From Mesorhizobium sp. SOD10 (GTDB lineage: Bacteria > Pseudomonadota > Alphaproteobacteria > Rhizobiales > Rhizobiaceae): a stretch of DNA of 64,000 bases. The number at the start of each line of letters is the position of its first letter. Position 1 is the stretch's first letter. Below are positions 1 to 64,000 of this stretch, one piece after another. A program made the position numbers and the translations under genes. The stretch is taken from the NCBI GenBank assembly GCA_000824805.1, contig CCNA01000034.1:1-64000 (forward strand). The letters run 5' to 3'. The notes under the pieces were generated by a model. It was not told the origin of the DNA and did no database searches. It was given only the letters and a program-made list of their open reading frames with translations.

Positions 1-20
1 CTCTCGTGGAGATACAAGGT

Positions 21-37
21 GTCGAGCAAAGCTCGAC
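21..37. repeat. short perfect inverted repeat downstream of the Ppx/GppA gene
   Basis: GTCGAGC, a 3-nt loop AAA, then GCTCGAC form a perfect 7-bp hairpin about 55 nt past the stop codon of the Ppx/GppA gene. There is no clear T-tract on the minus strand, so its role as a terminator is uncertain. No gene is supported in bases 1-92. Confidence 0.4.
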
Positions 38-92
38 GGAGTGGGGGTCGACCGCTCATCAAAACAACGTAGCCACTTTTTGGCATCATGCT

Positions 93-1454
93 CTAGCGGC
101 CGCGCCCATCATTACGCCAGACGCCGTCATCAGCCATCAGTTCGCTCAAAATCCCCTCCCGCAGGCCGCGGTCTGCGACGCGCAGCCGCTCGGACGGCCA
201 GACACCGCGGATCGCTTCCAGTATGGCACAGCCGGCAAGCACGAGATCGGCGCGATCGGCGCCGATGCAGGGGTTGGCGCAGCGCTGCTGGAAGTCCCAG
301 CCGATCAGCCGCTCGATCATGCGATCGACGCTGTCGCGGTCCATCCAGAGGCCATCGACGCGGCGGCGATCGTAGCGCTCGAGATCGAGATGCACGCCGG
401 CGAGCGTCGTCACCGTCCCGGAAGTGCCGAGCAGATGGAAGTTGGGGCTGGCCAGCACATGCGCGAGCCGGTCGCGGCCGTCGAAGGCCTTCAGCCGGGT
501 GGCCACATCGTCGACCATGGCGGCAAAGGTCTCGCGCGTGACGGTGCGGCCGCCGAAGCGCTCGGCGAGCGAAACGACGCCGACGGGCAGCGAGGTCCAC
601 GACACGATGTGGTTGGCGAGCCGTGGCGAACGCCGTCCGGTTAGATCGATCAGCGCGATTTCCGACGAGCCGCCGCCAATGTCGAACAGCACCACGCCTT
701 GCGTGTCGCGCTCGACCAGCGAGCCGCAGCCGGAAACGGCAAGGCGGGCCTCGGTCTGGCGGTCGATGATCTCGAGCTTCAGCCCGGCCTCACGCTCGAC
801 GCGATCCAGAAACTCGACACCGTTGGCGGCCGAGCGGCAGGCCTCGGTGGCGATCAGCCTGGCTTTCCTGATCTTGCGGTTGCGCAGCTTCTCGCCGCAG
901 ATCTTCAGCGCCTCGACCGCGCGGTCCATCGCCGCCTGGCCGAGCCGGCCGCTGGCCGTCAACCCCTCGCCCAGCCTGACGATGCGCGAGAAAGCGTCGA
1001 TGACGCGGAACTGGCCGTGACGGCCAGGCACCGCGACCAGCAACCGGCAATTGTTGGTGCCGAGATCGAGCGCCGCGAAGACAGGCAATTCCTGCTGCGG
1101 CGGACGCTGCGGGGCCGCCGGCCTTGGCTCGACCGGCGAAGGGACGCTCGGAGGCTGGCTTGCCGCCGTGGCGGCGGCAGGCGCGGCACGCGGCACGGCG
1201 CCGTTCTCGTCGCGCGCGAACACCTTGCGGCCGCGCTTGCGCTTGCGGCGCTTGCGCGTCTTGCCTTTCGGCTGATCGCCATGCTGGTCGGCCTGGCCGG
1301 TTTGTCTCTGGCCGGCATGTCTGGGGTCGGCATGTCTCTGGTGCGCACCCGCGTGGCGGCTGAATCGCGCCGGGTGCGGGCCCGCCGACTGCGCCGGCGA
1401 TGCCCCGGACATGCCCACTGCCGACGCGCCCGCGCCGGTATCGTGGTCTTCCAC
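93..1454 (-). CDS. Ppx/GppA family phosphatase (exopolyphosphatase-like)
   Basis: This is an exopolyphosphatase / guanosine pentaphosphate phosphatase-type enzyme of the actin-like ATPase fold, cytoplasmic, acting on polyphosphate or (p)ppGpp. The N-terminal phosphate-binding motif ALDLGTNNCRLL lies near residue 128 and the second motif FDIGGGSSE near residue 257. Residues 1-120 are a low-complexity tail rich in His, Arg, Pro and Ala with a basic KTRKRRKRKRGRK patch; such tails occur in rhizobial members and may bind nucleic acid or polyphosphate (inference). I chose the GTG at 1454 because AAGGA stands 6 nt upstream; an in-frame GTG at 1472 has no ribosome binding site. Which of the two substrates it prefers cannot be told from sequence. 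Confidence 0.88.
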   Translation of the reverse strand: MEDHDTGAGASAVGMSGASPAQSAGPHPARFSRHAGAHQRHADPRHAGQRQTGQADQHGDQPKGKTRKRRKRKRGRKVFARDENGAVPRAAPAAATAASQPPSVPSPVEPRPAAPQRPPQQELPVFAALDLGTNNCRLLVAVPGRHGQFRVIDAFSRIVRLGEGLTASGRLGQAAMDRAVEALKICGEKLRNRKIRKARLIATEACRSAANGVEFLDRVEREAGLKLEIIDRQTEARLAVSGCGSLVERDTQGVVLFDIGGGSSEIALIDLTGRRSPRLANHIVSWTSLPVGVVSLAERFGGRTVTRETFAAMVDDVATRLKAFDGRDRLAHVLASPNFHLLGTSGTVTTLAGVHLDLERYDRRRVDGLWMDRDSVDRMIERLIGWDFQQRCANPCIGADRADLVLAGCAILEAIRGVWPSERLRVADRGLREGILSELMADDGVWRNDGRGR

Positions 1455-1717
1455 TTCAGTTCCTTCCGGCACCGCGCGAACCGGGAACGGACGCAGCAGG
1501 CACCTCGATTTGTTTCAAGTTGGCACCAGAGTAGCAGCGCCGTTCGCAATCACCAAGAGCGCGAGGCCGAATTTCGCAACCTCACATTTGCCGAGGTCAC
1601 GTTGGGGCAATGTCTTGCCGGTTGAATAGCCGGCTTCAATCAGGCATGTCTCAAATGCGGGTTCGAAAGGGTTGGGCAACATCAAATCAGTGAGCTGCAG
1701 CGTATGATGACGACGCC

Positions 1718-2650
1718 ATGAATTGGAGGCGCTATTTCTGGCCGGTCATAGGCATCGCGGCCGTGGCGTTCTCGCTGTGGCTGCTCATCCACGAACTGCG
1801 CGGCATTTCGCTCGACGATGTGTGGGCCGGCATCGCCGCCATCCCGCCGCGCGATTGGGTGCTCGCGGCGCTGAGCTCTGTTGTCGCCTATGCCTCGCTC
1901 GCCGGCTACGACCACATAGCGCTGCTGCATATCGGCAAAAAAGTATCGTGGCTGTTCGTCACGCTCTGCTCCTTCACCACTTACGCGGTGTCGCACAATA
2001 TCGGCGGCTCGGTATTTTCCGGCGCGGTGATCCGCTATCGCGCCTATGCCACGCGAGGATTGACCGGCCAGGAGGTCGGCGTGCTGGTGGCGATCTGCTG
2101 GTTCACCTTCATCCTGTCCAGCGTTTTTCTCGGCGGCCTCGTTCTGCTGTTCGAGCCGCAGATCATCGATCGCTTCACCGGCGCGCCGCATCATGGCGCT
2201 GCTTTCGCCGCGGGGCTCGCCATGCTTATCCTCGTCGGGGCCTATGCCTTCGGCAGCTGGCTTGGGCTGAGGCCTTTGAAAATAGGCAGCTTTCAGCTCC
2301 ACTACCCGGCGCTGCCGATCGTGGCGCGACAGTTGCTGATCGGGCCGGTGGAACTGCTGGGAGCCGCCGCGATCATCTACTTTGCCCTCCCCGATGCCGG
2401 CAATCCCGGCTATTTCGTCGTGCTCGGCGTATTTATGGTGTCGTTCTCGGTCGGGCTCCTGTCGCATGCGCCGGGCGCGCTCGGCGTGTTCGAGGTCGTC
2501 TTCCTCACCGGCCTTTCCGACATAGATCCGGTCGGCGTGCTTGCAGCACTTCTGGTGTTTCGCCTGTTCTACCTGATCATTCCGCTGCTGATCGGCCTTG
2601 GTGTGGTGCTCTATTTCGAGCATTCGCAGTACAGCAAAGGCGAAAGCTGA
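1718..2650 (+). CDS. YbhN/UPF0104 family membrane protein (lysylphosphatidylglycerol synthase-type transmembrane domain)
   Basis: An integral inner-membrane protein of 310 residues with about eight hydrophobic segments, the first at residues 7-24 and the last at about 283-303. The segment FTTYAVSHNIGGSVFSGAVI around residue 90 is typical of the YbhN/UPF0104 family, which shares the flippase part of MprF but lacks the catalytic aminoacyl-transfer domain. It therefore probably moves or handles lipids rather than aminoacylating them (family inference). It is divergent from the Ppx/GppA gene across a 263-bp gap and is monocistronic, being followed by a palindromic repeat and a tRNA. The ATG is weakly served by a ribosome binding site. 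Confidence 0.8.
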   Translation: MNWRRYFWPVIGIAAVAFSLWLLIHELRGISLDDVWAGIAAIPPRDWVLAALSSVVAYASLAGYDHIALLHIGKKVSWLFVTLCSFTTYAVSHNIGGSVFSGAVIRYRAYATRGLTGQEVGVLVAICWFTFILSSVFLGGLVLLFEPQIIDRFTGAPHHGAAFAAGLAMLILVGAYAFGSWLGLRPLKIGSFQLHYPALPIVARQLLIGPVELLGAAAIIYFALPDAGNPGYFVVLGVFMVSFSVGLLSHAPGALGVFEVVFLTGLSDIDPVGVLAALLVFRLFYLIIPLLIGLGVVLYFEHSQYSKGES

Positions 2651-2681
2651 AGCCTTCCACCTGCCCGGCTGAACGGCCAAC

Positions 2682-2720
2682 GCATGTCGCCCGAAGCGCG
2701 GAGCGATTTGGGCGACATGC
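2682..2720. repeat. RIME-like intergenic palindrome
   Basis: Perfect 11-bp arms, GCATGTCGCCC at 2682-2692 and GGGCGACATGC at 2710-2720, enclose a 17-nt loop just past the YbhN gene. The shape (GCATG...CATGC with a GC-rich core) recalls RIME palindromes of Rhizobiales; a related palindrome lies at 26246-26283. It could fold in RNA and end transcription of the upstream gene. Confidence 0.6.
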
Positions 2721-2849
2721 ATCGGACAACGGCTCAAAAAAGGCTACGGTTGATCTCAGTTGCGGGCTTGACTATTTTCCGACGGCGGCTACAAGGCAGC
2801 GCTCGCGGCACATGAGCCGCTTGGCTAGCGCGACATCAGACGCGCCTGC

Positions 2850-2923
2850 TGGGGAATAGGTTAACGGTAGACCCACGGACTCTGACTCCGTTAGTCCTGG
2901 TTCGAATCCAGGTTCCCCAGCCA
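2850..2923 (+). tRNA. tRNA-Gln (anticodon CUG)
   Basis: A 74-nt cloverleaf. The acceptor arm TGGGGAA (2850-2856) pairs with TTCCCCA (2913-2919), followed by discriminator G and an encoded CCA. The anticodon stem ACGGA/TCCGT holds the loop CTCTGAC with anticodon CTG, which reads the CAG glutamine codon. The T-arm contains GGTTCGAATCC. Although tRNA 3' ends are common integration sites, no integrase or duplicated 3' end is seen in the following 2.5 kb. Confidence 0.97.
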
Positions 2924-3014
2924 GTTTATTTCGCATCAGTTGTCGATTATGGGAACACGTGCCGACGCTGTTCCATCCGCACCGCGTCCCGGCGCGTAGG
3001 CGGCCTTCAGCCGC

Positions 3015-3221
3015 TCATTTTGAGCCCTTCACGGCCAAGTGCCGATGCCGTTCGAAGATCGCCAGTTTGAGCCCATATGTCATCCGTACCTCGGATCGGC
3101 ACCCTTCGCATCTGAAGGTCTTGATGCTCTTGATCCAGGAGCCCTTCCTGACGATCGTCCTGGAGCAGCGCTGACATTGGAACATCAAGTTCTTGTCATG
3201 CAGGTCATTTGACAGGGGCAT
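3015..3221 (-). CDS. small zinc-ribbon protein, paralog of the one at 5157
   Basis: A 68-residue basic protein with two CxxC knuckles, FQCQRC and FRCEGC, about 19 residues apart, the pattern of a one-zinc ribbon. Between and after them lie RKGSW and LAIFERHRH, also found in the protein at 5157-5375. Over 50 aligned residues about 26 are identical. The start at 3221 matches the length of the paralog and has AGGAG 5 nt upstream; the ATG directly before it (3224) is too close. Function unknown; nucleic-acid or protein binding is only a guess from the fold. It is transcribed toward the tRNA-Gln. Confidence 0.7.
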   Translation of the reverse strand: MPLSNDLHDKNLMFQCQRCSRTIVRKGSWIKSIKTFRCEGCRSEVRMTYGLKLAIFERHRHLAVKGSK

Positions 3222-3494
3222 CATCTCTCCTGGCCGAGCAGGCTGTACCGACACGCCCCTCGTCCACAAGGCTATAGCAAACGCCGCAGCACAGAACCGT
3301 GACAGAAGTCACATGCACAGTTGCAGCCCTCGCCAACATTCCTGCTTGGCCAATTGCCGGATTGATGCGCCATATTTATTAGCAATGAACGATATATTAA
3401 CGGCTACAGTGCAGCCTGTTCGAATCGGGAATCTCCCGATCGACGATCCGGCACTCGGTGTGCCGAGACGCTCGACCGATGCGGAGCAAAACGC

Positions 3495-3728
3495 ATGAGT
3501 GTCGAAACAGCATTGGCGCAGCTACTGCGCATGATCCACCGTCGCGCGCTTAATTTGGCAGCACTGCCGGACGATGAGAGAGATCCATATTACGACAGCA
3601 TCCGGCGCTCCTGCTGCGGAGCGGCCGAGCACATCGGTCAATCCCCGGATAATGCCGCCATCACGGCAAACAGCATGGTCGAATTTACCCGGGCGATGGT
3701 CGGCATCATCGAGACGGGGCGCGGTTAA
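3495..3728 (+). CDS. hypothetical protein, 77 residues
   Basis: I do not recognise this protein. It is preceded by GGAG 8 nt before the ATG. The composition looks coding and soluble, mostly amphipathic helices, with a Cys pair (RRSCCGAA) near residue 40. It has no signal peptide or membrane segment. It lies alone between the two zinc-ribbon paralogs in the gene-poor zone after the tRNA, and the AT-rich bases 3370-3420 upstream could hold its promoter. Confidence 0.5.
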   Translation: MSVETALAQLLRMIHRRALNLAALPDDERDPYYDSIRRSCCGAAEHIGQSPDNAAITANSMVEFTRAMVGIIETGRG

Positions 3729-3857
3729 GCCGAACGGTCGACACGTTCGCGAAGAGCTCGGGAGGTGCCGAGAAGCGGCTGCGGGGCGTTGCCTGCAGCT
3801 CGCGAGGTTGTGGTTGCCATGTGCGGTCGACGATCAGGCTTTCGAACGATCGCTATC

Positions 3858-4244
3858 TCAGATCCCGCCCCAAAAGTTCGAGGACAGATGCTTGGTTGTC
3901 GGCATCACCGGCCAGCAAATGTCCAAATGATTGTCGGACGGCAGGCCGTTCCGCATCCGCGTTGGAGTGCGGGCATCCTGCGCATATTTCAAGGCCGCGC
4001 CCATGCGGTTCAATGTCTTCAGGATCGACATAGACTTATATCCCAGGTTCGCCGAAGTCGCGACGGAAACAATCCCCGCCTCCTTATGGCGCTTTATATG
4101 ATCGACGATCGTTTCCTCCGCATTGCACGCAAGCGCCGGCTGCGTAACGAGAACGACTGCCTTTGAAACATTTGTACGCAACGAGCCGCCATGGCTTGCG
4201 AGGCGTCTGCCGGCTCGGCTGCCGCCGTTGCCGTTTCGAAACAA
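3858..4244 (-). CDS. hypothetical protein, up to 128 residues
   Basis: I do not recognise this protein. Residues 26-100 (from VSKAVVLVTQPALACNAEE through LKTLNRMGAALKY) have the balanced composition of a real folded domain, unlike the Arg/Pro/Ala-rich frames around them. The start is uncertain: TTG at 4244 has GGAG about 8 nt upstream, but the first 24 residues look non-conserved and an internal TTG at the Leu of SLRTN is possible. It is convergent with the hypothetical gene at 3495 and divergent from the small secreted peptide at 4337. Confidence 0.42.
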   Translation of the reverse strand: MFRNGNGGSRAGRRLASHGGSLRTNVSKAVVLVTQPALACNAEETIVDHIKRHKEAGIVSVATSANLGYKSMSILKTLNRMGAALKYAQDARTPTRMRNGLPSDNHLDICWPVMPTTKHLSSNFWGGI

Positions 4245-4336
4245 ATTTACGCTCCAGCGCCATCAAATTGAAACTCAACTGCAGGAAAACCGCTATCGAC
4301 CGGCTCGACCGGAATTCAAACAAAGGATCAATCGAA

Positions 4337-4519
4337 ATGTCTAAGATCTTCCGCAATGCAATTCTCGCCATTGTTGCTGTCGCTGGTCTGTCTGGTTCGG
4401 CCTATGCTCAGCAGACAACCATCAACTCGTGCAGCAATCATGACGATTACTACAGCCTGTGCCTGGGCGCCGCGAACAACGGCGGTCACCATGAAGGCCG
4501 CGGAGCCGATCGTCACTGA
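4337..4519 (+). CDS. small secreted peptide, 60 residues
   Basis: AAAGGA stands 9 nt before the ATG. Residues 1-24 form a clear Sec signal peptide: a basic start, a hydrophobic core AILAIVAVAGL, and an AYA cleavage motif before QQ. The mature part is only about 36 residues and is polar, with Asn, His, Tyr and two Cys that could form one disulfide, ending in a His-rich HHEGRGADRH. The product is probably periplasmic. A strong hairpin terminator follows 15 nt after the stop codon, which supports a real short transcript. Function unknown. Confidence 0.65.
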   Translation: MSKIFRNAILAIVAVAGLSGSAYAQQTTINSCSNHDDYYSLCLGAANNGGHHEGRGADRH

Positions 4520-4533
4520 TCGGCGACGTCCGG

Positions 4534-4571
4534 AAAAGGGCCTCGCGGGCACCTCGCCCGCGGGGCCTTTT
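4534..4571 (+). terminator. rho-independent terminator of the small secreted peptide gene
   Basis: AAAAGGGCCTCGCGGGC pairs with GCCCGCGGGGCCTTTT across a 5-nt loop (ACCTC), with only a small internal mismatch. The 3' arm runs into TTTT, and the A/T flanks make it likely to work in both directions. Confidence 0.85.
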
Positions 4572-4583
4572 GCTTGAAATGCC

Positions 4584-4724
4584 ATGGTGCTCGAACGCAC
4601 CGGGTTTCAGCCCTTCGGCCGGGCGATGCAGCGGGAGATCGACATGCCCGTGTTCAGCTGGTCGACCGTGCTGGACTACGCTTATTCCGTTGCAGTGCAC
4701 CGGGATTTCTACGGTCACGTCTGA
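4584..4724 (+). pseudogene. C-terminal remnant of an aspartate/glutamate racemase-family gene
   Basis: A 46-codon frame beginning MVLERTGFQPFGRAMQ and ending YAYSVAVHRDFYGHV, closed by TGA, reads like the last part of Asp/Glu/hydantoin racemase-type proteins. Its VLE-TGFQPF piece resembles the region around the second catalytic Cys (here Arg or lost), and the C-terminal DYAYSVAVHRDFYGHV matches the family's end. There is a stop codon three codons upstream, and the other roughly 180 residues of the family are absent. The stump abuts the terminator of the preceding gene, as a deletion junction would. Confidence 0.5.
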
Positions 4725-5156
4725 CGTGCATGCGGCGACACATGACCCTGGTCACCGGCAGGTCGGCGGCTGCTAGACATTCCCAGCCGCAGTAATTTCA
4801 TTAGCGTTAACTAATCATAGACCGCACTGTCCTATTCTGAGACAGCGCGGTCTAAAGCCACCCAATGACCGTGCAGGCGGCTCCAGCCCAACGCACCCCC
4901 CGCACCAGCTGGGGCCGCCACCCTCAACATACTCGGTCGGGTTGAATTAACCCTTACCAAATATCCTTTCTGGTGTATTTCACAGACGTGTCGTTTTGTA
5001 GTCAGACGCTCCGTCGATCCAGCACAGCGCTCGGCCTCTCGCCGCAATTCCGTTGTGCGAATCACTCTCGTTACCATGCGGTTGCCCGGCGGTCGCAGAA
5101 CTGAAACATTGCTACTTTAACGTGCTGCCGGTGGTGCGTTAGGGAGCGTGTGGCAG
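4725..5156. other. 432-bp stretch without a supported gene
   Basis: An open frame on the minus strand (4832-5077) has neither coding-like composition nor a ribosome binding site. The region has a lower GC content around 4790-4860 and 4940-5000 than the rest of the window. It probably holds decayed sequence plus the promoter of the zinc-ribbon gene at 5157. Confidence 0.5.
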
Positions 5157-5375
5157 ATGTCAATTCCTCAAAGCCTGAATGGCATAGATCTCAGGTTCGA
5201 ATGTCCGAGATGCGGGCATCCAACCATCCGGAAAGGCTCCTGGTTCAAGTCCGTGGCCACATTCAAATGCGAGGGCTGCCAAACCGTGATGCGGCTTGGA
5301 TATCCCGCAAAGCTCCGCTTGTTCGAGAAACACAGGCAGTGGGCCAGCTCCAATCTCATCAGCCAGGCCCAGTAG
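5157..5375 (+). CDS. small zinc-ribbon protein, paralog of the one at 3015
   Basis: A 72-residue protein with knuckles FECPRC and FKCEGC, a shared RKGSWFKS stretch and a C-terminal LRLFEKHRQWA. It is about half identical to the protein at 3015-3221 over 50 residues, so the pair arose by duplication. The ATG at 5157 has AGGGAG 10 nt upstream; a GTG at 5148 lies too close to that site. The two copies point away from each other across about 1.9 kb. Function unknown. Confidence 0.7.
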   Translation: MSIPQSLNGIDLRFECPRCGHPTIRKGSWFKSVATFKCEGCQTVMRLGYPAKLRLFEKHRQWASSNLISQAQ

Positions 5376-5453
5376 ATGCGCGTCATCCGATCAGGCGGTG
5401 TTCCCGCTTGGATCATCTTTGAACATCGTGACCGTGTCTGGTCGACTTGTCTT

Positions 5454-5489
5454 TGAAAGAAAACAAGGACGCGGTTGAATCGCGTCCTT
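5454..5489 (-). terminator. terminator of the aldehyde dehydrogenase gene
   Basis: Perfect 9-bp arms AAGGACGCG (5465-5473) and CGCGTCCTT (5481-5489) enclose a 7-nt loop. Read on the minus strand the hairpin is followed by GTTTTCTTTC, a T-rich tail, 35 bp past the dehydrogenase stop codon. Confidence 0.8.
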
Positions 5490-5523
5490 TGTTCGGCTCC
5501 AACGATTACTGGCTACAGTACCC

Positions 5524-6957
5524 CTACTCCGCCGCCTGGTAGCCGGCGATGCCTTTGATCTCCAGGAAATCCTCCAGGCCGTATTCGGCATATTCGCGGC
5601 CGTTGCCGGACTGCTTGTAGCCGCCGAAGGGCAGGCCCGCGTCCCAGGCCGGGTAGTTGATATAGACGTTGCCGGAGCGCATGCGGGCGGCGACGTCGCG
5701 CGCTTTCTGGATATCCTTGGCCTGGATGTAGGAGGCGAGGCCATAGACGGTATCGTTGGCCTGCTCGACCGCCTGCTCGACCGTATCGTAAGGCATGATC
5801 GACAGAACCGGCCCGAAGATTTCCTCCTTGGCGATGCGCATGTCGTGCGTGACGTTGGCGAAGACGGTCGGGCGAACATAATAGCCGCGATTGAGCTCGG
5901 CCGGGCGGCCGGGCCCGCCGGCGACCAGCGTGGCGCCCTCGTCGATGCCGCTCTGGATCAGGTCCTGGATCTTGTCGAACTGGATCTGACTCACCACCGG
6001 GCCGAGCTTCGAATTGGGCGCGTCGGCCGGACCGACCGTGAATTTCTCGGCCGCCTTCTTCGCATAGCCGGCCGCCTCGTCATGACGGTCGCGCGGCACG
6101 AACATGCGGGTCGGCGCATTGCAGGACTGGCCGCTGTTGCCGAAGCAGCCGGCAACGCCCTTGGTCACCGCCCTTTCAAGGTCGACATCGGGGAACAGGA
6201 TGTTGGCCGATTTGCCGCCGAGTTCCTGATGCACGCGCTTGACCGTGTCGGCCGCGGCCTTGGCCACCAGAATGCCCGCGCGGGTCGAACCCGTAAACGA
6301 CATCATATCGACATCCGGGTGGCTGGCCAAAGCCTGGCCAACCGTCGGGCCATCGCCGTTGACGAGATTGAAGACGCCCTTCGGCACGCCGGCCTCGTCG
6401 ATGATCTCGGCGAAGATGATGGCGTCGAGCGGCGCGATTTCCGACGGCTTCAGCACCATCGTGCAGCCGGCGGCAAGCGCCGGGCCGACCTTGCAGGTGA
6501 TCTGGTTGAGCGGCCAATTCCATGGCGTGATCAAGCCGACGACGCCGATCGGCTCTTTCACGATGAGCGACGAGCCCTTGATGTGGCGGAACTCGAACGT
6601 CTTCAACACCTCGGCCATCTTCTCCAGATGCGCCAGGCCGACGCCGACCTGGCTGTCCAGCGCCATCTGGCGCGGCGCGCCCATCTCGCGCGAAACGGCG
6701 AGGGCAAGGTCCTTGCTGCGCTTCTTGTAGACATCGATGACGCGGTTGAGAATATCGAGCCGCTCCTCGACCGAAGTGAAGCCGAAGGTGGCGAAGGCAC
6801 GCTTGGCGGCGGCTACCGCCTTGTCGACATCGGCCTTGGAGCCCAGCGAAATCTGCGCGAAGGCGTCTTCGTTCGACGGGTCGATGACATCGAGAGCGTT
6901 CGGCACGGTCGGATCAACCCAGGCGCCGTCGATATAGAACTGCAGATTGTGTGACAT
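5524..6957 (-). CDS. NAD(P)-dependent aldehyde dehydrogenase
   Basis: A 477-residue soluble aldehyde dehydrogenase that oxidises an aldehyde to its acid. The catalytic set is complete: Asn147 in TPWNWPL, the general base Glu245 in HQELGGKSAN, and the nucleophile Cys279 in GQSCNAPTRM. The coenzyme region FTGSTRAG is at residues 221-228. I chose the ATG at 6957 because AGGGAG precedes it and the first residues MSHNLQFYIDG match family N-termini; the frame stays open to 7083 without homology. It is monocistronic, with its own terminator. The substrate cannot be assigned; the neighbouring genes give no pathway. Confidence 0.9.
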   Translation of the reverse strand: MSHNLQFYIDGAWVDPTVPNALDVIDPSNEDAFAQISLGSKADVDKAVAAAKRAFATFGFTSVEERLDILNRVIDVYKKRSKDLALAVSREMGAPRQMALDSQVGVGLAHLEKMAEVLKTFEFRHIKGSSLIVKEPIGVVGLITPWNWPLNQITCKVGPALAAGCTMVLKPSEIAPLDAIIFAEIIDEAGVPKGVFNLVNGDGPTVGQALASHPDVDMMSFTGSTRAGILVAKAAADTVKRVHQELGGKSANILFPDVDLERAVTKGVAGCFGNSGQSCNAPTRMFVPRDRHDEAAGYAKKAAEKFTVGPADAPNSKLGPVVSQIQFDKIQDLIQSGIDEGATLVAGGPGRPAELNRGYYVRPTVFANVTHDMRIAKEEIFGPVLSIMPYDTVEQAVEQANDTVYGLASYIQAKDIQKARDVAARMRSGNVYINYPAWDAGLPFGGYKQSGNGREYAEYGLEDFLEIKGIAGYQAAE

Positions 6958-7093
6958 GGTTTCGCTCCCTGCGGGCCGCCGTTGCTCGATTGTGGTGAAA
7001 TGGTCGTCGTATATCGTCAGAAATAACGATGCGGCATGTACCCTGTCAAACGCAAGCTTGAGCGATTGAGCCAGCATCCGCATTTGCCAGCCA

Positions 7094-7558
7094 CTACGCC
7101 AGCCTTTTGCTCATATAGACAGTCGTCCCGTTCATGAACGGCTCTTCGCGGTCGATCGCGTAGCCGTGCCGGCGATAGAGCCTGACATTGGCGTCGAACG
7201 CGCCATTGGTCAGCAGGCGAAGTTCGCGGCAGCCTGTTTCGACAGCCCTGCGCTCGGCGCTGTCGAGCAGCTTCTTCCCGATACCCCTGCCCTGCGCTTC
7301 AGGAGCCACGGCGACATTTTCGATCCAGACATGATCGTCATGCGGGATGGTTTCGATCAGGCCGACGATGCGGCCGTTCTCGAGGGCGAGATCGAACCGG
7401 TGGTCCTGGAGCGCCTTGTCGTAATCGGCGCGCATCGGCAAAGGCTCGCGGCCGATCACCGGCACCCATTTGGCATAGGCCGCACGCACGATGGCCTTGA
7501 TCGCCGCGGCATCCGCCGGCGTGGCCGGCCGAAGCTCGATGGAAGAAACGACGCTCAT
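7094..7558 (-). CDS. GNAT family N-acetyltransferase
   Basis: A 154-residue cytoplasmic acetyltransferase that uses acetyl-CoA. The acetyl-CoA-binding motif A is [17 protein letters not shown] (about residues 82-98), preceded by the beta-strand HVWIENV. The last part, [15 protein letters not shown], is the typical motif B end. It is read in the same direction as the aldehyde dehydrogenase 137 bp downstream but probably separately. The substrate (small molecule or protein) is unknown. Confidence 0.88.
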
Positions 7559-7896
7559 TCAGACACTCCAAAATGCAAAAACCCGCCGATCGTCGCGATG
7601 GGCGGGGCTGGGATGGGCGAACCGGGGGGGACTTGCTAGCCGGCCTTTGTGTTCACGCAATCAGCTTGCCGCTCCTTCGAACGGCGGCGTCGCTGCGGAT
7701 TTGCGAGAAAGACGGTCATGGCGGGAAGCTGGACCGGGGCCGAGGGACTGTCAAGCCGGCTGCGTCGACGCGGCGTATGTACCATCGGCGACCCGGCGCA
7801 TTGTTCGGAAAAGTCGATCATTATAAACCGAATAATTCGTTGGAAAGATTGGTTCTGGAATGGCATTGCGGCGATAAAAGTGCCTGGAGAACTCGA
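7559..7896. other. 338-bp intergenic region between divergent genes
   Basis: This holds the promoters of the GNAT gene and the YeiH-type gene. No small gene is supported. Bases 7811-7840 are AT-rich (ATTATAAACCGAATAATTCG) and are the best candidate for the promoter of the transporter. The transporter frame is open throughout, but that part translates to a non-conserved Arg/Gly-rich sequence. Confidence 0.5.
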
Positions 7897-8958
7897 TTGT
7901 CTTTCCTGCCTGCCGCCGCGAACGATCTTCCAAATCGCCTCAATCCGGCCGCTGCCGGACGAAAGCGAACCGCCCTGACCTCGATCTCGGCCGGTGTTGC
8001 GCCGGGACTGGTGCTGGTGGCGATGATCACCAGCGTCGCCTATTCGGCGCGCGGCCTCTCCGGCCTCACCTTATTCAGCCCGATGATCCTCGCCGTCGTC
8101 GCCGGCATGATCTATTCCAATGTGCTCGGCGTGCCTGCCCACGCCAAGGCCGGCATTGCCTTCTCGCAAAAGCGCCTGCTTCGCTTTGCTATCGTGCTGC
8201 TCGGCTTCCAGCTCACGCTCGGCCAGGTGGCGGGCATCGGCCTCGGCGGTGTCGGCATCGTCGCCGCCACGCTCGGCGCCACCTTCCTGTTCACGGCCAC
8301 ACTCGGGCGGCTGATCGGCGTCGACCGGAAGCTGGCGCAACTGATTGCCGCCGGCACCTCAATCTGCGGCGCCTCGGCTATCGTCGCCACCAACATGGTC
8401 ACCGACGCGCGCGACGAAGACGTTACCTATGCTGTCGCCGCGATCACGCTGTTCGGCACCATTGCCATGCTCGGCTTCCCGCTGCTGGCGCCGGTCTTCG
8501 GGCTCGACCAGCACGCCTTCGGCCTGTGGGCGGGCGCCTCGATCCATGAGGTGGCGCAAGTGATCGGCGCCGGCTTTCAGAACGGGACGCTTGCCGGCGA
8601 GACGGCAACCGTCGCCAAGCTGACGCGCGTCGCCATGCTGGCGCCGATGGTGATCGGCCTCGGCCTGTTGGCGCGCCGCGGCGGCGCCGACGTTTCCGGC
8701 GCCAAGCCGCCGATACCCTGGTTCGTCGCGGCCTTCGTGGCGGTCGTGGCGCTGAACAGCCTGGTTGCGATCCCGGCCCAGATCCATGCCGCAATTGCCT
8801 TGGCCGCGCAGGTGATGCTGACCATGGGGCTTGCCGCCATGGGCCTTCAGGCCGACATTTCCGAGCTGCGCTCGCGCGGCCTGCGCCCGCTGGTGCTGGC
8901 CTTCTCGGCCTTCCTCTTCATCGCCGTCTTCAGCCTGACACTGGTGAAGCTCGGCTGA
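7897..8958 (+). CDS. YeiH/UPF0324 family putative sulfate exporter-type membrane protein
   Basis: An inner-membrane protein of 353 residues with about ten hydrophobic segments. The motifs [32 protein letters not shown] and [13 protein letters not shown] are hallmarks of the YeiH/UPF0324 family, whose members are annotated as putative sulfate exporters; the transported substrate is not firmly established. I chose TTG at 7897 because GGAGA lies 6 nt upstream and the resulting length matches the family. No LysR regulator, the frequent neighbour of yeiH, is present. The gene stands alone, convergent with the fRMsr gene. Confidence 0.85.
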
Positions 8959-8982
8959 GGCGGCCGAGACCGGCATCACCTC

Positions 8983-9492
8983 TCAGTCCTCGTCATCATC
9001 CTCGAACTGGCACGACGCGACATAGATCGCGGCGAGCTTCTCGATGCCGGCCTGGTCTTCCTTGTCGAACCGGCCGGGCAGCGGGCTGTCGAGGTCGAGC
9101 ACGCCGAACGCGCCGTCGGCATCGCGCAACAGCACGACCAGTTCGGAACGCGAATCGGCATCGCAGGCGATGTGGCCGGGAAATTCGTTGACGTCCTTGA
9201 CCAGCATCGACATGTCGAGCTCGATGGCCGTGCCGCAGACGCCTTTGCCGACGGGGATGCGAACGCAGGCGGGCTTGCCCTGGAAGGGCCCGAGCACCAG
9301 CTCGTCGTCGGAGGCCAGGAAATAGAAACCGGCCCAGTTGAGGTCGGGCACCATCTGGTAGATCAGCGCCGCCGTGTTGGCGGCATTGGCGACGGAATCG
9401 CCCTCGCCCTCCAGCAGTGCCTTCAATTGCACGGCCAACTCCTTGTAAAAGGCCGGCTTGTCCTTGGTCTCGATGGCGGTTGCCGCGAACAT
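8983..9492 (-). CDS. msrC: free methionine-(R)-sulfoxide reductase (GAF domain, YebR/MsrC type)
   Basis: This 169-residue cytoplasmic enzyme reduces free L-methionine-(R)-sulfoxide and thereby repairs oxidised methionine. It is a single GAF domain with the family signature LNWAGFYFL, GPFQGKPACVRIPVGKGVCG and FPGHIACDADSRSE. The three redox cysteines map to Cys76, Cys86 and Cys110. The acidic end FEDDDED is unusual but harmless. The start at 9492 has GGAGAG 8-9 nt upstream. It is divergent from the Nudix gene and convergent with the YeiH-type gene. Confidence 0.9.
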   Translation of the reverse strand: MFAATAIETKDKPAFYKELAVQLKALLEGEGDSVANAANTAALIYQMVPDLNWAGFYFLASDDELVLGPFQGKPACVRIPVGKGVCGTAIELDMSMLVKDVNEFPGHIACDADSRSELVVLLRDADGAFGVLDLDSPLPGRFDKEDQAGIEKLAAIYVASCQFEDDDED

Positions 9493-9582
9493 CGTGTCGT
9501 CTCTCCATTGCAAGCCGGCCGCGCGGCCAGCTACAGTTCACCTCTCTCTGCCACCAAAACCGCCGCCGGGAAACAGCCTATC

Positions 9583-10011
9583 GTGACCTCCAGCCACTCC
9601 AGAACATTGACGGCCAGGACGATACGGATTGCTGCCGCCGTCATCCGCGACGACGGCGGCAGGCTGCTTCTGGTACGCAAGCGCGGCACCAGCACCTTCA
9701 TGCAGGCCGGCGGCAAGATCGAGCCGGGTGAGCTGCCGGCCGTCGCTCTTGCGCGCGAATTGCGCGAGGAGTTGGGCGTTGCCGTCGATCCGGCCGCGGC
9801 CTTCCATCTCGGCTCCTTCTCGGCGCCCGCCGCCAATGAGCCGGACGCCCACGTCGAGGCCGAGCTGTTCGAACTCTCCCTCACCGGCAAGCCGGTCCCG
9901 GCGGCCGAGATCGAAGAGATGATCTGGCTGAACCCGGAGCTGGCAGGCGGCATGGAGCTGGCGCCGCTGACCGCCGATATCGTGCTGCCGCGCTACGGCC
10001 GCCAGCCATGA
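9583..10011 (+). CDS. Nudix hydrolase
   Basis: A 142-residue hydrolase that cleaves a nucleoside diphosphate linked to another group. The Nudix box is intact at residues 43-65: GGKIEPGE, then RELREELG, holding the metal-binding glutamates. GTG at 9583 is the most likely start (GGGA about 11 nt upstream); a TTG at 9607 is an alternative. Its stop overlaps the start of the next gene in ATGA, so the two are translationally coupled. The substrate is unknown. Confidence 0.85.
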   Translation: MTSSHSRTLTARTIRIAAAVIRDDGGRLLLVRKRGTSTFMQAGGKIEPGELPAVALARELREELGVAVDPAAAFHLGSFSAPAANEPDAHVEAELFELSLTGKPVPAAEIEEMIWLNPELAGGMELAPLTADIVLPRYGRQP

Positions 10012-10985
10012 ATTCACGCAACGAAGAAAAACAGGCGGTGGGCGAAGCGCCCCTCACCTTCGCAGTGCTGGTCTTTCCCGGCTTTCCTATGATGGCGTTT
10101 TCGTCCGTCATCGAGCCGCTGCGCGCCGTCAACATTCTTGCCAAGCGCGACTGCTACCGCTGGGTGATCGTCGGCGCCGATGCGGGTACAGTGGAGGCAT
10201 CGAACGGTGTCGTCATCCAGCCTGGTTTCTCGGCCGCCGACGCGCCGAAGGTCGACCGTATCGTCGTCTGCTCGGGCGGCGATGCCGATCATGTCGTGGC
10301 CGACGAGGCGATGAGCTGGATCCGCAAGAGCCTGCGCGGCGGCGCGCATATCGGCGCGGTGGCGGACGCGGCTTTCTTCCTCGCCCGCGCCGGCCTCCTC
10401 GACGGCCATGCCTGCACTTTGCATTGGACCAGCCAGGCCGCTTTCACCGAAGCTTTTCCGGACATCGAGCTTCGGCGCGATCTCTTCGTCATCGACCGCA
10501 AGCGTTTCACCTCTGCCGGCGGCGTCGGCAGCCTCGACATGATGCTGGAGATCATAACGCGGGACTATGGCGCCGAGCTCGCGGCGGGTGTCGCCGAATG
10601 GTTCGTGCACTCACCCTTGCGGTCGAGCGTCGACCGCAAGCTGATGCCGCTCAGGCTGCGCACCGGCGTCCAGAACGAGCTGGTGCTGTCGGCCATCGCC
10701 ATCATGGAGGACGCGGTCGAGGAACGGCTCGGCATGGCGGAGCTGGCTGACCGGCTTGGGGTCTCGCCCGACAAGCTCGAGCGCAGTTTCCGCGCCGAGC
10801 TGGATATCTCGCCCAATGGGTATTACCGGCGGCTGAGATTGAAGCGCGCCGCCGATTTGCTGGCGCATTCGACGCTGATGGTGCGCGATGTGGCGCTAGC
10901 GTGCGGATTTGCGTCGATGTCGAGCTTTGCGAGGGCGTTTCGCGAGGAGCATGGGCACGCGCCAAAAGCGATGCGGCGGCATTAG
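10008..10985 (+). CDS. GlxA/GbdR-type transcriptional regulator (DJ-1/PfpI-like plus AraC HTH)
   Basis: A 325-residue regulator. Residues 17-190 form a DJ-1/PfpI-like sensing domain and residues 230-322 a C-terminal AraC double HTH (ERLGMAELADRLGVSPDKLERSF, in part). The opening FAVLVFPGFPMMAFSSVIEPLRAVN matches regulators of the GbdR/CdhR group that control glycine betaine, carnitine or arginine catabolism. The nucleophile-elbow position reads VADAAFFLARAGLL, without Cys, so it senses rather than catalyses. It is coupled to the Nudix gene by ATGA overlap and points at the catabolic genes from 11311, which are its likely targets (inference). Confidence 0.85.
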   Translation: MNSRNEEKQAVGEAPLTFAVLVFPGFPMMAFSSVIEPLRAVNILAKRDCYRWVIVGADAGTVEASNGVVIQPGFSAADAPKVDRIVVCSGGDADHVVADEAMSWIRKSLRGGAHIGAVADAAFFLARAGLLDGHACTLHWTSQAAFTEAFPDIELRRDLFVIDRKRFTSAGGVGSLDMMLEIITRDYGAELAAGVAEWFVHSPLRSSVDRKLMPLRLRTGVQNELVLSAIAIMEDAVEERLGMAELADRLGVSPDKLERSFRAELDISPNGYYRRLRLKRAADLLAHSTLMVRDVALACGFASMSSFARAFREEHGHAPKAMRRH

Positions 10986-11010
10986 ATGGTGGAGTGGTGC
11001 AAGCCCTCTC

Positions 11011-11219
11011 CTTCGTCATCCTAGGGCGAAGCGACGCGCAGCGGAGCGAAGACCCTGGGATCCATGCCGTGACCTAAGAGCGTCTCTGCGATGCAGAACT
11101 GCCAGCGCTATGCCAGCAAGGACTTTCTGCACCGCTGCATTCTCTGGCCGGCGTAACCGCATGGATTCTAGGGTCTGCGCGCGTCGCTTCGCTCCTTGCT
11201 TCGCCCTAGAATGACGAAG
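11011..11219. repeat. 209-bp MITE-like intergenic repeat with long inverted ends
   Basis: The ends CTTCGTCATCCTAGGGCGAA and TTCGCCCTAGAATGACGAAG are near-perfect inverted copies, and the symmetry continues for about 60 bp on each side through the CGACGCGC and GGATCCATG/CATGGATTC parts. It has no coding capacity. Elements with this CTTCGTCAT-TCTAGGG end are, to my knowledge, spread between genes in Mesorhizobium and relatives. It separates the regulator gene from its presumed target operon. Confidence 0.8.
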
Positions 11220-11310
11220 TTATGACTGCGGCATCCGGCACGACATTTGCGGAATGCCGCACAAGCTCAAAACCCGGCCCGGCTATGTTTGCACGAACAG
11301 GAGGCCGCCC

Positions 11311-12609
11311 ATGAGCATCGTCGTATTCGACCCCGACAGCACCGAAGATGTGGATTTCAAGGACCGCATGCGCCATCCGGCCGCGGCCGATCCCGCAGGC
11401 GGCATGTGGTTGTCCGACACCGAGCCGTCCTTCATCGATGCCGATGCGCTGCGCAAGGGCCGGCTCGCCAAGCTGCGCGCCTGGATGCGCCAGGCGGGCT
11501 ATGGCGGCATCGTTTTGTTCGATCCCTACAACCAACGCTACGCGACCGGCTCGCGCAATATGTTCGGCTATTTCCTGCGCAATTCGACGCGCTATTTCTT
11601 CGTGCCCACCGAAGGGCCGATCGTGCTGTTCGAATATCCGCAGAGCTACCATGTCTCGATGGTGCTCGACACGATCGACGAGGCGCGTCCTTCCAAGCTC
11701 GTCTGGTCGTCGGTCTCGGGCCGCGACGACGAGACCGCAGGCCCCTTCGCCGACGAGATCACCGAGTTGCTCAAGAAGCATGGCGGCGGTTCGATGAAGC
11801 TCGGGCTCGATCGCTGCAGCCACCTGCAGGCGCTGGCGCTGGAAAAGCGCGGCTGCGAGGTGAAGGACTGCCAGGGCGAAATTCTCGCCGTGCGGGCGGT
11901 GAAGACGCCCGAGGAAGTGAAATGCCTGCAGGCCTCGATGGCGGGCGCCGAAGCCGCGGTCGCCGCCGTGCGCGAGGCGATCAAGCCCGGCGTTTCCGAG
12001 AACGAGCTGTTCGCCATCATGTATCACGAGGTGATCCGCCAGGGCGGCGAGTTCATCGAGACAAGGCTGCTCACCTCGGGACAGCGCACCAATCCTTGGT
12101 TCAACGAGGCGAGCGGCCGCAAGATCAGGCCGGGCGAGTTGGTCGCGCTCGATACCGACACGATCGGCTGCTACGGCTATTATTCCGACTTCTCGCGCAC
12201 CTTCCGCTGCGGCCCGGGCAAGCCGACGCCCTACCAGAAATCGCTCTACCGCATGGCGCACGACCAGGTGCAGCACAACATCTCCATCGTGAAACCCGGT
12301 ATGGCGTTCCGCGAGATCGCCGAAAAGGCCTGGAAGATCCCGGACCGCTTCGTCGACCAGCGCTACACTTCTGTGATGCACGGCGTCGGCATGCATGGCG
12401 AAACGCCCTTCATCGCCCACGCGATGGACTACGAGATCTATGGCCGCGACGGCATCATCATGCCCGGCATGGTGGTGAGCGTGGAAAGCTATATCGGCGA
12501 AAAGGGCGGCCGCGAGGGCGTCAAACTCGAGGACGAGATCCTGATCACCGAGACCGGCACGGAGCTGCTCTCGCGCTTCCCGTATGAGGATGAGTTTCTT
12601 GACAAGTAG
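11311..12609 (+). CDS. M24-family (creatinase/aminopeptidase P fold) enzyme, DddP-like but lacking the lyase nucleophile
   Basis: A 432-residue pita-bread enzyme, cytoplasmic, whose nearest known type is the DMSP lyase DddP: it shares GGIVLFDPYNQRYAT (65-79), ETRLLTSGQRTNPWF (250-264) and LDTDTIGCYG (280-289). All six metal-ligand positions are kept: Asp281, Asp283, Asp293, His357, Glu392 and Glu407. The residue that aligns with the DddP catalytic Asp (MHGVG-L-C-D) is Gly363 here (MHGVG-M-H-G). It is therefore probably a hydrolase of another small molecule, not a DMSP lyase. The start at 11311 has AGGAGG 6 nt upstream. It leads a three-gene run with two further hydrolases, 27-bp and 5-bp gaps apart. 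Confidence 0.8.
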   Translation: MSIVVFDPDSTEDVDFKDRMRHPAAADPAGGMWLSDTEPSFIDADALRKGRLAKLRAWMRQAGYGGIVLFDPYNQRYATGSRNMFGYFLRNSTRYFFVPTEGPIVLFEYPQSYHVSMVLDTIDEARPSKLVWSSVSGRDDETAGPFADEITELLKKHGGGSMKLGLDRCSHLQALALEKRGCEVKDCQGEILAVRAVKTPEEVKCLQASMAGAEAAVAAVREAIKPGVSENELFAIMYHEVIRQGGEFIETRLLTSGQRTNPWFNEASGRKIRPGELVALDTDTIGCYGYYSDFSRTFRCGPGKPTPYQKSLYRMAHDQVQHNISIVKPGMAFREIAEKAWKIPDRFVDQRYTSVMHGVGMHGETPFIAHAMDYEIYGRDGIIMPGMVVSVESYIGEKGGREGVKLEDEILITETGTELLSRFPYEDEFLDK

Positions 12610-12636
12610 CGCCGACGCATCGACAGCAAGATCCGT

Positions 12637-13314
12637 ATGAAAACGCCCATTTCCATCCGGCGCGGCACGGTGGCCGCGGTGTTCATCGATCTCCAGGAGG
12701 AGCATCGCAAGGATAAACGCTATCTGGTCGAGGGGTTCAGCGACATCCTCGCCAATGTCCAGCGCCTGCAGGAGGCGGCGCGGCGCAATTTCGTGCCGCT
12801 CCACCACTGGGCCTATATCGTCGACCTCGCCGAGGCACGGCCGTTCCACCCGGTCGACGAAAGCGGCAAGTCGGCCTTTTCGGACAAGGACGATCCGCTG
12901 ACCGCGATCTGCCATGAAGTGGCGCCGCAAGGTGGCGAAGCCATGCTGGTCAAGCAGGAGGCCAGCGCCTTCGGCAGGAACGATTTCGCCGAGAAGCTCA
13001 AAGCGTCCGGGATCGAATGGCTGGTGATTGCCGGCGTCTGGACCGAGGCCTGCATCGACGCCACGGTGAAGGACGCGGTGGCGCGCGGCTTTCGCGTGCT
13101 TTTGGTCAAGGACGCCTGCGGCAGCGCGAGCGCCGCCATGCACCAGACCGGCATCCTCAACCTTGCCAACCGGCTCTATGGCGGCGCTGTCACCAACACG
13201 CTCGATGCCTGCCGACTGATGGCAGGCGACACCGTGAAGGTGTGGCAGGTCGAGGGCTCGGTGCCGCTGCGCTTCACCTTCGAGAACGCGGCGCAACTTT
13301 ACGCGGAGCTCTGA
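12637..13314 (+). CDS. isochorismatase-like cysteine hydrolase
   Basis: A 225-residue cytoplasmic hydrolase of the isochorismatase/nicotinamidase/N-carbamoylsarcosine amidase fold. The catalytic triad is visible as Asp18 (VFIDLQ), Lys106 (LVKQEASAF) and Cys139 (GVWTEACIDAT). A Cys nucleophile means amide or carbamoyl cleavage is likelier than isochorismate cleavage. It follows the M24 enzyme by 27 bp and precedes the alpha/beta hydrolase by 5 bp, so the three are probably one operon acting on one compound. The substrate is unknown. Confidence 0.85.
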   Translation: MKTPISIRRGTVAAVFIDLQEEHRKDKRYLVEGFSDILANVQRLQEAARRNFVPLHHWAYIVDLAEARPFHPVDESGKSAFSDKDDPLTAICHEVAPQGGEAMLVKQEASAFGRNDFAEKLKASGIEWLVIAGVWTEACIDATVKDAVARGFRVLLVKDACGSASAAMHQTGILNLANRLYGGAVTNTLDACRLMAGDTVKVWQVEGSVPLRFTFENAAQLYAEL

Positions 13315-13319
13315 CGGCA

Positions 13320-14324
13320 GTGGCCGGCCCTCCAACCGATCCGGCGAGCCGCGGCAAATATGCCGACCGGCTCGATCCGGAACTGTGGGACTATATCGAC
13401 GAGGTCAACAGCTGGTATCCGCCGGAGATCGTCGCCGCGCCCATTGCCGAGCAGCGCGCGATCTATGACCGGATGTGCGCCGCATTTCACCAAGGCCATC
13501 CGGACGGCGTGACGGCCAGCGACGGTCTTGTCGCCGCGGCGCATGCGATCCCGGTGCGGCGCTATCGCATGGCCGGCAAGGCCGCGGCGGCGGTCGTGGT
13601 CTACTATCACGGCGGCGGCTTCGTGCTCGGCGGTCTCGACAGCCATGACGACATCTGCGCCGAGATCTGCGCCGGCACCGGCTTCGAAGTAGTCTCCGCC
13701 GACTACCGGCTGGCGCCGGAGCATCTGCATCCCGCCTCCTTTGAGGATGTGCTTGCCGTGTTCGAATGGGTCGCCACGACGAGCGCGCTGCCGATCGTGC
13801 TTTGCGGCGAAAGCGCCGGCGGCAATCTCGCGGCGGCCGTGGCGCAGGCGACGCGGCGCCATGAAAGGCACGCCGTTGGCCAAGTGCTGATCTATCCAGG
13901 CCTAGGCAGCGACGAGACTGGGCGCTCTTACGTCGAGCATGCCGAAGCGCCGCTGCTCAGCGTCAGCGACATCGAGTTCTACCGTCGTGTTCGATCCGCA
14001 CCCGGACAGGCTTTGGACGACCCGACCTTCTCGCCGCTCAGGGATCGTGACTTTTCCCGTCTGCCGCCGACGATCATCGTCACCGCCGAATGCGATCCGC
14101 TATCGTCGGATGGCGAAGTGTACCGCGACCGTATCCTCGCCGCCGGCGGACAAGCGTGGTGGCGCGAGGAGAAGCGGCTGGTGCACAGCTTTTTGCGGGC
14201 AAGGCCGACGGTGCCGCGTGCGGCGGAGGCGTTTGCGAGGATTGTTGGCGACATCGCAAGGCTGGGCGCCGGCGACGAAGCGCTAATCTCCCCCCTTGTG
14301 GGGGTTGAGGAGCGGTCCGCATAG
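13320..14324 (+). CDS. alpha/beta hydrolase of the hormone-sensitive lipase family
   Basis: A 334-residue esterase/lipase-type hydrolase. The oxyanion-hole motif HGGGF is at residues 97-101, the nucleophile Ser165 in GESAGG, the acid Asp259 in ECDPL and the base His289 in LVHSF, so the triad is complete. GTG at 13320 lies 5 nt after the preceding stop with GGAG 11 nt upstream. The 3' end is odd: the last 12 residues (ISPLVGVEERSA) and the stop codon are encoded by the repeat that begins at 14285, so the original C-terminus has been replaced. The fold should end before this point, so activity is probably kept. Confidence 0.85.
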   Translation: MAGPPTDPASRGKYADRLDPELWDYIDEVNSWYPPEIVAAPIAEQRAIYDRMCAAFHQGHPDGVTASDGLVAAAHAIPVRRYRMAGKAAAAVVVYYHGGGFVLGGLDSHDDICAEICAGTGFEVVSADYRLAPEHLHPASFEDVLAVFEWVATTSALPIVLCGESAGGNLAAAVAQATRRHERHAVGQVLIYPGLGSDETGRSYVEHAEAPLLSVSDIEFYRRVRSAPGQALDDPTFSPLRDRDFSRLPPTIIVTAECDPLSSDGEVYRDRILAAGGQAWWREEKRLVHSFLRARPTVPRAAEAFARIVGDIARLGAGDEALISPLVGVEERSA

Positions 14325-14517
14325 CGGACGCAAAGCCAATTGCTTGGCTTTGCGAGCGACGAAAGCCGGCAGGCCAGAGGGGGGCGCGAAGGATCGCGAC
14401 CCTTCGGATTCGTAACATCCAAGTTTGCCTGAAAAGACAGCTCCAATTAGCTGAGATGCTGGCGGGACAGCGCCCCCCTCTGCCCTGCCGGGCATCTCCC
14501 CCACAAGGGGGGAGATT
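14285..14517. repeat. 233-bp repeat with perfect 20-bp terminal inverted repeats
   Basis: The ends AATCTCCCCCCTTGTGGGGG (14285-14304) and its exact reverse complement (14498-14517) bound a non-coding element. Inside are a hairpin GCAAAGCCAA/TTGGCTTTGC (about 14330-14353) and the motif GCCGGCAGGCCAGAGGGG, which recurs in a shorter copy at 57818-57860. Intergenic elements of this CTCCCCC type are common in Mesorhizobium. Here the left end lies inside a coding frame. Confidence 0.8.
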
Positions 14518-14605
14518 GGCTGTACCTTCAGCCTGCGGAACAGCGCACAAGAACTGCGGAAAACCAAACATTTCCCCGCGGAAAGCGGACCTATCATCCC
14601 CTCAC

Positions 14606-14670
14606 AGCCAACGGCGCCCTGGCGGTCGCGTCCGCCCCCGCACCTCGCGATCCCGGGACGGCCGTTGGCT
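14606..14670 (+). repeat. long inverted repeat in the leader of the binding-protein gene
   Basis: Perfect 10-bp arms AGCCAACGGC (14606-14615) and GCCGTTGGCT (14661-14670) enclose a GC-rich inner part that can pair further (GGTCGCG with CGCGATC). The hairpin ends 66 nt before the start codon of the binding protein and is followed by TTGTGCAATTCC. It may be a terminator of upstream transcription or an RNA control element. Confidence 0.5.
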
Positions 14671-14736
14671 TTGTGCAATTCCTTGCCCAACAGACCGCCG
14701 CGCGGGCAACGCGCGCCAACAACAGAGGGAACGACG

Positions 14737-16377
14737 ATGAAATTCATGCTGACCGACAGAAAACTGCACCCGCGTGCCAAGCCGATCGCCGACGATTTCA
14801 GGAAGGGCGCAATCAGCCGGCGCGAATATCTGGCTTTGATGGCCGGCTTCGGCGTCAGCGCCGCCGGCGCGATGGCGTTGGGCGGGATTGCTCCCTCACC
14901 TGCCCGTGCCGCCGAGCCGAAAAAGGGCGGCGTGTTGCGCGTGGCGATGAACGTCAAGGGCTTCAAGGATCCGCGCACCTTCGACGGCGTCGAGATGTCG
15001 AACGTCGCGCGCCAGTGCAACGAATATCTGGTGCGCTGGAACACCGACTTCTCCTTCGAACCCTGGCTCTTGGAAAGCTGGGAAACCAGCGACGACGCCA
15101 AGACGATCACGCTCAATGTTCGCAAAGGCATCACATGGTCGAACGGCGACATTTTTAACGCCGACGACGTGATCCACAACCTCAGCCGCTGGTGTGATGC
15201 CGCGGTTGCCGGCAATTCGGTCGCGGCGCGCATGGGCGCGCTGGTCAATGCCGACACCAAGAAGCCGGTCGACGGCGGCATCCAGAAGGTCGACGACTAC
15301 ACCGTCAAGCTCAACCTGCCGAAGCCCGACATCTCGCTGATCGCCGGCATGGCCGACTATCCGGCGCTGATCATGCACCGCTCCTATGAGGGCGACGCCG
15401 ACCCGAAGAAGGCTTTGGCCATCACCACCGGCCCTTGCGAGCTGGTGAGCTGGGACGCCGAGACGGGCGCCGAAGTGAAACGTAAGGACAAGCCCTGGTG
15501 GAAGGGCGAGTTCTATCTCGACGGCATCAAATGGGTCGACTACGGCTCCGACCCCAACGCCATGCTGTCGGCCTTCGAATCCGGTGAGATCGACACCGAC
15601 CACGAAACCGCGTCGGATGCCGTGTCGCAGACCGAGCAGATGGGCCTGCAGAATTCCGAGATCGCCACCGGCTCGACCATCGTCGCGCGCTTCAATGTCT
15701 CCAACGCACCCTATGACGACGTCAAGGTGCGCCGCGCGGCCCAGCTTGCCGTCGACAATGCGGCGGTGCTGAAGCTCGGGCTCGACGGCCGTGGCAAACC
15801 CGCCGACAACCACCATGTCGGCCCCATGCATCCCGAATTCGCCGATATCGGCCCTGCGGTGCGCGATGTCGAACAGGCCAAGAAGCTGATGGCGGCATCC
15901 GGCAAGGCCGACCACGAGTATGAGCTGATCTCGGTCGACGTCGAATGGCAAAAGAGCACAGCGGACGCGATCGCGGCGCAAATCCGCGACGCAGGCTTCA
16001 AGATCAAGCGCACTGTGCTGCCGGCCGCGACCTTCTGGAACGACTGGGCCAAGTTCCCCTATTCCTGCACCGAATGGCTTGGCCGCCCGCTCGGTGTCCA
16101 GGTGCTGGCGCTGGCCTATAAATCGGGCGGCGCCTGGAACGAAAGCGCCTATTCGAACAAGGAGTTCGACGAGCTTCTCGACAAGGCGCTGGCGACGCCA
16201 GACGCTGCGGCGCGCAAGGAGATCATGGCCAAGATCGAGACCAATTTGCGCGACTCCGGCATCATCGTCCAGCCCTACTGGCGCTCGGTCTACCGCACCT
16301 ATCGCAAAGGCGTGCAGGGCTGCGAACAGCACCAGGCGCTCGAGCAGCATTTCGAGAAGGTCTGGCTGGAGTCGTGA
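14737..16377 (+). CDS. ABC transporter substrate-binding protein, family 5 (dipeptide/oligopeptide type), Tat-exported
   Basis: A 546-residue periplasmic solute-binding protein of the peptide/opine/nickel class. A Tat signal is present: Arg28-Arg29 in [13 protein letters not shown], then a hydrophobic stretch and SPARAA cleavage near residue 59. The family features [27 protein letters not shown] and a late [13 protein letters not shown] are seen. The ATG at 14737 has AGAGGGA upstream. No permease or ATPase gene follows; a hairpin terminator and an unrelated TPR gene come next. Its position after the hydrolase genes suggests that it captures their substrate, but this is inference. Confidence 0.88.
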
Positions 16378-16395
16378 CCCTCCCGGGGCCGAGCG

Positions 16396-16434
16396 GCCGG
16401 CGCGATCTTCCCGTCGCGCCGGCTGTTTGCTGTT
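16396..16434 (+). terminator. terminator of the binding-protein gene
   Basis: GCCGGCGCGA (16396-16405) pairs perfectly with TCGCGCCGGC (16414-16423) across an 8-nt loop and is followed by TGTTTGCTGTTT. It lies 19 nt past the stop codon, which argues that the binding-protein gene is not co-transcribed with the TPR gene. Confidence 0.75.
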
Positions 16435-16509
16435 TGCCAAGCGATCGCCTTTCAGCTCAGATTGTGCCGGCCGGCTCCCGCCGGCGCGGAATGCGAGAAA
16501 CGGCAAGGC

Positions 16510-18195
16510 ATGGATCACTTCGACCTCGGCACCTATCGCCGCCTCATTTCCACCTCCTCGGCGAAGACGCAGCGCTGGTTCGATATCGGGCTGAACTGGT
16601 GCTACGGCTTCAACCACGAGGAAGGCATAAAATGCTTCGAGAAGGCGCTGGAGACCGATCCAGCTTGCGCCTTCGTGCATTGGGGCATCGCCTATGCTGC
16701 CGGGCCTTTCTACAACTTGACCTGGAAGGAGCATGGCAAGGCCGAGGCCGATCATGCCGCCAGGCGCTGTTTCGAGCATGTGCGGCTGGCGCAAGCCAAT
16801 GCGGCGAGCGCGAGTCCTGTCGAGCGGCGGCTGATCGAGGCGCTTAGCATCCGCTTCCAGCAGCCGCAGGGCGTGAGCGCCGGCGAGTTCGAAAAATGGG
16901 ACGACGCCTATGCCGCCGCGATGCGCCAGGTTCTTCGCGCGTTCCCCGATGACCATGACGTGATGGCGCTGACCGTCGAGGCGCTGATGATGCGCACGGT
17001 GCGGCGCCTGTGGAATTTGAAGACCGGCGCGCCAGCGCCGAATTCCGATGTGCTCGAGGCGCTGGAGATCTGCGAGCGCTCGATCCGGCTGTCGGACGAA
17101 GCAGATGTCGCGCCGCATCCGGCGGCGCTGCATCTTCACATCCATCTGCTCGAAATGTCGACGCAGCCCGAGCGTGGCATGCGCTCGGCGGAGCGGCTGG
17201 GCACGATGTGTCCGGATGCCGGCCATATGAACCACATGCCGGGGCACATTTACGTGCTTTGCGGCGAGTATGAGAAGGCAAAGCTCGCCAGCGAGAAGGC
17301 GGTGCGCGCCAACGACCTCTATCTCGCCTATGCCGGCGAGCCGACCTACTACCTGCTCGGATGCTGCCACGACCTGCATCTGATGATGTTCAGCTGCATG
17401 TTCCTTGGCCAGTACCGCCCGGCCCTGTGGGCGGCCGACAAGCTGCGCGGCCTGGTGACGCGCGACGTCGTCAGCATCCCCGAGCGGCCGAAGCTGACGC
17501 AGACCGTCGAGGGCTATCACGCGATGAAATCGCATGTTCAGGTGCGCTTCGGACGCTGGCGCGAAATCATCGACGAGCCCATGAACGGCGAGCCGGAACT
17601 CTATGTGGTGACCACCGCGCTGCAGCATTACGCCAAGGGTGTGGCGCATGCGACGCTGCGCGACTTCGCTTCCGCGCAGCGCAAACGCGAGTTGCTTAGC
17701 CGGCAAATCGACAGCATTCCGCCGGAGCGCCGCTTCCTCAGCAACCCGACAACAGCCTCGCTCGCCGTGGGCGCAGCACTTCTCGACGGCGAGCTCGCCT
17801 ATCACCAGGGCCAGCACGAGGAGGCCTACGAGCATCTGCGCCGCGCGGTCGAGCTCGACGACAATTTATCCTACACCGAGCCATGGGCCTGGATGCATCC
17901 GCCGCGCCACGCGCTGGCGGCGCTTTTGCTCGACCAGGGCCATGCAGCGGAGGCCGAGCAGGTCTATCGCGACGATCTTGGCCTGAGCGGCGCCGTGCAG
18001 CGCTGCGCACAGCACCCGGACAATGTCTGGGCGCTGCACGGGCTGGTCGAATGCCTCAAGCAGCGCGGCGAGAAAGACGAAATGCCGGGACTGCAGGCGA
18101 AGTTAGCGGCAGCGCTGGCCAAGGCGGATGTGGCGATCACCTCGTCATGCCTGTGCCGGACGAATGTTCAGGCGGACCATTGCTGTTGTCACTAG
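16510..18195 (+). CDS. tetratricopeptide-repeat protein, 561 residues
   Basis: A soluble protein built of degenerate TPR-like helix pairs, for example HEEGIKCFEKALETDPACAF (about residues 37-56), CGEYEKAKLASEKAVRAND and HEEAYEHLRRAVELDD. A central GHMNHMPGHIYV segment is conserved in this uncharacterised bacterial family. The C-terminus is notable: SSCLCRTNVQADHCCCH holds five Cys and two His within 17 residues and could bind metal. There is no signal peptide. The ATG at 16510 has only a weak purine-rich site. It is convergent with the membrane protein at 18227. Function unknown. Confidence 0.75.
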   Translation: MDHFDLGTYRRLISTSSAKTQRWFDIGLNWCYGFNHEEGIKCFEKALETDPACAFVHWGIAYAAGPFYNLTWKEHGKAEADHAARRCFEHVRLAQANAASASPVERRLIEALSIRFQQPQGVSAGEFEKWDDAYAAAMRQVLRAFPDDHDVMALTVEALMMRTVRRLWNLKTGAPAPNSDVLEALEICERSIRLSDEADVAPHPAALHLHIHLLEMSTQPERGMRSAERLGTMCPDAGHMNHMPGHIYVLCGEYEKAKLASEKAVRANDLYLAYAGEPTYYLLGCCHDLHLMMFSCMFLGQYRPALWAADKLRGLVTRDVVSIPERPKLTQTVEGYHAMKSHVQVRFGRWREIIDEPMNGEPELYVVTTALQHYAKGVAHATLRDFASAQRKRELLSRQIDSIPPERRFLSNPTTASLAVGAALLDGELAYHQGQHEEAYEHLRRAVELDDNLSYTEPWAWMHPPRHALAALLLDQGHAAEAEQVYRDDLGLSGAVQRCAQHPDNVWALHGLVECLKQRGEKDEMPGLQAKLAAALAKADVAITSSCLCRTNVQADHCCCH

Positions 18196-18226
18196 GCCTG
18201 GCCGTCGTCCCAAGCGTCGCGGTCCG

Positions 18227-19009
18227 CTACGAGAATATCTCCGCCAATTCGTCGATGCTTGCGCCTTCCTTCGCCTGCCGCAGTTCGACGTAGCTCACCG
18301 CCGTGGCGATCGAGAGCACCATCGACACCACGGTCTGCACCAGCGCGGCTCCGATCTCGGCTATGATGCCGCCGAACAGCACGAGAACGAGCAATATCCC
18401 CCACTGAATGATCATCGCAATGATGATGAGAATGAGGAAAAGGCCGAAAAGCGCCCAGCGGCTGCCCTTGGTCAGGGCCCGGCTGCGCGACATCGAGCCG
18501 AACACGCCCCGCCGCTCCTGGATGAGGACCGGTACCGACATCGACCAGCCGAGCCACAGAATGACGCCCGGCACGATCAACAGCATCAGGCCGATGCCCG
18601 CGCCGAGACCGACGAGAAGGCCGATCGCGAGCGTCGGCAGCAGGAAGCGGATCGCAATCTGGATGCAGTCGCCGAAGGATGGCCGCTTGCCGTTGAGGTC
18701 CTCGATGGTCGCCCGCACCAGCGCCGATTGCAGCAGCAGTGTGAACACAAACGAAATCAGACCGGCGATGACGGTAATGTAGGAATTGCGAAACGCTGCG
18801 GTTGGATCCGGCATGGCACCGGGATCGGTTTGCAGAATTGCATTGATCTGCGGCTGGGTCACCATCCGGATCAGCAATGTCGGAAGGCCCGCAAACAGCG
18901 CCGCCAACCCGATGCAAAGTCCGATATTTCGCCCAATCACGCCGAAGGTATTGCTGAATACCCTGCCGATCTCGAACCTGCCGGGTCGTCCCAATGTCGC
19001 AGTGGTCAT
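18227..19009 (-). CDS. polytopic membrane protein divergent from the MoxR operon
   Basis: A 260-residue protein with about six long hydrophobic segments (near residues 28-50, 75-100, 118-150 and 180-240). Its FEIGRVFSNTFGVIGRNIGL opening and RSRALTKGSRWALFGLFLILII segment resemble the membrane domain fused to some glycerophosphodiester phosphodiesterases, without the enzyme part. The ATG at 19009 is preceded by GGGGGAAAT. It is divergent from the DUF4129-to-RDD operon across 148 bp, a placement that suggests a related membrane function (inference). Confidence 0.7.
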   Translation of the reverse strand: MTTATLGRPGRFEIGRVFSNTFGVIGRNIGLCIGLAALFAGLPTLLIRMVTQPQINAILQTDPGAMPDPTAAFRNSYITVIAGLISFVFTLLLQSALVRATIEDLNGKRPSFGDCIQIAIRFLLPTLAIGLLVGLGAGIGLMLLIVPGVILWLGWSMSVPVLIQERRGVFGSMSRSRALTKGSRWALFGLFLILIIIAMIIQWGILLVLVLFGGIIAEIGAALVQTVVSMVLSIATAVSYVELRQAKEGASIDELAEIFS

Positions 19010-19157
19010 GATAATTTCCCCCGAGTCGCTGCGCATCCAATCGGCGACTTCAAAGTAAATTTGCCAAGATTGAGGGGTTACGTCCAGTGCGCTTGCAATT
19101 GTCATGGCGTATTGCCAGTGTCGGCCCCGAACCGCAGGTTGCAGGGGGAACAAGCGG

Positions 19158-19784
19158 GTGACGGCCGCAGGGACGGAAGACGCCGGACGGCTGGCGCAGT
19201 TGCACAAGCAACTGCTGGCCGACGATTCGATTCAGTTCGGGCTGCCGACCTATGTGCAGGCCGAGCCTCCCGAATGGCTGAAGCCGTTTCTGGACGGCCT
19301 AGCCAAGCTCGGTCCCTATATGATCTATCTGTTCTGGGGCGCGGTGATCATCGGCGTCGCGATCATTGCTTTCCTGCTTTTCCTGGAGGCCAAAGGCATC
19401 GCTTGGCGCCTGCCCTGGCGACGCAAGCGTCCGGAGACCGAAGCGAAGGAGCAATGGCGCCCGGATGCCGGCGCGGCCCAGATCCTGCTCTCCGAGGCCG
19501 ATGCGCTTGCCGCGCGCGGCGAGTATGACGAGGCGGTGCATCTTCTGCTGCGCCGCAGCGTCGCCGACATCGCCACGCGGCTGCCCGATTTCCTGCGCCC
19601 GTCGCTCACCGCGCGCGATATCGCCGCCGCGGAGTCGATCCCCACCCGGCCCCGCGCCGCCTTCAGCGAGATCGCCCGCATCGTCGAGGCAGCCTTGTTC
19701 GCCCGCCGACCGGTCGGCGCCGAAGGCTGGCGACAGGCGCGCGGCGCCTATGAGCGTTTCGCCTTCCGGGATGCCTGGACATGA
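19158..19784 (+). CDS. DUF4129-type protein, first gene of the MoxR operon
   Basis: A 208-residue protein with one membrane segment (about residues 52-76, YMIYLFWGAVIIGVAIIAFL) and a cytoplasmic C-terminal domain containing LSEADALAARGEYDEAVHLL and RPSLTARDIA, the DUF4129 pattern. GTG at 19158 has AGGGGG 9 nt upstream. Its stop overlaps the next start (ATGA at 19781). In such operons this protein is thought to be an accessory of a MoxR/DUF58 membrane assembly; the exact role is unknown. Confidence 0.75.
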   Translation: MTAAGTEDAGRLAQLHKQLLADDSIQFGLPTYVQAEPPEWLKPFLDGLAKLGPYMIYLFWGAVIIGVAIIAFLLFLEAKGIAWRLPWRRKRPETEAKEQWRPDAGAAQILLSEADALAARGEYDEAVHLLLRRSVADIATRLPDFLRPSLTARDIAAAESIPTRPRAAFSEIARIVEAALFARRPVGAEGWRQARGAYERFAFRDAWT

Positions 19785-20995
19785 GCGCGCAACCCGCCGA
19801 GGCGACCGAGGCGCCGTTCAGCCGCAAAACCCTGTTCTGGGGCATTTTTGCCAGCCTGCTGGCGGCGGCGGGGTTTTTCCTTTTGTCCACCTATGCCCCC
19901 GATTTTCGCGAGCCCGCAGGCGGCGGCACGCCGTTTTCGAAGGGGGGCACCGGTTATGCCGGGCTTGTCGAATGGCTGAAGCTGACCAATGGACAGGCGC
20001 CGCCGATGGAACGCGGCGAGAAGGACCTCGCATCGCCGCTGGCCTCGACCTTCCTGCTCGTCGTCACCATCGCGCCGGGCAGCGACCCGGCTGCGCTAGA
20101 TCGGCTCATCAAGGCACGCTCGGGCAAGGACACGCTGTTCGTCCTGCCGAAATGGCAGACCTTCCCCCTGCTGGGGCACGATGGCTGGGAGACGAAGATC
20201 GAGCGGCTGCCCAACAGCGTCGTCAACGACTGGCTCGGCCGCATTGCCAAGGCGAAGCTCGGCGAGGCAAAGAACACGCTCTCGCGGATCAATATCGCCG
20301 GCCGCATGGTGCCCGCGCCGGACGAGCTGCAATGGGTGGCGGATGACCACCCACTGATCGCGGCGGGCGACGGCAGGGCGATCCTGACTGAGCTCGACGA
20401 CGAGCCCTTCTACATCCTCACCGATCCCGATTTCATCAACAATGCCGGGCTGAAGGATAAGCAGACGGCGGCGGCCGCGCTCGACATGATCGCCATGATC
20501 GAGCCTGCCAAGGGCGCGGTCATGTTCGACCTGACGCTGCATGGCGTCGGCCAGAAATACGATCTCGCCAAGCTCTTGGTCGAACCGCCCTTCCTGGCGC
20601 TGACGCTGTCGGTGCTGGTGGCGGCCGCGCTCGCCTTCCTACACGGGCTCGGCCGCTTCGGTCCGCCGCGCGCCGAGGGGCGCGCCATCGCCTTCGGCAA
20701 GCGGGCGCTGGTCGACACCACGGCGATGCTGTTGAAACGCGCCGGGCGGCTGCAAGGGCTCGGCCACCGATACGCGGCGCTGATGCGGCAGCGCGCCGCC
20801 GCGCTGCTTGGCGCGCCGCACGGGCTGCAGGGCGAGGCGCTCGACCGCTGGCTCGATTCCCGCGACGAGGGTGAAGCACACGGCTTCACCGCGCGGTTGA
20901 AGGCAATGAACGATTCCTACAGTTTGGCCGGAATGCATGAAGCAGCGGAACAGCTGCATGACTGGACGGCAAGGAGGCTCGGTGAACGTCGATGA
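19781..20995 (+). CDS. DUF4350-type membrane protein
   Basis: A 404-residue protein anchored by an N-terminal membrane segment (about residues 18-36, LFWGIFASLLAAAGFFLLS) and a second one near 270-292 (FLALTLSVLVAAALAFLHGL). The region between them should be periplasmic and includes GGTGYAGLVEWLKL and the KDTLFVLPKWQTF strand typical of DUF4350. The C-terminal 115 residues are cytoplasmic, helical and basic. It overlaps both neighbours: 4 bp upstream, and 14 bp with the MoxR gene. Function unknown. Confidence 0.75.
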   Translation: MSAQPAEATEAPFSRKTLFWGIFASLLAAAGFFLLSTYAPDFREPAGGGTPFSKGGTGYAGLVEWLKLTNGQAPPMERGEKDLASPLASTFLLVVTIAPGSDPAALDRLIKARSGKDTLFVLPKWQTFPLLGHDGWETKIERLPNSVVNDWLGRIAKAKLGEAKNTLSRINIAGRMVPAPDELQWVADDHPLIAAGDGRAILTELDDEPFYILTDPDFINNAGLKDKQTAAAALDMIAMIEPAKGAVMFDLTLHGVGQKYDLAKLLVEPPFLALTLSVLVAAALAFLHGLGRFGPPRAEGRAIAFGKRALVDTTAMLLKRAGRLQGLGHRYAALMRQRAAALLGAPHGLQGEALDRWLDSRDEGEAHGFTARLKAMNDSYSLAGMHEAAEQLHDWTARRLGERR

Positions 20996-21935
20996 AGTGA
21001 AGACCCTGGCGAACGCGATCAGGGAAGAAGTGGCGAAGGCAATCACCGGACAGCGCGACACGGTCGACCTGATGCTGACGGCGCTGTTTGCCGGCGGGCA
21101 TATCCTGCTCGAAGGTCCGCCGGGCACCGCCAAGACCATGACGGCGCGCTGCTTCGCGCAGGCGCTGGGTGTCGCCTATGGCCGCATCCAGTTCACGCCC
21201 GATTTGATGCCAGGCGATATCGTCGGCGCCAACATCTACAATTTCCAGACCGGGCAGTTCACGCTGACGCGCGGCCCGATCTTCTGCGACTTGCTTCTCG
21301 CTGACGAAATCAACCGCACGCCGCCGAAGACGCAGGCCGCCCTGCTCGAAGCCATGCAGGAACACGCCGTCACCTTCGACGGCACCACGCACTCGCTCGG
21401 CCGGAATTTCATGGTGGTGGCGACGCAGAACCCGATCGAGCATCAGGGCGTCTATCCCCTGCCCGAGGCGCAGCTCGACCGCTTCCTGTTCAAGCATCGG
21501 GTGAGCTATCCGGACCTCACGGAAGAGCGCGCCATCATCGTCCACCACGGCGGCTCGGCTTCGCACGACATCGAGCAATATGGCATCAAGGCGCGGACGG
21601 ACCGCAAGACACTGGAGGCTGCACTTGCCACGGTCGGCGACGTCACGCTGGTCGACGATGTCGTCGGCTATATCGCGGCGCTTGTGCGCGGCACCCGCGA
21701 AAGCCCTGACCTGGAAGTGGGAGCCAGCCCGCGCGCGGGCGCCATGCTGGCCCGGGCCGCGCGCGCCAAGGCGGCGCTCGACGGCCGCAACTATGTCATT
21801 CCCGACGACGTCAAGGCCTTGGCCGTGCCGGCGCTGCGCCACCGCGTCGTGCTTTCACCGGCCGCGCAGATCGACGGGCGGCTGGTCGAGCAGATCGTGT
21901 CCGACTTGGTCGACCATACGGAAGCGCCGCGTTGA
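20982..21935 (+). CDS. MoxR-family AAA+ ATPase
   Basis: A 317-residue cytoplasmic AAA+ ATPase thought to act as a chaperone that remodels or activates a partner complex. Walker A is GPPGTAKT (about residues 47-54), Walker B LLLADEINRTPPKTQAALLE, and the MoxR signature ATQNPIEHQGVYPLPEAQLDRF is present in part as ATQNPIEHQG. The start is GTG at 20982 with AAGGAGG just upstream, inside the end of the preceding gene. Its stop overlaps the next start (TTGA). The likely partner is the DUF58 product encoded next. Confidence 0.88.
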   Translation: MNVDEVKTLANAIREEVAKAITGQRDTVDLMLTALFAGGHILLEGPPGTAKTMTARCFAQALGVAYGRIQFTPDLMPGDIVGANIYNFQTGQFTLTRGPIFCDLLLADEINRTPPKTQAALLEAMQEHAVTFDGTTHSLGRNFMVVATQNPIEHQGVYPLPEAQLDRFLFKHRVSYPDLTEERAIIVHHGGSASHDIEQYGIKARTDRKTLEAALATVGDVTLVDDVVGYIAALVRGTRESPDLEVGASPRAGAMLARAARAKAALDGRNYVIPDDVKALAVPALRHRVVLSPAAQIDGRLVEQIVSDLVDHTEAPR

Positions 21936-23236
21936 TCTATCCGAGCGGGCGAGCGGTCTGGGCAGCGGCGGCAGGGGCGATCCCCGCCTTCCTGATCGCG
22001 CTTGCGCTACCGCATATCTGGTATCTCGGTCTGCTTTGGATCTGCGCGCTGCTGGCCTTCCTAGCGGTGGACGCGGCCGCGGGCAGAGGCCGCGCCGCGC
22101 TCGGCGCCACGCTGACGGCGCCGCCACAGGTGGGCGTGGGCGGGCGATTCACGCTGCACATCGCGGCCGGTGTCGGGGCGAAGCTTAGGCGCCTGCAGGC
22201 GCGTGTCGGGCATGACCAGCGGCTGCAGCCGGTCGCGGGCACCGGCGGCGCATTGCCGGCCAATGGCGGCACGCTCGACCTCGAATTCGAGGCGATCCGC
22301 CGCGGCATCGCCAACTTCGACCGGCTGTGGCTGCGCTGGCGGGGCCCGTTCGGACTGGTGTGGAACCAGGTCGTGCTGCCGGTCGACCGCAAGGTTGTGG
22401 TGCTGCCCAATGTCAACAGCGCGCGAGACGAGGCGATCACGCTTCTGCAGCGCTCGGCCCTCGCCGACGGCCATGCGCAGAAGCGCGCCGGCCAGGGCCG
22501 CGAGTTCGAGGCGCTGAAGGATTACCAGCCCGGCATGGGCCGGCGCATGATCGACTGGAAGCGCAGCGCCCGCCACGGCAAGTTGCTCGCGCGCGAGTTC
22601 CGGATCGAGGAGAACAACAACATCGTTCTTGCCATCGACAGCGGCCGCTTGATGTGCGAGCCGGTCGACGGCGTGCCGAAAGTCGATCGCGCGGTGACGG
22701 CAGCGCTTCTGTCGGCCTTCATCGCGCTCAAGGGCGGCGACCTCGTCAGCCTGTTCTCCTTCGACGCCAGGCCGCGCGTCTCCAGTGGCGCGGTACGCGG
22801 CTCGCCGAGCTTCACCATGATCCAGAAGCGCGCCGCCGAGATCGACTATTCGACCGAGGAGACCAACTTCACCCTGGCGCTGACCACGCTTTCGGCCAAG
22901 CTCGACCGGCGCTCGCTGGTCATCGTCTTCACCGATTTCGTCGATCCGATCAGCGCCGAGCTGATGCTGCGCACCGTGGGCCGGCTGACCGAGCGGCATC
23001 TGGTGCTGTTCATGCTGATGAGGGACGTCGAGTTGGAGACCCTGGCAGACAGGGCGCCAGCGGCGCCCGAGGACATCGCCCGCTCCGTCACCGCCGGCGA
23101 CCTCTTGCGGCAGCGGCAGGTGGTGATCGGCAGGCTCCGGCTGCTCGGCGCGCATGTCATCGAGGCCGACCACCAGCGGCTCGGCCCGGCGCTGGTCGAG
23201 CGCTATATCCAGCTCAAGGAGGAGAACCTTCTATGA
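21932..23236 (+). CDS. DUF58 domain protein (von Willebrand A-like)
   Basis: A 434-residue protein with two N-terminal membrane segments (residues 9-27 and 29-46) and a cytoplasmic part. The DUF58 signature is GREFEALKDYQPGMGRRMIDWKRSARHGKLL (given in part: EFEALKDYQPG, then IDWKRSARHGKL) near residues 190-220. The following IVLAIDSGRLM and LVIVFTDFVDP strands resemble a VWA fold. Translation starts at TTG in a TTGA overlap with the MoxR gene, so the two are coupled. MoxR and DUF58 proteins usually occur as a pair. Confidence 0.82.
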   Translation: MIYPSGRAVWAAAAGAIPAFLIALALPHIWYLGLLWICALLAFLAVDAAAGRGRAALGATLTAPPQVGVGGRFTLHIAAGVGAKLRRLQARVGHDQRLQPVAGTGGALPANGGTLDLEFEAIRRGIANFDRLWLRWRGPFGLVWNQVVLPVDRKVVVLPNVNSARDEAITLLQRSALADGHAQKRAGQGREFEALKDYQPGMGRRMIDWKRSARHGKLLAREFRIEENNNIVLAIDSGRLMCEPVDGVPKVDRAVTAALLSAFIALKGGDLVSLFSFDARPRVSSGAVRGSPSFTMIQKRAAEIDYSTEETNFTLALTTLSAKLDRRSLVIVFTDFVDPISAELMLRTVGRLTERHLVLFMLMRDVELETLADRAPAAPEDIARSVTAGDLLRQRQVVIGRLRLLGAHVIEADHQRLGPALVERYIQLKEENLL

Positions 23237-24246
23237 CGCTGCCCGCCACCGACGCGGTTCGCCAGTCGCTCGCCAGCTTCCGCCAGGAGCGCGAGGCCGA
23301 CTGGAAAGCCTTCGAGGCGCTGCTCGCGCGCGTCGAGAAGCGCGCGCCGCGCGCGCTGTCGGAGGATGAACTCTTGTCGCTGCCACTCCTCTACCGTTCG
23401 GCGTTGTCGTCGCTTTCAGTGGCGCGCGCGACCTCGCTCGACAGCGCGCTGATCACCTATCTCGAGGCGCTCTGCCTCCGCGGCTATTTCTATCTCTACG
23501 GCGCGCGGCGATCCTTGAGGACGCGCATCGGCGACTTCTTCCTGCACGACTGGCCGGCCGCGATCCGCGATCTGTGGCGCGAGGTGTGGACTTCGGTCGC
23601 GCTCACGGTCATCGGCGCGATTGCCGGCTACTGGCTGGTCGCCTCCGACAAGCGCTGGTACGACGCCATCATCGCGCCGAGCCTGGCCGGCGGGCGCAAC
23701 CCGGATTCGTCGGCCGAGGCGCTGCGCAGCGTGCTTTATGGTGGCGGCGACCACTTTTTGTCGGGGTTCGCCGCCTATCTCTTCACCCACAACACGCAGG
23801 TCTCGATCCTGGCCTTCGCGCTGGGCTTCGCCTTTGCGGTGCCGAGCGTGCTGATCATCCTGATGAACGGCTGCATGCTCGGCGCCATTTTCCAGATCTA
23901 TGCCGCCAAGGGCCTGAGCTTCGAGCTCGGCGGCTGGCTTTCGATCCACGGCACGACGGAGCTGTTCGCCATCGCCATCGCGGGTGCTGCCGGCATGCGC
24001 ATCGGCACCAGCATCGCCTTTCCCGGCGAACTCACCCGCATGGCCGCCGCGGCGCGGGCCGGCCGCGTGGCAGCGACCGCCATGATCGGCGTCACGGTAA
24101 TGCTGCTTTTCGCCGGACTGCTCGAAGGCATCGGCCGGCAGACGATCACCAGCGATCTCGCCCGCTACTCGATCGGCGGCGGCATGCTGGCCTTATGGCT
24201 CTGTTATTTTTACCTGTTCCGGATGGTGCGGCATGGCGACCGCTAG
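23233..24246 (+). CDS. stage II sporulation protein M-like (SpoIIM/DUF95) membrane protein
   Basis: A 337-residue polytopic protein with about six membrane segments in its C-terminal two thirds. The DUF95 hallmarks are YLFTHNTQVSILAFALGFAF, LIILMNGCMLGAIFQIY and the GWLSIHGTTELFAI stretch near residue 236. The organism is not a spore former; members of this family outside Firmicutes have no settled function. It overlaps the DUF58 gene by ATGA and the RDD gene by 14 bp. Confidence 0.8.
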   Translation: MTLPATDAVRQSLASFRQEREADWKAFEALLARVEKRAPRALSEDELLSLPLLYRSALSSLSVARATSLDSALITYLEALCLRGYFYLYGARRSLRTRIGDFFLHDWPAAIRDLWREVWTSVALTVIGAIAGYWLVASDKRWYDAIIAPSLAGGRNPDSSAEALRSVLYGGGDHFLSGFAAYLFTHNTQVSILAFALGFAFAVPSVLIILMNGCMLGAIFQIYAAKGLSFELGGWLSIHGTTELFAIAIAGAAGMRIGTSIAFPGELTRMAAAARAGRVAATAMIGVTVMLLFAGLLEGIGRQTITSDLARYSIGGGMLALWLCYFYLFRMVRHGDR

Positions 24247-25111
24247 GGCAGCGAAGGTCAAGAACCCAGCAGCGCTGATCCGTCCGCTGGTGACGCCGGA
24301 AGGCGCCGACCTCAGGGTCAAGCTGGCCGACGCCGGCACGCGGGCTTCCGGATTCCTGCTCGACGTGGTGATCATCATCGTGGCGGCGGTCGTGGTAAGC
24401 CTCGTCGCGCTGTTCGGCCTTGGCGGGCTTGGCGTGCAGGATGCCGAACCGCTGTTCATCGTCTGGATCATCTTCATCTTCTTCCTGCGCAATGTCTATT
24501 TCATCGCCTTCGAAGCGGGACGGCGGGCAGCCACGCCGGGCAAGCGCATGGTTGGCGTGAGGGTCGCATCGCGCAGCGGCGCCGGCCTGACGCTCGACCA
24601 GGTCATCGCGCGCAACCTGATGCGCGAGATCGAAGTGTTCCTGCCGCTGTCGATCCTCGCCGCGCGCGCCAGCGCCGATGTCGCCGACACGCTGACGACC
24701 ATCTTCGGCCTGGTATGGGCGCTGCTGTTTTCGCTGTTTCCGCTGTTCAACCGCGATCGGTTGAGGATCGGCGACCTGCTCGCCGGCACCTGGGTGGTCG
24801 AGGCGCCGAAAGTGGCGCTGCTAGAGGATCTGTCGCGGCGCAGGGACCCGATCGCGGCGCGCTTCCAGTTCAGCCCCGCGCAGCTCGACGCCTACGGCAT
24901 CGCCGAGCTGCAGAAGCTGGAGGAAGTGTTGCGCCGCGACGATTACTCCGCGCTGAAGGCGGTGGCGGAGACCATCGCCCGCAAGATCGGCGCCCGGGTC
25001 GAGCCGATCGATTCAAAAGCTTTCCTCACCGCCTATTACGGCGAGCTTCGCGCGCATCTGGAACGCAAGCTGCTGCTGGGCAATCGGAAGGCGGACAAGT
25101 ACGCGCGGTAG
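24233..25111 (+). CDS. RDD-family membrane protein
   Basis: A 292-residue protein. The RDD domain spans about residues 35-190, with three membrane segments (GFLLDVVIIIVAAVVVSLVAL, in part; LFIVWIIFIFFLRNVYFIAF; and FGLVWALLFSLFPLF). The family motifs are RASGFLLD, TPGKRMVGVRV and the late RLRIGDLLAGTWVV. A basic cytoplasmic tail of 100 residues follows. This is the last gene of the six-gene overlapping run that starts at 19158. RDD proteins have been linked to ion transport in a few bacteria, but the role here is unknown. Confidence 0.8.
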   Translation: MATARAAKVKNPAALIRPLVTPEGADLRVKLADAGTRASGFLLDVVIIIVAAVVVSLVALFGLGGLGVQDAEPLFIVWIIFIFFLRNVYFIAFEAGRRAATPGKRMVGVRVASRSGAGLTLDQVIARNLMREIEVFLPLSILAARASADVADTLTTIFGLVWALLFSLFPLFNRDRLRIGDLLAGTWVVEAPKVALLEDLSRRRDPIAARFQFSPAQLDAYGIAELQKLEEVLRRDDYSALKAVAETIARKIGARVEPIDSKAFLTAYYGELRAHLERKLLLGNRKADKYAR

Positions 25112-25127
25112 ACGCCTAAGCGAGGGA

Positions 25128-25403
25128 ATGATGACGTCGTTGTCCGAATTCGATCTTCAGGAAATGGAATCGCGGGCGGCGGCAGCCCGCCCCGGTCCAT
25201 GGAAATCTTGGGTCGAAGGTCGGGATTTCGACGGAGGATCCAACTTCATCCAGACCGGCAACGGCGCAGAGCGCGGCGAAGACATTCAAATGTCCGGTGC
25301 GACCGTCGCGGAGCAAGATTTCATTGCGGCTGCTCGGCAGGACGTTCCTCACCTGGTCGCGGAAGTACGCCGGCTGCGCGCACTTCTTAATCAGACCGAA
25401 TAG
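25128..25403 (+). CDS. conserved hypothetical protein, 91 residues
   Basis: GAGGGA precedes two consecutive ATG codons. The sequence AARPGPWKSWVEGRDFDGG and the end FIAAARQDVPHLVAEVRRLR match a small uncharacterised family found widely in bacteria and phages; the end should form an amphipathic helix. No signal peptide or membrane segment is present. It follows the RDD gene by 16 bp and could be read through from that operon, but its composition suggests an independent function. Confidence 0.65.
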   Translation: MMTSLSEFDLQEMESRAAAARPGPWKSWVEGRDFDGGSNFIQTGNGAERGEDIQMSGATVAEQDFIAAARQDVPHLVAEVRRLRALLNQTE

Positions 25404-25420
25404 AGCCTCAGCACCCTCGC

Positions 25421-26107
25421 CTACCGCACCCACTTCTCGTAATCCGACACCAGCAGGTGCAGCGGCGCGACATCCTCGTCGATGTTGGAGAAGCGGCCGA
25501 TCGGGTCACGGAAGACGTTGTCGGTCAGGTCGTCATTGACGGTCGACACCTCGCCGATCAGCACGTCCTTGCCCTCGGCCCAGAAGGCGTGCCAGACGCC
25601 GGGCATAAGCGTCACGCTCTGGCCGGGATCGAGCTTCAGCAAGCCGCCGGCCGGCAATCTGGTGATGGTGCCGTCGACCGGCACCGACACTTCGGCCTTC
25701 GGGTCGATGCCGCCGTCGCGGTCATGCATGAAGAGTTCCAGCACCAGCTTGCCGCCGCCGCGGTTGATGATGTCCTCGGCTTTGATGTTGTGGCGGTGCA
25801 TGGGCGAGAGCTGGTCCTTGCGCGAGATCATGATTTTCTCGGCATAGAGCATGCCCATGCCGAGCTTCATGTCCTCGTAGCGGCCGTTGCGCACGGTGAA
25901 CAGGAACAGGCCGAGCTCGTCGAACTTCTCCTGGCCGTAGTCGGTGATGTCCCAGCCGAGACGCGAGGTGAAGATGGCCGATGAGTCCGCCTTATGCGCC
26001 TTCATCTCGTCCGGTGACCAATAGGCGAAGGGCGGCATGATATAGCCGAAGGAACGGATGAAGGCGTCGGCTTCACGGATGATGTCGTTGATCTTGGAGC
26101 GCTTCAT
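25421..26107 (-). CDS. D-lyxose ketol-isomerase
   Basis: A 228-residue cupin-fold sugar isomerase that interconverts D-lyxose with D-xylulose (and in relatives D-mannose with D-fructose) using a divalent metal. The metal ligands appear as His104 and His106 in SPMHRHNIKAED, Glu111, and His173 in PGVWHAFW. The conserved opening INDIIREADAFIRSFGY is present. The ATG at 26107 has GGAGGAAGGA upstream; the frame stays open further without homology. It is divergent from the D-threonine-aldolase-type gene. No sugar transporter is adjacent. Confidence 0.88.
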   Translation of the reverse strand: MKRSKINDIIREADAFIRSFGYIMPPFAYWSPDEMKAHKADSSAIFTSRLGWDITDYGQEKFDELGLFLFTVRNGRYEDMKLGMGMLYAEKIMISRKDQLSPMHRHNIKAEDIINRGGGKLVLELFMHDRDGGIDPKAEVSVPVDGTITRLPAGGLLKLDPGQSVTLMPGVWHAFWAEGKDVLIGEVSTVNDDLTDNVFRDPIGRFSNIDEDVAPLHLLVSDYEKWVR

Positions 26108-26245
26108 GGGTTCCTTCCTCCGGCAGCTGCCTGTGAAATCGGTCCTTCCGAATAGCCCAATGCCGGTCCGCTGTCGACGCAAACCGGCTGTTCTGGACCG
26201 TGACATCCGGCAGGATCGGGGCCATAAACCCTGTCAGTTTTTTTG

Positions 26246-26283
26246 AAGCGCATGTCCTTGTGCCGAAATCGGCAGACATGCTT
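26246..26283. repeat. RIME-like palindrome in a divergent promoter region
   Basis: GCATGTC (26250-26256) and GACATGC (26275-26281) are inverted arms, extended by AAG/CTT with one mismatch, around TTGTGCCGAAATCGGCA. It resembles the palindrome at 2682-2720. It lies 14 bp before the start of the D-threonine-aldolase-type gene and may fold in its leader. Confidence 0.55.
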
Positions 26284-26296
26284 GGACGGTGATCCC

Positions 26297-27355
26297 ATGG
26301 CAAGCACAGACGACCTCGACACACCGGCGATCCTGATCGATGCGGCCCGCGCCGAAGCCAACATCAAAAAGGCGCAGGCGCATGCCGACGCGCATGGGTT
26401 GAAGCTCAGGCCACACATCAAGACGCACAAGCTGCCCTACTGGGCGAAGAAACAGGTCGCGGCTGGCGCCGTCGGCATCACCTGCCAGAAGATCGGCGAG
26501 GCCGAGGTGATGGCCGATGCCGGGCTTGAGGACATTTTTCTACCCTACAATATCCTTGGCCGCGCCAAGCTGGAGCGGCTGAAGGCGCTGCATGGGCGCT
26601 TGACGCTGTCGGTGACGGCGGACAGCCATCAGACATTGGAGGGGCTCGCCGCCACTTTCACCGACGCTGGCCATCCGTTGCAGGTGCTGGTCGAGTGCGA
26701 CACCGGCATGGGCCGTTGCGGCGTGCAGAGCGCCGACGAGGCGCTGGCGCTGGCGAAGGTGATCGACCAGTCGAAGGGGCTCTCCTTCGGCGGGCTGATG
26801 ACCTATCCCGCAGCGGGGCGCGCCGCCGAGGCGGACGCCTGGCTGAAGACCGCGCGCGATGCGCTTGCGGCGGCCGGCCTCGGATGCGAACGCATCTCCA
26901 GTGGCGGCACGCCGGACATGTGGCGCTCCGGCGCGGACAGCGTCGTCACCGAATACCGGCCCGGCACCTATATTTATCTCGACCGCTACCAGGTCGCCAA
27001 AGGCGTCGGCACGCTGGACGATTGCGCGCTGACCGTGCTCGCCACCGTCGTCAGCCACCCGACCGCGACACGCGCCATTCTGGACAGCGGCAGCAAGGCG
27101 CTGTCCTCCGATACGCTCGGGCTGCCGGAGTTCGGCGAGCTGCTGGGCATTCCAGGCGCCCGTGTCACGGGCTTGAGCGAGGAGCATGGCAACGTCACGC
27201 TTGCCGACGGCGCCAGGCTTCGCATCGGCGAGCGCGTGCGCGTCGTGCCTGACCATTGCTGTGTGGTGACGAATTTATTCGACCAGGTGCATCTGATCGA
27301 CGGCGACAAGGTGCTGGATACGCTGCCGGTGGCGGCAAGGGGACGGATGGGGTGA
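26297..27355 (+). CDS. PLP-dependent D-threonine aldolase / D-serine dehydratase-like enzyme
   Basis: A 352-residue fold-type III (alanine racemase-like) PLP enzyme that acts on D-beta-hydroxy amino acids. Lys42 in RPHIKTHK is the Schiff-base lysine. The C-terminal PDHCC holds His320 and Cys322, which match the zinc-binding His-x-Cys of D-serine dehydratase from yeast and chicken. D-threonine aldolase and D-serine dehydratase cannot be told apart from sequence alone. The start at 26297 has a weak site. It is divergent from the D-lyxose isomerase gene and convergent with ccmC. Confidence 0.82.
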   Translation: MASTDDLDTPAILIDAARAEANIKKAQAHADAHGLKLRPHIKTHKLPYWAKKQVAAGAVGITCQKIGEAEVMADAGLEDIFLPYNILGRAKLERLKALHGRLTLSVTADSHQTLEGLAATFTDAGHPLQVLVECDTGMGRCGVQSADEALALAKVIDQSKGLSFGGLMTYPAAGRAAEADAWLKTARDALAAAGLGCERISSGGTPDMWRSGADSVVTEYRPGTYIYLDRYQVAKGVGTLDDCALTVLATVVSHPTATRAILDSGSKALSSDTLGLPEFGELLGIPGARVTGLSEEHGNVTLADGARLRIGERVRVVPDHCCVVTNLFDQVHLIDGDKVLDTLPVAARGRMG

Positions 27356-27362
27356 GTCTTTC

Positions 27363-27379
27363 CCTTCTGTGGGAGAAGG
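27363..27379. repeat. short CCTTCT palindrome between convergent genes
   Basis: CCTTCT (27363-27368) and AGAAGG (27374-27379) form a hairpin that fills the gap between the stop codons of the aldolase-type gene and ccmC. It is a shorter form of the CCTTCTCCC palindromes at 28197 and 47321 and may end transcription from both sides. Confidence 0.45.
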
Positions 27380-28138
27380 TCAAGTCCGCTCTGCCTGTCT
27401 GGCCGCAACTCTCCGCATCGCCGTCACCCGGCGCCTGAAAATCTCCGTGCGCATCGCCACAAGGTGGAGCGCGAAGAACAGCACGGTGAAACCCAGCGCC
27501 ATCACGGCCAGCGGCCACAGCATCGAGGGATCGATGGTCGGGCCGCCGAGGCGGAAGACGGAGGCAGGCTGGTGCAGCGTGTTCCACCAGTCGACCGAGA
27601 ATTTGATGATCGGGATGTTGATGAAGCCGACCAGCGTGATGATGGCCGCTGCCCAGGCGGCGCGGCCGGCATCGTCCAGCGCGCGGGTCAGCGCGATGAT
27701 GCCGAGATACATCAAAAACAGCACGAAGACCGAGGTCAGCCGTGCGTCCCAGACCCACCAGGTGCCCCACATCGGCTTGCCCCAGATCGAGCCGGTGATC
27801 AGTGCCAGCGCGGTGAAGGTGGCGCCGATGGGTGCTGCGGCCTTCAACGCCACATCGGCCAGCGGATGACGCCAGACCAGCGTGCCGAGCGCCGAGATCG
27901 CCATGATCGTGTAGCACATCATGGCGAGCCAGGCGAAAGGCACGTGGATATACATGATGCGCACGGTGATGCCCTGCTGGAAATCCTCCGGCGCGGTGAA
28001 GCTCATATAAAGGCCAACGACCAGCAGGATCGCCGCGACCGCCGCCAGCCATGGAATGACCTTGTCGGCCAGCCCGACGAAGCGCGTCGGGTTGGCGAGA
28101 TCGGTCCATGCGCTCAAGCGTGAGGTGATGTCGCTCAT
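27380..28138 (-). CDS. ccmC: heme exporter / cytochrome c maturation permease CcmC
   Basis: A 252-residue inner-membrane protein of the heme-handling family that passes heme to CcmE for cytochrome c maturation. Six membrane segments are seen. The periplasmic tryptophan-rich motif WGTWWVWDARLTS lies near residues 125-137, with conserved His residues in MYIHVPFAW and NTLHQPASVFR. The length fits the family. Unusually, ccmA, ccmB and ccmD are not beside it: downstream is a convergent gene, upstream is ndvA. Both sides carry CCTTCT palindromes. Confidence 0.92.
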   Translation of the reverse strand: MSDITSRLSAWTDLANPTRFVGLADKVIPWLAAVAAILLVVGLYMSFTAPEDFQQGITVRIMYIHVPFAWLAMMCYTIMAISALGTLVWRHPLADVALKAAAPIGATFTALALITGSIWGKPMWGTWWVWDARLTSVFVLFLMYLGIIALTRALDDAGRAAWAAAIITLVGFINIPIIKFSVDWWNTLHQPASVFRLGGPTIDPSMLWPLAVMALGFTVLFFALHLVAMRTEIFRRRVTAMRRVAARQAERT

Positions 28139-28196
28139 GCCGATCTAAATAGACCGGAGACGCGGCAGGAGCAATCGGGGGAGTGTCGCAGCCTTT

Positions 28197-28218
28197 CCTT
28201 CTCCCTTGTGGGAGAAGG
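28197..28218. repeat. CCTTCTCCC palindrome
   Basis: CCTTCTCCC, a 4-nt loop TTGT, and GGGAGAAGG form a perfect 9-bp hairpin between the end of ndvA and the start of ccmC. Together with the copy at 47321-47349 it marks a small repeat family; it probably also ends ndvA transcription. Confidence 0.65.
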
Positions 28219-28232
28219 GGGAGCTCTAAGGA

Positions 28233-30002
28233 TCACGCCGCTTCCGTCACCGGACGGCTGAGGCGGCGGACTTCCTCGTCGTTGAGCAGGCCGCCGGCGC
28301 GCAGCAGGGCGGCGAAGCGGCCGTTGCGCAGCGACAGCTCGGTGAAGCCGCCCATCTCGACCACCCTGCCCTTATCCATGAAGACGACGAGGTCGGCGTC
28401 GCGGACCGTGGTCAGGCGATGGGCGATGATGAAGGTCGTGCGGTTGCGGCGCAGCTCGTCGATCGCGTCCTTGACGCGGTCCTCGGTCTCGACGTCGAGC
28501 GCGCTGGTCGCCTCGTCGAGCACCAGGATCGGCGCATCCTTGAGCACGGCGCGGGCGATGGCGATGCGCTGGCGCTCGCCGCCCGAGAGCTGGCCGCCGC
28601 GTTCGCCGACGACGGTGTCGTAGCCGCTGCTCTTCGACAGGATGAAGTCCTGCGCTGCGGCGGCATTGGCGGCGGCGTGCACCTCGTCATTGCTCGCATC
28701 GGCGCGGCCGACGCGGATGTTGTCCTCGATCGAGCGGTTGAGCAGGCCGGCGTCCTGGAAGACGGTGGCGATCGAGTGGCGCAGCGACTTGCGGGTCACC
28801 GTGCGGGTGTCGATGCCGTCGATCAGGATACGGCCGTGGGACGGCGTGAAGACGCGCTGCAAGAGATTGATGAGCGTCGTCTTGCCGGCGCCGGTCGGGC
28901 CGACGATGGCGACCGTCTGGCCAGCCTGGACCTCGAAGGAGACGTCCTCGATGCCGTGGCCGGAATTGGCGAACTCGAAGCTGACATCCTCGAAACGGAC
29001 ATGACCAGTGACATTGGTCAACTCGCGCAGACCGTCCGGCTCGGCGGCTTCGGCAGCCGAATCCTCGAGGCTATAGAAGTCCTCGAGCTTGGCGCGCGCC
29101 TCGGAGATCTGGGTGGTGAAGGCCGACATCTGGTCGAGGCGGGCGATCAACATCCCGGCAAAGCCGGTGAAGGCGACGACATCGCCGACGCGAAGCTGGC
29201 CGCGGGTGACGAGATAGGCGCCGATCGACAGCACGATCATCATCGAGATGGTCGACGACAGGCGGTTCAGCGCATTGGCGATTGCCCACCAGTCGAGCAC
29301 CGGGTTCTGGGCGTCGAGCAGGTCCTTCACGTAGCGCTTCAGTGTCGCGGTCTCGTGACCGATGCGGTTGTAGCTCTGCAGCACCGCAACGTTGCTGACG
29401 CTGTCGGTCACATGGGCAAAGACGGTGTGGTAGTGGCGTTCGACGGCGGTCTGCCCCGACTTGGTGCGGCGCATGACGATCCGGCCGATGCCGACGTAAA
29501 GCACGCCGAGGCCAAGCAGCACGACGGACATGCGGATGTCCATGGACAGCGCGGTCGGAACCAGCAGCACCAGCGCGATGGCCGTCGAGAGATGCACGCG
29601 CATGAATTCGAGCCAGAGGCTGAACAGGGTCTCGACCGCGCGCAGCAGCGTGTGCAGCGAATTGGACGTGCCGCGCTGGTGGTGCCAGGCAAGCGGCATG
29701 GTGATGACGCGCTCGAAGGATTGGCACAGCACTTCCGAGCGTCGAGCATGGGCGAAGCGATCGGCGCCGCGCGCCACCAGCACGAAGGCGATCACGTTGA
29801 AGGCGCCGAGAGCGGCCCAGACCGCGAGGGTTGAAAACACCGCGCCTTTTTCGGAGATAGCACCGATCACCCGGCCCAACAGGATGGGCTCGAGAATCGC
29901 GATCGCCGCGAGCGCGATGTTGGCGCCGCAAATCAGCGCGACGCGCTTCTTGTCGGCCGCCAGATAACCCAGCGCTCTAAAGTAGATCTGCAGAAGTGAC
30001 AC
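28233..30002 (-). CDS. ndvA: cyclic beta-1,2-glucan exporter NdvA/ChvA (ABC permease-ATPase fusion)
   Basis: This 589-residue ABC exporter moves cyclic beta-1,2-glucan to the periplasm for osmoadaptation and host interaction. About six membrane segments fill residues 20-300, including the diagnostic MPLAWHHQRGTSNSLHTLLR region. The ATPase domain has Walker A GPTGAGKTT, signature LSGGERQRIA and Walker B ILVLDEATSALD. The start is GTG at 30002: SLLQIYFRALGYL matches the known N-terminus of NdvA (SLFQVYARALRYL) and GGAG stands upstream, whereas an ATG 69 nt earlier adds non-homologous residues. It lies downstream of ndvB, with a terminator between. Confidence 0.93.
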   Translation of the reverse strand: MSLLQIYFRALGYLAADKKRVALICGANIALAAIAILEPILLGRVIGAISEKGAVFSTLAVWAALGAFNVIAFVLVARGADRFAHARRSEVLCQSFERVITMPLAWHHQRGTSNSLHTLLRAVETLFSLWLEFMRVHLSTAIALVLLVPTALSMDIRMSVVLLGLGVLYVGIGRIVMRRTKSGQTAVERHYHTVFAHVTDSVSNVAVLQSYNRIGHETATLKRYVKDLLDAQNPVLDWWAIANALNRLSSTISMMIVLSIGAYLVTRGQLRVGDVVAFTGFAGMLIARLDQMSAFTTQISEARAKLEDFYSLEDSAAEAAEPDGLRELTNVTGHVRFEDVSFEFANSGHGIEDVSFEVQAGQTVAIVGPTGAGKTTLINLLQRVFTPSHGRILIDGIDTRTVTRKSLRHSIATVFQDAGLLNRSIEDNIRVGRADASNDEVHAAANAAAAQDFILSKSSGYDTVVGERGGQLSGGERQRIAIARAVLKDAPILVLDEATSALDVETEDRVKDAIDELRRNRTTFIIAHRLTTVRDADLVVFMDKGRVVEMGGFTELSLRNGRFAALLRAGGLLNDEEVRRLSRPVTEAA

Positions 30003-30313
30003 TTCAGCTACTCCGCCAAACTCTTGTCTGTGCTCAATGCCCGAATTGTGCACCGCACCATTCTTTGACACGTATCGGTTAACGTGTCGCGAAACAATGC
30101 GTCGTCTATCCCTTCCGTTCCCATTTAGCGAACAAAAGATGACGACGGTACGAAATCTGACGTGATCACCTAACGGTTTGAGATAAAAGGTGAAATGTCA
30201 GGCTTGCGGCAAAATAATGGCACTTGCCTCGCGCTGCCACATTTTTAATCACAAGCTGCTTGCTTAGCCTGCCCTAAAGGAAGGCGCGCGATCGGGCGCG
30301 AGGGCCTTGCCAA
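30003..30313. other. promoter region of ndvA, no gene
   Basis: The 311 bp between the ndvB terminator and ndvA are AT-richer than the surroundings (for example 30180-30260) and encode nothing with coding-like composition. The region should hold the ndvA promoter, which the terminator makes independent of ndvB. Confidence 0.5.
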
Positions 30314-30361
30314 GTAAAAAAGTGCGATCGGCCGCACACCCCGAGGGATGCGCGGCCGACG
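30314..30361 (-). terminator. terminator of ndvB
   Basis: On the minus strand GTCGGCCGCGCA pairs with TGTGCGGCCGATC across a short loop, followed by GCACTTTTTTACTT. It lies 17 bp past the ndvB stop codon and should separate ndvB and ndvA transcripts. Confidence 0.85.
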
Positions 30362-30377
30362 AGCCAAACCTTTGATT

Positions 30378-33300
30378 TTACGCAGGTATCCTGACGACGA
30401 CCTCAGTCTTGCCGCCGGCTATCGGCTCGAAAGAGGCCGATTTTTTCTTCGAACCATCGACTTCTAGCGAGATCGACTTGGTCTTTTTGTCGCGGATGAC
30501 GCGAAGCTTGATCTCGCCGCCGAACATCTTGAGCGTCGCGGCGTAGCCGTCCCAGTGTCCGGGCAGCTTCGGCCTAAACGTGATCTCCTTGCCGCGCCGC
30601 TCGATGCCGAGGATGCCTTCCACCGCGGCGCGGTAAAGCCAGCCGGCCGAGCCCGTGTACCAGGTCCAGCCGCCGCGGCCGCCCTTGCCTTCGCCGGCAT
30701 AGATATCAGCGGCCACGACATAGGGCTCGACGCGATAGTGCTCCGCCGCCGCCTCGTCCGAGGCGTGGTTGACTGGGTTCAGCATCGAGAAGCAGCGATA
30801 GGCCTCGTCGGTGCGGCCCATTTCTGCCAGCGCGATCACGAACCAGGTCGCGGCGTGGGTGTACTGGCCGCCATTCTCGCGCACGCCCGGCGGATAGCTC
30901 TTGATATAGCCGGGATCCTTGTCGCTGTTCGAGAAGGGCGGCGTGAACAGCTTCACGATGTTGAGCTCGTCATCGACCAGCATATTGGTCGCCTGTTCCA
31001 TGGCCGTGGTCGAGCGCGCCGGATCGCCCTCGCCCGACAGCACGCTCCAGGACTGGGCGATCGAGTCGATCTTGCACTCCTCCGAATGGTGCGATCCGAG
31101 CGGCGTGCCGTCGTCGAAACTGCCGCGCCGGTACCACTGGCCGTCCCAGGCCGTGCTTTCCAGCGCCCGCTTCAGCACGTCCGCGTGCTTGGTCCAGGCC
31201 TGCGCCCGTTTGGTGTCGCCCTGCCCCTTGGCGACAGGCGCGAAGTCGGTGAGCGTCTTCAAGAGGAACCAGCCCAGCCACACGCTCTCGCCCTTGCCGT
31301 CCTCGCCGACGCGGTTCATGCCGTCGTTCCAGTCGCCGCCGAGGATGAGCGGCAGGCCGGCAGGACTGCTGCGCTTGATCGCCAGATCGAGCGCCCGCGC
31401 GCAATGGTCATAGAGCGGCGCGGTGTTCTTGGTGATCTCCGGCGTGAAGAAGGCGTCGTGCTCGCCCTCGCCGAGCTGCTGCCCGTCGATGAAGGGCAAC
31501 TGCTCCTTGAGGATGCCGGTGTCGCCCGTCACCTCGATGTAGCGGGCCGTCGCATGCGCCAGCCAGACCACGTCGTCCGAGATCATGGTGCGCACGCCGG
31601 CATCGGTGCGCGGCAGCCACCAGTGCTGCACATCGCCTTCCGGAAACTGCCGGCGCGCGGCGTTGAGGATCTGGTCGCGCGCCAGCTTCGGGTCATGCGC
31701 CAGAAGGGCGAGCGTGTCCTGCAACTGGTCGCGGAAGCCGAAGGCGCCGCTCGCCTGGTAGAAGGCCGAGCGGGCGCGGATGCGGCAGGCCAGGCTCTGG
31801 TAAGGCAGCCAGTGGTTGACCATGGCGTTCATCGCCTCGTCCGGCGTCTCGACCTGAATGGTGTCGAGGAAGCCGCGCCAAGTCTTTTCGTTGTCGGCCA
31901 GGCGCTGATCGAAATCCTTGCCGCCATGGGTCTGCACCAGTCCGCTCGCCTCGGCGGGCGTGGCCGCGTCGCCGAGCAGCCAGATCAGCGTGACGTCGCC
32001 GCCGGCCGGGATATCGATGTCGCTGGCGAGAACCGCGCAAGGATCATCGCCCGCCTCGATACGGCCGGAGAGCGCAAGCCCGCCGAGCACGGCCTGCGGA
32101 TATTCGGTCGTACCGTGCCTGCCGATGAACTCGCTGCGGTCGGCGGTCACCGAATGAACGGGATGACTTGCCGCCAGGAAGGCGACGCGCTCGCCGAAGT
32201 CGAGCCCATAGGGATTCTGCGCCAGCATGGCGCCGGTCGCAGCGTCGCGGGAGGGCACGATGGTCGCCGCGGTGCGCGAGCGGTGGCCGCCAAGCACCCA
32301 TTCGGCATAGGCGTAAATGCGCAGCCGTGCCGGCGCTGGCCCGGCATTCTGGATGCGCAACCGCGTGATCTTCACCGGATCGGCCGGATCGACCACCTGC
32401 GTCAGGTCCATCGACAGCGGCCCGCGCTTCGAGCGGAAGGTCGAAAAGCCCTGGCCATGCCAGGTCTCATAGGTCATCGATGGATCGCGCACCATCGCGG
32501 CCATCGGCGAGAAAGCCTTGCCGCTCAATTGATCGAAAATATAGAAGCCTTCGCCCGGCCGGTTCGACACCGGGTCGTTCGACCACGGCGTCAGCTGGTA
32601 ATCGCGGCTGTTGCGGCTCCAGGTGAAACCGGCACCTTCCGCCGAGACGTGGAAGCCGAAGGAGGCGTTGGAGATGACGTTGATCCAGGGCTGCGGCGTA
32701 CAGCGGCGTCCGGTCAGCCGCGTCACATAGTGGCGGCCGTCGCCGTCAAAGCCGCCAAAGCCGTTCCACAGGCTGAGGCCGCTGCCGTCGGCGGCGATAT
32801 CGTCTCCGCCCTGGCTCGCCGGCACCGGCAAGGGCAGCGGCGGAACAGGTTCGCGCGGTGAACCGCCCTCCGCCTGCAGCAAGGCGTCGCGCGCCTGGAG
32901 CGCCGCCGTCTCGGCGCGTTCGAGCTGATCGAAGATGGTGCCGTTACGGGTGTGCAGGACGGCGCGCGCGACCGACAGCAAAGTCTTGTAGGTCGGCTCG
33001 TCCATCAGGTCGCGACGCACCGCGAAGATGTGCTGGCGAGGCCCGAGTTCGCGGCCGCGCAGGCGGCTGTTCTCGCACAGCGTCTCCACGGCGCGCTGCA
33101 GGTCCTGCACATAGGACGAGGCCTGCTCGTTGACGACGACGAAGTCGATCATCATGCCCCGCGCACGCATATATTCCTGAAAGCGCAGCGCCTGGGCGAC
33201 GATCTCGAGATCGGCGACGTCGCCGATGCGCACGAGGAAAATCGGAAAATCGCCGGAGATGCTGGTCGGCCACAGGCTCGACTGGCGGCCGAGGCCCGAG

Positions 33301-36300
33301 GCGATGGATTCCGCCGGCAGGCGCAGGAACGGATCGGGATAGATCAGATAGCGGGCCAGCTTCTGCACATTGGCGGCGTCGGTGAGGCTCAAGCCCAGAT
33401 GGCGCGTCTGCACCTGGCTGCGCGTCCAGGCCAGCATGGCCTGGCGGGCGAAGCTCTCCTGGTGGTCGAGGCGGGCGATCGCCTCGTCGAGGTCGCCGCG
33501 ATTGACGCCGACGGCGGTCCAGAAGGTCAGCGATATCTTCTTGTTGGCCGGCACGCGCACCTGGCGGCGGAGCGCCGCCACCGGGTCGAGCGTAAAACCC
33601 TGGCTGCCGGAAAGCCTGACGCCGGGGTCGAAGGCGATGGCATCAGCGATGGTGCGGCCACGGCCGATGAAGGCGCGGCGGTCGGTCTCGGCCTCGGCAT
33701 CGCGCGATGGGCCCGACGGGTCGGTGACGAAATGCACCATTGTCAGGTCGGGATCGTTCTTGTCGCGCTTGCGCCGCGTGGCGAAGATCGCGCTGTTGTT
33801 CGGCGCGATCTCGGTCTCGACGAACATCTTGGAGAACGCCGGATGGGCGTTGTCCGAGGCTTCGTTCCCAAGCACCAGCTCGGCGAAGGACGTCACCTCG
33901 ATATGCCGGTCGGCCGGGCCGTCATTATAAAGGGTAATACGGCGGCCTTCGCCATTGCCCTCGGAAATGACGATGCATTCGACCTCGGACCGCAGCGAGC
34001 CGACCGATTTGGTGAAGCTCGCCTTGTCGTCGGCAAACAGTGTCTGGACGCGCTCGCCCTCGATACGCTTCGGCTCGGCGGTGGCCGACCACCAGTCGCC
34101 GGTCGCGGTGTCGCGCAGGAAAATATAGGAGCCGAGGCGATCCTCGCTCGGATCCGGCTGCCAGCGGGTAATCGCAAGCTCGCCGAAGCGGCTGTAGCCC
34201 GAGCCGGTCGCGGTAACCATGACCGAATAGCGGCCGTTGGACATGACGTTGGTCGCCCGCAGCGCCTTGATCGGGTCGAGGATGATTCGGCTGTCGGGGC
34301 TCTCAGCCTCGGTCTCGTCCTTGGATCGCTCGTCGGCCTCCGTCCTGACGGTTGCGGTCGGAATGTCGCGCGGCGCCTTCTCCTGCAACAGAAGCTCGGC
34401 CGACTCGATGACGGGGTCGCTGTGGAAACGCTCGCGCAGCCGGCCCTCGAAAATGGCGTCGGCTACCGCCGCGATCGACATGCCGGAATGGTGCGCCATG
34501 TAGTTCTGCACCACGGCATGGTCGCTGCCTTCGGGCACGCGCTGCGGCGTGAAATCGACCGCGTCGTAGAAGCCGTGGCGGCCAAGCGCGCCGATCGAGC
34601 GCAGCCGCTGCAGGTTCTGCACCGCCGCGCGCGGGCTGAACTGCGCGGCCAGAATCGTCGCGTAAGGCGCAATCACGGTGTTCTGGCCGAGGCCGCGCTT
34701 GAGGCCAAGGCCGGGCACACCGAAATTGGTGTATTGATAGGTGAGCTCGCGGTCGCGGGCGTTGTAGGCCGCCTCCGAAATGCCCCAGGGCACATTCTTG
34801 GAGCGCGCATACTGGATCTGGCGCTTGATGATGAGCTTGCTGGTCTGGTTGAGGATCGAGCCCTGCGGCTCCTTCATCACCAGCGGCGGCATCAGATACT
34901 CGAACATCGAGCCCGACCAGGACATCAGCGCGCCCTGGAAGCCGATCTCGACGATCGGCCGTCCCAGACGGAACCAGTGCTCGGTCGGCAGGTCGCCCTT
35001 GGCGATGGCGAACAGGCTGGTGAGCCGCGCCTCGGAAGCGAGAAGGTCGTAGCAGCTCTCATCAAGCTGGCGGTCCTCGACCCGGTAGCCGATCGAGAGC
35101 AGCTTGCGCTCCTGGCGCATCAGGAAAGAGAAATCCATCTCGAAGGCATAGCGGCGGCAGCGCTCGCGCAGAGCCAGCAGCTTGGCGCGCAATGCGGCGA
35201 CGGCGCTCTCGTCATTGTGCGAATCGTGCACATGCGCCTCGCAGGTCGCCTCCAGCCTGGCGGCCCAATCGGCGATGACATCGCTTTTCGGCGAGGCCGC
35301 CTCGGTATGGATGGCGGTGGCAAGCTTGCGGATCTCGCCGGCCAGCACGGCAAGATTGATGGTGCGGATAGACGCCATCTCGGGCTGCGCCTTGATGGTT
35401 GCAACCGCGCGGCGCATGCCGTCGAGCCGATCGGCCAGGCGTTGGCGCAGCGGCCGCAGCTGCCGACGGTCGTCCGGCAGCTCGTCCAGGCTTTCGTCGA
35501 GGATGGTGACGGTGTCGATGATGCCTTCAAAGTCACCCTGCAGATGCACGGACGGCGCTTCGGCCCATTCGGCGCAGGAGGCGGCAACGGCGACCAGATG
35601 TCCGGCGAGATTGCCGCTGTCGACCGCGGAGATGTAGAGCGGATAGAGCGGCTTCAGCGTCGTCGTGTCGTACCAGTTGTAGAGGTGGCCGCGTTCGCGC
35701 GGCATGTTCTCGATCGTCGTCATCGTGGCGTCGATGCGGGTGATGGCGTCCGACAGGCTGATCCAGCCGAAATCGCGCGCCGACACCACCGAAAGCAGAT
35801 AGACGCCGATATTGGTCGGCGAGGTGCGCGGCGCCACCACCGGCGCCGGACTTTCCTGGAAATTGTCCGGCGGCAGGTGATGGTGCTCGGGCGTGACGAA
35901 GGTCTCGAAATAATGCCAGGTGCGGCGCGCGAAAGTGCGCAGCGCGTGGATGTCAGCGGTCGAGATGCGCAGCCTGTCCTCGGTTTCGGCCGAACGGCTG
36001 ATCCAGCAGGCGACGGCGGGCGAAGCGATCCAGAAGATGGCGAAGAAGAAGGCCACGAAGGCGCCGGTGGAATCGGCGAGCACCGGAATGGCGAGGCCGA
36101 CGACGCCGACGATCACCGCGCCATACATCATGCCGTAATAGGCGCCGAGGTCGTTGCCGCCCTTGGCTGCCTGCGAAGCGGTGCGCCATTCGAGCAGGTT
36201 CTGGCGGCTGACGAAGAGGCGGTAGATGGTGCGGATGATGGCATCGCCCATCATCCAGGCGAGATGCGCCATCAACAGCACTTTCAGCGCCACCAGCGCG

Positions 36301-38957
36301 GTGCCGAAGACGGTGTCGCGGGCCAGAGCGGAGAAATGGCCGCGCGGCGTCTGGTCGCCGCTCTTCGGCAGGATGCCGTTCACGATGTCGAAGGTCGGCG
36401 CCATGAACAGGCTGAGGATGAGAAGCGCCTGCCACTGCGCCGCCTGGGTGAAGGGCAGCAGCGTCCAGCCGGCGACGCAGGCCATGACCCAGAAGATCGG
36501 GGTGACCGAGCGGCGCAGATTGTCGACCATCTTCCAGCGCGACAGCGCGGGCACGCCTGAGCGCGGGTCGAAGATATAGCCGAGCAACTGCCAGTCGCCG
36601 CGCGCCCAGCGATGGTGGCGCGAGGCGTCGACCGAGTAGCGCGTCGGATAGTCCTCGACCAGCTCGACGTCGGTGACCAAAGCCGCGCGCGCGAGCGCGC
36701 CTTCGAGCAGATCGTGGCTGAGGATGGTGTTTTCGTCGATGCGGTTCTTCAGCGCCGCCTCGAAGGCGTCGACATGGTAGAGGCCCTTGCCGGTGAAGGA
36801 CCCGTCCCCGAAGACGTCCTGGTAAACGTCGGAAACCGCGAAAACATAGGGGTCGAGGCCGCGATTGGCCGAGAAGACGCGCTGGAAGAAGGAGGCATCG
36901 TCGCCACTGGTGAGCGAAGCGGTGATCCGCGGCTGCAGGATGGTGTAGCCGGCCGTGACGACGCGCTTCACCGGATCGAAATGGGGACGGTTGAGCGGAT
37001 GGGCGAGCTTGCCAACAAGGCTCGAAACCGCATCGCGCGTGGTGCGCGTGTCGGCGTCGAGCGTCATCACATAGACGACCTTTTCCGGCAGCGGCACGTC
37101 GAGCGGCAGGAAGGTGGTGTCGCTGTCGCCACGCAGCAAGAGGTTCAACTCGTGCAGCTTGCCGCGCTTGCGCTCCCACCCCATCCAGCAGCCCTGCGCC
37201 TGGTTGTAGAGCCGGCGGCGATGCAGGAGATAAAAGCGCGGCGAGCCTTCTGACGGATAGCGCGCGTTCAGCCTGGCGATCTCGTCGCGAGCATATTGCA
37301 GGATCTCGATGTCGGCGGCGTCGATCTCGGTCTTGGAATCCGGCCAGTCGGACAAAAGCGCGAAATGGATCTCTTGCGCCGTGTTGGCGAGGTGGTGCAC
37401 CTCGATGTTGCGTATGTTTTCCTCAACATCGTCGCGCGAGCCGATCAGCGAGGGTACGACGACCAGCGTACGCGCCTCGGCCGGGATGCCGTGCTTGTTG
37501 TAATCGTAGCCGACAAGCCGGGTCGGCTTCAGGAACAGCGCCACCACGGTGTTGAAGAAGGCCAGTGCGCCTTCGCTGGCCGGCACCGCGAACAGCGCCA
37601 GCATCAGCGTGATCGATTCCACCGACAGGCCGAGATTGGCGAGCGCCCTGCCCGACAGGACCAGCAGCAGCACCGTCAACAGGAAGACCGGCATGACGAT
37701 GCCCAGCCAGCCTGCGCTGGCAAAGCCGCGCTTGAAGGTCACATTGAAAGGCGGTCGGTAGCCGATCGCCTTTTCCAGTTCCTGCCGGCGCGGGCCGACG
37801 AGGAAGAAGCCGACATCGGTATGCACATCCGGATCCGTCGTCTCCGGCAGACCGGATGCATCGGTGAGCCCGGGCGTGTGGCCGGCAAGCTCGATCGCCT
37901 TTTCGGCGACGCGGTATTCGGAGAGACGGGAGCGGCGCGCCAGCTGTTCGATCGCGGTGCGGTACTGGTCACGCGAGAAGAAATCGAGGTCGGCAAAATC
38001 GGTCTTTTCACGCAGCAGCGTGTCGATGCGGCTGACGCCTTCGAACCAGACCGTCCAGTCGACGTCGTTGATGAGGCGCAGGCCGCGGATGATGTTGCCG
38101 GTGGTGACGTTGCCCGAGGACAGCGTCTGATGCTCGGAGATGATGATCTCCTCGGCGTCGGAGCCGGTCTTTTCGAGCTCGCCTTCCAGCCATTCCAGCG
38201 CGCGGCCGGCGTTCTGCGACCCGTCGCGCAGGCGGTAGAGCAGCTGGGTGGCGAAAGTGGTGTCCTGCGCATGCGCGCTGTAGTTGGACAGGATCCTGGT
38301 GCGGTCTGCATTGTCGTCGGTCGCCAGAACCCGGTCGGCGACCTCGTTGGCGGTCTGGCGCATCTGCCTGGTCCGCTCGACGCGCACGGCGATGCGACGC
38401 AGGTTCTCGATCAGCACGAAGCGCAGCAGCGAAGGCAATGCCCAGAGCTCGCCGATTTTCATCGGCTCGACCGACTGGAAGCCCTCGACGATCGCCTTGA
38501 ACATGGTGGCCGAGACGGAGCTGTCGGAATGCTCGACATAGCTCCAGGCAACGACGAAGGCGCGCGGCAGCACCGTGCCGTCGCCGAGTGTCAGCGTCGG
38601 CAGCTGCCGGTAAAAGCGGCGCGGCAGGTCGCGTTTGACCTGGAAGATGGTCTCCTCGACCAGGTAATTGTTGTCGAGCAGCCATTGCGCGGCCGGCGTG
38701 ATGGTCTCGCCCTTGGCCTGGGCGGCATTGGTCGAGCGGTAGACTTCGAGAATCTTCTTGGCGCTGTCGCGGATGCGGGCCTGGAACTCGAACGGGGCCA
38801 AGCCGAACAATTCCTTGACCTCGCCCTTGGCGAGCGCGACGCCCAAGGCGCGCAACCGGTCACCGGGCAGGAAATTGGAGCGTATCGGCGCTTCCGTCAC
38901 CCTCGGGAAGCCGGCGCTTGTCTGTTCGATCTTGTTCGGATTCGTCTGAATGTTCAT
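30378..38957 (-). CDS. ndvB: cyclic beta-1,2-glucan synthase NdvB/ChvB
   Basis: A giant inner-membrane enzyme of 2859 residues that starts, elongates, trims and cyclises beta-1,2-glucan from UDP-glucose. In order: a cytoplasmic N-terminus; membrane segments at about 410-480; a GT84 glycosyltransferase domain with TLDADTRT and the HHRWARGDWQLLGY motif (about 640-790); more membrane segments to about 990; a glycoamylase-like domain (LPPDNFQESPAP, SPTNIGVYLLS); GT36-type beta-sandwich parts; and a C-terminal GH94 phosphorylase domain with the catalytic GGDWNDGMNRVG. Length and order match rhizobial NdvB. ATG at 38957 is preferred over TTG at 38981. Its export partner ndvA follows. Confidence 0.95.
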   Translation of the reverse strand: MNIQTNPNKIEQTSAGFPRVTEAPIRSNFLPGDRLRALGVALAKGEVKELFGLAPFEFQARIRDSAKKILEVYRSTNAAQAKGETITPAAQWLLDNNYLVEETIFQVKRDLPRRFYRQLPTLTLGDGTVLPRAFVVAWSYVEHSDSSVSATMFKAIVEGFQSVEPMKIGELWALPSLLRFVLIENLRRIAVRVERTRQMRQTANEVADRVLATDDNADRTRILSNYSAHAQDTTFATQLLYRLRDGSQNAGRALEWLEGELEKTGSDAEEIIISEHQTLSSGNVTTGNIIRGLRLINDVDWTVWFEGVSRIDTLLREKTDFADLDFFSRDQYRTAIEQLARRSRLSEYRVAEKAIELAGHTPGLTDASGLPETTDPDVHTDVGFFLVGPRRQELEKAIGYRPPFNVTFKRGFASAGWLGIVMPVFLLTVLLLVLSGRALANLGLSVESITLMLALFAVPASEGALAFFNTVVALFLKPTRLVGYDYNKHGIPAEARTLVVVPSLIGSRDDVEENIRNIEVHHLANTAQEIHFALLSDWPDSKTEIDAADIEILQYARDEIARLNARYPSEGSPRFYLLHRRRLYNQAQGCWMGWERKRGKLHELNLLLRGDSDTTFLPLDVPLPEKVVYVMTLDADTRTTRDAVSSLVGKLAHPLNRPHFDPVKRVVTAGYTILQPRITASLTSGDDASFFQRVFSANRGLDPYVFAVSDVYQDVFGDGSFTGKGLYHVDAFEAALKNRIDENTILSHDLLEGALARAALVTDVELVEDYPTRYSVDASRHHRWARGDWQLLGYIFDPRSGVPALSRWKMVDNLRRSVTPIFWVMACVAGWTLLPFTQAAQWQALLILSLFMAPTFDIVNGILPKSGDQTPRGHFSALARDTVFGTALVALKVLLMAHLAWMMGDAIIRTIYRLFVSRQNLLEWRTASQAAKGGNDLGAYYGMMYGAVIVGVVGLAIPVLADSTGAFVAFFFAIFWIASPAVACWISRSAETEDRLRISTADIHALRTFARRTWHYFETFVTPEHHHLPPDNFQESPAPVVAPRTSPTNIGVYLLSVVSARDFGWISLSDAITRIDATMTTIENMPRERGHLYNWYDTTTLKPLYPLYISAVDSGNLAGHLVAVAASCAEWAEAPSVHLQGDFEGIIDTVTILDESLDELPDDRRQLRPLRQRLADRLDGMRRAVATIKAQPEMASIRTINLAVLAGEIRKLATAIHTEAASPKSDVIADWAARLEATCEAHVHDSHNDESAVAALRAKLLALRERCRRYAFEMDFSFLMRQERKLLSIGYRVEDRQLDESCYDLLASEARLTSLFAIAKGDLPTEHWFRLGRPIVEIGFQGALMSWSGSMFEYLMPPLVMKEPQGSILNQTSKLIIKRQIQYARSKNVPWGISEAAYNARDRELTYQYTNFGVPGLGLKRGLGQNTVIAPYATILAAQFSPRAAVQNLQRLRSIGALGRHGFYDAVDFTPQRVPEGSDHAVVQNYMAHHSGMSIAAVADAIFEGRLRERFHSDPVIESAELLLQEKAPRDIPTATVRTEADERSKDETEAESPDSRIILDPIKALRATNVMSNGRYSVMVTATGSGYSRFGELAITRWQPDPSEDRLGSYIFLRDTATGDWWSATAEPKRIEGERVQTLFADDKASFTKSVGSLRSEVECIVISEGNGEGRRITLYNDGPADRHIEVTSFAELVLGNEASDNAHPAFSKMFVETEIAPNNSAIFATRRKRDKNDPDLTMVHFVTDPSGPSRDAEAETDRRAFIGRGRTIADAIAFDPGVRLSGSQGFTLDPVAALRRQVRVPANKKISLTFWTAVGVNRGDLDEAIARLDHQESFARQAMLAWTRSQVQTRHLGLSLTDAANVQKLARYLIYPDPFLRLPAESIASGLGRQSSLWPTSISGDFPIFLVRIGDVADLEIVAQALRFQEYMRARGMMIDFVVVNEQASSYVQDLQRAVETLCENSRLRGRELGPRQHIFAVRRDLMDEPTYKTLLSVARAVLHTRNGTIFDQLERAETAALQARDALLQAEGGSPREPVPPLPLPVPASQGGDDIAADGSGLSLWNGFGGFDGDGRHYVTRLTGRRCTPQPWINVISNASFGFHVSAEGAGFTWSRNSRDYQLTPWSNDPVSNRPGEGFYIFDQLSGKAFSPMAAMVRDPSMTYETWHGQGFSTFRSKRGPLSMDLTQVVDPADPVKITRLRIQNAGPAPARLRIYAYAEWVLGGHRSRTAATIVPSRDAATGAMLAQNPYGLDFGERVAFLAASHPVHSVTADRSEFIGRHGTTEYPQAVLGGLALSGRIEAGDDPCAVLASDIDIPAGGDVTLIWLLGDAATPAEASGLVQTHGGKDFDQRLADNEKTWRGFLDTIQVETPDEAMNAMVNHWLPYQSLACRIRARSAFYQASGAFGFRDQLQDTLALLAHDPKLARDQILNAARRQFPEGDVQHWWLPRTDAGVRTMISDDVVWLAHATARYIEVTGDTGILKEQLPFIDGQQLGEGEHDAFFTPEITKNTAPLYDHCARALDLAIKRSSPAGLPLILGGDWNDGMNRVGEDGKGESVWLGWFLLKTLTDFAPVAKGQGDTKRAQAWTKHADVLKRALESTAWDGQWYRRGSFDDGTPLGSHHSEECKIDSIAQSWSVLSGEGDPARSTTAMEQATNMLVDDELNIVKLFTPPFSNSDKDPGYIKSYPPGVRENGGQYTHAATWFVIALAEMGRTDEAYRCFSMLNPVNHASDEAAAEHYRVEPYVVAADIYAGEGKGGRGGWTWYTGSAGWLYRAAVEGILGIERRGKEITFRPKLPGHWDGYAATLKMFGGEIKLRVIRDKKTKSISLEVDGSKKKSASFEPIAGGKTEVVVRIPA

Positions 38958-39019
38958 TGAAAATTCCGTAAGCGGGCGCAATGCGGCGTCACCGCCACGG
39001 CAATGCCCCTAAAACCGGT

Positions 39020-39033
39020 CCAATTGCAATTGG
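39020..39033. promoter_or_regulatory. perfect 14-bp palindrome upstream of ndvB
   Basis: CCAATTGCAATTGG is its own reverse complement and lies 63 bp before the ndvB start, in the 248-bp gap between ndvB and hutD. Its length and symmetry fit an operator for a dimeric regulator. The protein that would bind is unknown. Confidence 0.4.
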
Positions 39034-39205
39034 TTGCATGACTGATCGGCCGAAAGTTTGTTTTGCGCACCACGACAGGGGCGTGCCCTTTCGACAGCTC
39101 GTGGGCGAATGCCCCTCGCTCTCCGCCCCGGTTGGATCAGGGCAAGGAATCAGGCTTTTTCGTGATACATGCAAGGGGCCGGGCGATAATTCGCCCCAGC
39201 CGCGA

Positions 39206-39811
39206 TCATGTTTGGCAACAGCCGTTAATGTTGGCGGCGAGGCGGTGGAGCCCGATCACGAAAAGCAGGCCCTGCCCCTTGGGCTGAAGCCGCAATTCCG
39301 GGCCATCTTGGTCGACGATCAGCGTGTCGAGCGGTCCGAGGCTCGCCCCATCTTCCGTGAAGAGCGTGGCGCCGGCGCCGACGGCAAGAACTAGCGTAAC
39401 GTCGGCGCGCGGGGCGATGCGAATCTCGCCTGAAAAAGGCCGGCGCTCGATCTCATGAGCCATGCGGCCACGGCGGGTCATGATGTTGAGATCGGTGATC
39501 GGACCGCCGATCAGCGCCGCACTGGTCGGCGCGTCGCCCGGAAAGGCAAGCGGCGCCGAAGCCGTGGTCAGCCGCGTCGGAAGCCGGCCGGCGACGTCAA
39601 GGACAATCCCCTCGCCTTCCAGCACCGACAATGTCCGGTCGATGCCGGCGAAGCTCGAGAACGGCCCACCGGTCTCGACGCGGGCCATGGAGATGCGCCA
39701 GTCGAAATCGTCGAGCCCGGCTCCGTCGGGCGACACCGCGATCTCGGTGGTCGTGCCGCCGCCATTCTTCCACGGCATGACGCGATAATCGGCGGCACGA
39801 AGGATGCGCAT
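39206..39811 (-). CDS. hutD: HutD family protein
   Basis: A 201-residue double-cupin protein of the HutD family, last gene of the histidine-utilisation arm. The characteristic MPWKNGGGTTTEIAVSP is at residues 12-28, followed by DFDWRISMARV. HutD is thought to limit hut expression by binding formylglutamate or urocanate rather than to catalyse a step. It follows hutU by 5 bp and ends in a Cys-containing tail. A 172-residue-type core is typical, so the length is normal. Confidence 0.88.
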   Translation of the reverse strand: MRILRAADYRVMPWKNGGGTTTEIAVSPDGAGLDDFDWRISMARVETGGPFSSFAGIDRTLSVLEGEGIVLDVAGRLPTRLTTASAPLAFPGDAPTSAALIGGPITDLNIMTRRGRMAHEIERRPFSGEIRIAPRADVTLVLAVGAGATLFTEDGASLGPLDTLIVDQDGPELRLQPKGQGLLFVIGLHRLAANINGCCQT

Positions 39812-39816
39812 TTAGC

Positions 39817-41487
39817 CTAGCCCAGTATGCCTGGAAGGTTGAGCTGGTGCTCCGTGGCGCATTGAATGGCGATGTCGTAGCCGGCATCGGCATGGCGCAT
39901 GACGCCGGTCGCCGGGTCGTTCCACAGCACGCGCTCCAGGCGCTTTGCCGCCTCGGGCGTGCCGTCGGCGACGATCACCATGCCGGCATGCTGCGAAAAG
40001 CCCATGCCGACGCCGCCGCCATGGTGCAGCGACACCCAGGTGGCACCCGACGCGGTGTTGAGCAGCGCGTTGAGCAGCGGCCAGTCGGAGATGGCGTCGG
40101 AGCCGTCCTTCATCGCTTCGGTCTCGCGATTCGGCGAAGCGACCGAGCCGGAATCGAGGTGGTCGCGGCCGATGACGACCGGCGCCTTGAGCTCGCCCTT
40201 AGCGACCATGTCGTTGAAGGCGAGGCCGAGCCGGTGGCGGTCGCCGAGGCCGACCCAGCAGATGCGCGCCGGCAGACCTTGGAAGGAGATGCGCTTGCGC
40301 GCCATGTCGAGCCAATTGTGCAGATGGGTGTTGCCGGGGGTCAGCTCGCGCACCTTGGCGTCGGTCTTGTAGATATCCTCCGGATCGCCCGAGAGTGCCG
40401 CCCAGCGGAACGGGCCGATGCCGCGGCAGAACAGCGGCCGGATATAGGCCGGCACGAAGCCCGGGAAGGCGAAGGCGTTCTCAAAACCTTCGTCCTTGGC
40501 GACCTGGCGGATGTTGTTGCCGTAGTCGAGCGTCGGCACGCCGGCGTTCCAGAACGCCACCATCGCCTCGACATGCTCGCGCATCGAGGCGCGTGCCGCC
40601 TTCCCCACCGCCTTCGGGTCCGAAATCCGCTTCTCGCGCCATTGCGCCATCGTCCAGCCCTTGGGCAGATAGCCGTTGATGGGGTCATGCGCCGAGGTCT
40701 GGTCGGTGAGGATGTCGGGGCGGATGCCGCGCCTGAACATCTCCGGCACGAGCTCGGCGGCATTGCCGAGCAGGCCGACCGATTTTGCTTCGCCAGTCTT
40801 GGTCCAGCGATCGATCATCTCCATCGCCTCGTCGAGCGTCTCGGCCTTCTCGTCGAGGTAGCGGGTGCGCAGGCGGAAATCGATCGAATCCGGGTTGCAC
40901 TCGATGGCAAGACACGAAGCGCCGGCCATGACAGCGGCCAAAGGCTGGGCGCCTCCCATGCCGCCGAGGCCGGCGGTCAGGATCCACTTGCCCTTGAGAT
41001 TGCCGCCATAGTGCTGGCGGCCGGCCTCGACGAAAGTTTCGTAGGTGCCCTGCACGATGCCTTGCGTGCCGATATAGATCCAGGAGCCGGCCGTCATCTG
41101 GCCGTACATCATAAGGCCCTTCCTATCGAGCTCGTTGAACTTCTCCCAGGTCGCCCAGTGCGGCACGATGTTGGAGTTGGCGATGAGCACGCGCGGCGCG
41201 TTGGAATGGGTCTTGAAGACGCCGACCGGCTTGCCGGATTGCACCAGCAGCGTCTCGTCCTCGCCCAAGGTCTTCAGCGAAGCGACGATGCGGTCGAAAT
41301 CGTTCCAGGTGCGCGCCGCCCGGCCGATGCCGCCATAGACCACGAGCTCATTCGGGTTCTCGGCGACCTCCGGGTCGAGATTGTTCATCAGCATGCGCAA
41401 CGGCGCTTCGGTCGTCCAGTAGCGGGCGTTGAGCTTGTCGCCGCGCGGGGCGCGCACTTCGCGGATGTTGTGACGAGGATCGGTCAT
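39817..41487 (-). CDS. hutU: urocanate hydratase
   Basis: HutU catalyses the second step, urocanate to 4-imidazolone-5-propionate, with tightly bound NAD+ as electrophile. The 556-residue length is standard. The NAD-binding glycine motif [14 protein letters not shown] is near residues 170-183, and [13 protein letters not shown] and [18 protein letters not shown] are conserved family blocks. The ATG at 41487 was chosen because AAGGGA lies 5 nt upstream; the ATG just before it is too close. It sits between hutG (28-bp gap) and hutD (5-bp gap). Confidence 0.96.
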
Positions 41488-41515
41488 CATTGTCCCTTTC
41501 AAGCAAGGCGGCGCG

Positions 41516-42334
41516 TCAGCGACCGGCCCAGTCAATGGCGGCTTCGAGGATGGTTTTCAGCGTGGCACGGATCGGCGCGGCGTAGCTTGGGTCGTAAGGC
41601 ACCGGCCAATTTTCAGGCGAACCCTTTTCCGCAGGCTCGCGCATATAGCTGCGGTTGGAGAGCTCCATCTGCAGCGCATGCACGCCGTTTTGCGGCTGGC
41701 CGAAGCTTCTGGTGATCCAGCCGCCCTTGAAGCGGCCGTTGACCACCCAGGTCTCGCCGGTTGCGGCAAGAATTGCAGCGACCTTGTCCTGCAGCGCCGG
41801 ATCGGTGCTCTTACCGTCATTGGTGCCGAGGTTGAAGACCGGCAACGTGCCTTCGAACAGCCGCGGCAGCACCGAGCGGATCGAGTGGCAGTCGTAGAGC
41901 ACGATCTTGTCGTGCAGGCCGCGCAGCCGGTCGATCTCGGCCTGAAGAGCGTCGCGGTAGGGTGCGAAATATGTCTCCCGGCGCTGGTCGATCTCGGACG
42001 GCGTCGGCTCCTCGCCCATGCGGTAGAGCGGGTCGCCGTCGAAGGTATCGGTCGGGCAAAGGGTCGTCGTCGCCTGCCCAGGATAGAGCGAGACGCCGGA
42101 CGGATCGCGGTTGACGTCGATGACGGTGCGCGAAATGGCGGTGTGCACGACCGTCGCGCCAAGCTCGGCGGCAAAATCATAGAGCTTGTCGATCCACCAG
42201 TCGCAGTCCCGGCGGCCGAGCCAGGTCGAGACCAGGCGCGAGTCGAGGCCGGCAAGGTCAATGCCGGTGTGCGGGATCGAGACCAGCAGGGGCGCTGTGC
42301 CTTGGGTGACGGTGAGCCAGGGAGGCGTTGCCAT
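41516..42334 (-). CDS. hutG: N-formylglutamate deformylase
   Basis: HutG cleaves N-formylglutamate to glutamate and formate, the last step of the five-enzyme route. The 272-residue protein opens with [13 protein letters not shown] and has DVNRDPSG and [14 protein letters not shown], metal-binding blocks of the N-formylglutamate amidohydrolase family. The ATG at 42334 has GGAG 7 nt upstream; a GTG one codon earlier overlaps the hutH stop. The presence of hutF and this gene shows that the deformylase branch, not direct formiminoglutamase, is used. Confidence 0.94.
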
Positions 42335-43875
42335 CACGCCGCTCCCGCGATCGACGGCAGCTTCACGGCGCCCGCCGCATTGACCGCGGCGCCGCTGCGC
42401 ACCAGGGCGATCGCCTTTTCCATGTCGGGGTGGAAGTGACGGTCGTTATCGAGATGCGAGACCTCGGCCCGGACCAGCCTGCGCACCGCCTCCAGCGCTT
42501 CGCTCGAAGCGAGCGGCGCATGAAAATCGCAGCCCTGGGCCGCGGCCAGCAATTCGATGCCGATGACGGCGGTGGCATTCTCGATCATGCCGAGCAGCCG
42601 GCGCGCGCCGTGGGCGGCCATGGAGACATGGTCTTCCTGGTTGGCCGAGGTCGGAATGGAATCGACGCTCGCCGGATAGGCCTTCTGCTTGTTTTCCGAG
42701 ACAAGCGCCGCCGCCGTCACCTGCGGGATCATGAAGCCGGAGTTCAGGCCGGGCTTCGGCGTCAGGAAAGCCGGCATGCCGGACAGCGCCGGGTCGACCA
42801 ACATGGCAATGCGACGCTCCGACAGCGAGCCGATCTCGCAGACGGCCAAAGCGATCATGTCGGCAGCGAAGGCCACCGGCTCGGCGTGGAAATTGCCACC
42901 GGAAAGCGCTGTATCGTCCTCGGCGAAGATCAGCGGATTGTCGGTGACGCCGTTGGCTTCGGTTTCAAGCGTGTCGGCCGCCTTACGCAGCACATCGAGC
43001 GCAGCGCCCATCACCTGCGGCTGGCAGCGCAGGCAATACGGATCCTGCACGCGCTCGTCGCCGACACGGTGCGATTCACGGATGGCGCTGCCGGCCATGA
43101 GATTGCGCAGCGCATCCGCCGTCTCGATCTGGCCCCGATGCTTGCGCAACAGATGAATGCGCGGATCGAAGGGCGCGTCCGAACCCTTGGCGGCGTCGGT
43201 CGACAGCGCGCCGGCGACCAGCGCCGACTGGTAGAGCGTCTCTGCCTCGAACAGGCCGGCGAGCGCGAAAGCCGTCGAGAACTGCGTGCCGTTGAGCAGC
43301 GCGAGACCCTCCTTGGCACCTAATGTCACCGGCTCGAGCCCATGCGAGACGAAGGCGACCTTGGCCGGGAAACGGCCATGCGGGGTAAAGCACTCGCCGA
43401 CGCCGATCATGACGGCGGTCATGTGCGAGAGCGGCGCGAGGTCGCCGGAGGCGCCGACCGAGCCTTGCGCCGGCACCACCGGGATGACGTCGTTGGCAAG
43501 CATCGCTTGAAGCAGGTCGATGGTCTCGGCGCGCACGCCGGATGCGCCCTGGGCAAGGCTGGCGAGCTTGAGCGCCATCATCAGCCGCACCACCGCGACA
43601 GGCATCGGCTCGCCGACGCCGGCGGCATGCGAGAGCACGATGTTGCGCTGCAGCGTTTCGAGATCGTTTGCCGGGATGCGGACGCTGGCGAGCTTGCCGA
43701 AGCCGGTGTTGATGCCATAGACCGGCTCGCCCTTGGCGAGGATGCGGGCGACCGCCTCGGCACTGGCCTTGATTTTCGGCCTGCAGGCTGCGTCGAGCTT
43801 CGGAATGGCGCCGCGATAGATCGCACGCCAGTCGGCAAGCGTCGCGCTGCCGGGCTTCAGGATAAGTTCTGTCAT
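42334..43875 (-). CDS. hutH: histidine ammonia-lyase
   Basis: HutH removes ammonia from L-histidine to give trans-urocanate, the committed step. The 513-residue protein keeps the Ala142-Ser143-Gly144 triad ([14 protein letters not shown]) that cyclises to the MIO electrophile, plus [11 protein letters not shown] and the [13 protein letters not shown] block. Its ATG overlaps the hutI stop (ATGA at 43872-43875) and is preceded by GGAGAGG. The proximal hutI-hutH-hutG genes are thus tightly coupled. Confidence 0.97.
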
Positions 43876-45104
43876 TGTCCTCTCCAGATACGGGCATGGA
43901 GCGGGTTGAAGCCCATGCGGTAGACGAGTTCGGCCGGGCGCTCGATGTCCCAGATGGCGAGGTCGGCCGATTTGCCGGCTTCCAGCGTGCCGGTCTGGCC
44001 CAATAGGCCAAGGGCGCGCGCGGCTTCGCGGGTGACGCCGGCGAGGCATTCGTCGACGGTCATCCCGAACAGCGTCGCGGCCATGTTCATCGTGAGCAGC
44101 AGCGAGGTGAGCGGCGAGGTGCCGGGATTGGAGTCGGTGGCGACAGCCATCTTCACGCCGTGGCGGCGGAACAGATCGACCGGCGGCTTCTTCGTCTCGC
44201 GGATGAAGTAGTAGGCGCCGGGCAGGATCGTCGCCACAGTGCCGGCCTTGGCCATCGCTTCGGCGCCCTCCTCGTCGGTGTATTCGAGGTGATCGGCCGA
44301 GAGCGCCCCGTAGCGGGCGGCAAGGGCCGCGCCATGCAGGTTGGAAAGCTGGTCGGCGTGAAGCTTCACCGGCAGGCCGAGCGCCTTCGCCCTGTCGAAG
44401 ACGCGCGCCATCTGCTCCGGTGAAAACGCAATGCCCTCGCAAAAGCCGTCGACGGCGTCGGCGAGATTTTCGGCGGCAATTTCCGGCAGGATGGTCCCGG
44501 TGACAAGATCGATGAAGGCATCCTTGTCGCCTTTGGCTTCCGGCGGCAGGGCATGCGCGGCAAGACACGTCGTGCTGACCGTAACGGGGCGCTCGTCGGC
44601 CAGGCGGCGGGCAGCGCGCAGCGATTTCTTCTCGTTGTCGGCATCGAGGCCGTAGCCCGATTTCACCTCGACGGTGGTGACACCTTCGGCCATCAGCGCG
44701 TCGAGACGCGGCAGCGTTTCGGCGACGAGCTCGTCCTCGCTCGCGGCGCGCAGCGACTTGACCGAGGAGACGATGCCGCCGCCGGCGCGCGCCACTTCTT
44801 CATAGGTGGCGCCGGCCAGACGCATCTCGAACTCGTTGGCGCGGTTGCCGGCATAGACAAGATGGGTATGGCAGTCGATCAGGCCGGGCGTGATCCAGCG
44901 CCCCTCGCAATCGAGGGTCTTGGCGCCCTGCCCGGCCGCAGCCGGCATGTCCGCCTCGGGGCCGGCGTAAACAACAAGCCCGTCGCGCGCGGCGACCGCG
45001 CCTTTTTCGACGATGCCAAGACCGGCCGCGCTATCGGCCATGGTCGCCAGGCGCGCATTGCGCCAGACCCGATGGCCGCTCTTCCCGTTTGCTCCACCCA
45101 TCAT
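43872..45104 (-). CDS. hutI: imidazolonepropionase
   Basis: HutI hydrolyses 4-imidazolone-5-propionate to N-formimino-L-glutamate, step three. The 410-residue amidohydrolase-fold enzyme has the metal motif [12 protein letters not shown] (about residues 76-87), a second His in KLHADQL and the Asp in ATDSNPGT. It is the first gene of the leftward hut arm. Two ATG codons at 45104 and 45101 compete; either is possible. The 92-bp gap to hutF contains a HutC-type operator. Confidence 0.95.
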
Positions 45105-45129
45105 CTTTTCCGTTTGCTTGGATGGCTAT

Positions 45130-45143
45130 TATGTATATACATA
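45130..45143. promoter_or_regulatory. HutC-type operator between the two hut arms
   Basis: TATGTATATACATA is a perfect 14-bp palindrome with the TGTATATACA core known for HutC repressors of the GntR family. It lies 26 bp before hutI and 53 bp before hutF, so one site can control both divergent arms. The cognate repressor gene hutC is in the rightward arm. Urocanate is the usual inducer of HutC. Confidence 0.75.
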
Positions 45144-45196
45144 TTGGAGCGCGACGCAAGTGATAATGTCGCCTGGGTTCAGATTCGGAGAGGAAC

Positions 45197-46552
45197 GTGA
45201 CGGCGATCTTTGCGGAACAGGCGCTTATGCCCGAGGGCTGGCAAAGCAATGTCAGGATCGCCTTCGACGGCGGCAGCGTCTCCGCGGTCGAGACCGGCAC
45301 TTCGGCGCGGGCCGGCGACGAACGGCATGCCATCATCCTGCCGGGCATGCCCAACCTGCACAGCCACGCCTTCCAACGCGGCATGGCGGGTCTTGCCGAA
45401 CTGCGCGGCCCCTCGGCCGACAGCTTCTGGAGCTGGCGCGAGGTGATGTACCGCTTCGCGCTGTCGATGACGCCGGACCAGGTCGAGGCCGTGGCGGCGC
45501 AGCTTTATGTCGAGATGCTGGAAGCCGGCTTCTCGCGCGTCGGGGAGTTCCATTATCTGCATCACGACCGCGACGGACAGCCTTACGCCAATATCGCCGA
45601 GATGGCGGATCGGGTCGCGGCTGCCGCGGCCGAGACCGGTATCGGCCTGACGCTGCTGCCGGTCTTCTATGCCCATTCCGCCTTCGGGGGCGCCGCTCCC
45701 AACGGAGGCCAGCGTCGATTCATCAATGATGTCGAGCGCTTCGGACGTCTGCTTGAGAAAGCCCGCGAGGGCGTTCGCTCATTGGAGCAGGCCGTCGTCG
45801 GTGTCGCGCCGCACAGCCTGCGCGCCGCAACGCCGGACGAGATCAACGCGGTCGCGGCTATGACGCCGAACGGGCCGATCCATATCCATGTCGCCGAGCA
45901 GGTGAAAGAGGTCGAGGACTGCATCGCCTGGTCAGGCAAGCGGCCGGTCGAATTCCTGCTTGGCAACGCCGAGGTGGACGAGCGCTGGTGCCTGATCCAC
46001 GCCACGCATATGACCGAGGCGGAAACGGTCGCGATGGCGAGGAGCGGCGCTATCGCCGGACTCTGCCCGGTCACCGAGGCCAATCTCGGCGACGGCACTT
46101 TCGCGGCCCCGCTCTTCATCGAGCATGGCGGCCGCTTCGGCGTCGGTTCCGACTCCAATGTGCTGATCGGCCTACCGGACGAGCTGAGGCAGCTCGAATA
46201 TTCGCAACGCCTCGCCCATCGCGCCCGCAACGTGCTGGCCCGCGCGGGCGGATCCACGGGGCGCACGCTGTTCGATGCTTCGCTTGCCGGTGGCAGCCAG
46301 GCGCTTGGGGCCGGCTCCTCGCAGATTGCCGCCGGGGGTCCGGCCGATTTTGTCTCTCTCGACCGAAACCATCCTTCACTGGCCGGCAAGGCGGGCGACG
46401 CGATCCTCGACGCCTGGATTTTCGCCAATGGCAGTAAGGTCGATTGCGTCTGGGTGCACGGCAAGAAGCAGGTCAGCGGCGGCAGGCATGCGAAGCGCGA
46501 GGCGGTCGCCGCGCGGTTCCGCGAAGTCATGACCGGATTGTCGCAAGGCTGA
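45197..46552 (+). CDS. hutF: formimidoylglutamate deiminase
   Basis: HutF deiminates N-formimino-L-glutamate to N-formyl-L-glutamate and ammonia, step four. The 451-residue amidohydrolase has the zinc motif PNLHSHAFQRGMAGL near residues 52-66, IHIHVAEQ, the catalytic His in CLIHATHM, and the Asp in VGSDSN. GTG at 45197 has GGAGAGGAA upstream. It starts the rightward hut arm and is followed by hutC after 15 bp. Confidence 0.95.
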   Translation: MTAIFAEQALMPEGWQSNVRIAFDGGSVSAVETGTSARAGDERHAIILPGMPNLHSHAFQRGMAGLAELRGPSADSFWSWREVMYRFALSMTPDQVEAVAAQLYVEMLEAGFSRVGEFHYLHHDRDGQPYANIAEMADRVAAAAAETGIGLTLLPVFYAHSAFGGAAPNGGQRRFINDVERFGRLLEKAREGVRSLEQAVVGVAPHSLRAATPDEINAVAAMTPNGPIHIHVAEQVKEVEDCIAWSGKRPVEFLLGNAEVDERWCLIHATHMTEAETVAMARSGAIAGLCPVTEANLGDGTFAAPLFIEHGGRFGVGSDSNVLIGLPDELRQLEYSQRLAHRARNVLARAGGSTGRTLFDASLAGGSQALGAGSSQIAAGGPADFVSLDRNHPSLAGKAGDAILDAWIFANGSKVDCVWVHGKKQVSGGRHAKREAVAARFREVMTGLSQG

Positions 46553-46567
46553 AGCAGGACCCGTCCG

Positions 46568-47314
46568 ATGAGCTTGGTCGAGACAGACGATGTCGATGGC
46601 GGCGAGATCCTCTCGCTGCACCAGCGCATCCTCTCCGACATCCGCGAAAAGATCCTCTCAGGCGTCTGGGCGCCGGGGCATCGCATTCCCTTCGAGCACG
46701 AGCTGACGGCTCAATACAACTGCTCGCGCATGACGGTGAACAAGGCGCTGTCGCAGCTTGCCAAGGCCGGACTGATCGAGCGCCGCCGCCGTTCCGGCAG
46801 TTTCGTGCGCCATCCGCAATCGCAGGCGGCGGTGCTGGAACTGCACGACATCAGGATCGAAGTCGAGGCGCTTGGCCTGTCCTATCGCTATGTGCGGTTG
46901 GAACGCGCCAAGCGGCGCAGCGACGCCGAAGACCGCGCGCTGCTCGGGCTGGCCGCGCCAGGGCCGGTGCTTGCGTTGGAGGGCCTGCATTTTGCCGGCG
47001 AACGGCCGTTCGCGCTGGAGCAGCGATTGATCAATCTTTCAGCGGTGGCCGAGGCAGCCGAGGAAGAATTTATCGAGATCGCGCCAGGCCCCTGGCTGAT
47101 CGGCCGCGTGCCATGGAGCGAGGCCGAGCATCGCATCCGCGCCATGGCGGCCGACGAGAATATTGCCGACGCGCTCGACGTCGACGCGGGCGCGCCCTGC
47201 CTGGTGGTCGAACGCCGCACCTGGAGCGCCGAACACCCGGTGACGCATGTACGCTTCATCTATCCGGCGGAGAGCCATACACTGGTGGCAAGGTTCACGC
47301 CGTCGCAGGGGTAG
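46568..47314 (+). CDS. hutC: histidine-utilisation repressor HutC (GntR family)
   Basis: A 248-residue regulator with an N-terminal winged helix (LHQRILSDIREKILSGVWAP, then LTAQYNCSRMTVNKALSQL at about residues 46-64) and a C-terminal UTRA effector domain that in HutC binds urocanate. The end RRTWSAEHPVTHVRFIYP is typical of HutC. It is co-transcribed with hutF and probably controls both arms through the palindrome at 45130, including its own gene. Confidence 0.93.
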   Translation: MSLVETDDVDGGEILSLHQRILSDIREKILSGVWAPGHRIPFEHELTAQYNCSRMTVNKALSQLAKAGLIERRRRSGSFVRHPQSQAAVLELHDIRIEVEALGLSYRYVRLERAKRRSDAEDRALLGLAAPGPVLALEGLHFAGERPFALEQRLINLSAVAEAAEEEFIEIAPGPWLIGRVPWSEAEHRIRAMAADENIADALDVDAGAPCLVVERRTWSAEHPVTHVRFIYPAESHTLVARFTPSQG

Positions 47315-47320
47315 TGCTGT

Positions 47321-47349
47321 CACCTTCTCCCACAACAAGGGAGAAGGTG
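47321..47349. terminator. CCTTCTCCC palindrome, likely bidirectional terminator
   Basis: CACCTTCTCCC and GGGAGAAGGTG are perfect 11-bp arms around a 7-nt loop (ACAACAA) between the convergent hutC and RidA genes. It has no T-tract, but position and stability fit a transcription block. It belongs to the same repeat family as 28197-28218. Confidence 0.55.
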
Positions 47350-47360
47350 AGGCAGGCGCT

Positions 47361-47705
47361 TTACAGCGCCGCAGTCACAATGATCTCGACCAGATATTCC
47401 GGGCCGGCGAGCTTGGCTTCGCCGGTGGCGCGCGCCGGGGTGTGGCCCTGCGGCACCCACTTGTCCCATTCCGAATTCATTTCAGCGAAGGTGCCCATGT
47501 CGGCCAGCCAGATGATCGCCTGGACGATCTTGGTCTTGTCGGTGCCGGCCTTGGCCAGCAATTCGTCGATGGTTTTCAGGATGTCGCGGGTCTGCGAAGC
47601 GACGTTGCCGCCGGGCTCGCCGACCTGGCCGGCCAGATAGACAGTGTTCCCGTGGATGACGATCTGGCTCATGCGCGGGCCGACATCGATGCGACGAATG
47701 CTCAT
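47361..47705 (-). CDS. RidA family protein (reactive enamine/imine deaminase-like)
   Basis: A 114-residue YjgF/YER057c/UK114-type protein, likely a trimer, that hydrolyses reactive enamine or imine intermediates made by PLP enzymes. It shows VYLAGQVGEPGGNVASQT, the LLAKAGTDKTKIV helix and the substrate-site Arg in TPARATGEAKLA. The end VEIIVTAAL is the standard last strand. It is convergent with hutC, so any link to histidine breakdown is only by position. Confidence 0.9.
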   Translation of the reverse strand: MSIRRIDVGPRMSQIVIHGNTVYLAGQVGEPGGNVASQTRDILKTIDELLAKAGTDKTKIVQAIIWLADMGTFAEMNSEWDKWVPQGHTPARATGEAKLAGPEYLVEIIVTAAL

Positions 47706-47869
47706 TGGAGGTTCCTTCGTTGTGGAGTCGCTGCTCTTTAGAGTCCGGGCCGGCCTGGAGCAAGGCCGGCGGCCACGAAACCAATTGAGCCAATTGTCTG
47801 GTCTCCGCCCATCCGCCTACACGGCGAGTTGACCGGCCGTGACACAATTCCGCCGGACCACTATGTTGA

Positions 47870-47887
47870 CTAATGTAATAACATCAC
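47870..47887. promoter_or_regulatory. Zur-like operator upstream of the metal transporter
   Basis: CTAATGTAATAACATCAC is an AT-rich imperfect inverted repeat (ATGT-AATA-ACAT core) 39 bp before the transporter start. It resembles the ATGTTATNACAT-type sites of Zur repressors in Rhizobiales. A second, half-matching sequence GTTATAACATTA lies within the signal-peptide codons of the binding-protein gene (49690-49701). Confidence 0.5.
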
Positions 47888-47925
47888 ATATCGACGACAC
47901 ACTCGATTTCGCGGACCGACGTTTG

Positions 47926-48744
47926 ATGACCAATGCCTGCCTGACCTTCCGCGACCTGACGCTTGGCTACGGCAGCCATCCGGCGATCCATCACCTCAAC
48001 GGCATCGTCCGCAGAGGCTCGCTGACCGCCGTGGTCGGCGCCAATGGTTCGGGCAAGTCGACGCTGATGAAGGGCATTGTCGGCGTGCTGAAGCCGATGG
48101 AAGGCGCGGTGGTCCGCATGCCGGGCGTCCGTACCGCCTATCTGCCGCAGCAGTCGGAACTCGACCGCTCCTTTCCGGCGCGCGTCGTCGACCTGGTCTC
48201 GCTGGGGCTGTGGCCGAAGCGCGGCATGCTCGGCCGCTATACGAAAGAGGATCGCGAGTCTGTCAGCAAGGCGCTGATGGCAGTCGGGCTCGGCGGCTTC
48301 GAGAAGCGGCCGATCGACACGCTCTCCGGCGGCCAACTGCAGCGCACGCTGTTTGCCCGCGTGCTTTTGCAGGATGCCGACCTCATCCTGCTAGACGAGC
48401 CGTTCAACGCGGTCGATGCCAAGACCGTCGGCGACCTCATCCAGCTCATAAAACGCTGGCATGGCGAGGAACGCACGATCATGGTCGTGGTGCACGACCT
48501 CGATCTGGTGCGGCAGAATTTCCCGGAAACGCTGCTGCTTGCGCGCCAGCCGGTGGCCTGGGGCGACACAAAGGAAACGCTGCGGCCGGAGAACCTGCTC
48601 AAGGCGAGGCGTTTCCATGAGGCGTGGGAAGAGAACGCGCCCTGGTGCGAGCCGAGCGGGCATGATCATGGCCATGAACACGACCATCATGATCATGCGC
48701 ACCATGACGACCACCAGCACGGCTCCGGACCGAGGGCGGCGTGA
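47926..48744 (+). CDS. metal (zinc/manganese-type) ABC transporter ATP-binding protein with His-rich tail
   Basis: A 272-residue cytoplasmic ATPase of the ZnuC/AztA class. Walker A is GANGSGKST, signature LSGGQLQRTLFARVLL, Walker B LILLDEPFNAVDA. The last 30 residues are an extreme His/Asp tail (HDHGHEHDHHDHAHHDDHQH), which could hold zinc and couple transport to cytosolic metal. The start is uncertain: ATG 47926 fits the family N-terminus, while earlier in-frame codons overlap the Zur-like operator. It overlaps the permease start (TGATG). Confidence 0.88.
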   Translation: MTNACLTFRDLTLGYGSHPAIHHLNGIVRRGSLTAVVGANGSGKSTLMKGIVGVLKPMEGAVVRMPGVRTAYLPQQSELDRSFPARVVDLVSLGLWPKRGMLGRYTKEDRESVSKALMAVGLGGFEKRPIDTLSGGQLQRTLFARVLLQDADLILLDEPFNAVDAKTVGDLIQLIKRWHGEERTIMVVVHDLDLVRQNFPETLLLARQPVAWGDTKETLRPENLLKARRFHEAWEENAPWCEPSGHDHGHEHDHHDHAHHDDHQHGSGPRAA

Positions 48745-49619
48745 TGGATTTCCTCTACGGCCTGCTTATCGCGCCCTTTGCCGATTTCGCCTTCATGCAG
48801 CGGGCGCTGTTCGGCTCGCTGATGCTGTCGCTCGGCGCCTGCCCGGTCGGCGTCTTCCTGATGCTCAGGCGCATGAGCCTGTCCGGCGATGCGATGGCGC
48901 ATGCCATCCTGCCGGGCGCGGCGGCAGGCTTCCTGCTTTACGGGCTCGAGATCCTGCCGATGACGGTCGGCGGGCTGATCGCCGGCATCATCGTGGCGCT
49001 TGGCGCGGGCGCCGTCTCGCGTTTCACCATCCAGCGCGAGGACGCTTCGATGGCGGCCTTCTATCTGATCTCACTTGCCGTCGGCGTTTTGATGGTGTCG
49101 ATCCGCGGCTCCAGCGTCGACCTGATGCATGTGCTGTTCGGCACGGTGCTCGCTCTCAACAATGAGGCGCTGATCCTGATCGGCGGTATCGTGGCGGTGA
49201 CGCTCGCCTGCCTCGCCATTTTCTGGCGCGCGCTGGTCGCCGAATGCCTCGATCCGCTGTTCCTGCGCTCGGTGAGCCGCATGGGCAGCCCGGTGCATTT
49301 CATCTTCCTCGGGTTGGTCGTGCTCAACCTCGTCGGCGGCTTCCAGGCGCTGGGTACGCTGCTCTCGGTCGGGCTGATGATGCTGCCTGCCGCGGCTGCC
49401 CGCTTCTGGACGGTGCGCGTCGAACCGATGTGCGCGCTCGCCGTGCTGATCGGCTTTGCCTCCTGCATTGCCGGGTTGCTTCTGTCCTACCATGCGTCGC
49501 TGCCGTCCGGCCCGGCGATCATCCTTTCGTCCGGCGTCGTCTATTTCTGCTCGATCCTGTTCGGCACGCGCGGCGCGCTGCGCGCCCGCATCGTGCATCA
49601 CCGACACCGGACTGCCTGA
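48744..49619 (+). CDS. metal ABC transporter permease (ZnuB/AztB type)
   Basis: A 291-residue inner-membrane permease with about eight hydrophobic segments. The family motifs are FMQRALFGSLMLSLGACPVG, LSGDAMAHAILPGAAAGFLL and LLSVGLMMLPAAAARF. ATG at 48744 overlaps the ATPase stop in TGATG, so it is translationally coupled. Together with the genes on either side it forms a complete transporter in the order ATPase, permease, binding protein, as in azt-type zinc systems. Confidence 0.9.
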   Translation: MDFLYGLLIAPFADFAFMQRALFGSLMLSLGACPVGVFLMLRRMSLSGDAMAHAILPGAAAGFLLYGLEILPMTVGGLIAGIIVALGAGAVSRFTIQREDASMAAFYLISLAVGVLMVSIRGSSVDLMHVLFGTVLALNNEALILIGGIVAVTLACLAIFWRALVAECLDPLFLRSVSRMGSPVHFIFLGLVVLNLVGGFQALGTLLSVGLMMLPAAAARFWTVRVEPMCALAVLIGFASCIAGLLLSYHASLPSGPAIILSSGVVYFCSILFGTRGALRARIVHHRHRTA

Positions 49620-49653
49620 CCCTATTCCCACCCCTTAAAAGGAGACGTTGCCA

Positions 49654-50595
49654 ATGCTGAAATCCTTCCGAGCCGCCCTGGCGATGAGCGTTATAACATT
49701 AAGCGCCCTCGCGACCTCGTCGGCCTTCGCGGCGCCGCTGAAAGTAGTGGCGAGTTTCACCGTGATTGCCGACTTCGCGAAAAATGTCGGTGGCGACCGC
49801 GTCAATATCACCACCATCGTCGGGCCGGACGGCGACGCGCATGTCTATGAGCCGAGCCCGGCCGACGCGGTGGCGATGGCGAAAGCCGATGTCGTGCTGG
49901 TCAACGGCCTGCATTTCGAAGGTTTCCTGCAGCGGCTCGTCGATGCCAGCGCCACCAAGGCTTCGATCGTGACCTTGACCAAGGGCGTGACGCCGATCGA
50001 CTTCAAGCCGGAATTCGCCGATGCGGATGCCGCCGAAGGCGCCGATACCAGCGGCGGCAAGACGGTCACCGACCCGCACGCCTTCCAGTCGATCGCCAAC
50101 GCCAAGATCTATGTGAAGAACATCGCCGACGCTTTCTGCGCCTCCGACAGCGAGGGTTGCGACAGCTACAAGGCGAACGCCGCCGCCTACACCACCAAGC
50201 TCGACGCGCTGGAGACCGAGGTGAAGACTGCGATCCAGTCGATCCCCGAAGCCAAGCGCGTCGTCATCACCTCGCACGACGCGTTCGGCTATTTCGAGCA
50301 CGAATACGGGCTGACATTCCTCGCGCCCCAAGGCATCTCGACCGACGCGGAGCCTTCGGCCGCCGACGTCGCCAAGCTGGTTAGCCAAGTGAAGCAGGAC
50401 AAGGCGGCGGCGATCTTCATCGAGAACATCACCAATCCGCGGCTGATCGAGCAGATCGCCGGCGAGACCGGCATCAAGGTCGGCGGCACGCTCTATTCGG
50501 ACGCGCTGTCGGGCTCGGACGGCCCGGCTTCGACCTATATCGACATGATGCACAACAACATCACGCAGATCAAAGGCGCGATCATGGGAAGCTGA
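49654..50595 (+). CDS. metal-binding periplasmic protein of the ABC transporter (ZnuA/AztC type)
   Basis: A 313-residue cluster A-I solute-binding protein. A Sec signal peptide ends at AFA near residue 25. Likely metal ligands are the His in GDAHVYEPSPAD, His in TDPHAFQS, His in TSHDAFGYFEHEYG and a late Asp (LYSDALS). A Cys pair, FCASDSEGC, could form a disulfide. No His-rich loop of the ZnuA type is present, which together with gene order points to AztC-like zinc binding, though manganese cannot be excluded. AGGAG precedes ATG 49654. Confidence 0.88.
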   Translation: MLKSFRAALAMSVITLSALATSSAFAAPLKVVASFTVIADFAKNVGGDRVNITTIVGPDGDAHVYEPSPADAVAMAKADVVLVNGLHFEGFLQRLVDASATKASIVTLTKGVTPIDFKPEFADADAAEGADTSGGKTVTDPHAFQSIANAKIYVKNIADAFCASDSEGCDSYKANAAAYTTKLDALETEVKTAIQSIPEAKRVVITSHDAFGYFEHEYGLTFLAPQGISTDAEPSAADVAKLVSQVKQDKAAAIFIENITNPRLIEQIAGETGIKVGGTLYSDALSGSDGPASTYIDMMHNNITQIKGAIMGS

Positions 50596-50605
50596 GCGGC
50601 GCAAC

Positions 50606-50641
50606 ATCCAACCGGGCCAACACGGCCCGGTTGGATTTTTC
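50606..50641 (+). terminator. terminator of the metal transporter operon
   Basis: ATCCAACCGGGCC and GGCCCGGTTGGAT are perfect 13-bp arms around AACAC, followed by TTTTT. It lies 10 bp past the binding-protein stop codon. Confidence 0.93.
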
Positions 50642-50742
50642 GATCGGCCGTCGCTATTTGGCAGGGAATTTCTTCAATGCGGATTGCCGCCCCTCTCCCG
50701 GGGTGGCAAGACTGACGCCAAAGAGATCGCGAGGACGACATC

Positions 50743-51081
50743 ATGGAATACCGCCAGATCAGCGACGACTATTCGGTCTCCGGCCAGATCCAGCCCGAGG
50801 ATATCGCCGCCATCAAAGACGCCGGTTTCAAAAGCGTGATCTGCAACCGGCCGGACGACGAACAGCCCGGACAACCTTCGGCGGGAAGCGTTCAGGCCGC
50901 AGCCGAGGCGGCGGGCCTTGCCTTCCGCTACATTCCGGTCATCAGCGGCCAGATCACGATGGAAAATGTCGAGGACCAGGCCGCCGCGCTGGACGAGCTC
51001 GAAGGGCCGGTGTTTGCGTACTGCCGCTCGGGCGCGCGCTGCACCAATCTTTACGGGCTGATCCAGCAGCAGCGGGGTTAA
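50743..51081 (+). CDS. TIGR01244/DUF442 family phosphatase-like protein
   Basis: A 112-residue single-domain protein of the Blh/DUF442 family, which has the fold of dual-specificity phosphatases. The P-loop FAYCRSGARCTNLY near residue 88 keeps Cys and Arg in the C-x5-R arrangement (CRSGAR). Family members are found alone or fused to sulfur-handling beta-lactamase-like domains; the substrate is unknown. Its stop overlaps the convergent AsnC gene by 4 bp. It is separated from the metal transporter by a strong terminator. Confidence 0.8.
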   Translation: MEYRQISDDYSVSGQIQPEDIAAIKDAGFKSVICNRPDDEQPGQPSAGSVQAAAEAAGLAFRYIPVISGQITMENVEDQAAALDELEGPVFAYCRSGARCTNLYGLIQQQRG

Positions 51082-51545
51082 ATCGGCAGCGCGCCGGTTT
51101 CCTTCAGCGTCTCCAGCACGATCGCCGTCTTCACATGCTGCACGGATTCGTGCGGCAGCAGAACGCCGTTGACGAACTCCGACAGTGACTTGAGATCGGG
51201 CGTCACCACCTTCAGGATATAGTCCATCTCGCCGGTCAGCGCGTGCGCCTCCTGCACCTCGGGCAGGCGGGCGACCAATTCGCCGAAGCGGCGCGCATTG
51301 TCGCGGTTGTGGGTGGCCAGGGTCACCGAGATGACGTTGACCAGCGAAAAACCCAGACGATCGCGGTCGAGCACGGCGCAATAACCTCTGATATAGCCGT
51401 CCTCCTCCAGTCGCTGGCGGCGACGTGAGCATTGCGAGGGCGACAGGTTCACGCGCTCGGAAAGGTCGTTGTTGGTGAAGCGCGCATCCTCCTGCAGAAG
51501 CGCCATTATTTTGCGGTCGAATTGATCTAGGCGCGCGTCATCCAT
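51078..51545 (-). CDS. Lrp/AsnC family transcriptional regulator
   Basis: A 155-residue regulator with an N-terminal HTH (LDQFDRKIMALLQED and LSERVNLSPSQCSRRRQRLE) and a C-terminal RAM/ACT-like domain (VISVTLATHN, ALTGEMDYILKVVTPD). ATG at 51545 has GGAGGAAT upstream. It is divergent from hppD across 137 bp, so it is probably the tyrosine/phenylalanine-responsive regulator of hppD; this placement is frequent in rhizobia (inference). Confidence 0.9.
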   Translation of the reverse strand: MDDARLDQFDRKIMALLQEDARFTNNDLSERVNLSPSQCSRRRQRLEEDGYIRGYCAVLDRDRLGFSLVNVISVTLATHNRDNARRFGELVARLPEVQEAHALTGEMDYILKVVTPDLKSLSEFVNGVLLPHESVQHVKTAIVLETLKETGALPI

Positions 51546-51682
51546 CAATATTCCTCCATTCGTGCACAATTTACGCGCATGATGACCTTTTCAAGCGGTT
51601 GAATGCAAGCACCGTGCGGCTGCTCCGCGCTATCATCGCGAAAATGGCCAAGCCCGGCCGCAACAGCTTTCGGAGGATTGCC

Positions 51683-52798
51683 ATGGGCCCCTTCCCGCAC
51701 GACGCCCCGCCCGCGAAAATCAGCAAGCAGAACCCGGCCGGCACAGACGGGTTCGAGTTCGTCGAATTCGCGCATCCGGAGCCGGCCAAGCTCGCCGAGC
51801 TCTTCACCCGCATGGGCTATGTCGCGGTGGCGAAGCACCGGACCAAGGACATCACCGTCTGGCGGCAGGGCGACATCAACTATGTCGTCAATGCCGAGCC
51901 AGGCTCGCATGCGATGAAGTTCGTGGAGGAGCACGGCCCTTGCGCCGCCTCGATGGCGTGGCGTGTGGTCGACGCCAAACACGCGTTCGACCATGCGGTG
52001 TCGAAGGGAGCGACGCCCTATGAAGGCACCGACAAGGCGCTCGACGTGCCGGCCATCGTCGGTATCGGCGGCTCGCTGCTCTATTTCGTCGAAGTCTATG
52101 GCGAGAAGGGCTCGGCCTATGATGCCGAGTTCGAATGGCTGGGCGAGCACGACCCGAAGCCCGAAGGCGTCGGCTTCTATTTCCTCGACCACCTCACCCA
52201 CAATGTCTATCGCGGCAACATGGACAAATGGTGGGACTTCTATCGCGACCTGTTCGGTTTCAAGCAGATCCATTTCTTCGACATTGACGGCAAGATCACC
52301 GGCCTTGTCAGTCGCGCCATCACCTCGCCCTGTGGCAAGATCCGCATTCCGCTGAACGAGTCCAAGGACGAGACCAGCCAGATCGCCGAGTATCTGAAGA
52401 AGTACAATGGCGAGGGCATCCAGCATATCGCGGTCGGCACCGACGCCATCTACGAGGCGACCGACAAGCTTGCCGCCAACGGGTTGAAGTTCATGCCCGG
52501 TCCGCCCGACACCTATTACGAGATGTCGCACGACAGGGTGAACGGCCATGACGAGCCGATCGAGCGCATGAAAAAGCATGGCATCCTCATCGACGGCGAA
52601 GGCGTCGTCGATGGCGGCGTGACCAAGATCCTGTTGCAGATCTTCTCGAAGACGGTCATCGGCCCGATCTTCTTCGAGTTCATCCAGCGGAAAGGCGACG
52701 AAGGCTTTGGCGAAGGTAATTTCCGGGCGCTTTTCGAGTCCATCGAGCAGGACCAGATCAAGCGCGGCGTGATCAAGCTGGACGGCAAGGCGGCGTAA
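51683..52798 (+). CDS. hppD: 4-hydroxyphenylpyruvate dioxygenase
   Basis: This enzyme converts 4-hydroxyphenylpyruvate to homogentisate with O2 and Fe(II), the entry to the homogentisate pathway. The 371-residue protein has two VOC-type halves. The Fe ligands are His170 (FYFLDHLTHNVYRG), His248 (GEGIQHIAVGT) and Glu332 (PIFFEFIQRKGDEGFGEGNF, in part). ATG at 51683 has CGGAGGA upstream; an open stretch from 51599 lacks homology. The product is used by hmgA at 55921. Confidence 0.96.
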   Translation: MGPFPHDAPPAKISKQNPAGTDGFEFVEFAHPEPAKLAELFTRMGYVAVAKHRTKDITVWRQGDINYVVNAEPGSHAMKFVEEHGPCAASMAWRVVDAKHAFDHAVSKGATPYEGTDKALDVPAIVGIGGSLLYFVEVYGEKGSAYDAEFEWLGEHDPKPEGVGFYFLDHLTHNVYRGNMDKWWDFYRDLFGFKQIHFFDIDGKITGLVSRAITSPCGKIRIPLNESKDETSQIAEYLKKYNGEGIQHIAVGTDAIYEATDKLAANGLKFMPGPPDTYYEMSHDRVNGHDEPIERMKKHGILIDGEGVVDGGVTKILLQIFSKTVIGPIFFEFIQRKGDEGFGEGNFRALFESIEQDQIKRGVIKLDGKAA

Positions 52799-52857
52799 GG
52801 CCTGAGCTTGCAGCTCGACCGATGCTGACCTAAATTCTGGTCATAAGCGGTCTGACG

Positions 52858-53084
52858 ATGAACGTCCCGATGGGAAAAGCGAAGCCCCAGCTCTCCGAGT
52901 TGGTGAAGCGTGCCCAAGCTGGCGAAGAGATCAATCTGACCCGCCATGGGAAATTGTGGCAACCTTGAGCGCTCCGGCCCGGCCTGGCGGAAGCAAGGGC
53001 CTGTTTGGAGCCCTGAAAGGCCAGATTCGGATATCGGACGATTTTGATGAACTCGGTCCCGAATGGGGCGAGTACATCAAATGA
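52858..53084 (+). pseudogene. broken Phd/YefM-type antitoxin gene (vapB-like)
   Basis: The first frame gives MNVPMGKAKPQLSELVKRAQ and then NLTRHGK before it derails to a TGA at 52966. The +1 frame then continues as VATLSAPARPGG to FDELGPEWGEYIK, ending at 53084. Joined at AAATTGTGG, where one base is missing, they give a complete prevent-host-death antitoxin of about 76 residues. The end overlaps the toxin start (ATGA). Confidence 0.75.
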
Positions 53085-53457
53085 GCCGTAAATATCTGGT
53101 CGACACACTCATATCCTGCTTTGGGTGCTCAACGCGGACTCACGCCTTTCGGATCAGCATCGAGAGATTTTTCTCGCGGGTGAAGATGTGATCATCAGCG
53201 CGATCTCGATAGCGGAGATCACAATTAAGAAACCACTTGGCAAAGTGACACTGACAGCTAATGTCGTGGAAGTCCTGCGCTCGAACGGAATTCCAATTCT
53301 AAGCGTAAATGAGCAGCATGCGGCGAGACTTGAGCAATTGCTGCTCCATCATCGCGATCCTTTCGACCGCCTGATTATTGCACAGGCTCAAATTGAGGGC
53401 CTGACGTTGGTAACAGCGGATCGGCAATTCTCATCCTATGACGTTGCGCTGGTCTGA
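53081..53457 (+). pseudogene. broken VapC-type PIN-domain toxin gene
   Basis: The ATG at 53081 gives MSRKYLVDT and then leaves frame. Shifting by two bases (extra CT at 53108-53109) restores HILLWVLNADSRLSDQHREI and the rest to 53457, including EDVIISAISIAEITIKK, RDPFDRLIIAQA and LVTADRQF, the typical PIN_Sll0205-type toxin with its acidic residues. The N-terminal catalytic Asp (LVDT) is cut off from the remainder by the frameshift. The downstream frame alone would lack it. Confidence 0.75.
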
Positions 53458-53997
53458 TCATCCAAGCCCCAGCCGCTCAACTTCATCCTTTCTCAGCTTC
53501 ACGTCATAGTCGAGCAGGAACTCATCCAATTGCGGCGGCGGAACGGAAGTGCCGGATAGCATCGCATGCACCTGGCCGCGGTGATGGATGTCATGCAGGA
53601 AAACATGCGCGAGGATATCGCCGATGCGTTCGGGGATCATGCCGTCCTCGCGCCGGTCGGTGATGACGCGGCGGTCGAGATCGGCCTCCGACAGGCCGTC
53701 GCAGAAGGCAATCAGCCTGCGGTCGAAATCGGCCTGGGCGGCCGCCAGGCTCGCCACATCGTCGAACGGCACGAAGGTGTCGTATGCCGCGGCGCCTAGG
53801 CCGCCATCGGTCAGGAAGTCGAGATAGAGATGGTCGACCGCAAGGATGTGGTTGAGCGTCCCCTTGATCGACGGGAAAAAGCTGGTGCGCACGGCTTCGA
53901 ACTCGCCGGGCTTCAGCGCAAGCACGGCGCGATAGAGCCGGTCGTTCGACCACAGATTGTTGCGCGCCATGCGGCGCAGGTGCTCGAGCAGGGTCAC
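53458..53997 (-). CDS. DinB-fold protein in the homogentisate operon
   Basis: A 179-residue four-helix protein of the DinB/YfiT superfamily. The metal triad is visible as His50 (GTLNHILAVDH) and His135/His139 in LHDIHHRGQVHAML. DinB-fold enzymes include metal-dependent, thiol-cofactor transferases and the mycothiol-dependent maleylpyruvate isomerase. It is the last gene of the hmgA-MBL-FAH run, 15 bp after the fumarylacetoacetase-type gene. A role as a thiol-dependent isomerase is possible but unproven; a general DinB stress protein is the alternative. Confidence 0.85.
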   Translation of the reverse strand: MTLLEHLRRMARNNLWSNDRLYRAVLALKPGEFEAVRTSFFPSIKGTLNHILAVDHLYLDFLTDGGLGAAAYDTFVPFDDVASLAAAQADFDRRLIAFCDGLSEADLDRRVITDRREDGMIPERIGDILAHVFLHDIHHRGQVHAMLSGTSVPPPQLDEFLLDYDVKLRKDEVERLGLG

Positions 53998-54012
53998 CGT
54001 TCGGGCTCTCCC

Positions 54013-55026
54013 TCACCGTTCGTATTTCTCGACCTTCTGCTCGATAGCGCCGAAGATCGAGTGGCCGGCTCTGTCCTTCATCTCGATGCGCACCGTGTCG
54101 CCGAAATGCAGGAAGGGCGTCTTCGGCTCGCCCGACTCGATGGTCTCGATCATGCGTTGTTCGGCCAAGCACGAATAGCCGGCGCCGCCCGCCGATACCG
54201 GCTTGCCCGGCCCGCCGTCGAGCTTGTTGGAAACGGTGCCCGAGCCGATGATGGTGCCGGCGGCGAGCGGCCGTGTCTTCGCGGCATGCACGATCAGTGC
54301 CGGAAAGTCGAAGGTCATATCGACGCCTGCATTGGCCCGCCCGAACGGCTTGCCGTTGACGTCGACCAGCAGGGCAAGGTTAACCTTGCCGCCGTCCCAG
54401 GCCTCGCCCAGTTCGTCGGGCGTGACCGCGACCGGCGAGAAAGCCGAGGACGGTTTCGACTGGAAGAAGCCGAAACCTTTGGCAAGCTCCGGTCCGGTGA
54501 TGGCGCGCAACGTGACGTCGTTGACCAGCATGACGAGGCGGATCGCCGCCCTCGCTGCGTCCAGCCCTGCCCCCATCGGCACGTCGTCGACGATGACGGC
54601 GACCTCGGCCTCCAGGTCGATGCCGAAGGCCTCGTCGGCCATGCGGATCGGATCGCGCGGCGCAATGAAGGAGTCCGAGCCGCCCTGGTAGATCAGCGGA
54701 TCGGTCCAGAAGCTCGCCGGCATCTCGGCACCGCGCGCTTTGCGCACCAGCTCGACATGATTCACATAGGCCGAGCCGTCGGCCCACTGATAGGCACGCG
54801 GCAGCGGCGAATGCGCGTCATGCTCGTGGAAGCGCGCCGAAGGCACCGCGTTGGTCTCCAGCGATTCCGCCATCGCCGCCAGATGCGGCGCAATTCGGCG
54901 CCAGTCGTCGAGCGCGGCCTGCAGCGTCGGCACAAGGAAGGAAGCGTCGGTGAACCGCGTCAGATCGCGCGAGACCACGACCAGCTTCCCGTCGCGGGTC
55001 CCGTTCTTCAGGGTGGCAAGCTTCAT
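54013..55026 (-). CDS. fumarylacetoacetate hydrolase family protein
   Basis: A 337-residue enzyme, probably the pathway's fumarylacetoacetase that splits fumarylacetoacetate into fumarate and acetoacetate. The FAH metal-site blocks are present: DLEAEVAVIVDDVP (acidic ligands), LVNDVTLRAIT, and the late TIIGSGTVSN. The N-terminus MKLATLKNGTRDGKLVVVS is typical of the bacterial subgroup. It starts with GGAGAGGAAA upstream and overlaps the MBL gene by 4 bp. Clustering with hmgA supports the assignment. Confidence 0.88.
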   Translation of the reverse strand: MKLATLKNGTRDGKLVVVSRDLTRFTDASFLVPTLQAALDDWRRIAPHLAAMAESLETNAVPSARFHEHDAHSPLPRAYQWADGSAYVNHVELVRKARGAEMPASFWTDPLIYQGGSDSFIAPRDPIRMADEAFGIDLEAEVAVIVDDVPMGAGLDAARAAIRLVMLVNDVTLRAITGPELAKGFGFFQSKPSSAFSPVAVTPDELGEAWDGGKVNLALLVDVNGKPFGRANAGVDMTFDFPALIVHAAKTRPLAAGTIIGSGTVSNKLDGGPGKPVSAGGAGYSCLAEQRMIETIESGEPKTPFLHFGDTVRIEMKDRAGHSIFGAIEQKVEKYER

Positions 55027-55910
55027 GCGGTTTCCTCTCCTGATGCGGCTTTTGCGCCGCTTAACCCCACAACAAGACCATCGCGGGCGATCGTCAAGTC
55101 GCCGGACCATGTTTTCCTGACGGCAGCGATCCAATCGGCCTCGCCGACCGCGGGATCGTCGGCCGGTATGAGATGAGTGAGCACCAGCCGCCTAACGTTG
55201 GCATCCCTTGCTATTCGGCCCGCCTCTTCGGCGAGGCTATGGCTGGCGAAGAGATGCTCGCGCAGCCGCGCGCCGTTGCCGGTCCGCGCGACCAGCCTTT
55301 CGACGCCCGATTCCAGCATGGCTTCATGGACAAGGATGTCGGCCTCTTTGGCAAACCCGGCTAGCGGCGGAAAGAATGCAGTGTCGGAGGAAAACACCAC
55401 ACTCCTGCCGTCATGCTCGAAACGCAGCGCAAAGCAGTCCGTCACTGGCGGATGGTCTACGCGCAGCGCCGCCACCGTCAGACCATGCTCGTCCAGCACC
55501 GGTCCTTCGGCGAATTCCTCGACGGTGACCAGTGTGCGGATGTCGGGCCGGCCTTCGTCGACGATGCGTATTTCGATGTCGAACTCCAGCGCCCGGCAGA
55601 AGCACTGCCAGTAGTGGCCGGTGCCTGGCGGCCCATAGATCCTCACCGGCGACGCCAGTCCAGCGGTCCAGGCAGTGTGGATCAGCGGCCCGAGTTCGAG
55701 AACATGGTCCGAATGGAGGTGGGTGATGAAGATCAGGTCGAGCGTCTTCAGGCTTGAGCCGGCATCGACCAGGCCGCGCGTGACGCCCAGCCCGCAATCG
55801 ACGACAATGGTTCGTCCACCGAGTTCCAGCAGTGTAGACGTCGGCCATGGACCGCCCGGCCGCAAAGCCGGGCCGCCCTTGGAGCCCAGAAGCACCAACC
55901 GGCCGCTCAT
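55023..55910 (-). CDS. MBL-fold metallo-hydrolase (RNase Z-like subgroup)
   Basis: A 295-residue soluble metallo-beta-lactamase-fold hydrolase. The dinuclear zinc motif is THLHSDHVLELG (about residues 63-74), with further ligands in VVFSSDTAFF and the late THLIP. It resembles RNase Z-type proteins but lacks an obvious exosite, so a small-molecule substrate is likely. It lies between hmgA (10-bp gap) and the FAH gene (ATGA overlap), so it should serve the same pathway, for example on a lactone or thioester side product (inference). Confidence 0.85.
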   Translation of the reverse strand: MSGRLVLLGSKGGPALRPGGPWPTSTLLELGGRTIVVDCGLGVTRGLVDAGSSLKTLDLIFITHLHSDHVLELGPLIHTAWTAGLASPVRIYGPPGTGHYWQCFCRALEFDIEIRIVDEGRPDIRTLVTVEEFAEGPVLDEHGLTVAALRVDHPPVTDCFALRFEHDGRSVVFSSDTAFFPPLAGFAKEADILVHEAMLESGVERLVARTGNGARLREHLFASHSLAEEAGRIARDANVRRLVLTHLIPADDPAVGEADWIAAVRKTWSGDLTIARDGLVVGLSGAKAASGEETA

Positions 55911-55920
55911 CGGGCGGGCC

Positions 55921-57234
55921 TCAAGACCAATCGCCTTCCGGCGTGCCGTTGAAACGCTTCTTCAAGTCGGCCCAGCAGTCGATATAGTTCTCCTGCAAGG
56001 TGCCGAGCTCGGCAGCATAGCGTGTCAGCATCTGGGGAAAGCGCGTCTCGAACATGAAGGCCATGGTGTTATCGAGCTTCACCGGCTTCAGCTCCGCGCG
56101 AGTGGCTTTCTCAAAACCCGATGCGTCAGGCCCATGCGCCAGCATCTGGTTGTGCAGGCTGATGCCGCCCGGCACGAAACCTTCTTCCTTGGCGTCGTAC
56201 TGGCCGTGGATCAGGCCCATGAACTCGCTCATGATGTTGCGGTGATACCAGGGCGGCCTGAATGTGTTTTCGGCCACGAGCCAGCGCGGCGGGAAGATGA
56301 CGAAGTCGACATTCGCCGTACCCTCCTCGCCGCTCGGCGCCGTCAGCACGGTGAAGATCGACGGATCGGGGTGGTCGAACAGGATGGCACCGACCGGCGA
56401 AAAGGTCGCCAGATCATATTTGTACGGCGCGTAGTTGCCATGCCACGCGACGACGTCGAGCGGCGAATGGCCGAGCTCGGTGACATGGAAGGTGCCGCAC
56501 CATTTTACGATCAGCCGGCAGGGCGTCTCCTTCTCCTCGAACCAGGCGCAGGGCGTCTTGAAGTCGCGGGGGTTGGCGAGGCAATTGGCGCCGATCGGGC
56601 CGCGGTCGGGCATGGTGAACTTGGCGCCGTAATTCTCGCAGACATAGCCGCGCGCCTCCTTGTCGGCGAGCTCGACCTTGAAGACGAGACCGCGCGGCAG
56701 CACGGCGATCTCACCGGGGCGAAGCTCGATGACGCCCATCTCGGTGATGAAGCGCAGGGCGCCGACCTGCGGCACGACCAGCAATTCGCCATCGGCGTTG
56801 AAGAAATGGTCGTCGACCATCGAACGGTTGGCGACATAGACATGCGCGGCCATGCCGGATTGGCCCACCGCATCGCCGGCCGTGGTGAAGGTGCGCATGC
56901 CGGAAATGAAGTCGGTCGGCTCGCTGGGCATCGGGGTCGGATTCCACCGGTACTGGCCGAGCGCCAGTTCGTGGTCGCCGATATTGGGCGCGGTCTTCCA
57001 CAAAGGATAGCTGGCGCCTTTGAAGCGGCCGGTATGCTTTACGCTGGGGCGGATGCGATAAAGCCAGGAGCGCTCGTTGGTGCCGCGCGGCGCGGTGAAG
57101 GGCGAGCCCGACAGCTGCTCCGCGTAGAGGCCGTAGGCCGGCCGCTGCGGCGAGTTGCGGCCCTGCGGCAGCGAGCCGGGCAGCGTCTCGGTCTCGAAAT
57201 CGTTGCCGAAGCCCGGCATATAGGAAAAACCCAT
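55921..57234 (-). CDS. hmgA: homogentisate 1,2-dioxygenase
   Basis: HmgA opens the ring of homogentisate to maleylacetoacetate with O2 and Fe(II). The 437-residue protein has the iron ligands His331 and Glu337 ([15 protein letters not shown]) and His367 ([11 protein letters not shown]), which match His335, Glu341 and His371 of the human enzyme. The N-terminus [12 protein letters not shown] is typical. ATG at 57234 has AGGGAGGA upstream; earlier in-frame codons lie in the promoter. It is the first gene of a four-gene operon and divergent from a MarR regulator. Confidence 0.96.
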
Positions 57235-57309
57235 CCGATCCTCCCTGATCCCGACTTGCCAACCTCTTGGACTTGGCGTGCCGGCGATGTTGACCAAACT
57301 GGTTTCATT

Positions 57310-57334
57310 TGTAACCATCGAAAATGTAACTATC
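57310..57334. promoter_or_regulatory. direct repeats in the hmgA/MarR divergent promoter
   Basis: TGTAACCATC (57310-57319) and TGTAACTATC (57325-57334) are direct repeats 15 bp apart in the 130-bp gap between hmgA and the MarR-type gene. They are the only clear repeated motif there, and a candidate binding site for the adjacent regulator. Confidence 0.4.
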
Positions 57335-57364
57335 AACGGCGCGCTGTATATGGGGGAGGACTTC

Positions 57365-57808
57365 ATGGAACTGGATATCCTCGCGCTGGAAAGCTTCCTG
57401 CCCTATCGGCTCTATCGGTTGGCGGACACCGTCAGCCGCGAGTTCTCGCGCATCTACAAGGAGCGCCACGGCCTAACGCGGCCGGAATGGCGCACGCTTT
57501 CAGGGCTGGGCGAACGCGGCACGATGACGGCGACAGAGCTCGGCGAGCAATCGGCCATGCACAAGACCAAGGTGTCGCGCGCTGTAGCCGAGCTGGAGCG
57601 GCGGCGCTGGCTGACGCGCACACCCGACGAAAACGACCGCCGCGTCGAGCACCTGACGCTGACCAAGGCGGGACTTGCCGCCTATCGCGAGATGGTGCCG
57701 CTGGCGAAGGCGTTTGAGAGGGAGCTGTTGGCGAGGCTGAGTGAGGAGGAACGGGCGGCTATAGCGATGGGGGTGGCGGCGCTGGAGGGGGCTTTGTCTT
57801 CTTCGTAG
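57365..57808 (+). CDS. MarR family transcriptional regulator (probable homogentisate pathway regulator)
   Basis: A 147-residue winged-helix regulator. The recognition part [20 protein letters not shown] is at about residues 57-76 and the wing [21 protein letters not shown] follows in part. ATG at 57365 has GGGGGAGGA upstream. Its placement divergent from hmgA suggests that it controls the hmgA operon, probably in response to a tyrosine-pathway intermediate (inference). Confidence 0.9.
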
Positions 57809-57817
57809 CGATCCATC

Positions 57818-57860
57818 ACCCCCTGGCCGGCAGGCCAGAGGGGTTGCTGTCCCGCCAGCG
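57818..57860. repeat. truncated copy of the 14285-14517 repeat
   Basis: CCCCTGGCCGGCAGGCCAGA, then GGGGTTGCTGTCCCGCCAGC, shares the GCCGGCAGGCCAGAGGGG and CTGGCGGGACAGC parts of the large repeat, with its middle and ends missing. It fills the gap between the convergent MarR and tdh genes. Confidence 0.5.
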
Positions 57861-57887
57861 TTGCCAGGATGCTGCTTCAATCAAACC

Positions 57888-58922
57888 CTACCAATCCATC
57901 ACCACCTTCCCAGAACTTCCACTCCGCATCGCATCGAAACCCGACTGGAAATCGTCGATGCCGATCCGATGCGTAATGAGCCCCGACACATCCAGCGGTC
58001 CCTGCACCAGCGCGATCATCTTGTACCAGGTCTCGAACATCTCGCGGCCGTAGATGCCTTTCAGATGCAGCATCTTGAAGATGACCTTGTTCCAGTCGAT
58101 CTCGAAGCCGGTGGGCGCGATGCCGAGGATGGCGATCTTGCCGCCATTGTTCATGGTGTCGATCATGTCGCGGAAGGCGGGCGCGGCGCCCGACATTTCA
58201 AGCCCGACGTCAAAGCCTTCGGTCATGCCAAGCTTCGGCATCACGTCGCGCAGCTTTTCCTTGGACGCGTCGACGACGTGCTGGACGCCGAGCTTCCTCG
58301 CAAGCTCCAGCCGCACCGGGTTGATGTCGGTGATGACGACCTTTCGCGCGCCGACGCATTGCGCCACCAGCGCGCCCATGATGCCGATCGGTCCGGCGCC
58401 GGTGACCAGCACGTCCTCGCCGACCAGATCGAAGGACAGTGCCGTGTGCACGGCATTGCCCAGTGGATCGAAGATGGCAGCGATCTCGTCCGGCACGTCG
58501 TCGGGGATCGGCACGACATTGTGCTGCGGGATCGCCACATATTCGCCGAAGGCGCCCGGACGGTTGACGCCGACGCCCAGCGTGTTGCGGCAGAGGTGCC
58601 CTCGCCCCGCGCGGCAGTTGCGGCAGTGGCCGCAGACGATATGGCCCTCGCCCGAGACGCGCTGGCCCACCTTGTATTCGGTGACGGCCGCGCCGTAATC
58701 GGCGACCGTGCCGACGAATTCGTGGCCGGTCACCATCGGCACCGGCACGGTCTTCTGCGCCCACTGGTCCCAATTGTAGATGTGGACGTCGGTGCCGCAG
58801 ATCGCGGTCTTCCTGACCTTGATGAGCACGTCGTTGGGGCCGATCTCCGGGATCGGCACTTCTTCCATCCAGATGCCGGGCTCGGCCTTGGCCTTCACCA
58901 GCGCCTTCATCATGTTGGACAT
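57888..58922 (-). CDS. tdh: L-threonine 3-dehydrogenase
   Basis: Tdh oxidises L-threonine to 2-amino-3-oxobutyrate with NAD+. The 344-residue zinc MDR enzyme has catalytic ligands Cys42 ([12 protein letters not shown]) and His67-Glu68 (TGHEFVG), structural cysteines 97, 100, 103 and 111, and the NAD motif [11 protein letters not shown]. It starts four codons before the E. coli start; AGGAG precedes ATG 58922. It is the third gene of kbl-SRPBCC-tdh and hands its unstable product to Kbl. Confidence 0.97.
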
Positions 58923-58967
58923 CGGACGCTCCTCAAAAATCTTGCCTGTCTTGATGGATCGGCTGCA

Positions 58968-59411
58968 TCAGGCGGCCGCCTCCAGGATTTTCTTCAATCG
59001 CAGCAAATCTCGATCGGTCGAACGGCGGACGGCCCAGGCCATGAATGGCGCGACCAGACGTGAAAAGCCGGTTGGCGCACCGCGGTTTCTGAGCGCCATA
59101 TGCGTGCGGCCTTCGCCAGCATCCCGCCATGTGTAACTCGTCTCCATCGGAAAAGGCCCTTCGGCGGTTCGCATTACAAGCCGTTCGCCTTGCACGAATT
59201 CGACAATTTCGTAGGTGTAGACAAGCCGCCGCCCGAGGAACTGGGCCACGAAGGCAATTCTCGAGCCTACCCTTGACGGCCGCGGCGTCTTCCACTCCAC
59301 CGATTTGATGTTGACGTACCAGCGCGGAACATTGTCCGGGTCGGCGGAGAAGGCGGCGACGTCTGCGCGCGGCCTGGATATCTCGATACTGCTCGTCACA
59401 TCGATCGCCAT
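58968..59411 (-). CDS. SRPBCC (START-like) family protein
   Basis: A 147-residue helix-grip protein with a deep ligand-binding cavity. It opens TSSIEISRPRADVAAFSADP and contains VPRWYVNIKSVEW, typical of polyketide-cyclase/dehydrase-like SRPBCC members. It is inserted between kbl (27-bp gap) and tdh (45-bp gap). Its ligand is unknown; it might shelter or transfer a hydrophobic molecule. Nothing in the sequence ties it to threonine breakdown other than co-transcription. Confidence 0.82.
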   Translation of the reverse strand: MAIDVTSSIEISRPRADVAAFSADPDNVPRWYVNIKSVEWKTPRPSRVGSRIAFVAQFLGRRLVYTYEIVEFVQGERLVMRTAEGPFPMETSYTWRDAGEGRTHMALRNRGAPTGFSRLVAPFMAWAVRRSTDRDLLRLKKILEAAA

Positions 59412-59438
59412 GGCTCGCTTCGATTTCCCGCGGTAGCG

Positions 59439-60626
59439 TCAAGCGATTACACCCAGTTCCCTTCCGACCGCGCCGAACGCCGCGACGGCGCGATCGATAT
59501 CGGCGCTGGAATGGGCGGCCGACATCTGCGTGCGGATGCGGGCCTGGCCCTTCGGCACCACCGGGAAGGAGAAGCCGATGACGTAGATGCCGCGCTTCAG
59601 CATGCGCTGCGCCATCTCCTGCGCCAAAGCCGCGTCGCCCAGCATCACCGGGATGATCGGATGATCGGCGCCGGCGAGCGTGAAGCCCAGCTTGCCCATC
59701 TCGGAGCGGAACCGGTCCGCATTGGCATATAGGCGCTGGCGCAGCGCGCCGCCATTGCGGATCAGTTCGAACACCTTGAGCGAGGCGCCGGCTATCGCCG
59801 GCATCAGCGTGTTGGAGAAGAGATAGGGCCGCGAGCGCTGGCGCAGCCAGTCGACGACCTCTCTCTTGCCCGACGTGTAGCCGCCCGAGGCGCCGCCCAG
59901 GGCCTTGCCCAGCGTGCCGGTGATGATGTCCACCCTGCCCTCGACGCCGCAATGCTCGGCCGAGCCGCGGCCGTTCTTGCCGACGAAGCCGACCGCATGG
60001 CTGTCGTCGACCATGACCATGGCGTCATATTTTTCGGCAAGATCGCAGACGCCCTGGAGATTGGCGATGATGCCGTCCATCGAAAACACGCCGTCGGTGG
60101 CGATCAGCCGGAAGCGGCAGTCCTTTGCCTCCTTCAGCCGCGCCTCGAGATCGGCCATGTCGTTGTTGGCGTAGCGGAAGCGCTTGGCCTTGGAGAGCCG
60201 CACACCGTCGATGATCGAAGCATGGTTCAGCGCGTCGGAGATGATTGCGTCCTCCTCGCCGAGCAGCGTTTCGAACAGGCCGCCATTGGCGTCGAAGCAG
60301 GAAGAATAAAGGATGGTGTCTTCCATGCCGAGGAAGGAGGAGATCGTCGCCTCAAGTTCCTTGTGCTCCTCCTGCGTGCCGCAGATGAAGCGCACCGAGG
60401 CCATGCCGTAGCCGTAGCGGTCGAGCGCGTGCTTCGCCGCGTCGCGCAGATCCGGGCTGTCGGCGAGGCCGAGATAGTTGTTGGCGCAGAAATTCAGCAC
60501 CTTCTGGCCAGCGACCTCGATCTCGGCGGACTGCATGGAGGAAATGACGCGCTCGGACTTGTAGAGCCCGGCCGATTTCAGGCCCTGGAGCTCGCTGTCG
60601 ATATGGGATAGGAATGCTTTGCTCAT
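59439..60626 (-). CDS. kbl: glycine C-acetyltransferase (2-amino-3-ketobutyrate CoA ligase)
   Basis: Kbl cleaves 2-amino-3-oxobutyrate with CoA to glycine and acetyl-CoA. The 395-residue PLP enzyme of the alpha-oxoamine synthase family has the Schiff-base Lys241 in GTLGKALGG, the PLP-stacking His in LNHASIIDG, and [12 protein letters not shown]. Its start [16 protein letters not shown] fits the family. It is the first gene of the threonine operon, which yields glycine and acetyl-CoA. Confidence 0.96.
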
Positions 60627-60925
60627 GATCCGGCCCTGTTCGGTTCGAGGCCGGACTGTCGCGCTATGGCTGCAAAAAATCCATCGCAAAAGCGACCGCT
60701 TCGGTGGCGTCGCGAAAGCTCGATCGCAATCCTTTGCGACGGTGCGACGGTAATGCGATCAAAAAGAGGTGTGCGGGAAAGGACGTGATAACCATCTTAC
60801 CAGCTTTGCCGCGCCGCCGCGATCGCCGCCAGCCTCCCTTGCCGACCTGTTAACCCTTTCTGGGCAAGCGTTTTCCCGCCACGAATCCAGGGCAGGAATC
60901 CGTCGACCGGAGGGGTCAGCAAGTT
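60627..60925. other. 299-bp divergent promoter region, no gene
   Basis: This separates kbl from the GGDEF-EAL gene and must hold both promoters. I see no supported gene, strong hairpin or palindromic operator. Several CGATCGC-type words occur, without clear order. Confidence 0.45.
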
Positions 60926-62995
60926 ATGTCGCAGCAGCCAGTGCAGAGCGTTTCGCGCAAGCTGATCCTGCTCATCAAGACCGGCTACTGGCTGGCGCTG
61001 ACGATCATTGCCGCCATGGTGGTGGCTTCCTTCATTCTTCTGCAGCAGTTGATCGCGCAGCAGCAGCATAATGATGCGCTGCTCGACATCGTCTCGACGC
61101 AGAAGGCGCTGTCGCAGCGCATCGTCTTCCTGGCCAGCGCCACGGGTGCCGCCTCGCGCGACAAGCAGCCGGCGCTGGTCACCGCGCTCAAGCAGGCGAC
61201 TGGCGAGTTCGAGACCAACTACGACCGGCTGCTCAAGGAGACCGGCGCCGATCCGCTCTCGCCGGCGCGCAACGATCCGAAATCGATCGAATATGTGCTG
61301 TTCAACAAGCCGTTCCACCTCGACTACTTCTCGGTCGGCCTCGTCGCCAATGGCGACAGGCTGGTCTCGTCCTTCGAGTCGCAGCTCGGCATGCAAAGCG
61401 ACGGCTACAAGGGCGGCGGCGACCGCGTCGGCCTTGACGCTTCCGTCGCCAACGCCACCATGTCCGGCTATGCCGCGCTCGGCCAGCGCATCAGCGCCTT
61501 CGCCAACGAAAAGTCCAGCAGCATCCTCGAGCTGCACCGCACGCTGTTCTTCGCCACCCTTGGCGTCATCGTGCTGGTGGCGCTGTTCATCTTCCGGCCT
61601 ATGTCCAAAGCCATTCTGCGCAAGACGCGCGAGCTGGTCGACGCGCGCAACTCGATGGCTTTCATCGCCGTGCATGACGGCCTGACGGGCCTGCACAACC
61701 GCACCTTCCTCACCGACCATTTCGACACGCTGATCAAGGGCGCGCACCGCCGCCGCGAGCGGCTGGCGGTGATCCAGTTCGATCTCGATCGTTTCAAGCA
61801 GATCAACGACACGCTTGGCCACGCCGCCGGTGACTATGTGCTGGTGGTGACGGCGCAACGCATGCGCGACTCCTGCCGGGCGTCGGACCTCTGCGCGCGG
61901 CTCGGCGGCGACGAGTTCGTCATGATGCTCAATGGCGCCGGCACCACCGAGGACATCCATGCGCTCGCCAAGCGCATCCTCGGCGAGATCAACGAGCCGA
62001 TCACCTTCCAGGGCACGACCATCATGCCCGGCGCCAGCGCCGGCATCGCGGTCTATCCGGTTGACGCCGACAACGCGCAGGATCTGCTCGTCCATGCCGA
62101 CCTGGCGCTCTATTCCGCCAAGAAGCTGGGCGGCGGCAACTTCTCCTTCTTCTCCGAGGAGCTGCGGCGCGAGCTCGACTACCGCAAGCAGCTCGAACAG
62201 GATATCCGCACGGCGATCGCCGACCGGAGCTTCGAGGTCTATTTCCAGCCGCAAGTGTCGTTGACCAGCGGCAAGATCAGCGGCATCGAGGCATTGGTGC
62301 GCTGGAAGCACGCCACGCGCGGCATGATCTCGCCCGGCGAATTCATTCCGGTCGCCGAGAAATGCGGCTTCATGCCGGATATCGGCCGCATCGTCATCAG
62401 CAAGGCGATCAACGAGGCCGCCGAATGGGACCGCGCCGGCATCGATTTCGGGCGGATCGCCGTCAATGTCTCGGGCACGGAACTGCGCGAGCCCGATTTC
62501 GACACTTTCCTGTTCGGCACGCTGGAGCGCGCGGGACTGCCGCCGCAGAGGCTGGCGCTGGAGATCGTCGAATCCGTCATCCTCGACGACGAGAAGACCG
62601 GGATCGCCGCAAAGCTCCGCCACATCCGCGCCGCGGGCGTGCATCTCGAGCTCGACGATTTCGGCACCGGCTATGCCTCGCTCAGCCATGTCAACCCGAA
62701 CGAGATCGACCGGCTGAAGATCGACCGGCGCTTCGTCCAGAACATCAACGAGAACGGCGACAACACCAAGATCGTGCGCGCCATCACCGAGCTTGCCCGC
62801 GGCCTCGGCATCTCGATCGTTGCCGAAGGCGCCGAAACCGAGGCCGAGCTCGATTCTCTGATGGCGATCGGCTGCGACCAGGTGCAGGGCTATTCGATCG
62901 CCTTCCCGATGCCGCAGGACAAGGCGCGCGAATGGCTGACGGCGCGCAGCCCGAAGAAGACGAAGTTGAAAGTGCTGCAGGGCAGCTTGGCCTAG
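60926..62995 (+). CDS. membrane-bound GGDEF-EAL protein (c-di-GMP cyclase/phosphodiesterase)
   Basis: A 689-residue signalling protein. Membrane segments at about residues 19-43 and 208-228 enclose a periplasmic helical sensor with a PilJ-type start (LLDIVSTQKALSQRIVFLA). A GGDEF domain follows with intact LGGDEF (about residue 327) and an I-site RASD five residues before it, so the cyclase could be active and product-inhibited. The EAL domain has EAL (about residue 454), AVNVSG, LEIVES, ELDDFGTGYAS and LKIDR, so phosphodiesterase activity is also likely. Which dominates cannot be told. A polysaccharide deacetylase gene follows by 72 bp. Confidence 0.93.
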   Translation: MSQQPVQSVSRKLILLIKTGYWLALTIIAAMVVASFILLQQLIAQQQHNDALLDIVSTQKALSQRIVFLASATGAASRDKQPALVTALKQATGEFETNYDRLLKETGADPLSPARNDPKSIEYVLFNKPFHLDYFSVGLVANGDRLVSSFESQLGMQSDGYKGGGDRVGLDASVANATMSGYAALGQRISAFANEKSSSILELHRTLFFATLGVIVLVALFIFRPMSKAILRKTRELVDARNSMAFIAVHDGLTGLHNRTFLTDHFDTLIKGAHRRRERLAVIQFDLDRFKQINDTLGHAAGDYVLVVTAQRMRDSCRASDLCARLGGDEFVMMLNGAGTTEDIHALAKRILGEINEPITFQGTTIMPGASAGIAVYPVDADNAQDLLVHADLALYSAKKLGGGNFSFFSEELRRELDYRKQLEQDIRTAIADRSFEVYFQPQVSLTSGKISGIEALVRWKHATRGMISPGEFIPVAEKCGFMPDIGRIVISKAINEAAEWDRAGIDFGRIAVNVSGTELREPDFDTFLFGTLERAGLPPQRLALEIVESVILDDEKTGIAAKLRHIRAAGVHLELDDFGTGYASLSHVNPNEIDRLKIDRRFVQNINENGDNTKIVRAITELARGLGISIVAEGAETEAELDSLMAIGCDQVQGYSIAFPMPQDKAREWLTARSPKKTKLKVLQGSLA

Positions 62996-63067
62996 CAGGT
63001 ACGTCGACAAGCTTGACGCAACTGGGCGGGCATGGCGGCCTGTCGTGATCGCAACCGGGTTTTGCGA

Positions 63068-63802
63068 ATGCAGCTTCGTTATCTCCTGCCATTCCTGCTG
63101 CTTGGCGCATCGCCGGCCCTGGCCGCTGATCGCACCATATATTTGACCTTCGACGACGGTCCGCTGAACGGCACCAGCAATATCCTCGACGTGCTGCGGG
63201 CCGAGCGGGTGCCGGCGACGCTGTTCATGGTCGGCATGCATGCCGAGGCGAACGCCACCAACCGGGCGCTGCTGCAACGGGCAAAATCGATGCCGCTGGT
63301 GACGATCGGCAACCACAGCTACAGCCATGCCTACAATCACTACCGGCATTTCTACGGCGATACCGAAGGCGTGGTCGCCGACATGCTGAGGGCCAATGCC
63401 GTGCTCGGCCTGACGCCGGCCGTGCATGCGCGGCTGCCGGGACGCGACGTGTTCCGGCTGCCCAATTACTCGAAGGACGACAATTCGCTCGGGCTGGCTG
63501 AGGCCGGGCGCGAGGATCCGGATTACGAATTCGTCGCAGCGTCCGGCTTCTGGCTCTATGGCTGGGACCACGAATGGGTGCATGAGGACAGCGGCAAGCC
63601 GGTGCAGAGCGTCGACCATCTGGTCAGCGAGATCGACCATCTGTTCGCTTACGGTCACTTCGCCAGGCCGAACAAGCTGATCCTGCTCATGCATGACGAA
63701 ATGTTCCAGGACGCCTTCGACGGCAAGGCGAAACTGACGGCGTTGATCGCGGCGCTCAGGCTGCGCCATTACGCTTTCGGAGCGATAGCGGGTTACGACT
63801 GA
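63068..63802 (+). CDS. secreted polysaccharide deacetylase (NodB-homology, CE4)
   Basis: A 244-residue exported protein. The signal peptide LRYLLPFLLLGASPALA is cleaved near residue 20. The NodB domain has LTFDDGPLNGTS with the catalytic and metal Asp pair, and the second motif GNHSYSHAY with the two zinc His. It would remove acetyl groups from N-acetylglucosamine polymers or peptidoglycan in the periplasm. It is not a nodulation NodB by context. Co-directional with the GGDEF-EAL gene, so it may be co-expressed. The start has a weak ribosome binding site. Confidence 0.85.
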   Translation: MQLRYLLPFLLLGASPALAADRTIYLTFDDGPLNGTSNILDVLRAERVPATLFMVGMHAEANATNRALLQRAKSMPLVTIGNHSYSHAYNHYRHFYGDTEGVVADMLRANAVLGLTPAVHARLPGRDVFRLPNYSKDDNSLGLAEAGREDPDYEFVAASGFWLYGWDHEWVHEDSGKPVQSVDHLVSEIDHLFAYGHFARPNKLILLMHDEMFQDAFDGKAKLTALIAALRLRHYAFGAIAGYD

Positions 63803-64000
63803 GACGATTCGGCGTTGCGCCTAAGCGCCGCCAACACCTCGGCGAATTCCGCGAGCCGTTCATCCGGCAGACCGGCCCGGAGCCGCTTGTCGAAGGCGAC
63901 CGCCGCAAGGCGCAATTTCTCGAACAATAGCTCGCCGGCCTCGGTCAGCGCCACCTGATGGACCCTGCGGTTTTCCGGATCGCGGCGGCGTGTCAGCAAC
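63793..64000 (-). CDS. MarR family regulator, 5' end outside the window
   Basis: The visible 68 residues are the C-terminal part of a MarR-type regulator: the wing LTRRRDPENRRVHQVALTEAG followed, in part, by the dimerisation helices LLFEKLRLAAVAFDKRLRAG and FAEVLAALRR. The recognition helix and the start lie beyond base 64000. Its 3' end overlaps the convergent deacetylase gene by 10 bp. Confidence 0.8.
   Translation of the reverse strand, partial: LLTRRRDPENRRVHQVALTEAGELLFEKLRLAAVAFDKRLRAGLPDERLAEFAEVLAALRRNAESSQS

Follow-up and report, generated by a model that had tools for sequence, protein, structure and literature searches.

Creatinase and the ectoine hydrolase DoeA (EutD) use a two-domain M24 scaffold for C-N hydrolysis in the catabolism of osmolytes and N-methyl compounds, and M24 enzymes activate water at their dinuclear centre. 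The marine DMSP lyase DddP belongs to the same family, and dddP counts serve to map DMSP cleavage. An earlier note on the DNA analysed here had called Asp377 of DddP a nucleophile; two papers instead describe it as the favoured catalytic base, which removes the alpha-proton, with Tyr366 as the alternative (PMC4108388; PMC5395565). In the second paper, the residues that handle DMSP are an Asp, a Trp and a Tyr, of which the Trp and the Tyr hold the sulfonium (PMC5395565).

We compared with these systems a gene in a window of 64,000 nucleotides from Mesorhizobium sp. SOD10 (the whole stretch of DNA that was analysed), in which positions 11311-12609 of the plus strand encode a protein of 432 residues and its stop codon (coding part 11311-12606). 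AGGAGG stands just 5' of the ATG at 11311. The open reading frame is a genuine gene under strong purifying selection, dN/dS being 0.02-0.06 against the five related copies L005, L039, L049, L067 and L084 (simple Nei-Gojobori); the values for L137 (0.19) and L138 (0.24) were computed without gap alignment and were left out of the evidence. Like the M24B aminopeptidases P and prolidases, the protein combines the Pfam domains Creatinase_N (47 bits, cutoff 22) and Peptidase_M24 (123 bits, cutoff 23) with the residues of a dinuclear metal site. The DddP structures 4s01, 4rzy, 4s00 and 4b28 were its top phmmer matches with 233-246 bits, followed by a next match of 78 bits, and solved creatinases reached only 37-42 bits. 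Creatinase and DoeA thus share the two-domain scaffold with the window protein but are distant in sequence, and both NCBIfam models for DoeA missed their cutoffs (58/575 and 30/613 bits). None of the peptidase equivalogs (PepQ, PepP and others) was reached either, the best score being 74.3 bits against a cutoff of 630. The NCBIfam DddP equivalog NF043017 gave 315.5 bits (E 5.4e-94) against a cutoff of 600. With this model, two other proteins of the same lineage (clade A, defined below) scored 312 and 321 bits and one protein of a second Gly lineage (G2) 326 bits, while relatives that carry the Asp (Asp-type) scored 400-522 bits (L002, L108, L128 and L147) or 699 bits (L171), and the f60 proteins L130 and L132 scored 792 and 900 bits. 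The DddP-clade f60 proteins are 32-38% identical to the window protein. An AlphaFold2 model built from 12 near-identical Mesorhizobium-type proteins had a mean pLDDT of 39.3 and was set aside.

At the level of residues, three statements of the earlier note held up. The likeness to DddP does extend over long stretches, RlDddP (4rzy) aligning with residues 43-427 at 245.6 bits (E 6.6e-72). The six metal ligands have exactly the DddP spacing and align 1:1 with those of RlDddP (window/RlDddP: D281/D295, D283/D297, D293/D307, H357/H371, E392/E406 and E407/E421), all six being among the columns that are invariant across 45 aligned proteins. Gly363, finally, is aligned to Asp377, a column with Gly in 11/11 clade-A rows and Asp in 17/17 rows of the DddP clade. 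We take the Trp and the Tyr that hold the sulfonium to be Trp95 and Tyr366. Trp95 is present in all 17 DddP-clade rows and is replaced by Tyr87 in all 11 clade-A rows; Tyr352, at the position of Tyr366, is kept in 11/11 clade-A rows and in all family rows examined. Judged from this alignment, two of the three DMSP-handling residues (Asp377 and Trp95) are replaced in clade A, and only the Tyr is kept. The window protein differs from DddP (RlDddP 4rzy, RdDddP 4b28) also in having Thr for Trp379 and His362 for Cys376; His stands at positions 362 and 370 in each of the 11 clade-A rows.

The window protein also departs from aminopeptidase P and prolidase, having Asn261 and Gly363 instead of catalytic His residues, if the positions and numbering of these residues in aminopeptidase P are as we assume them to be. 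Asn261 lies opposite the His that precedes the metal Asp in L277, another M24 protein of the same genome, which we judged from its motifs to be aminopeptidase-P-like and whose second loop was not cleanly aligned. Gly363 lies opposite a His in the relative L201, the loop after the metal His being one residue shorter in the window protein than in L201. Asn261 is invariant across 45 family rows, and RlDddP has the same Asn in the phmmer alignment. Given Gly363 and Asn261, the window protein lacks both the DddP base and the usual M24B His residues, and since a canonical M24B catalytic His is Asn261, an ordinary peptidase-like hydrolysis mechanism would not be intact. The retention of Tyr352 in all family rows examined leaves room for beta-elimination.

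Phylogenetic placement was examined with two trees. The quick tree had 99 rows, with near-copies (>92%) and sequences shorter than 350 aa removed and the split M24 gene of L139/L098 omitted from the alignment; its Asp377 column held 73 Asp and 21 Gly, along with 2 Trp and a single Val, His and Tyr each. Clade A (11 rows) and G2 (8 rows) stood apart from a 76-row group made up of 73 Asp rows, one Val row (L173) and two Gly rows (L196 and L197), so that Gly is also present, on a long branch, inside the mainly Asp group. L196 (G087:C13) and L197 (G136:C1) are DddP-like M24 proteins with a one-residue loop insertion, and the same alignment gives them Gly at metal ligand Glu406, possibly an altered metal site or a misalignment. 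The careful tree comprised 47 rows including three outgroup M24 proteins, with L196, L197, L173 and several other long rows omitted. Here clade A branched first (11 rows, support 89/82), and a branch starred in this tree (98/96) united G2 (7 rows, 91/84) with its sister, the Asp clade (26 rows, 100/99), deep within which RlDddP is a tip. Read together with the Asp377 column, this tree places the window protein in the Gly clade A, outside the Asp clade (100/99). Across the sampled genomes, the Asp is shared by a clade that extends well beyond the DddP tip, with two Gly lineages outside it.

The idea of a non-lyase sister clade stood insofar as clade A is a separate, non-DddP lineage (clade A 89/82, Asp clade with DddP 100/99, DddP score about half of the cutoff); that it is not a lyase is likely only. 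Gly probably did not replace an ancestral Asp, as the Asp marks a derived clade, and in view of both trees a recent loss of the Asp in the clade-A lineage was no longer our leading hypothesis. Since the Gly lineages A and G2 lie outside the Asp clade and DddP deep inside it, the plain reading would be that the Asp was gained on the Asp branch, on the DddP side, and that Gly is older. However, an AU test did not reject A and G2 as a single clade (p 0.105), and the outgroup joins by a long branch (2.67), which makes this polarity tentative.

The closest matches in the collection were Mesorhizobium copies with at most 98% identity. Our Mesorhizobium-type set consists of the best 80 of 143 confirmed loci, with 94-98% identity and nearly all from Mesorhizobium; these 80 loci are near-copies from almost a single genus and are not independent. 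Matches at E <= 1e-40, a count that includes the source genome and Asp-type relatives, were found in 60/297 genomes of the order-level sampling and in 41/398 of the phylum-level sampling, and within family f94 of the latter 52 of 151 genomes matched the clade-A protein of L141 at E <= 1e-120. Among 72,556 plasmid records, 190 matched, and 65 of these were at least 90% identical. When the Sinorhizobium meliloti copy was used as a DNA query, it matched 65 records, 63 from Sinorhizobium and two from Shinella. Annotated plasmid records name the clade-A protein 'Xaa-Pro peptidase' or 'aminopeptidase P', names that look doubtful in view of the residues, and many list no feature there. The genome of the window itself also contains an Asp-type DddP-like paralog (L002, G000:C60:103543-104709). 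It is 43% identical to the window protein and likewise has the six ligands, but it keeps the Asp (HGVGLADEYP) where the window protein has Gly, and it scores 485/600 bits with the DddP model.

In the window, the M24 gene is preceded on the plus strand by a GlxA/GbdR-like AraC-family regulator at 10008-10985 (DJ-1/PfpI and HTH_18 by Pfam; NCBIfam GbdR 289 bits, missing the cutoff of 480). It is followed, also on the plus strand, by an isochorismatase-fold cysteine amidohydrolase at 12637-13314 (PF00857, 128 bits), an alpha/beta hydrolase of the Abhydrolase_3 type at 13317-14324 (LipP1/HSL-like esterase; NCBIfam LipP1 228 bits, missing the cutoff of 350) and an SBP_bac_5 solute-binding protein of the Opp/Dpp type at 14665-16377 (Pfam, 215 bits), the exact starts of the last two being uncertain. 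A gene caller that took the M24 gene as its seed missed the alpha/beta hydrolase of the window. The best solved match of the isochorismatase-fold protein was N-carbamoylsarcosine amidohydrolase 1nba (E 6e-13), with Asp, Lys and Cys aligned, which we take to be the catalytic triad of this fold. Among the best 80 of 143 loci, counting those with enough flank and matches of at least 40% identity, the GbdR-like regulator lay upstream on the same strand in 74/75, the isochorismatase-fold gene downstream on the same strand within 4.5 kb in 79/79, the Abhydrolase_3 gene in 72/75 and the SBP_bac_5 gene in 61/72; MttB, HalD, ProV, MR/MLE and Ldh were each found in 0/60 loci of this set within 7 kb flanks. 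Two further features were seen around the gene. A 709-aa frame on the minus strand (11206-13335), antisense to the M24 and isochorismatase genes, is in all likelihood an artefact of the G+C-rich coding sequence. An inverted repeat at 11011-11219, between the regulator and the M24 gene, has 29-nt arms that are 86% complementary and is perhaps a rhizobial intergenic repeat element; one of its arms, searched in the window, occurred a single time.

On the Sinorhizobium and Shinella plasmids the core of regulator, M24 and isochorismatase genes is kept and joined by others. Genes are annotated there in the order LysR (opposite strand), a trimethylamine methyltransferase family protein (MttB), GlxA regulator, M24, isochorismatase, ABC permease, ATPase, permease, glycine-betaine-type binding protein, MR/MLE and an Ldh-family oxidoreductase, the transporter ATPase being listed in the Shinella record and recognised by similarity in S. 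meliloti. The Shinella cluster continues with another binding protein and an alpha/beta hydrolase, followed by sarcosine oxidase genes encoded on the other strand. The gene content of L135 and L136 is very similar, Ldh having no match in the stretch fetched. The transporter of the Sinorhizobium, Shinella and L135/L136 clusters is of the ProU/OpuAC type with an OsmF/ProX-type binding protein; the solved relatives of the MttB-like protein include 4yyc, 2qne and the glycine betaine methyltransferase 9yce, and an FAD/GcvT protein also occurs among the clade-A neighbour genes. One study reports changed expression of SMa1462, named there as an ABC-type transporter for glycine betaine, in glnD or glnB-glnK mutants (PMC3596328). 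From its position we would guess that this is the transporter of the clade-A operon, the pSymA records having been fetched without gene annotation. The MR/MLE protein of Shinella is very close to the solved structure 2pgw (804 bits; deposited as a muconate cycloisomerase), and 2pgw-like genes of the operon lie at 17593-18717 in L217 and 19704-20828 in L215. Our literature search found no functional paper on 2pgw; one structure-comparison paper names it.

Distant members of clade A are accompanied by another partner, a HalD/WelO5-family Fe/2OG protein (PF23169, 70 bits; nearest solved relative HalB 7u6i, E 5e-8). A HalD-type gene lay directly upstream of the M24 gene in 33/49 clade-A loci (26 of these 33 are from f94 and hence not independent), in 1/6 G2 loci and in 0/24 Asp-type loci; another two had too little sequence for this count. 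In Fe/2OG enzymes of this kind, hydroxylases keep an Asp where halogenases have Gly. All 40 sequences in which the pattern was found (duplicates included) read HxWHxD, so by this rule the HalD-type protein should hydroxylate. When neighbour proteins of 35 distant loci were grouped into clusters of similar proteins, named from one representative each and with stricter clustering of HalD than in the upstream count, we found LysR in 31, HalD in 31, an OpuAC binding protein in 16, CN_hydrolase in 15, ProV in 14, MmsA in 14 and MmgE/PrpD in 6. ProV was absent from the stretch fetched in the other 21 of the 35, and L142 and L146 have a branched-chain-type or Opp-type carrier component in place of the ProU type. 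The MmsA scores, 648 and 660 bits, exceed the cutoff of 448. The nitrilase-fold CN_hydrolase scored 87/410 bits with AguB, which ranked behind an NAD synthase model. L139, the one locus seen to combine the rhizobial and distant gene sets, has its clade-A M24 gene broken into two overlapping reading frames (G126:C1, reverse-strand coordinates about 7760-9132), by what looks like a frameshift or an assembly error. At L147 an MttB-like gene adjoins an Asp-type M24 gene, and the MttB/N-methyl context thus reaches beyond the Gly lineages. Besides a HalD-type protein (10830-11699), a plasmid stretch of Rhodobacteraceae M382 (L276, CP081100.1, 1-16267) carries genes for an ABC transporter, two FAD-dependent oxidoreductases and an MttB-like protein; an aminotransferase and an aldehyde dehydrogenase are encoded divergently, and the annotation shows no M24 gene there.

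Because the key Asp is absent, the branch is separate and the neighbour genes are of the betaine type, the clade-A protein, which is conserved in soil bacteria, is most likely another enzyme than DddP. Starting from the gene, its ligands, Gly363, its phylogenetic place and its conserved neighbourhood, all observed directly, we infer a mechanism and a substrate: with slightly less than even confidence, we read the window protein as a dinuclear-metal M24B C-N hydrolase in the breakdown of quaternary-ammonium or N-methyl solutes. Such a solute would be imported via ProU-type (or Opp-type) carriers, and the M24 enzyme, its metal site presumably occupied, would cleave a C-N bond (amide, amidine or guanidine-like) with metal-activated water, the DddP base being absent from this M24 lineage and perhaps never present in it. 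The isochorismatase-fold amidase (the nitrilase-fold CN_hydrolase in some distant clusters) would then act on what the M24 enzyme releases, and the carbon skeleton would reach central metabolism either by N-demethylation (MttB-like, FAD/GcvT, sarcosine oxidase) or by hydroxylation together with MmsA; the order of these steps and the chemical class of the substrate are equally conjectural. Since two unrelated amidase families stand beside the same M24 lineage, hydrolysis to an amide- or ureido-type intermediate would be the preferred chemistry, by likeness to creatinase and DoeA on the same scaffold. Against this speaks that both amidase families are broad and that the N-carbamoyl names rest on weak matches. 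The same direction is taken by the zero counts of MttB, HalD, ProV, MR/MLE and Ldh around the Mesorhizobium-type genes, by the 21 distant loci with no ProV in the stretch fetched, by the MttB-like gene beside an Asp-type M24 gene at L147, by the kept Tyr352 and by Asn261 at a canonical His position. The neighbour genes suggest catabolism of N-methylated solutes; they single out none of trimethyllysine, ergothioneine, carnitine, stachydrine, beta-alanine betaine or creatine-like compounds. A bolder version, which we consider speculative and rather unlikely, is that clade A is a metal-dependent amidino- or ureido-forming hydrolase paired with non-homologous N-carbamoyl-type amidases, which have the isochorismatase fold in rhizobia and the nitrilase fold in a distant family. 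Together they would open a widespread, unrecognised catabolic route, present on the S. meliloti symbiotic plasmid, that starts with uptake via ProU of an N-methylated osmolyte bearing a guanidino or amide group.

The main rival to C-N hydrolysis, possible though on the unlikely side, is a lyase for another onium compound, in which Tyr352 would act as the base, the metal would bind the carboxylate and an amine would be eliminated from a betaine-type substrate. The Tyr needed for this is kept in every clade-A row and corresponds to the alternate base named for DddP (PMC4108388), the transporter context is of the betaine type, and MmsA, just downstream in 14/35 distant loci, could take malonate semialdehyde; but the favoured DddP base is absent, Trp95 is replaced, and such a route needs no amidase partner. 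That DMSP is the substrate after all is very improbable: the strong E-value with the DddP model, the identity to the f60 proteins and the complete metal site are set against the missing Asp377 and Trp95, a score of about half the cutoff and a place in a separate clade. Nor, to our knowledge, does the content of the clade-A operon resemble any known DMSP cleavage cluster. An Xaa-Pro or N-methyl-peptide dipeptidase, as in the annotated plasmid records, would agree with both Pfam domains and with the Opp-type binding protein near 61/72 of the loci from the best 80 of 143, yet we consider it improbable, as the peptidase models stay far under their cutoffs (at best 74/630 bits) and Asn261 and Gly363 occupy what we take to be the two canonical His positions; RlDddP, which shares the Asn, had no Val-Pro activity (PMC5395565). 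The absence of both canonical His residues checked and of the DddP Asp could also indicate a catalytically dead sensor or scaffold. With six ligands among the columns invariant in 45 proteins and the low dN/dS, we would scarcely expect this.

For the mapping of DMSP cleavage, the danger of automatic annotation as a DMSP lyase, of which the earlier note had warned, is smaller than stated in one respect and real in another: the NCBI cutoff of 600 excludes the protein and the annotated plasmid records say peptidase, whereas a loose E-value rule could count it. A rule of E < e-70 was used in one paper (PMC5395565); our phmmer E of 6.6e-72, obtained by a different method, indicates that a rule of this kind could include clade A. 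With a large M24 family around DddP, an Asp clade wider than the DddP tip and two Gly lineages outside it, surveys need residue and clade checks. The fold and the metal site were already known; as judged from sequence, the subfamily and its operon appear new relative to the literature found, a search of open-licence papers having returned no description of either. The clade-A operon may help to assign a function to the 2pgw-like MR/MLE protein. In distant bacteria, Gly-type M24 enzymes are paired with a relative of HalD that is of the hydroxylase type. In legume symbionts, the conserved plasmid-borne set of an MttB-like methyltransferase, M24 protein, amidase, ProU transporter and 2pgw-like enolase-superfamily protein is a candidate route for N-methylated solutes.
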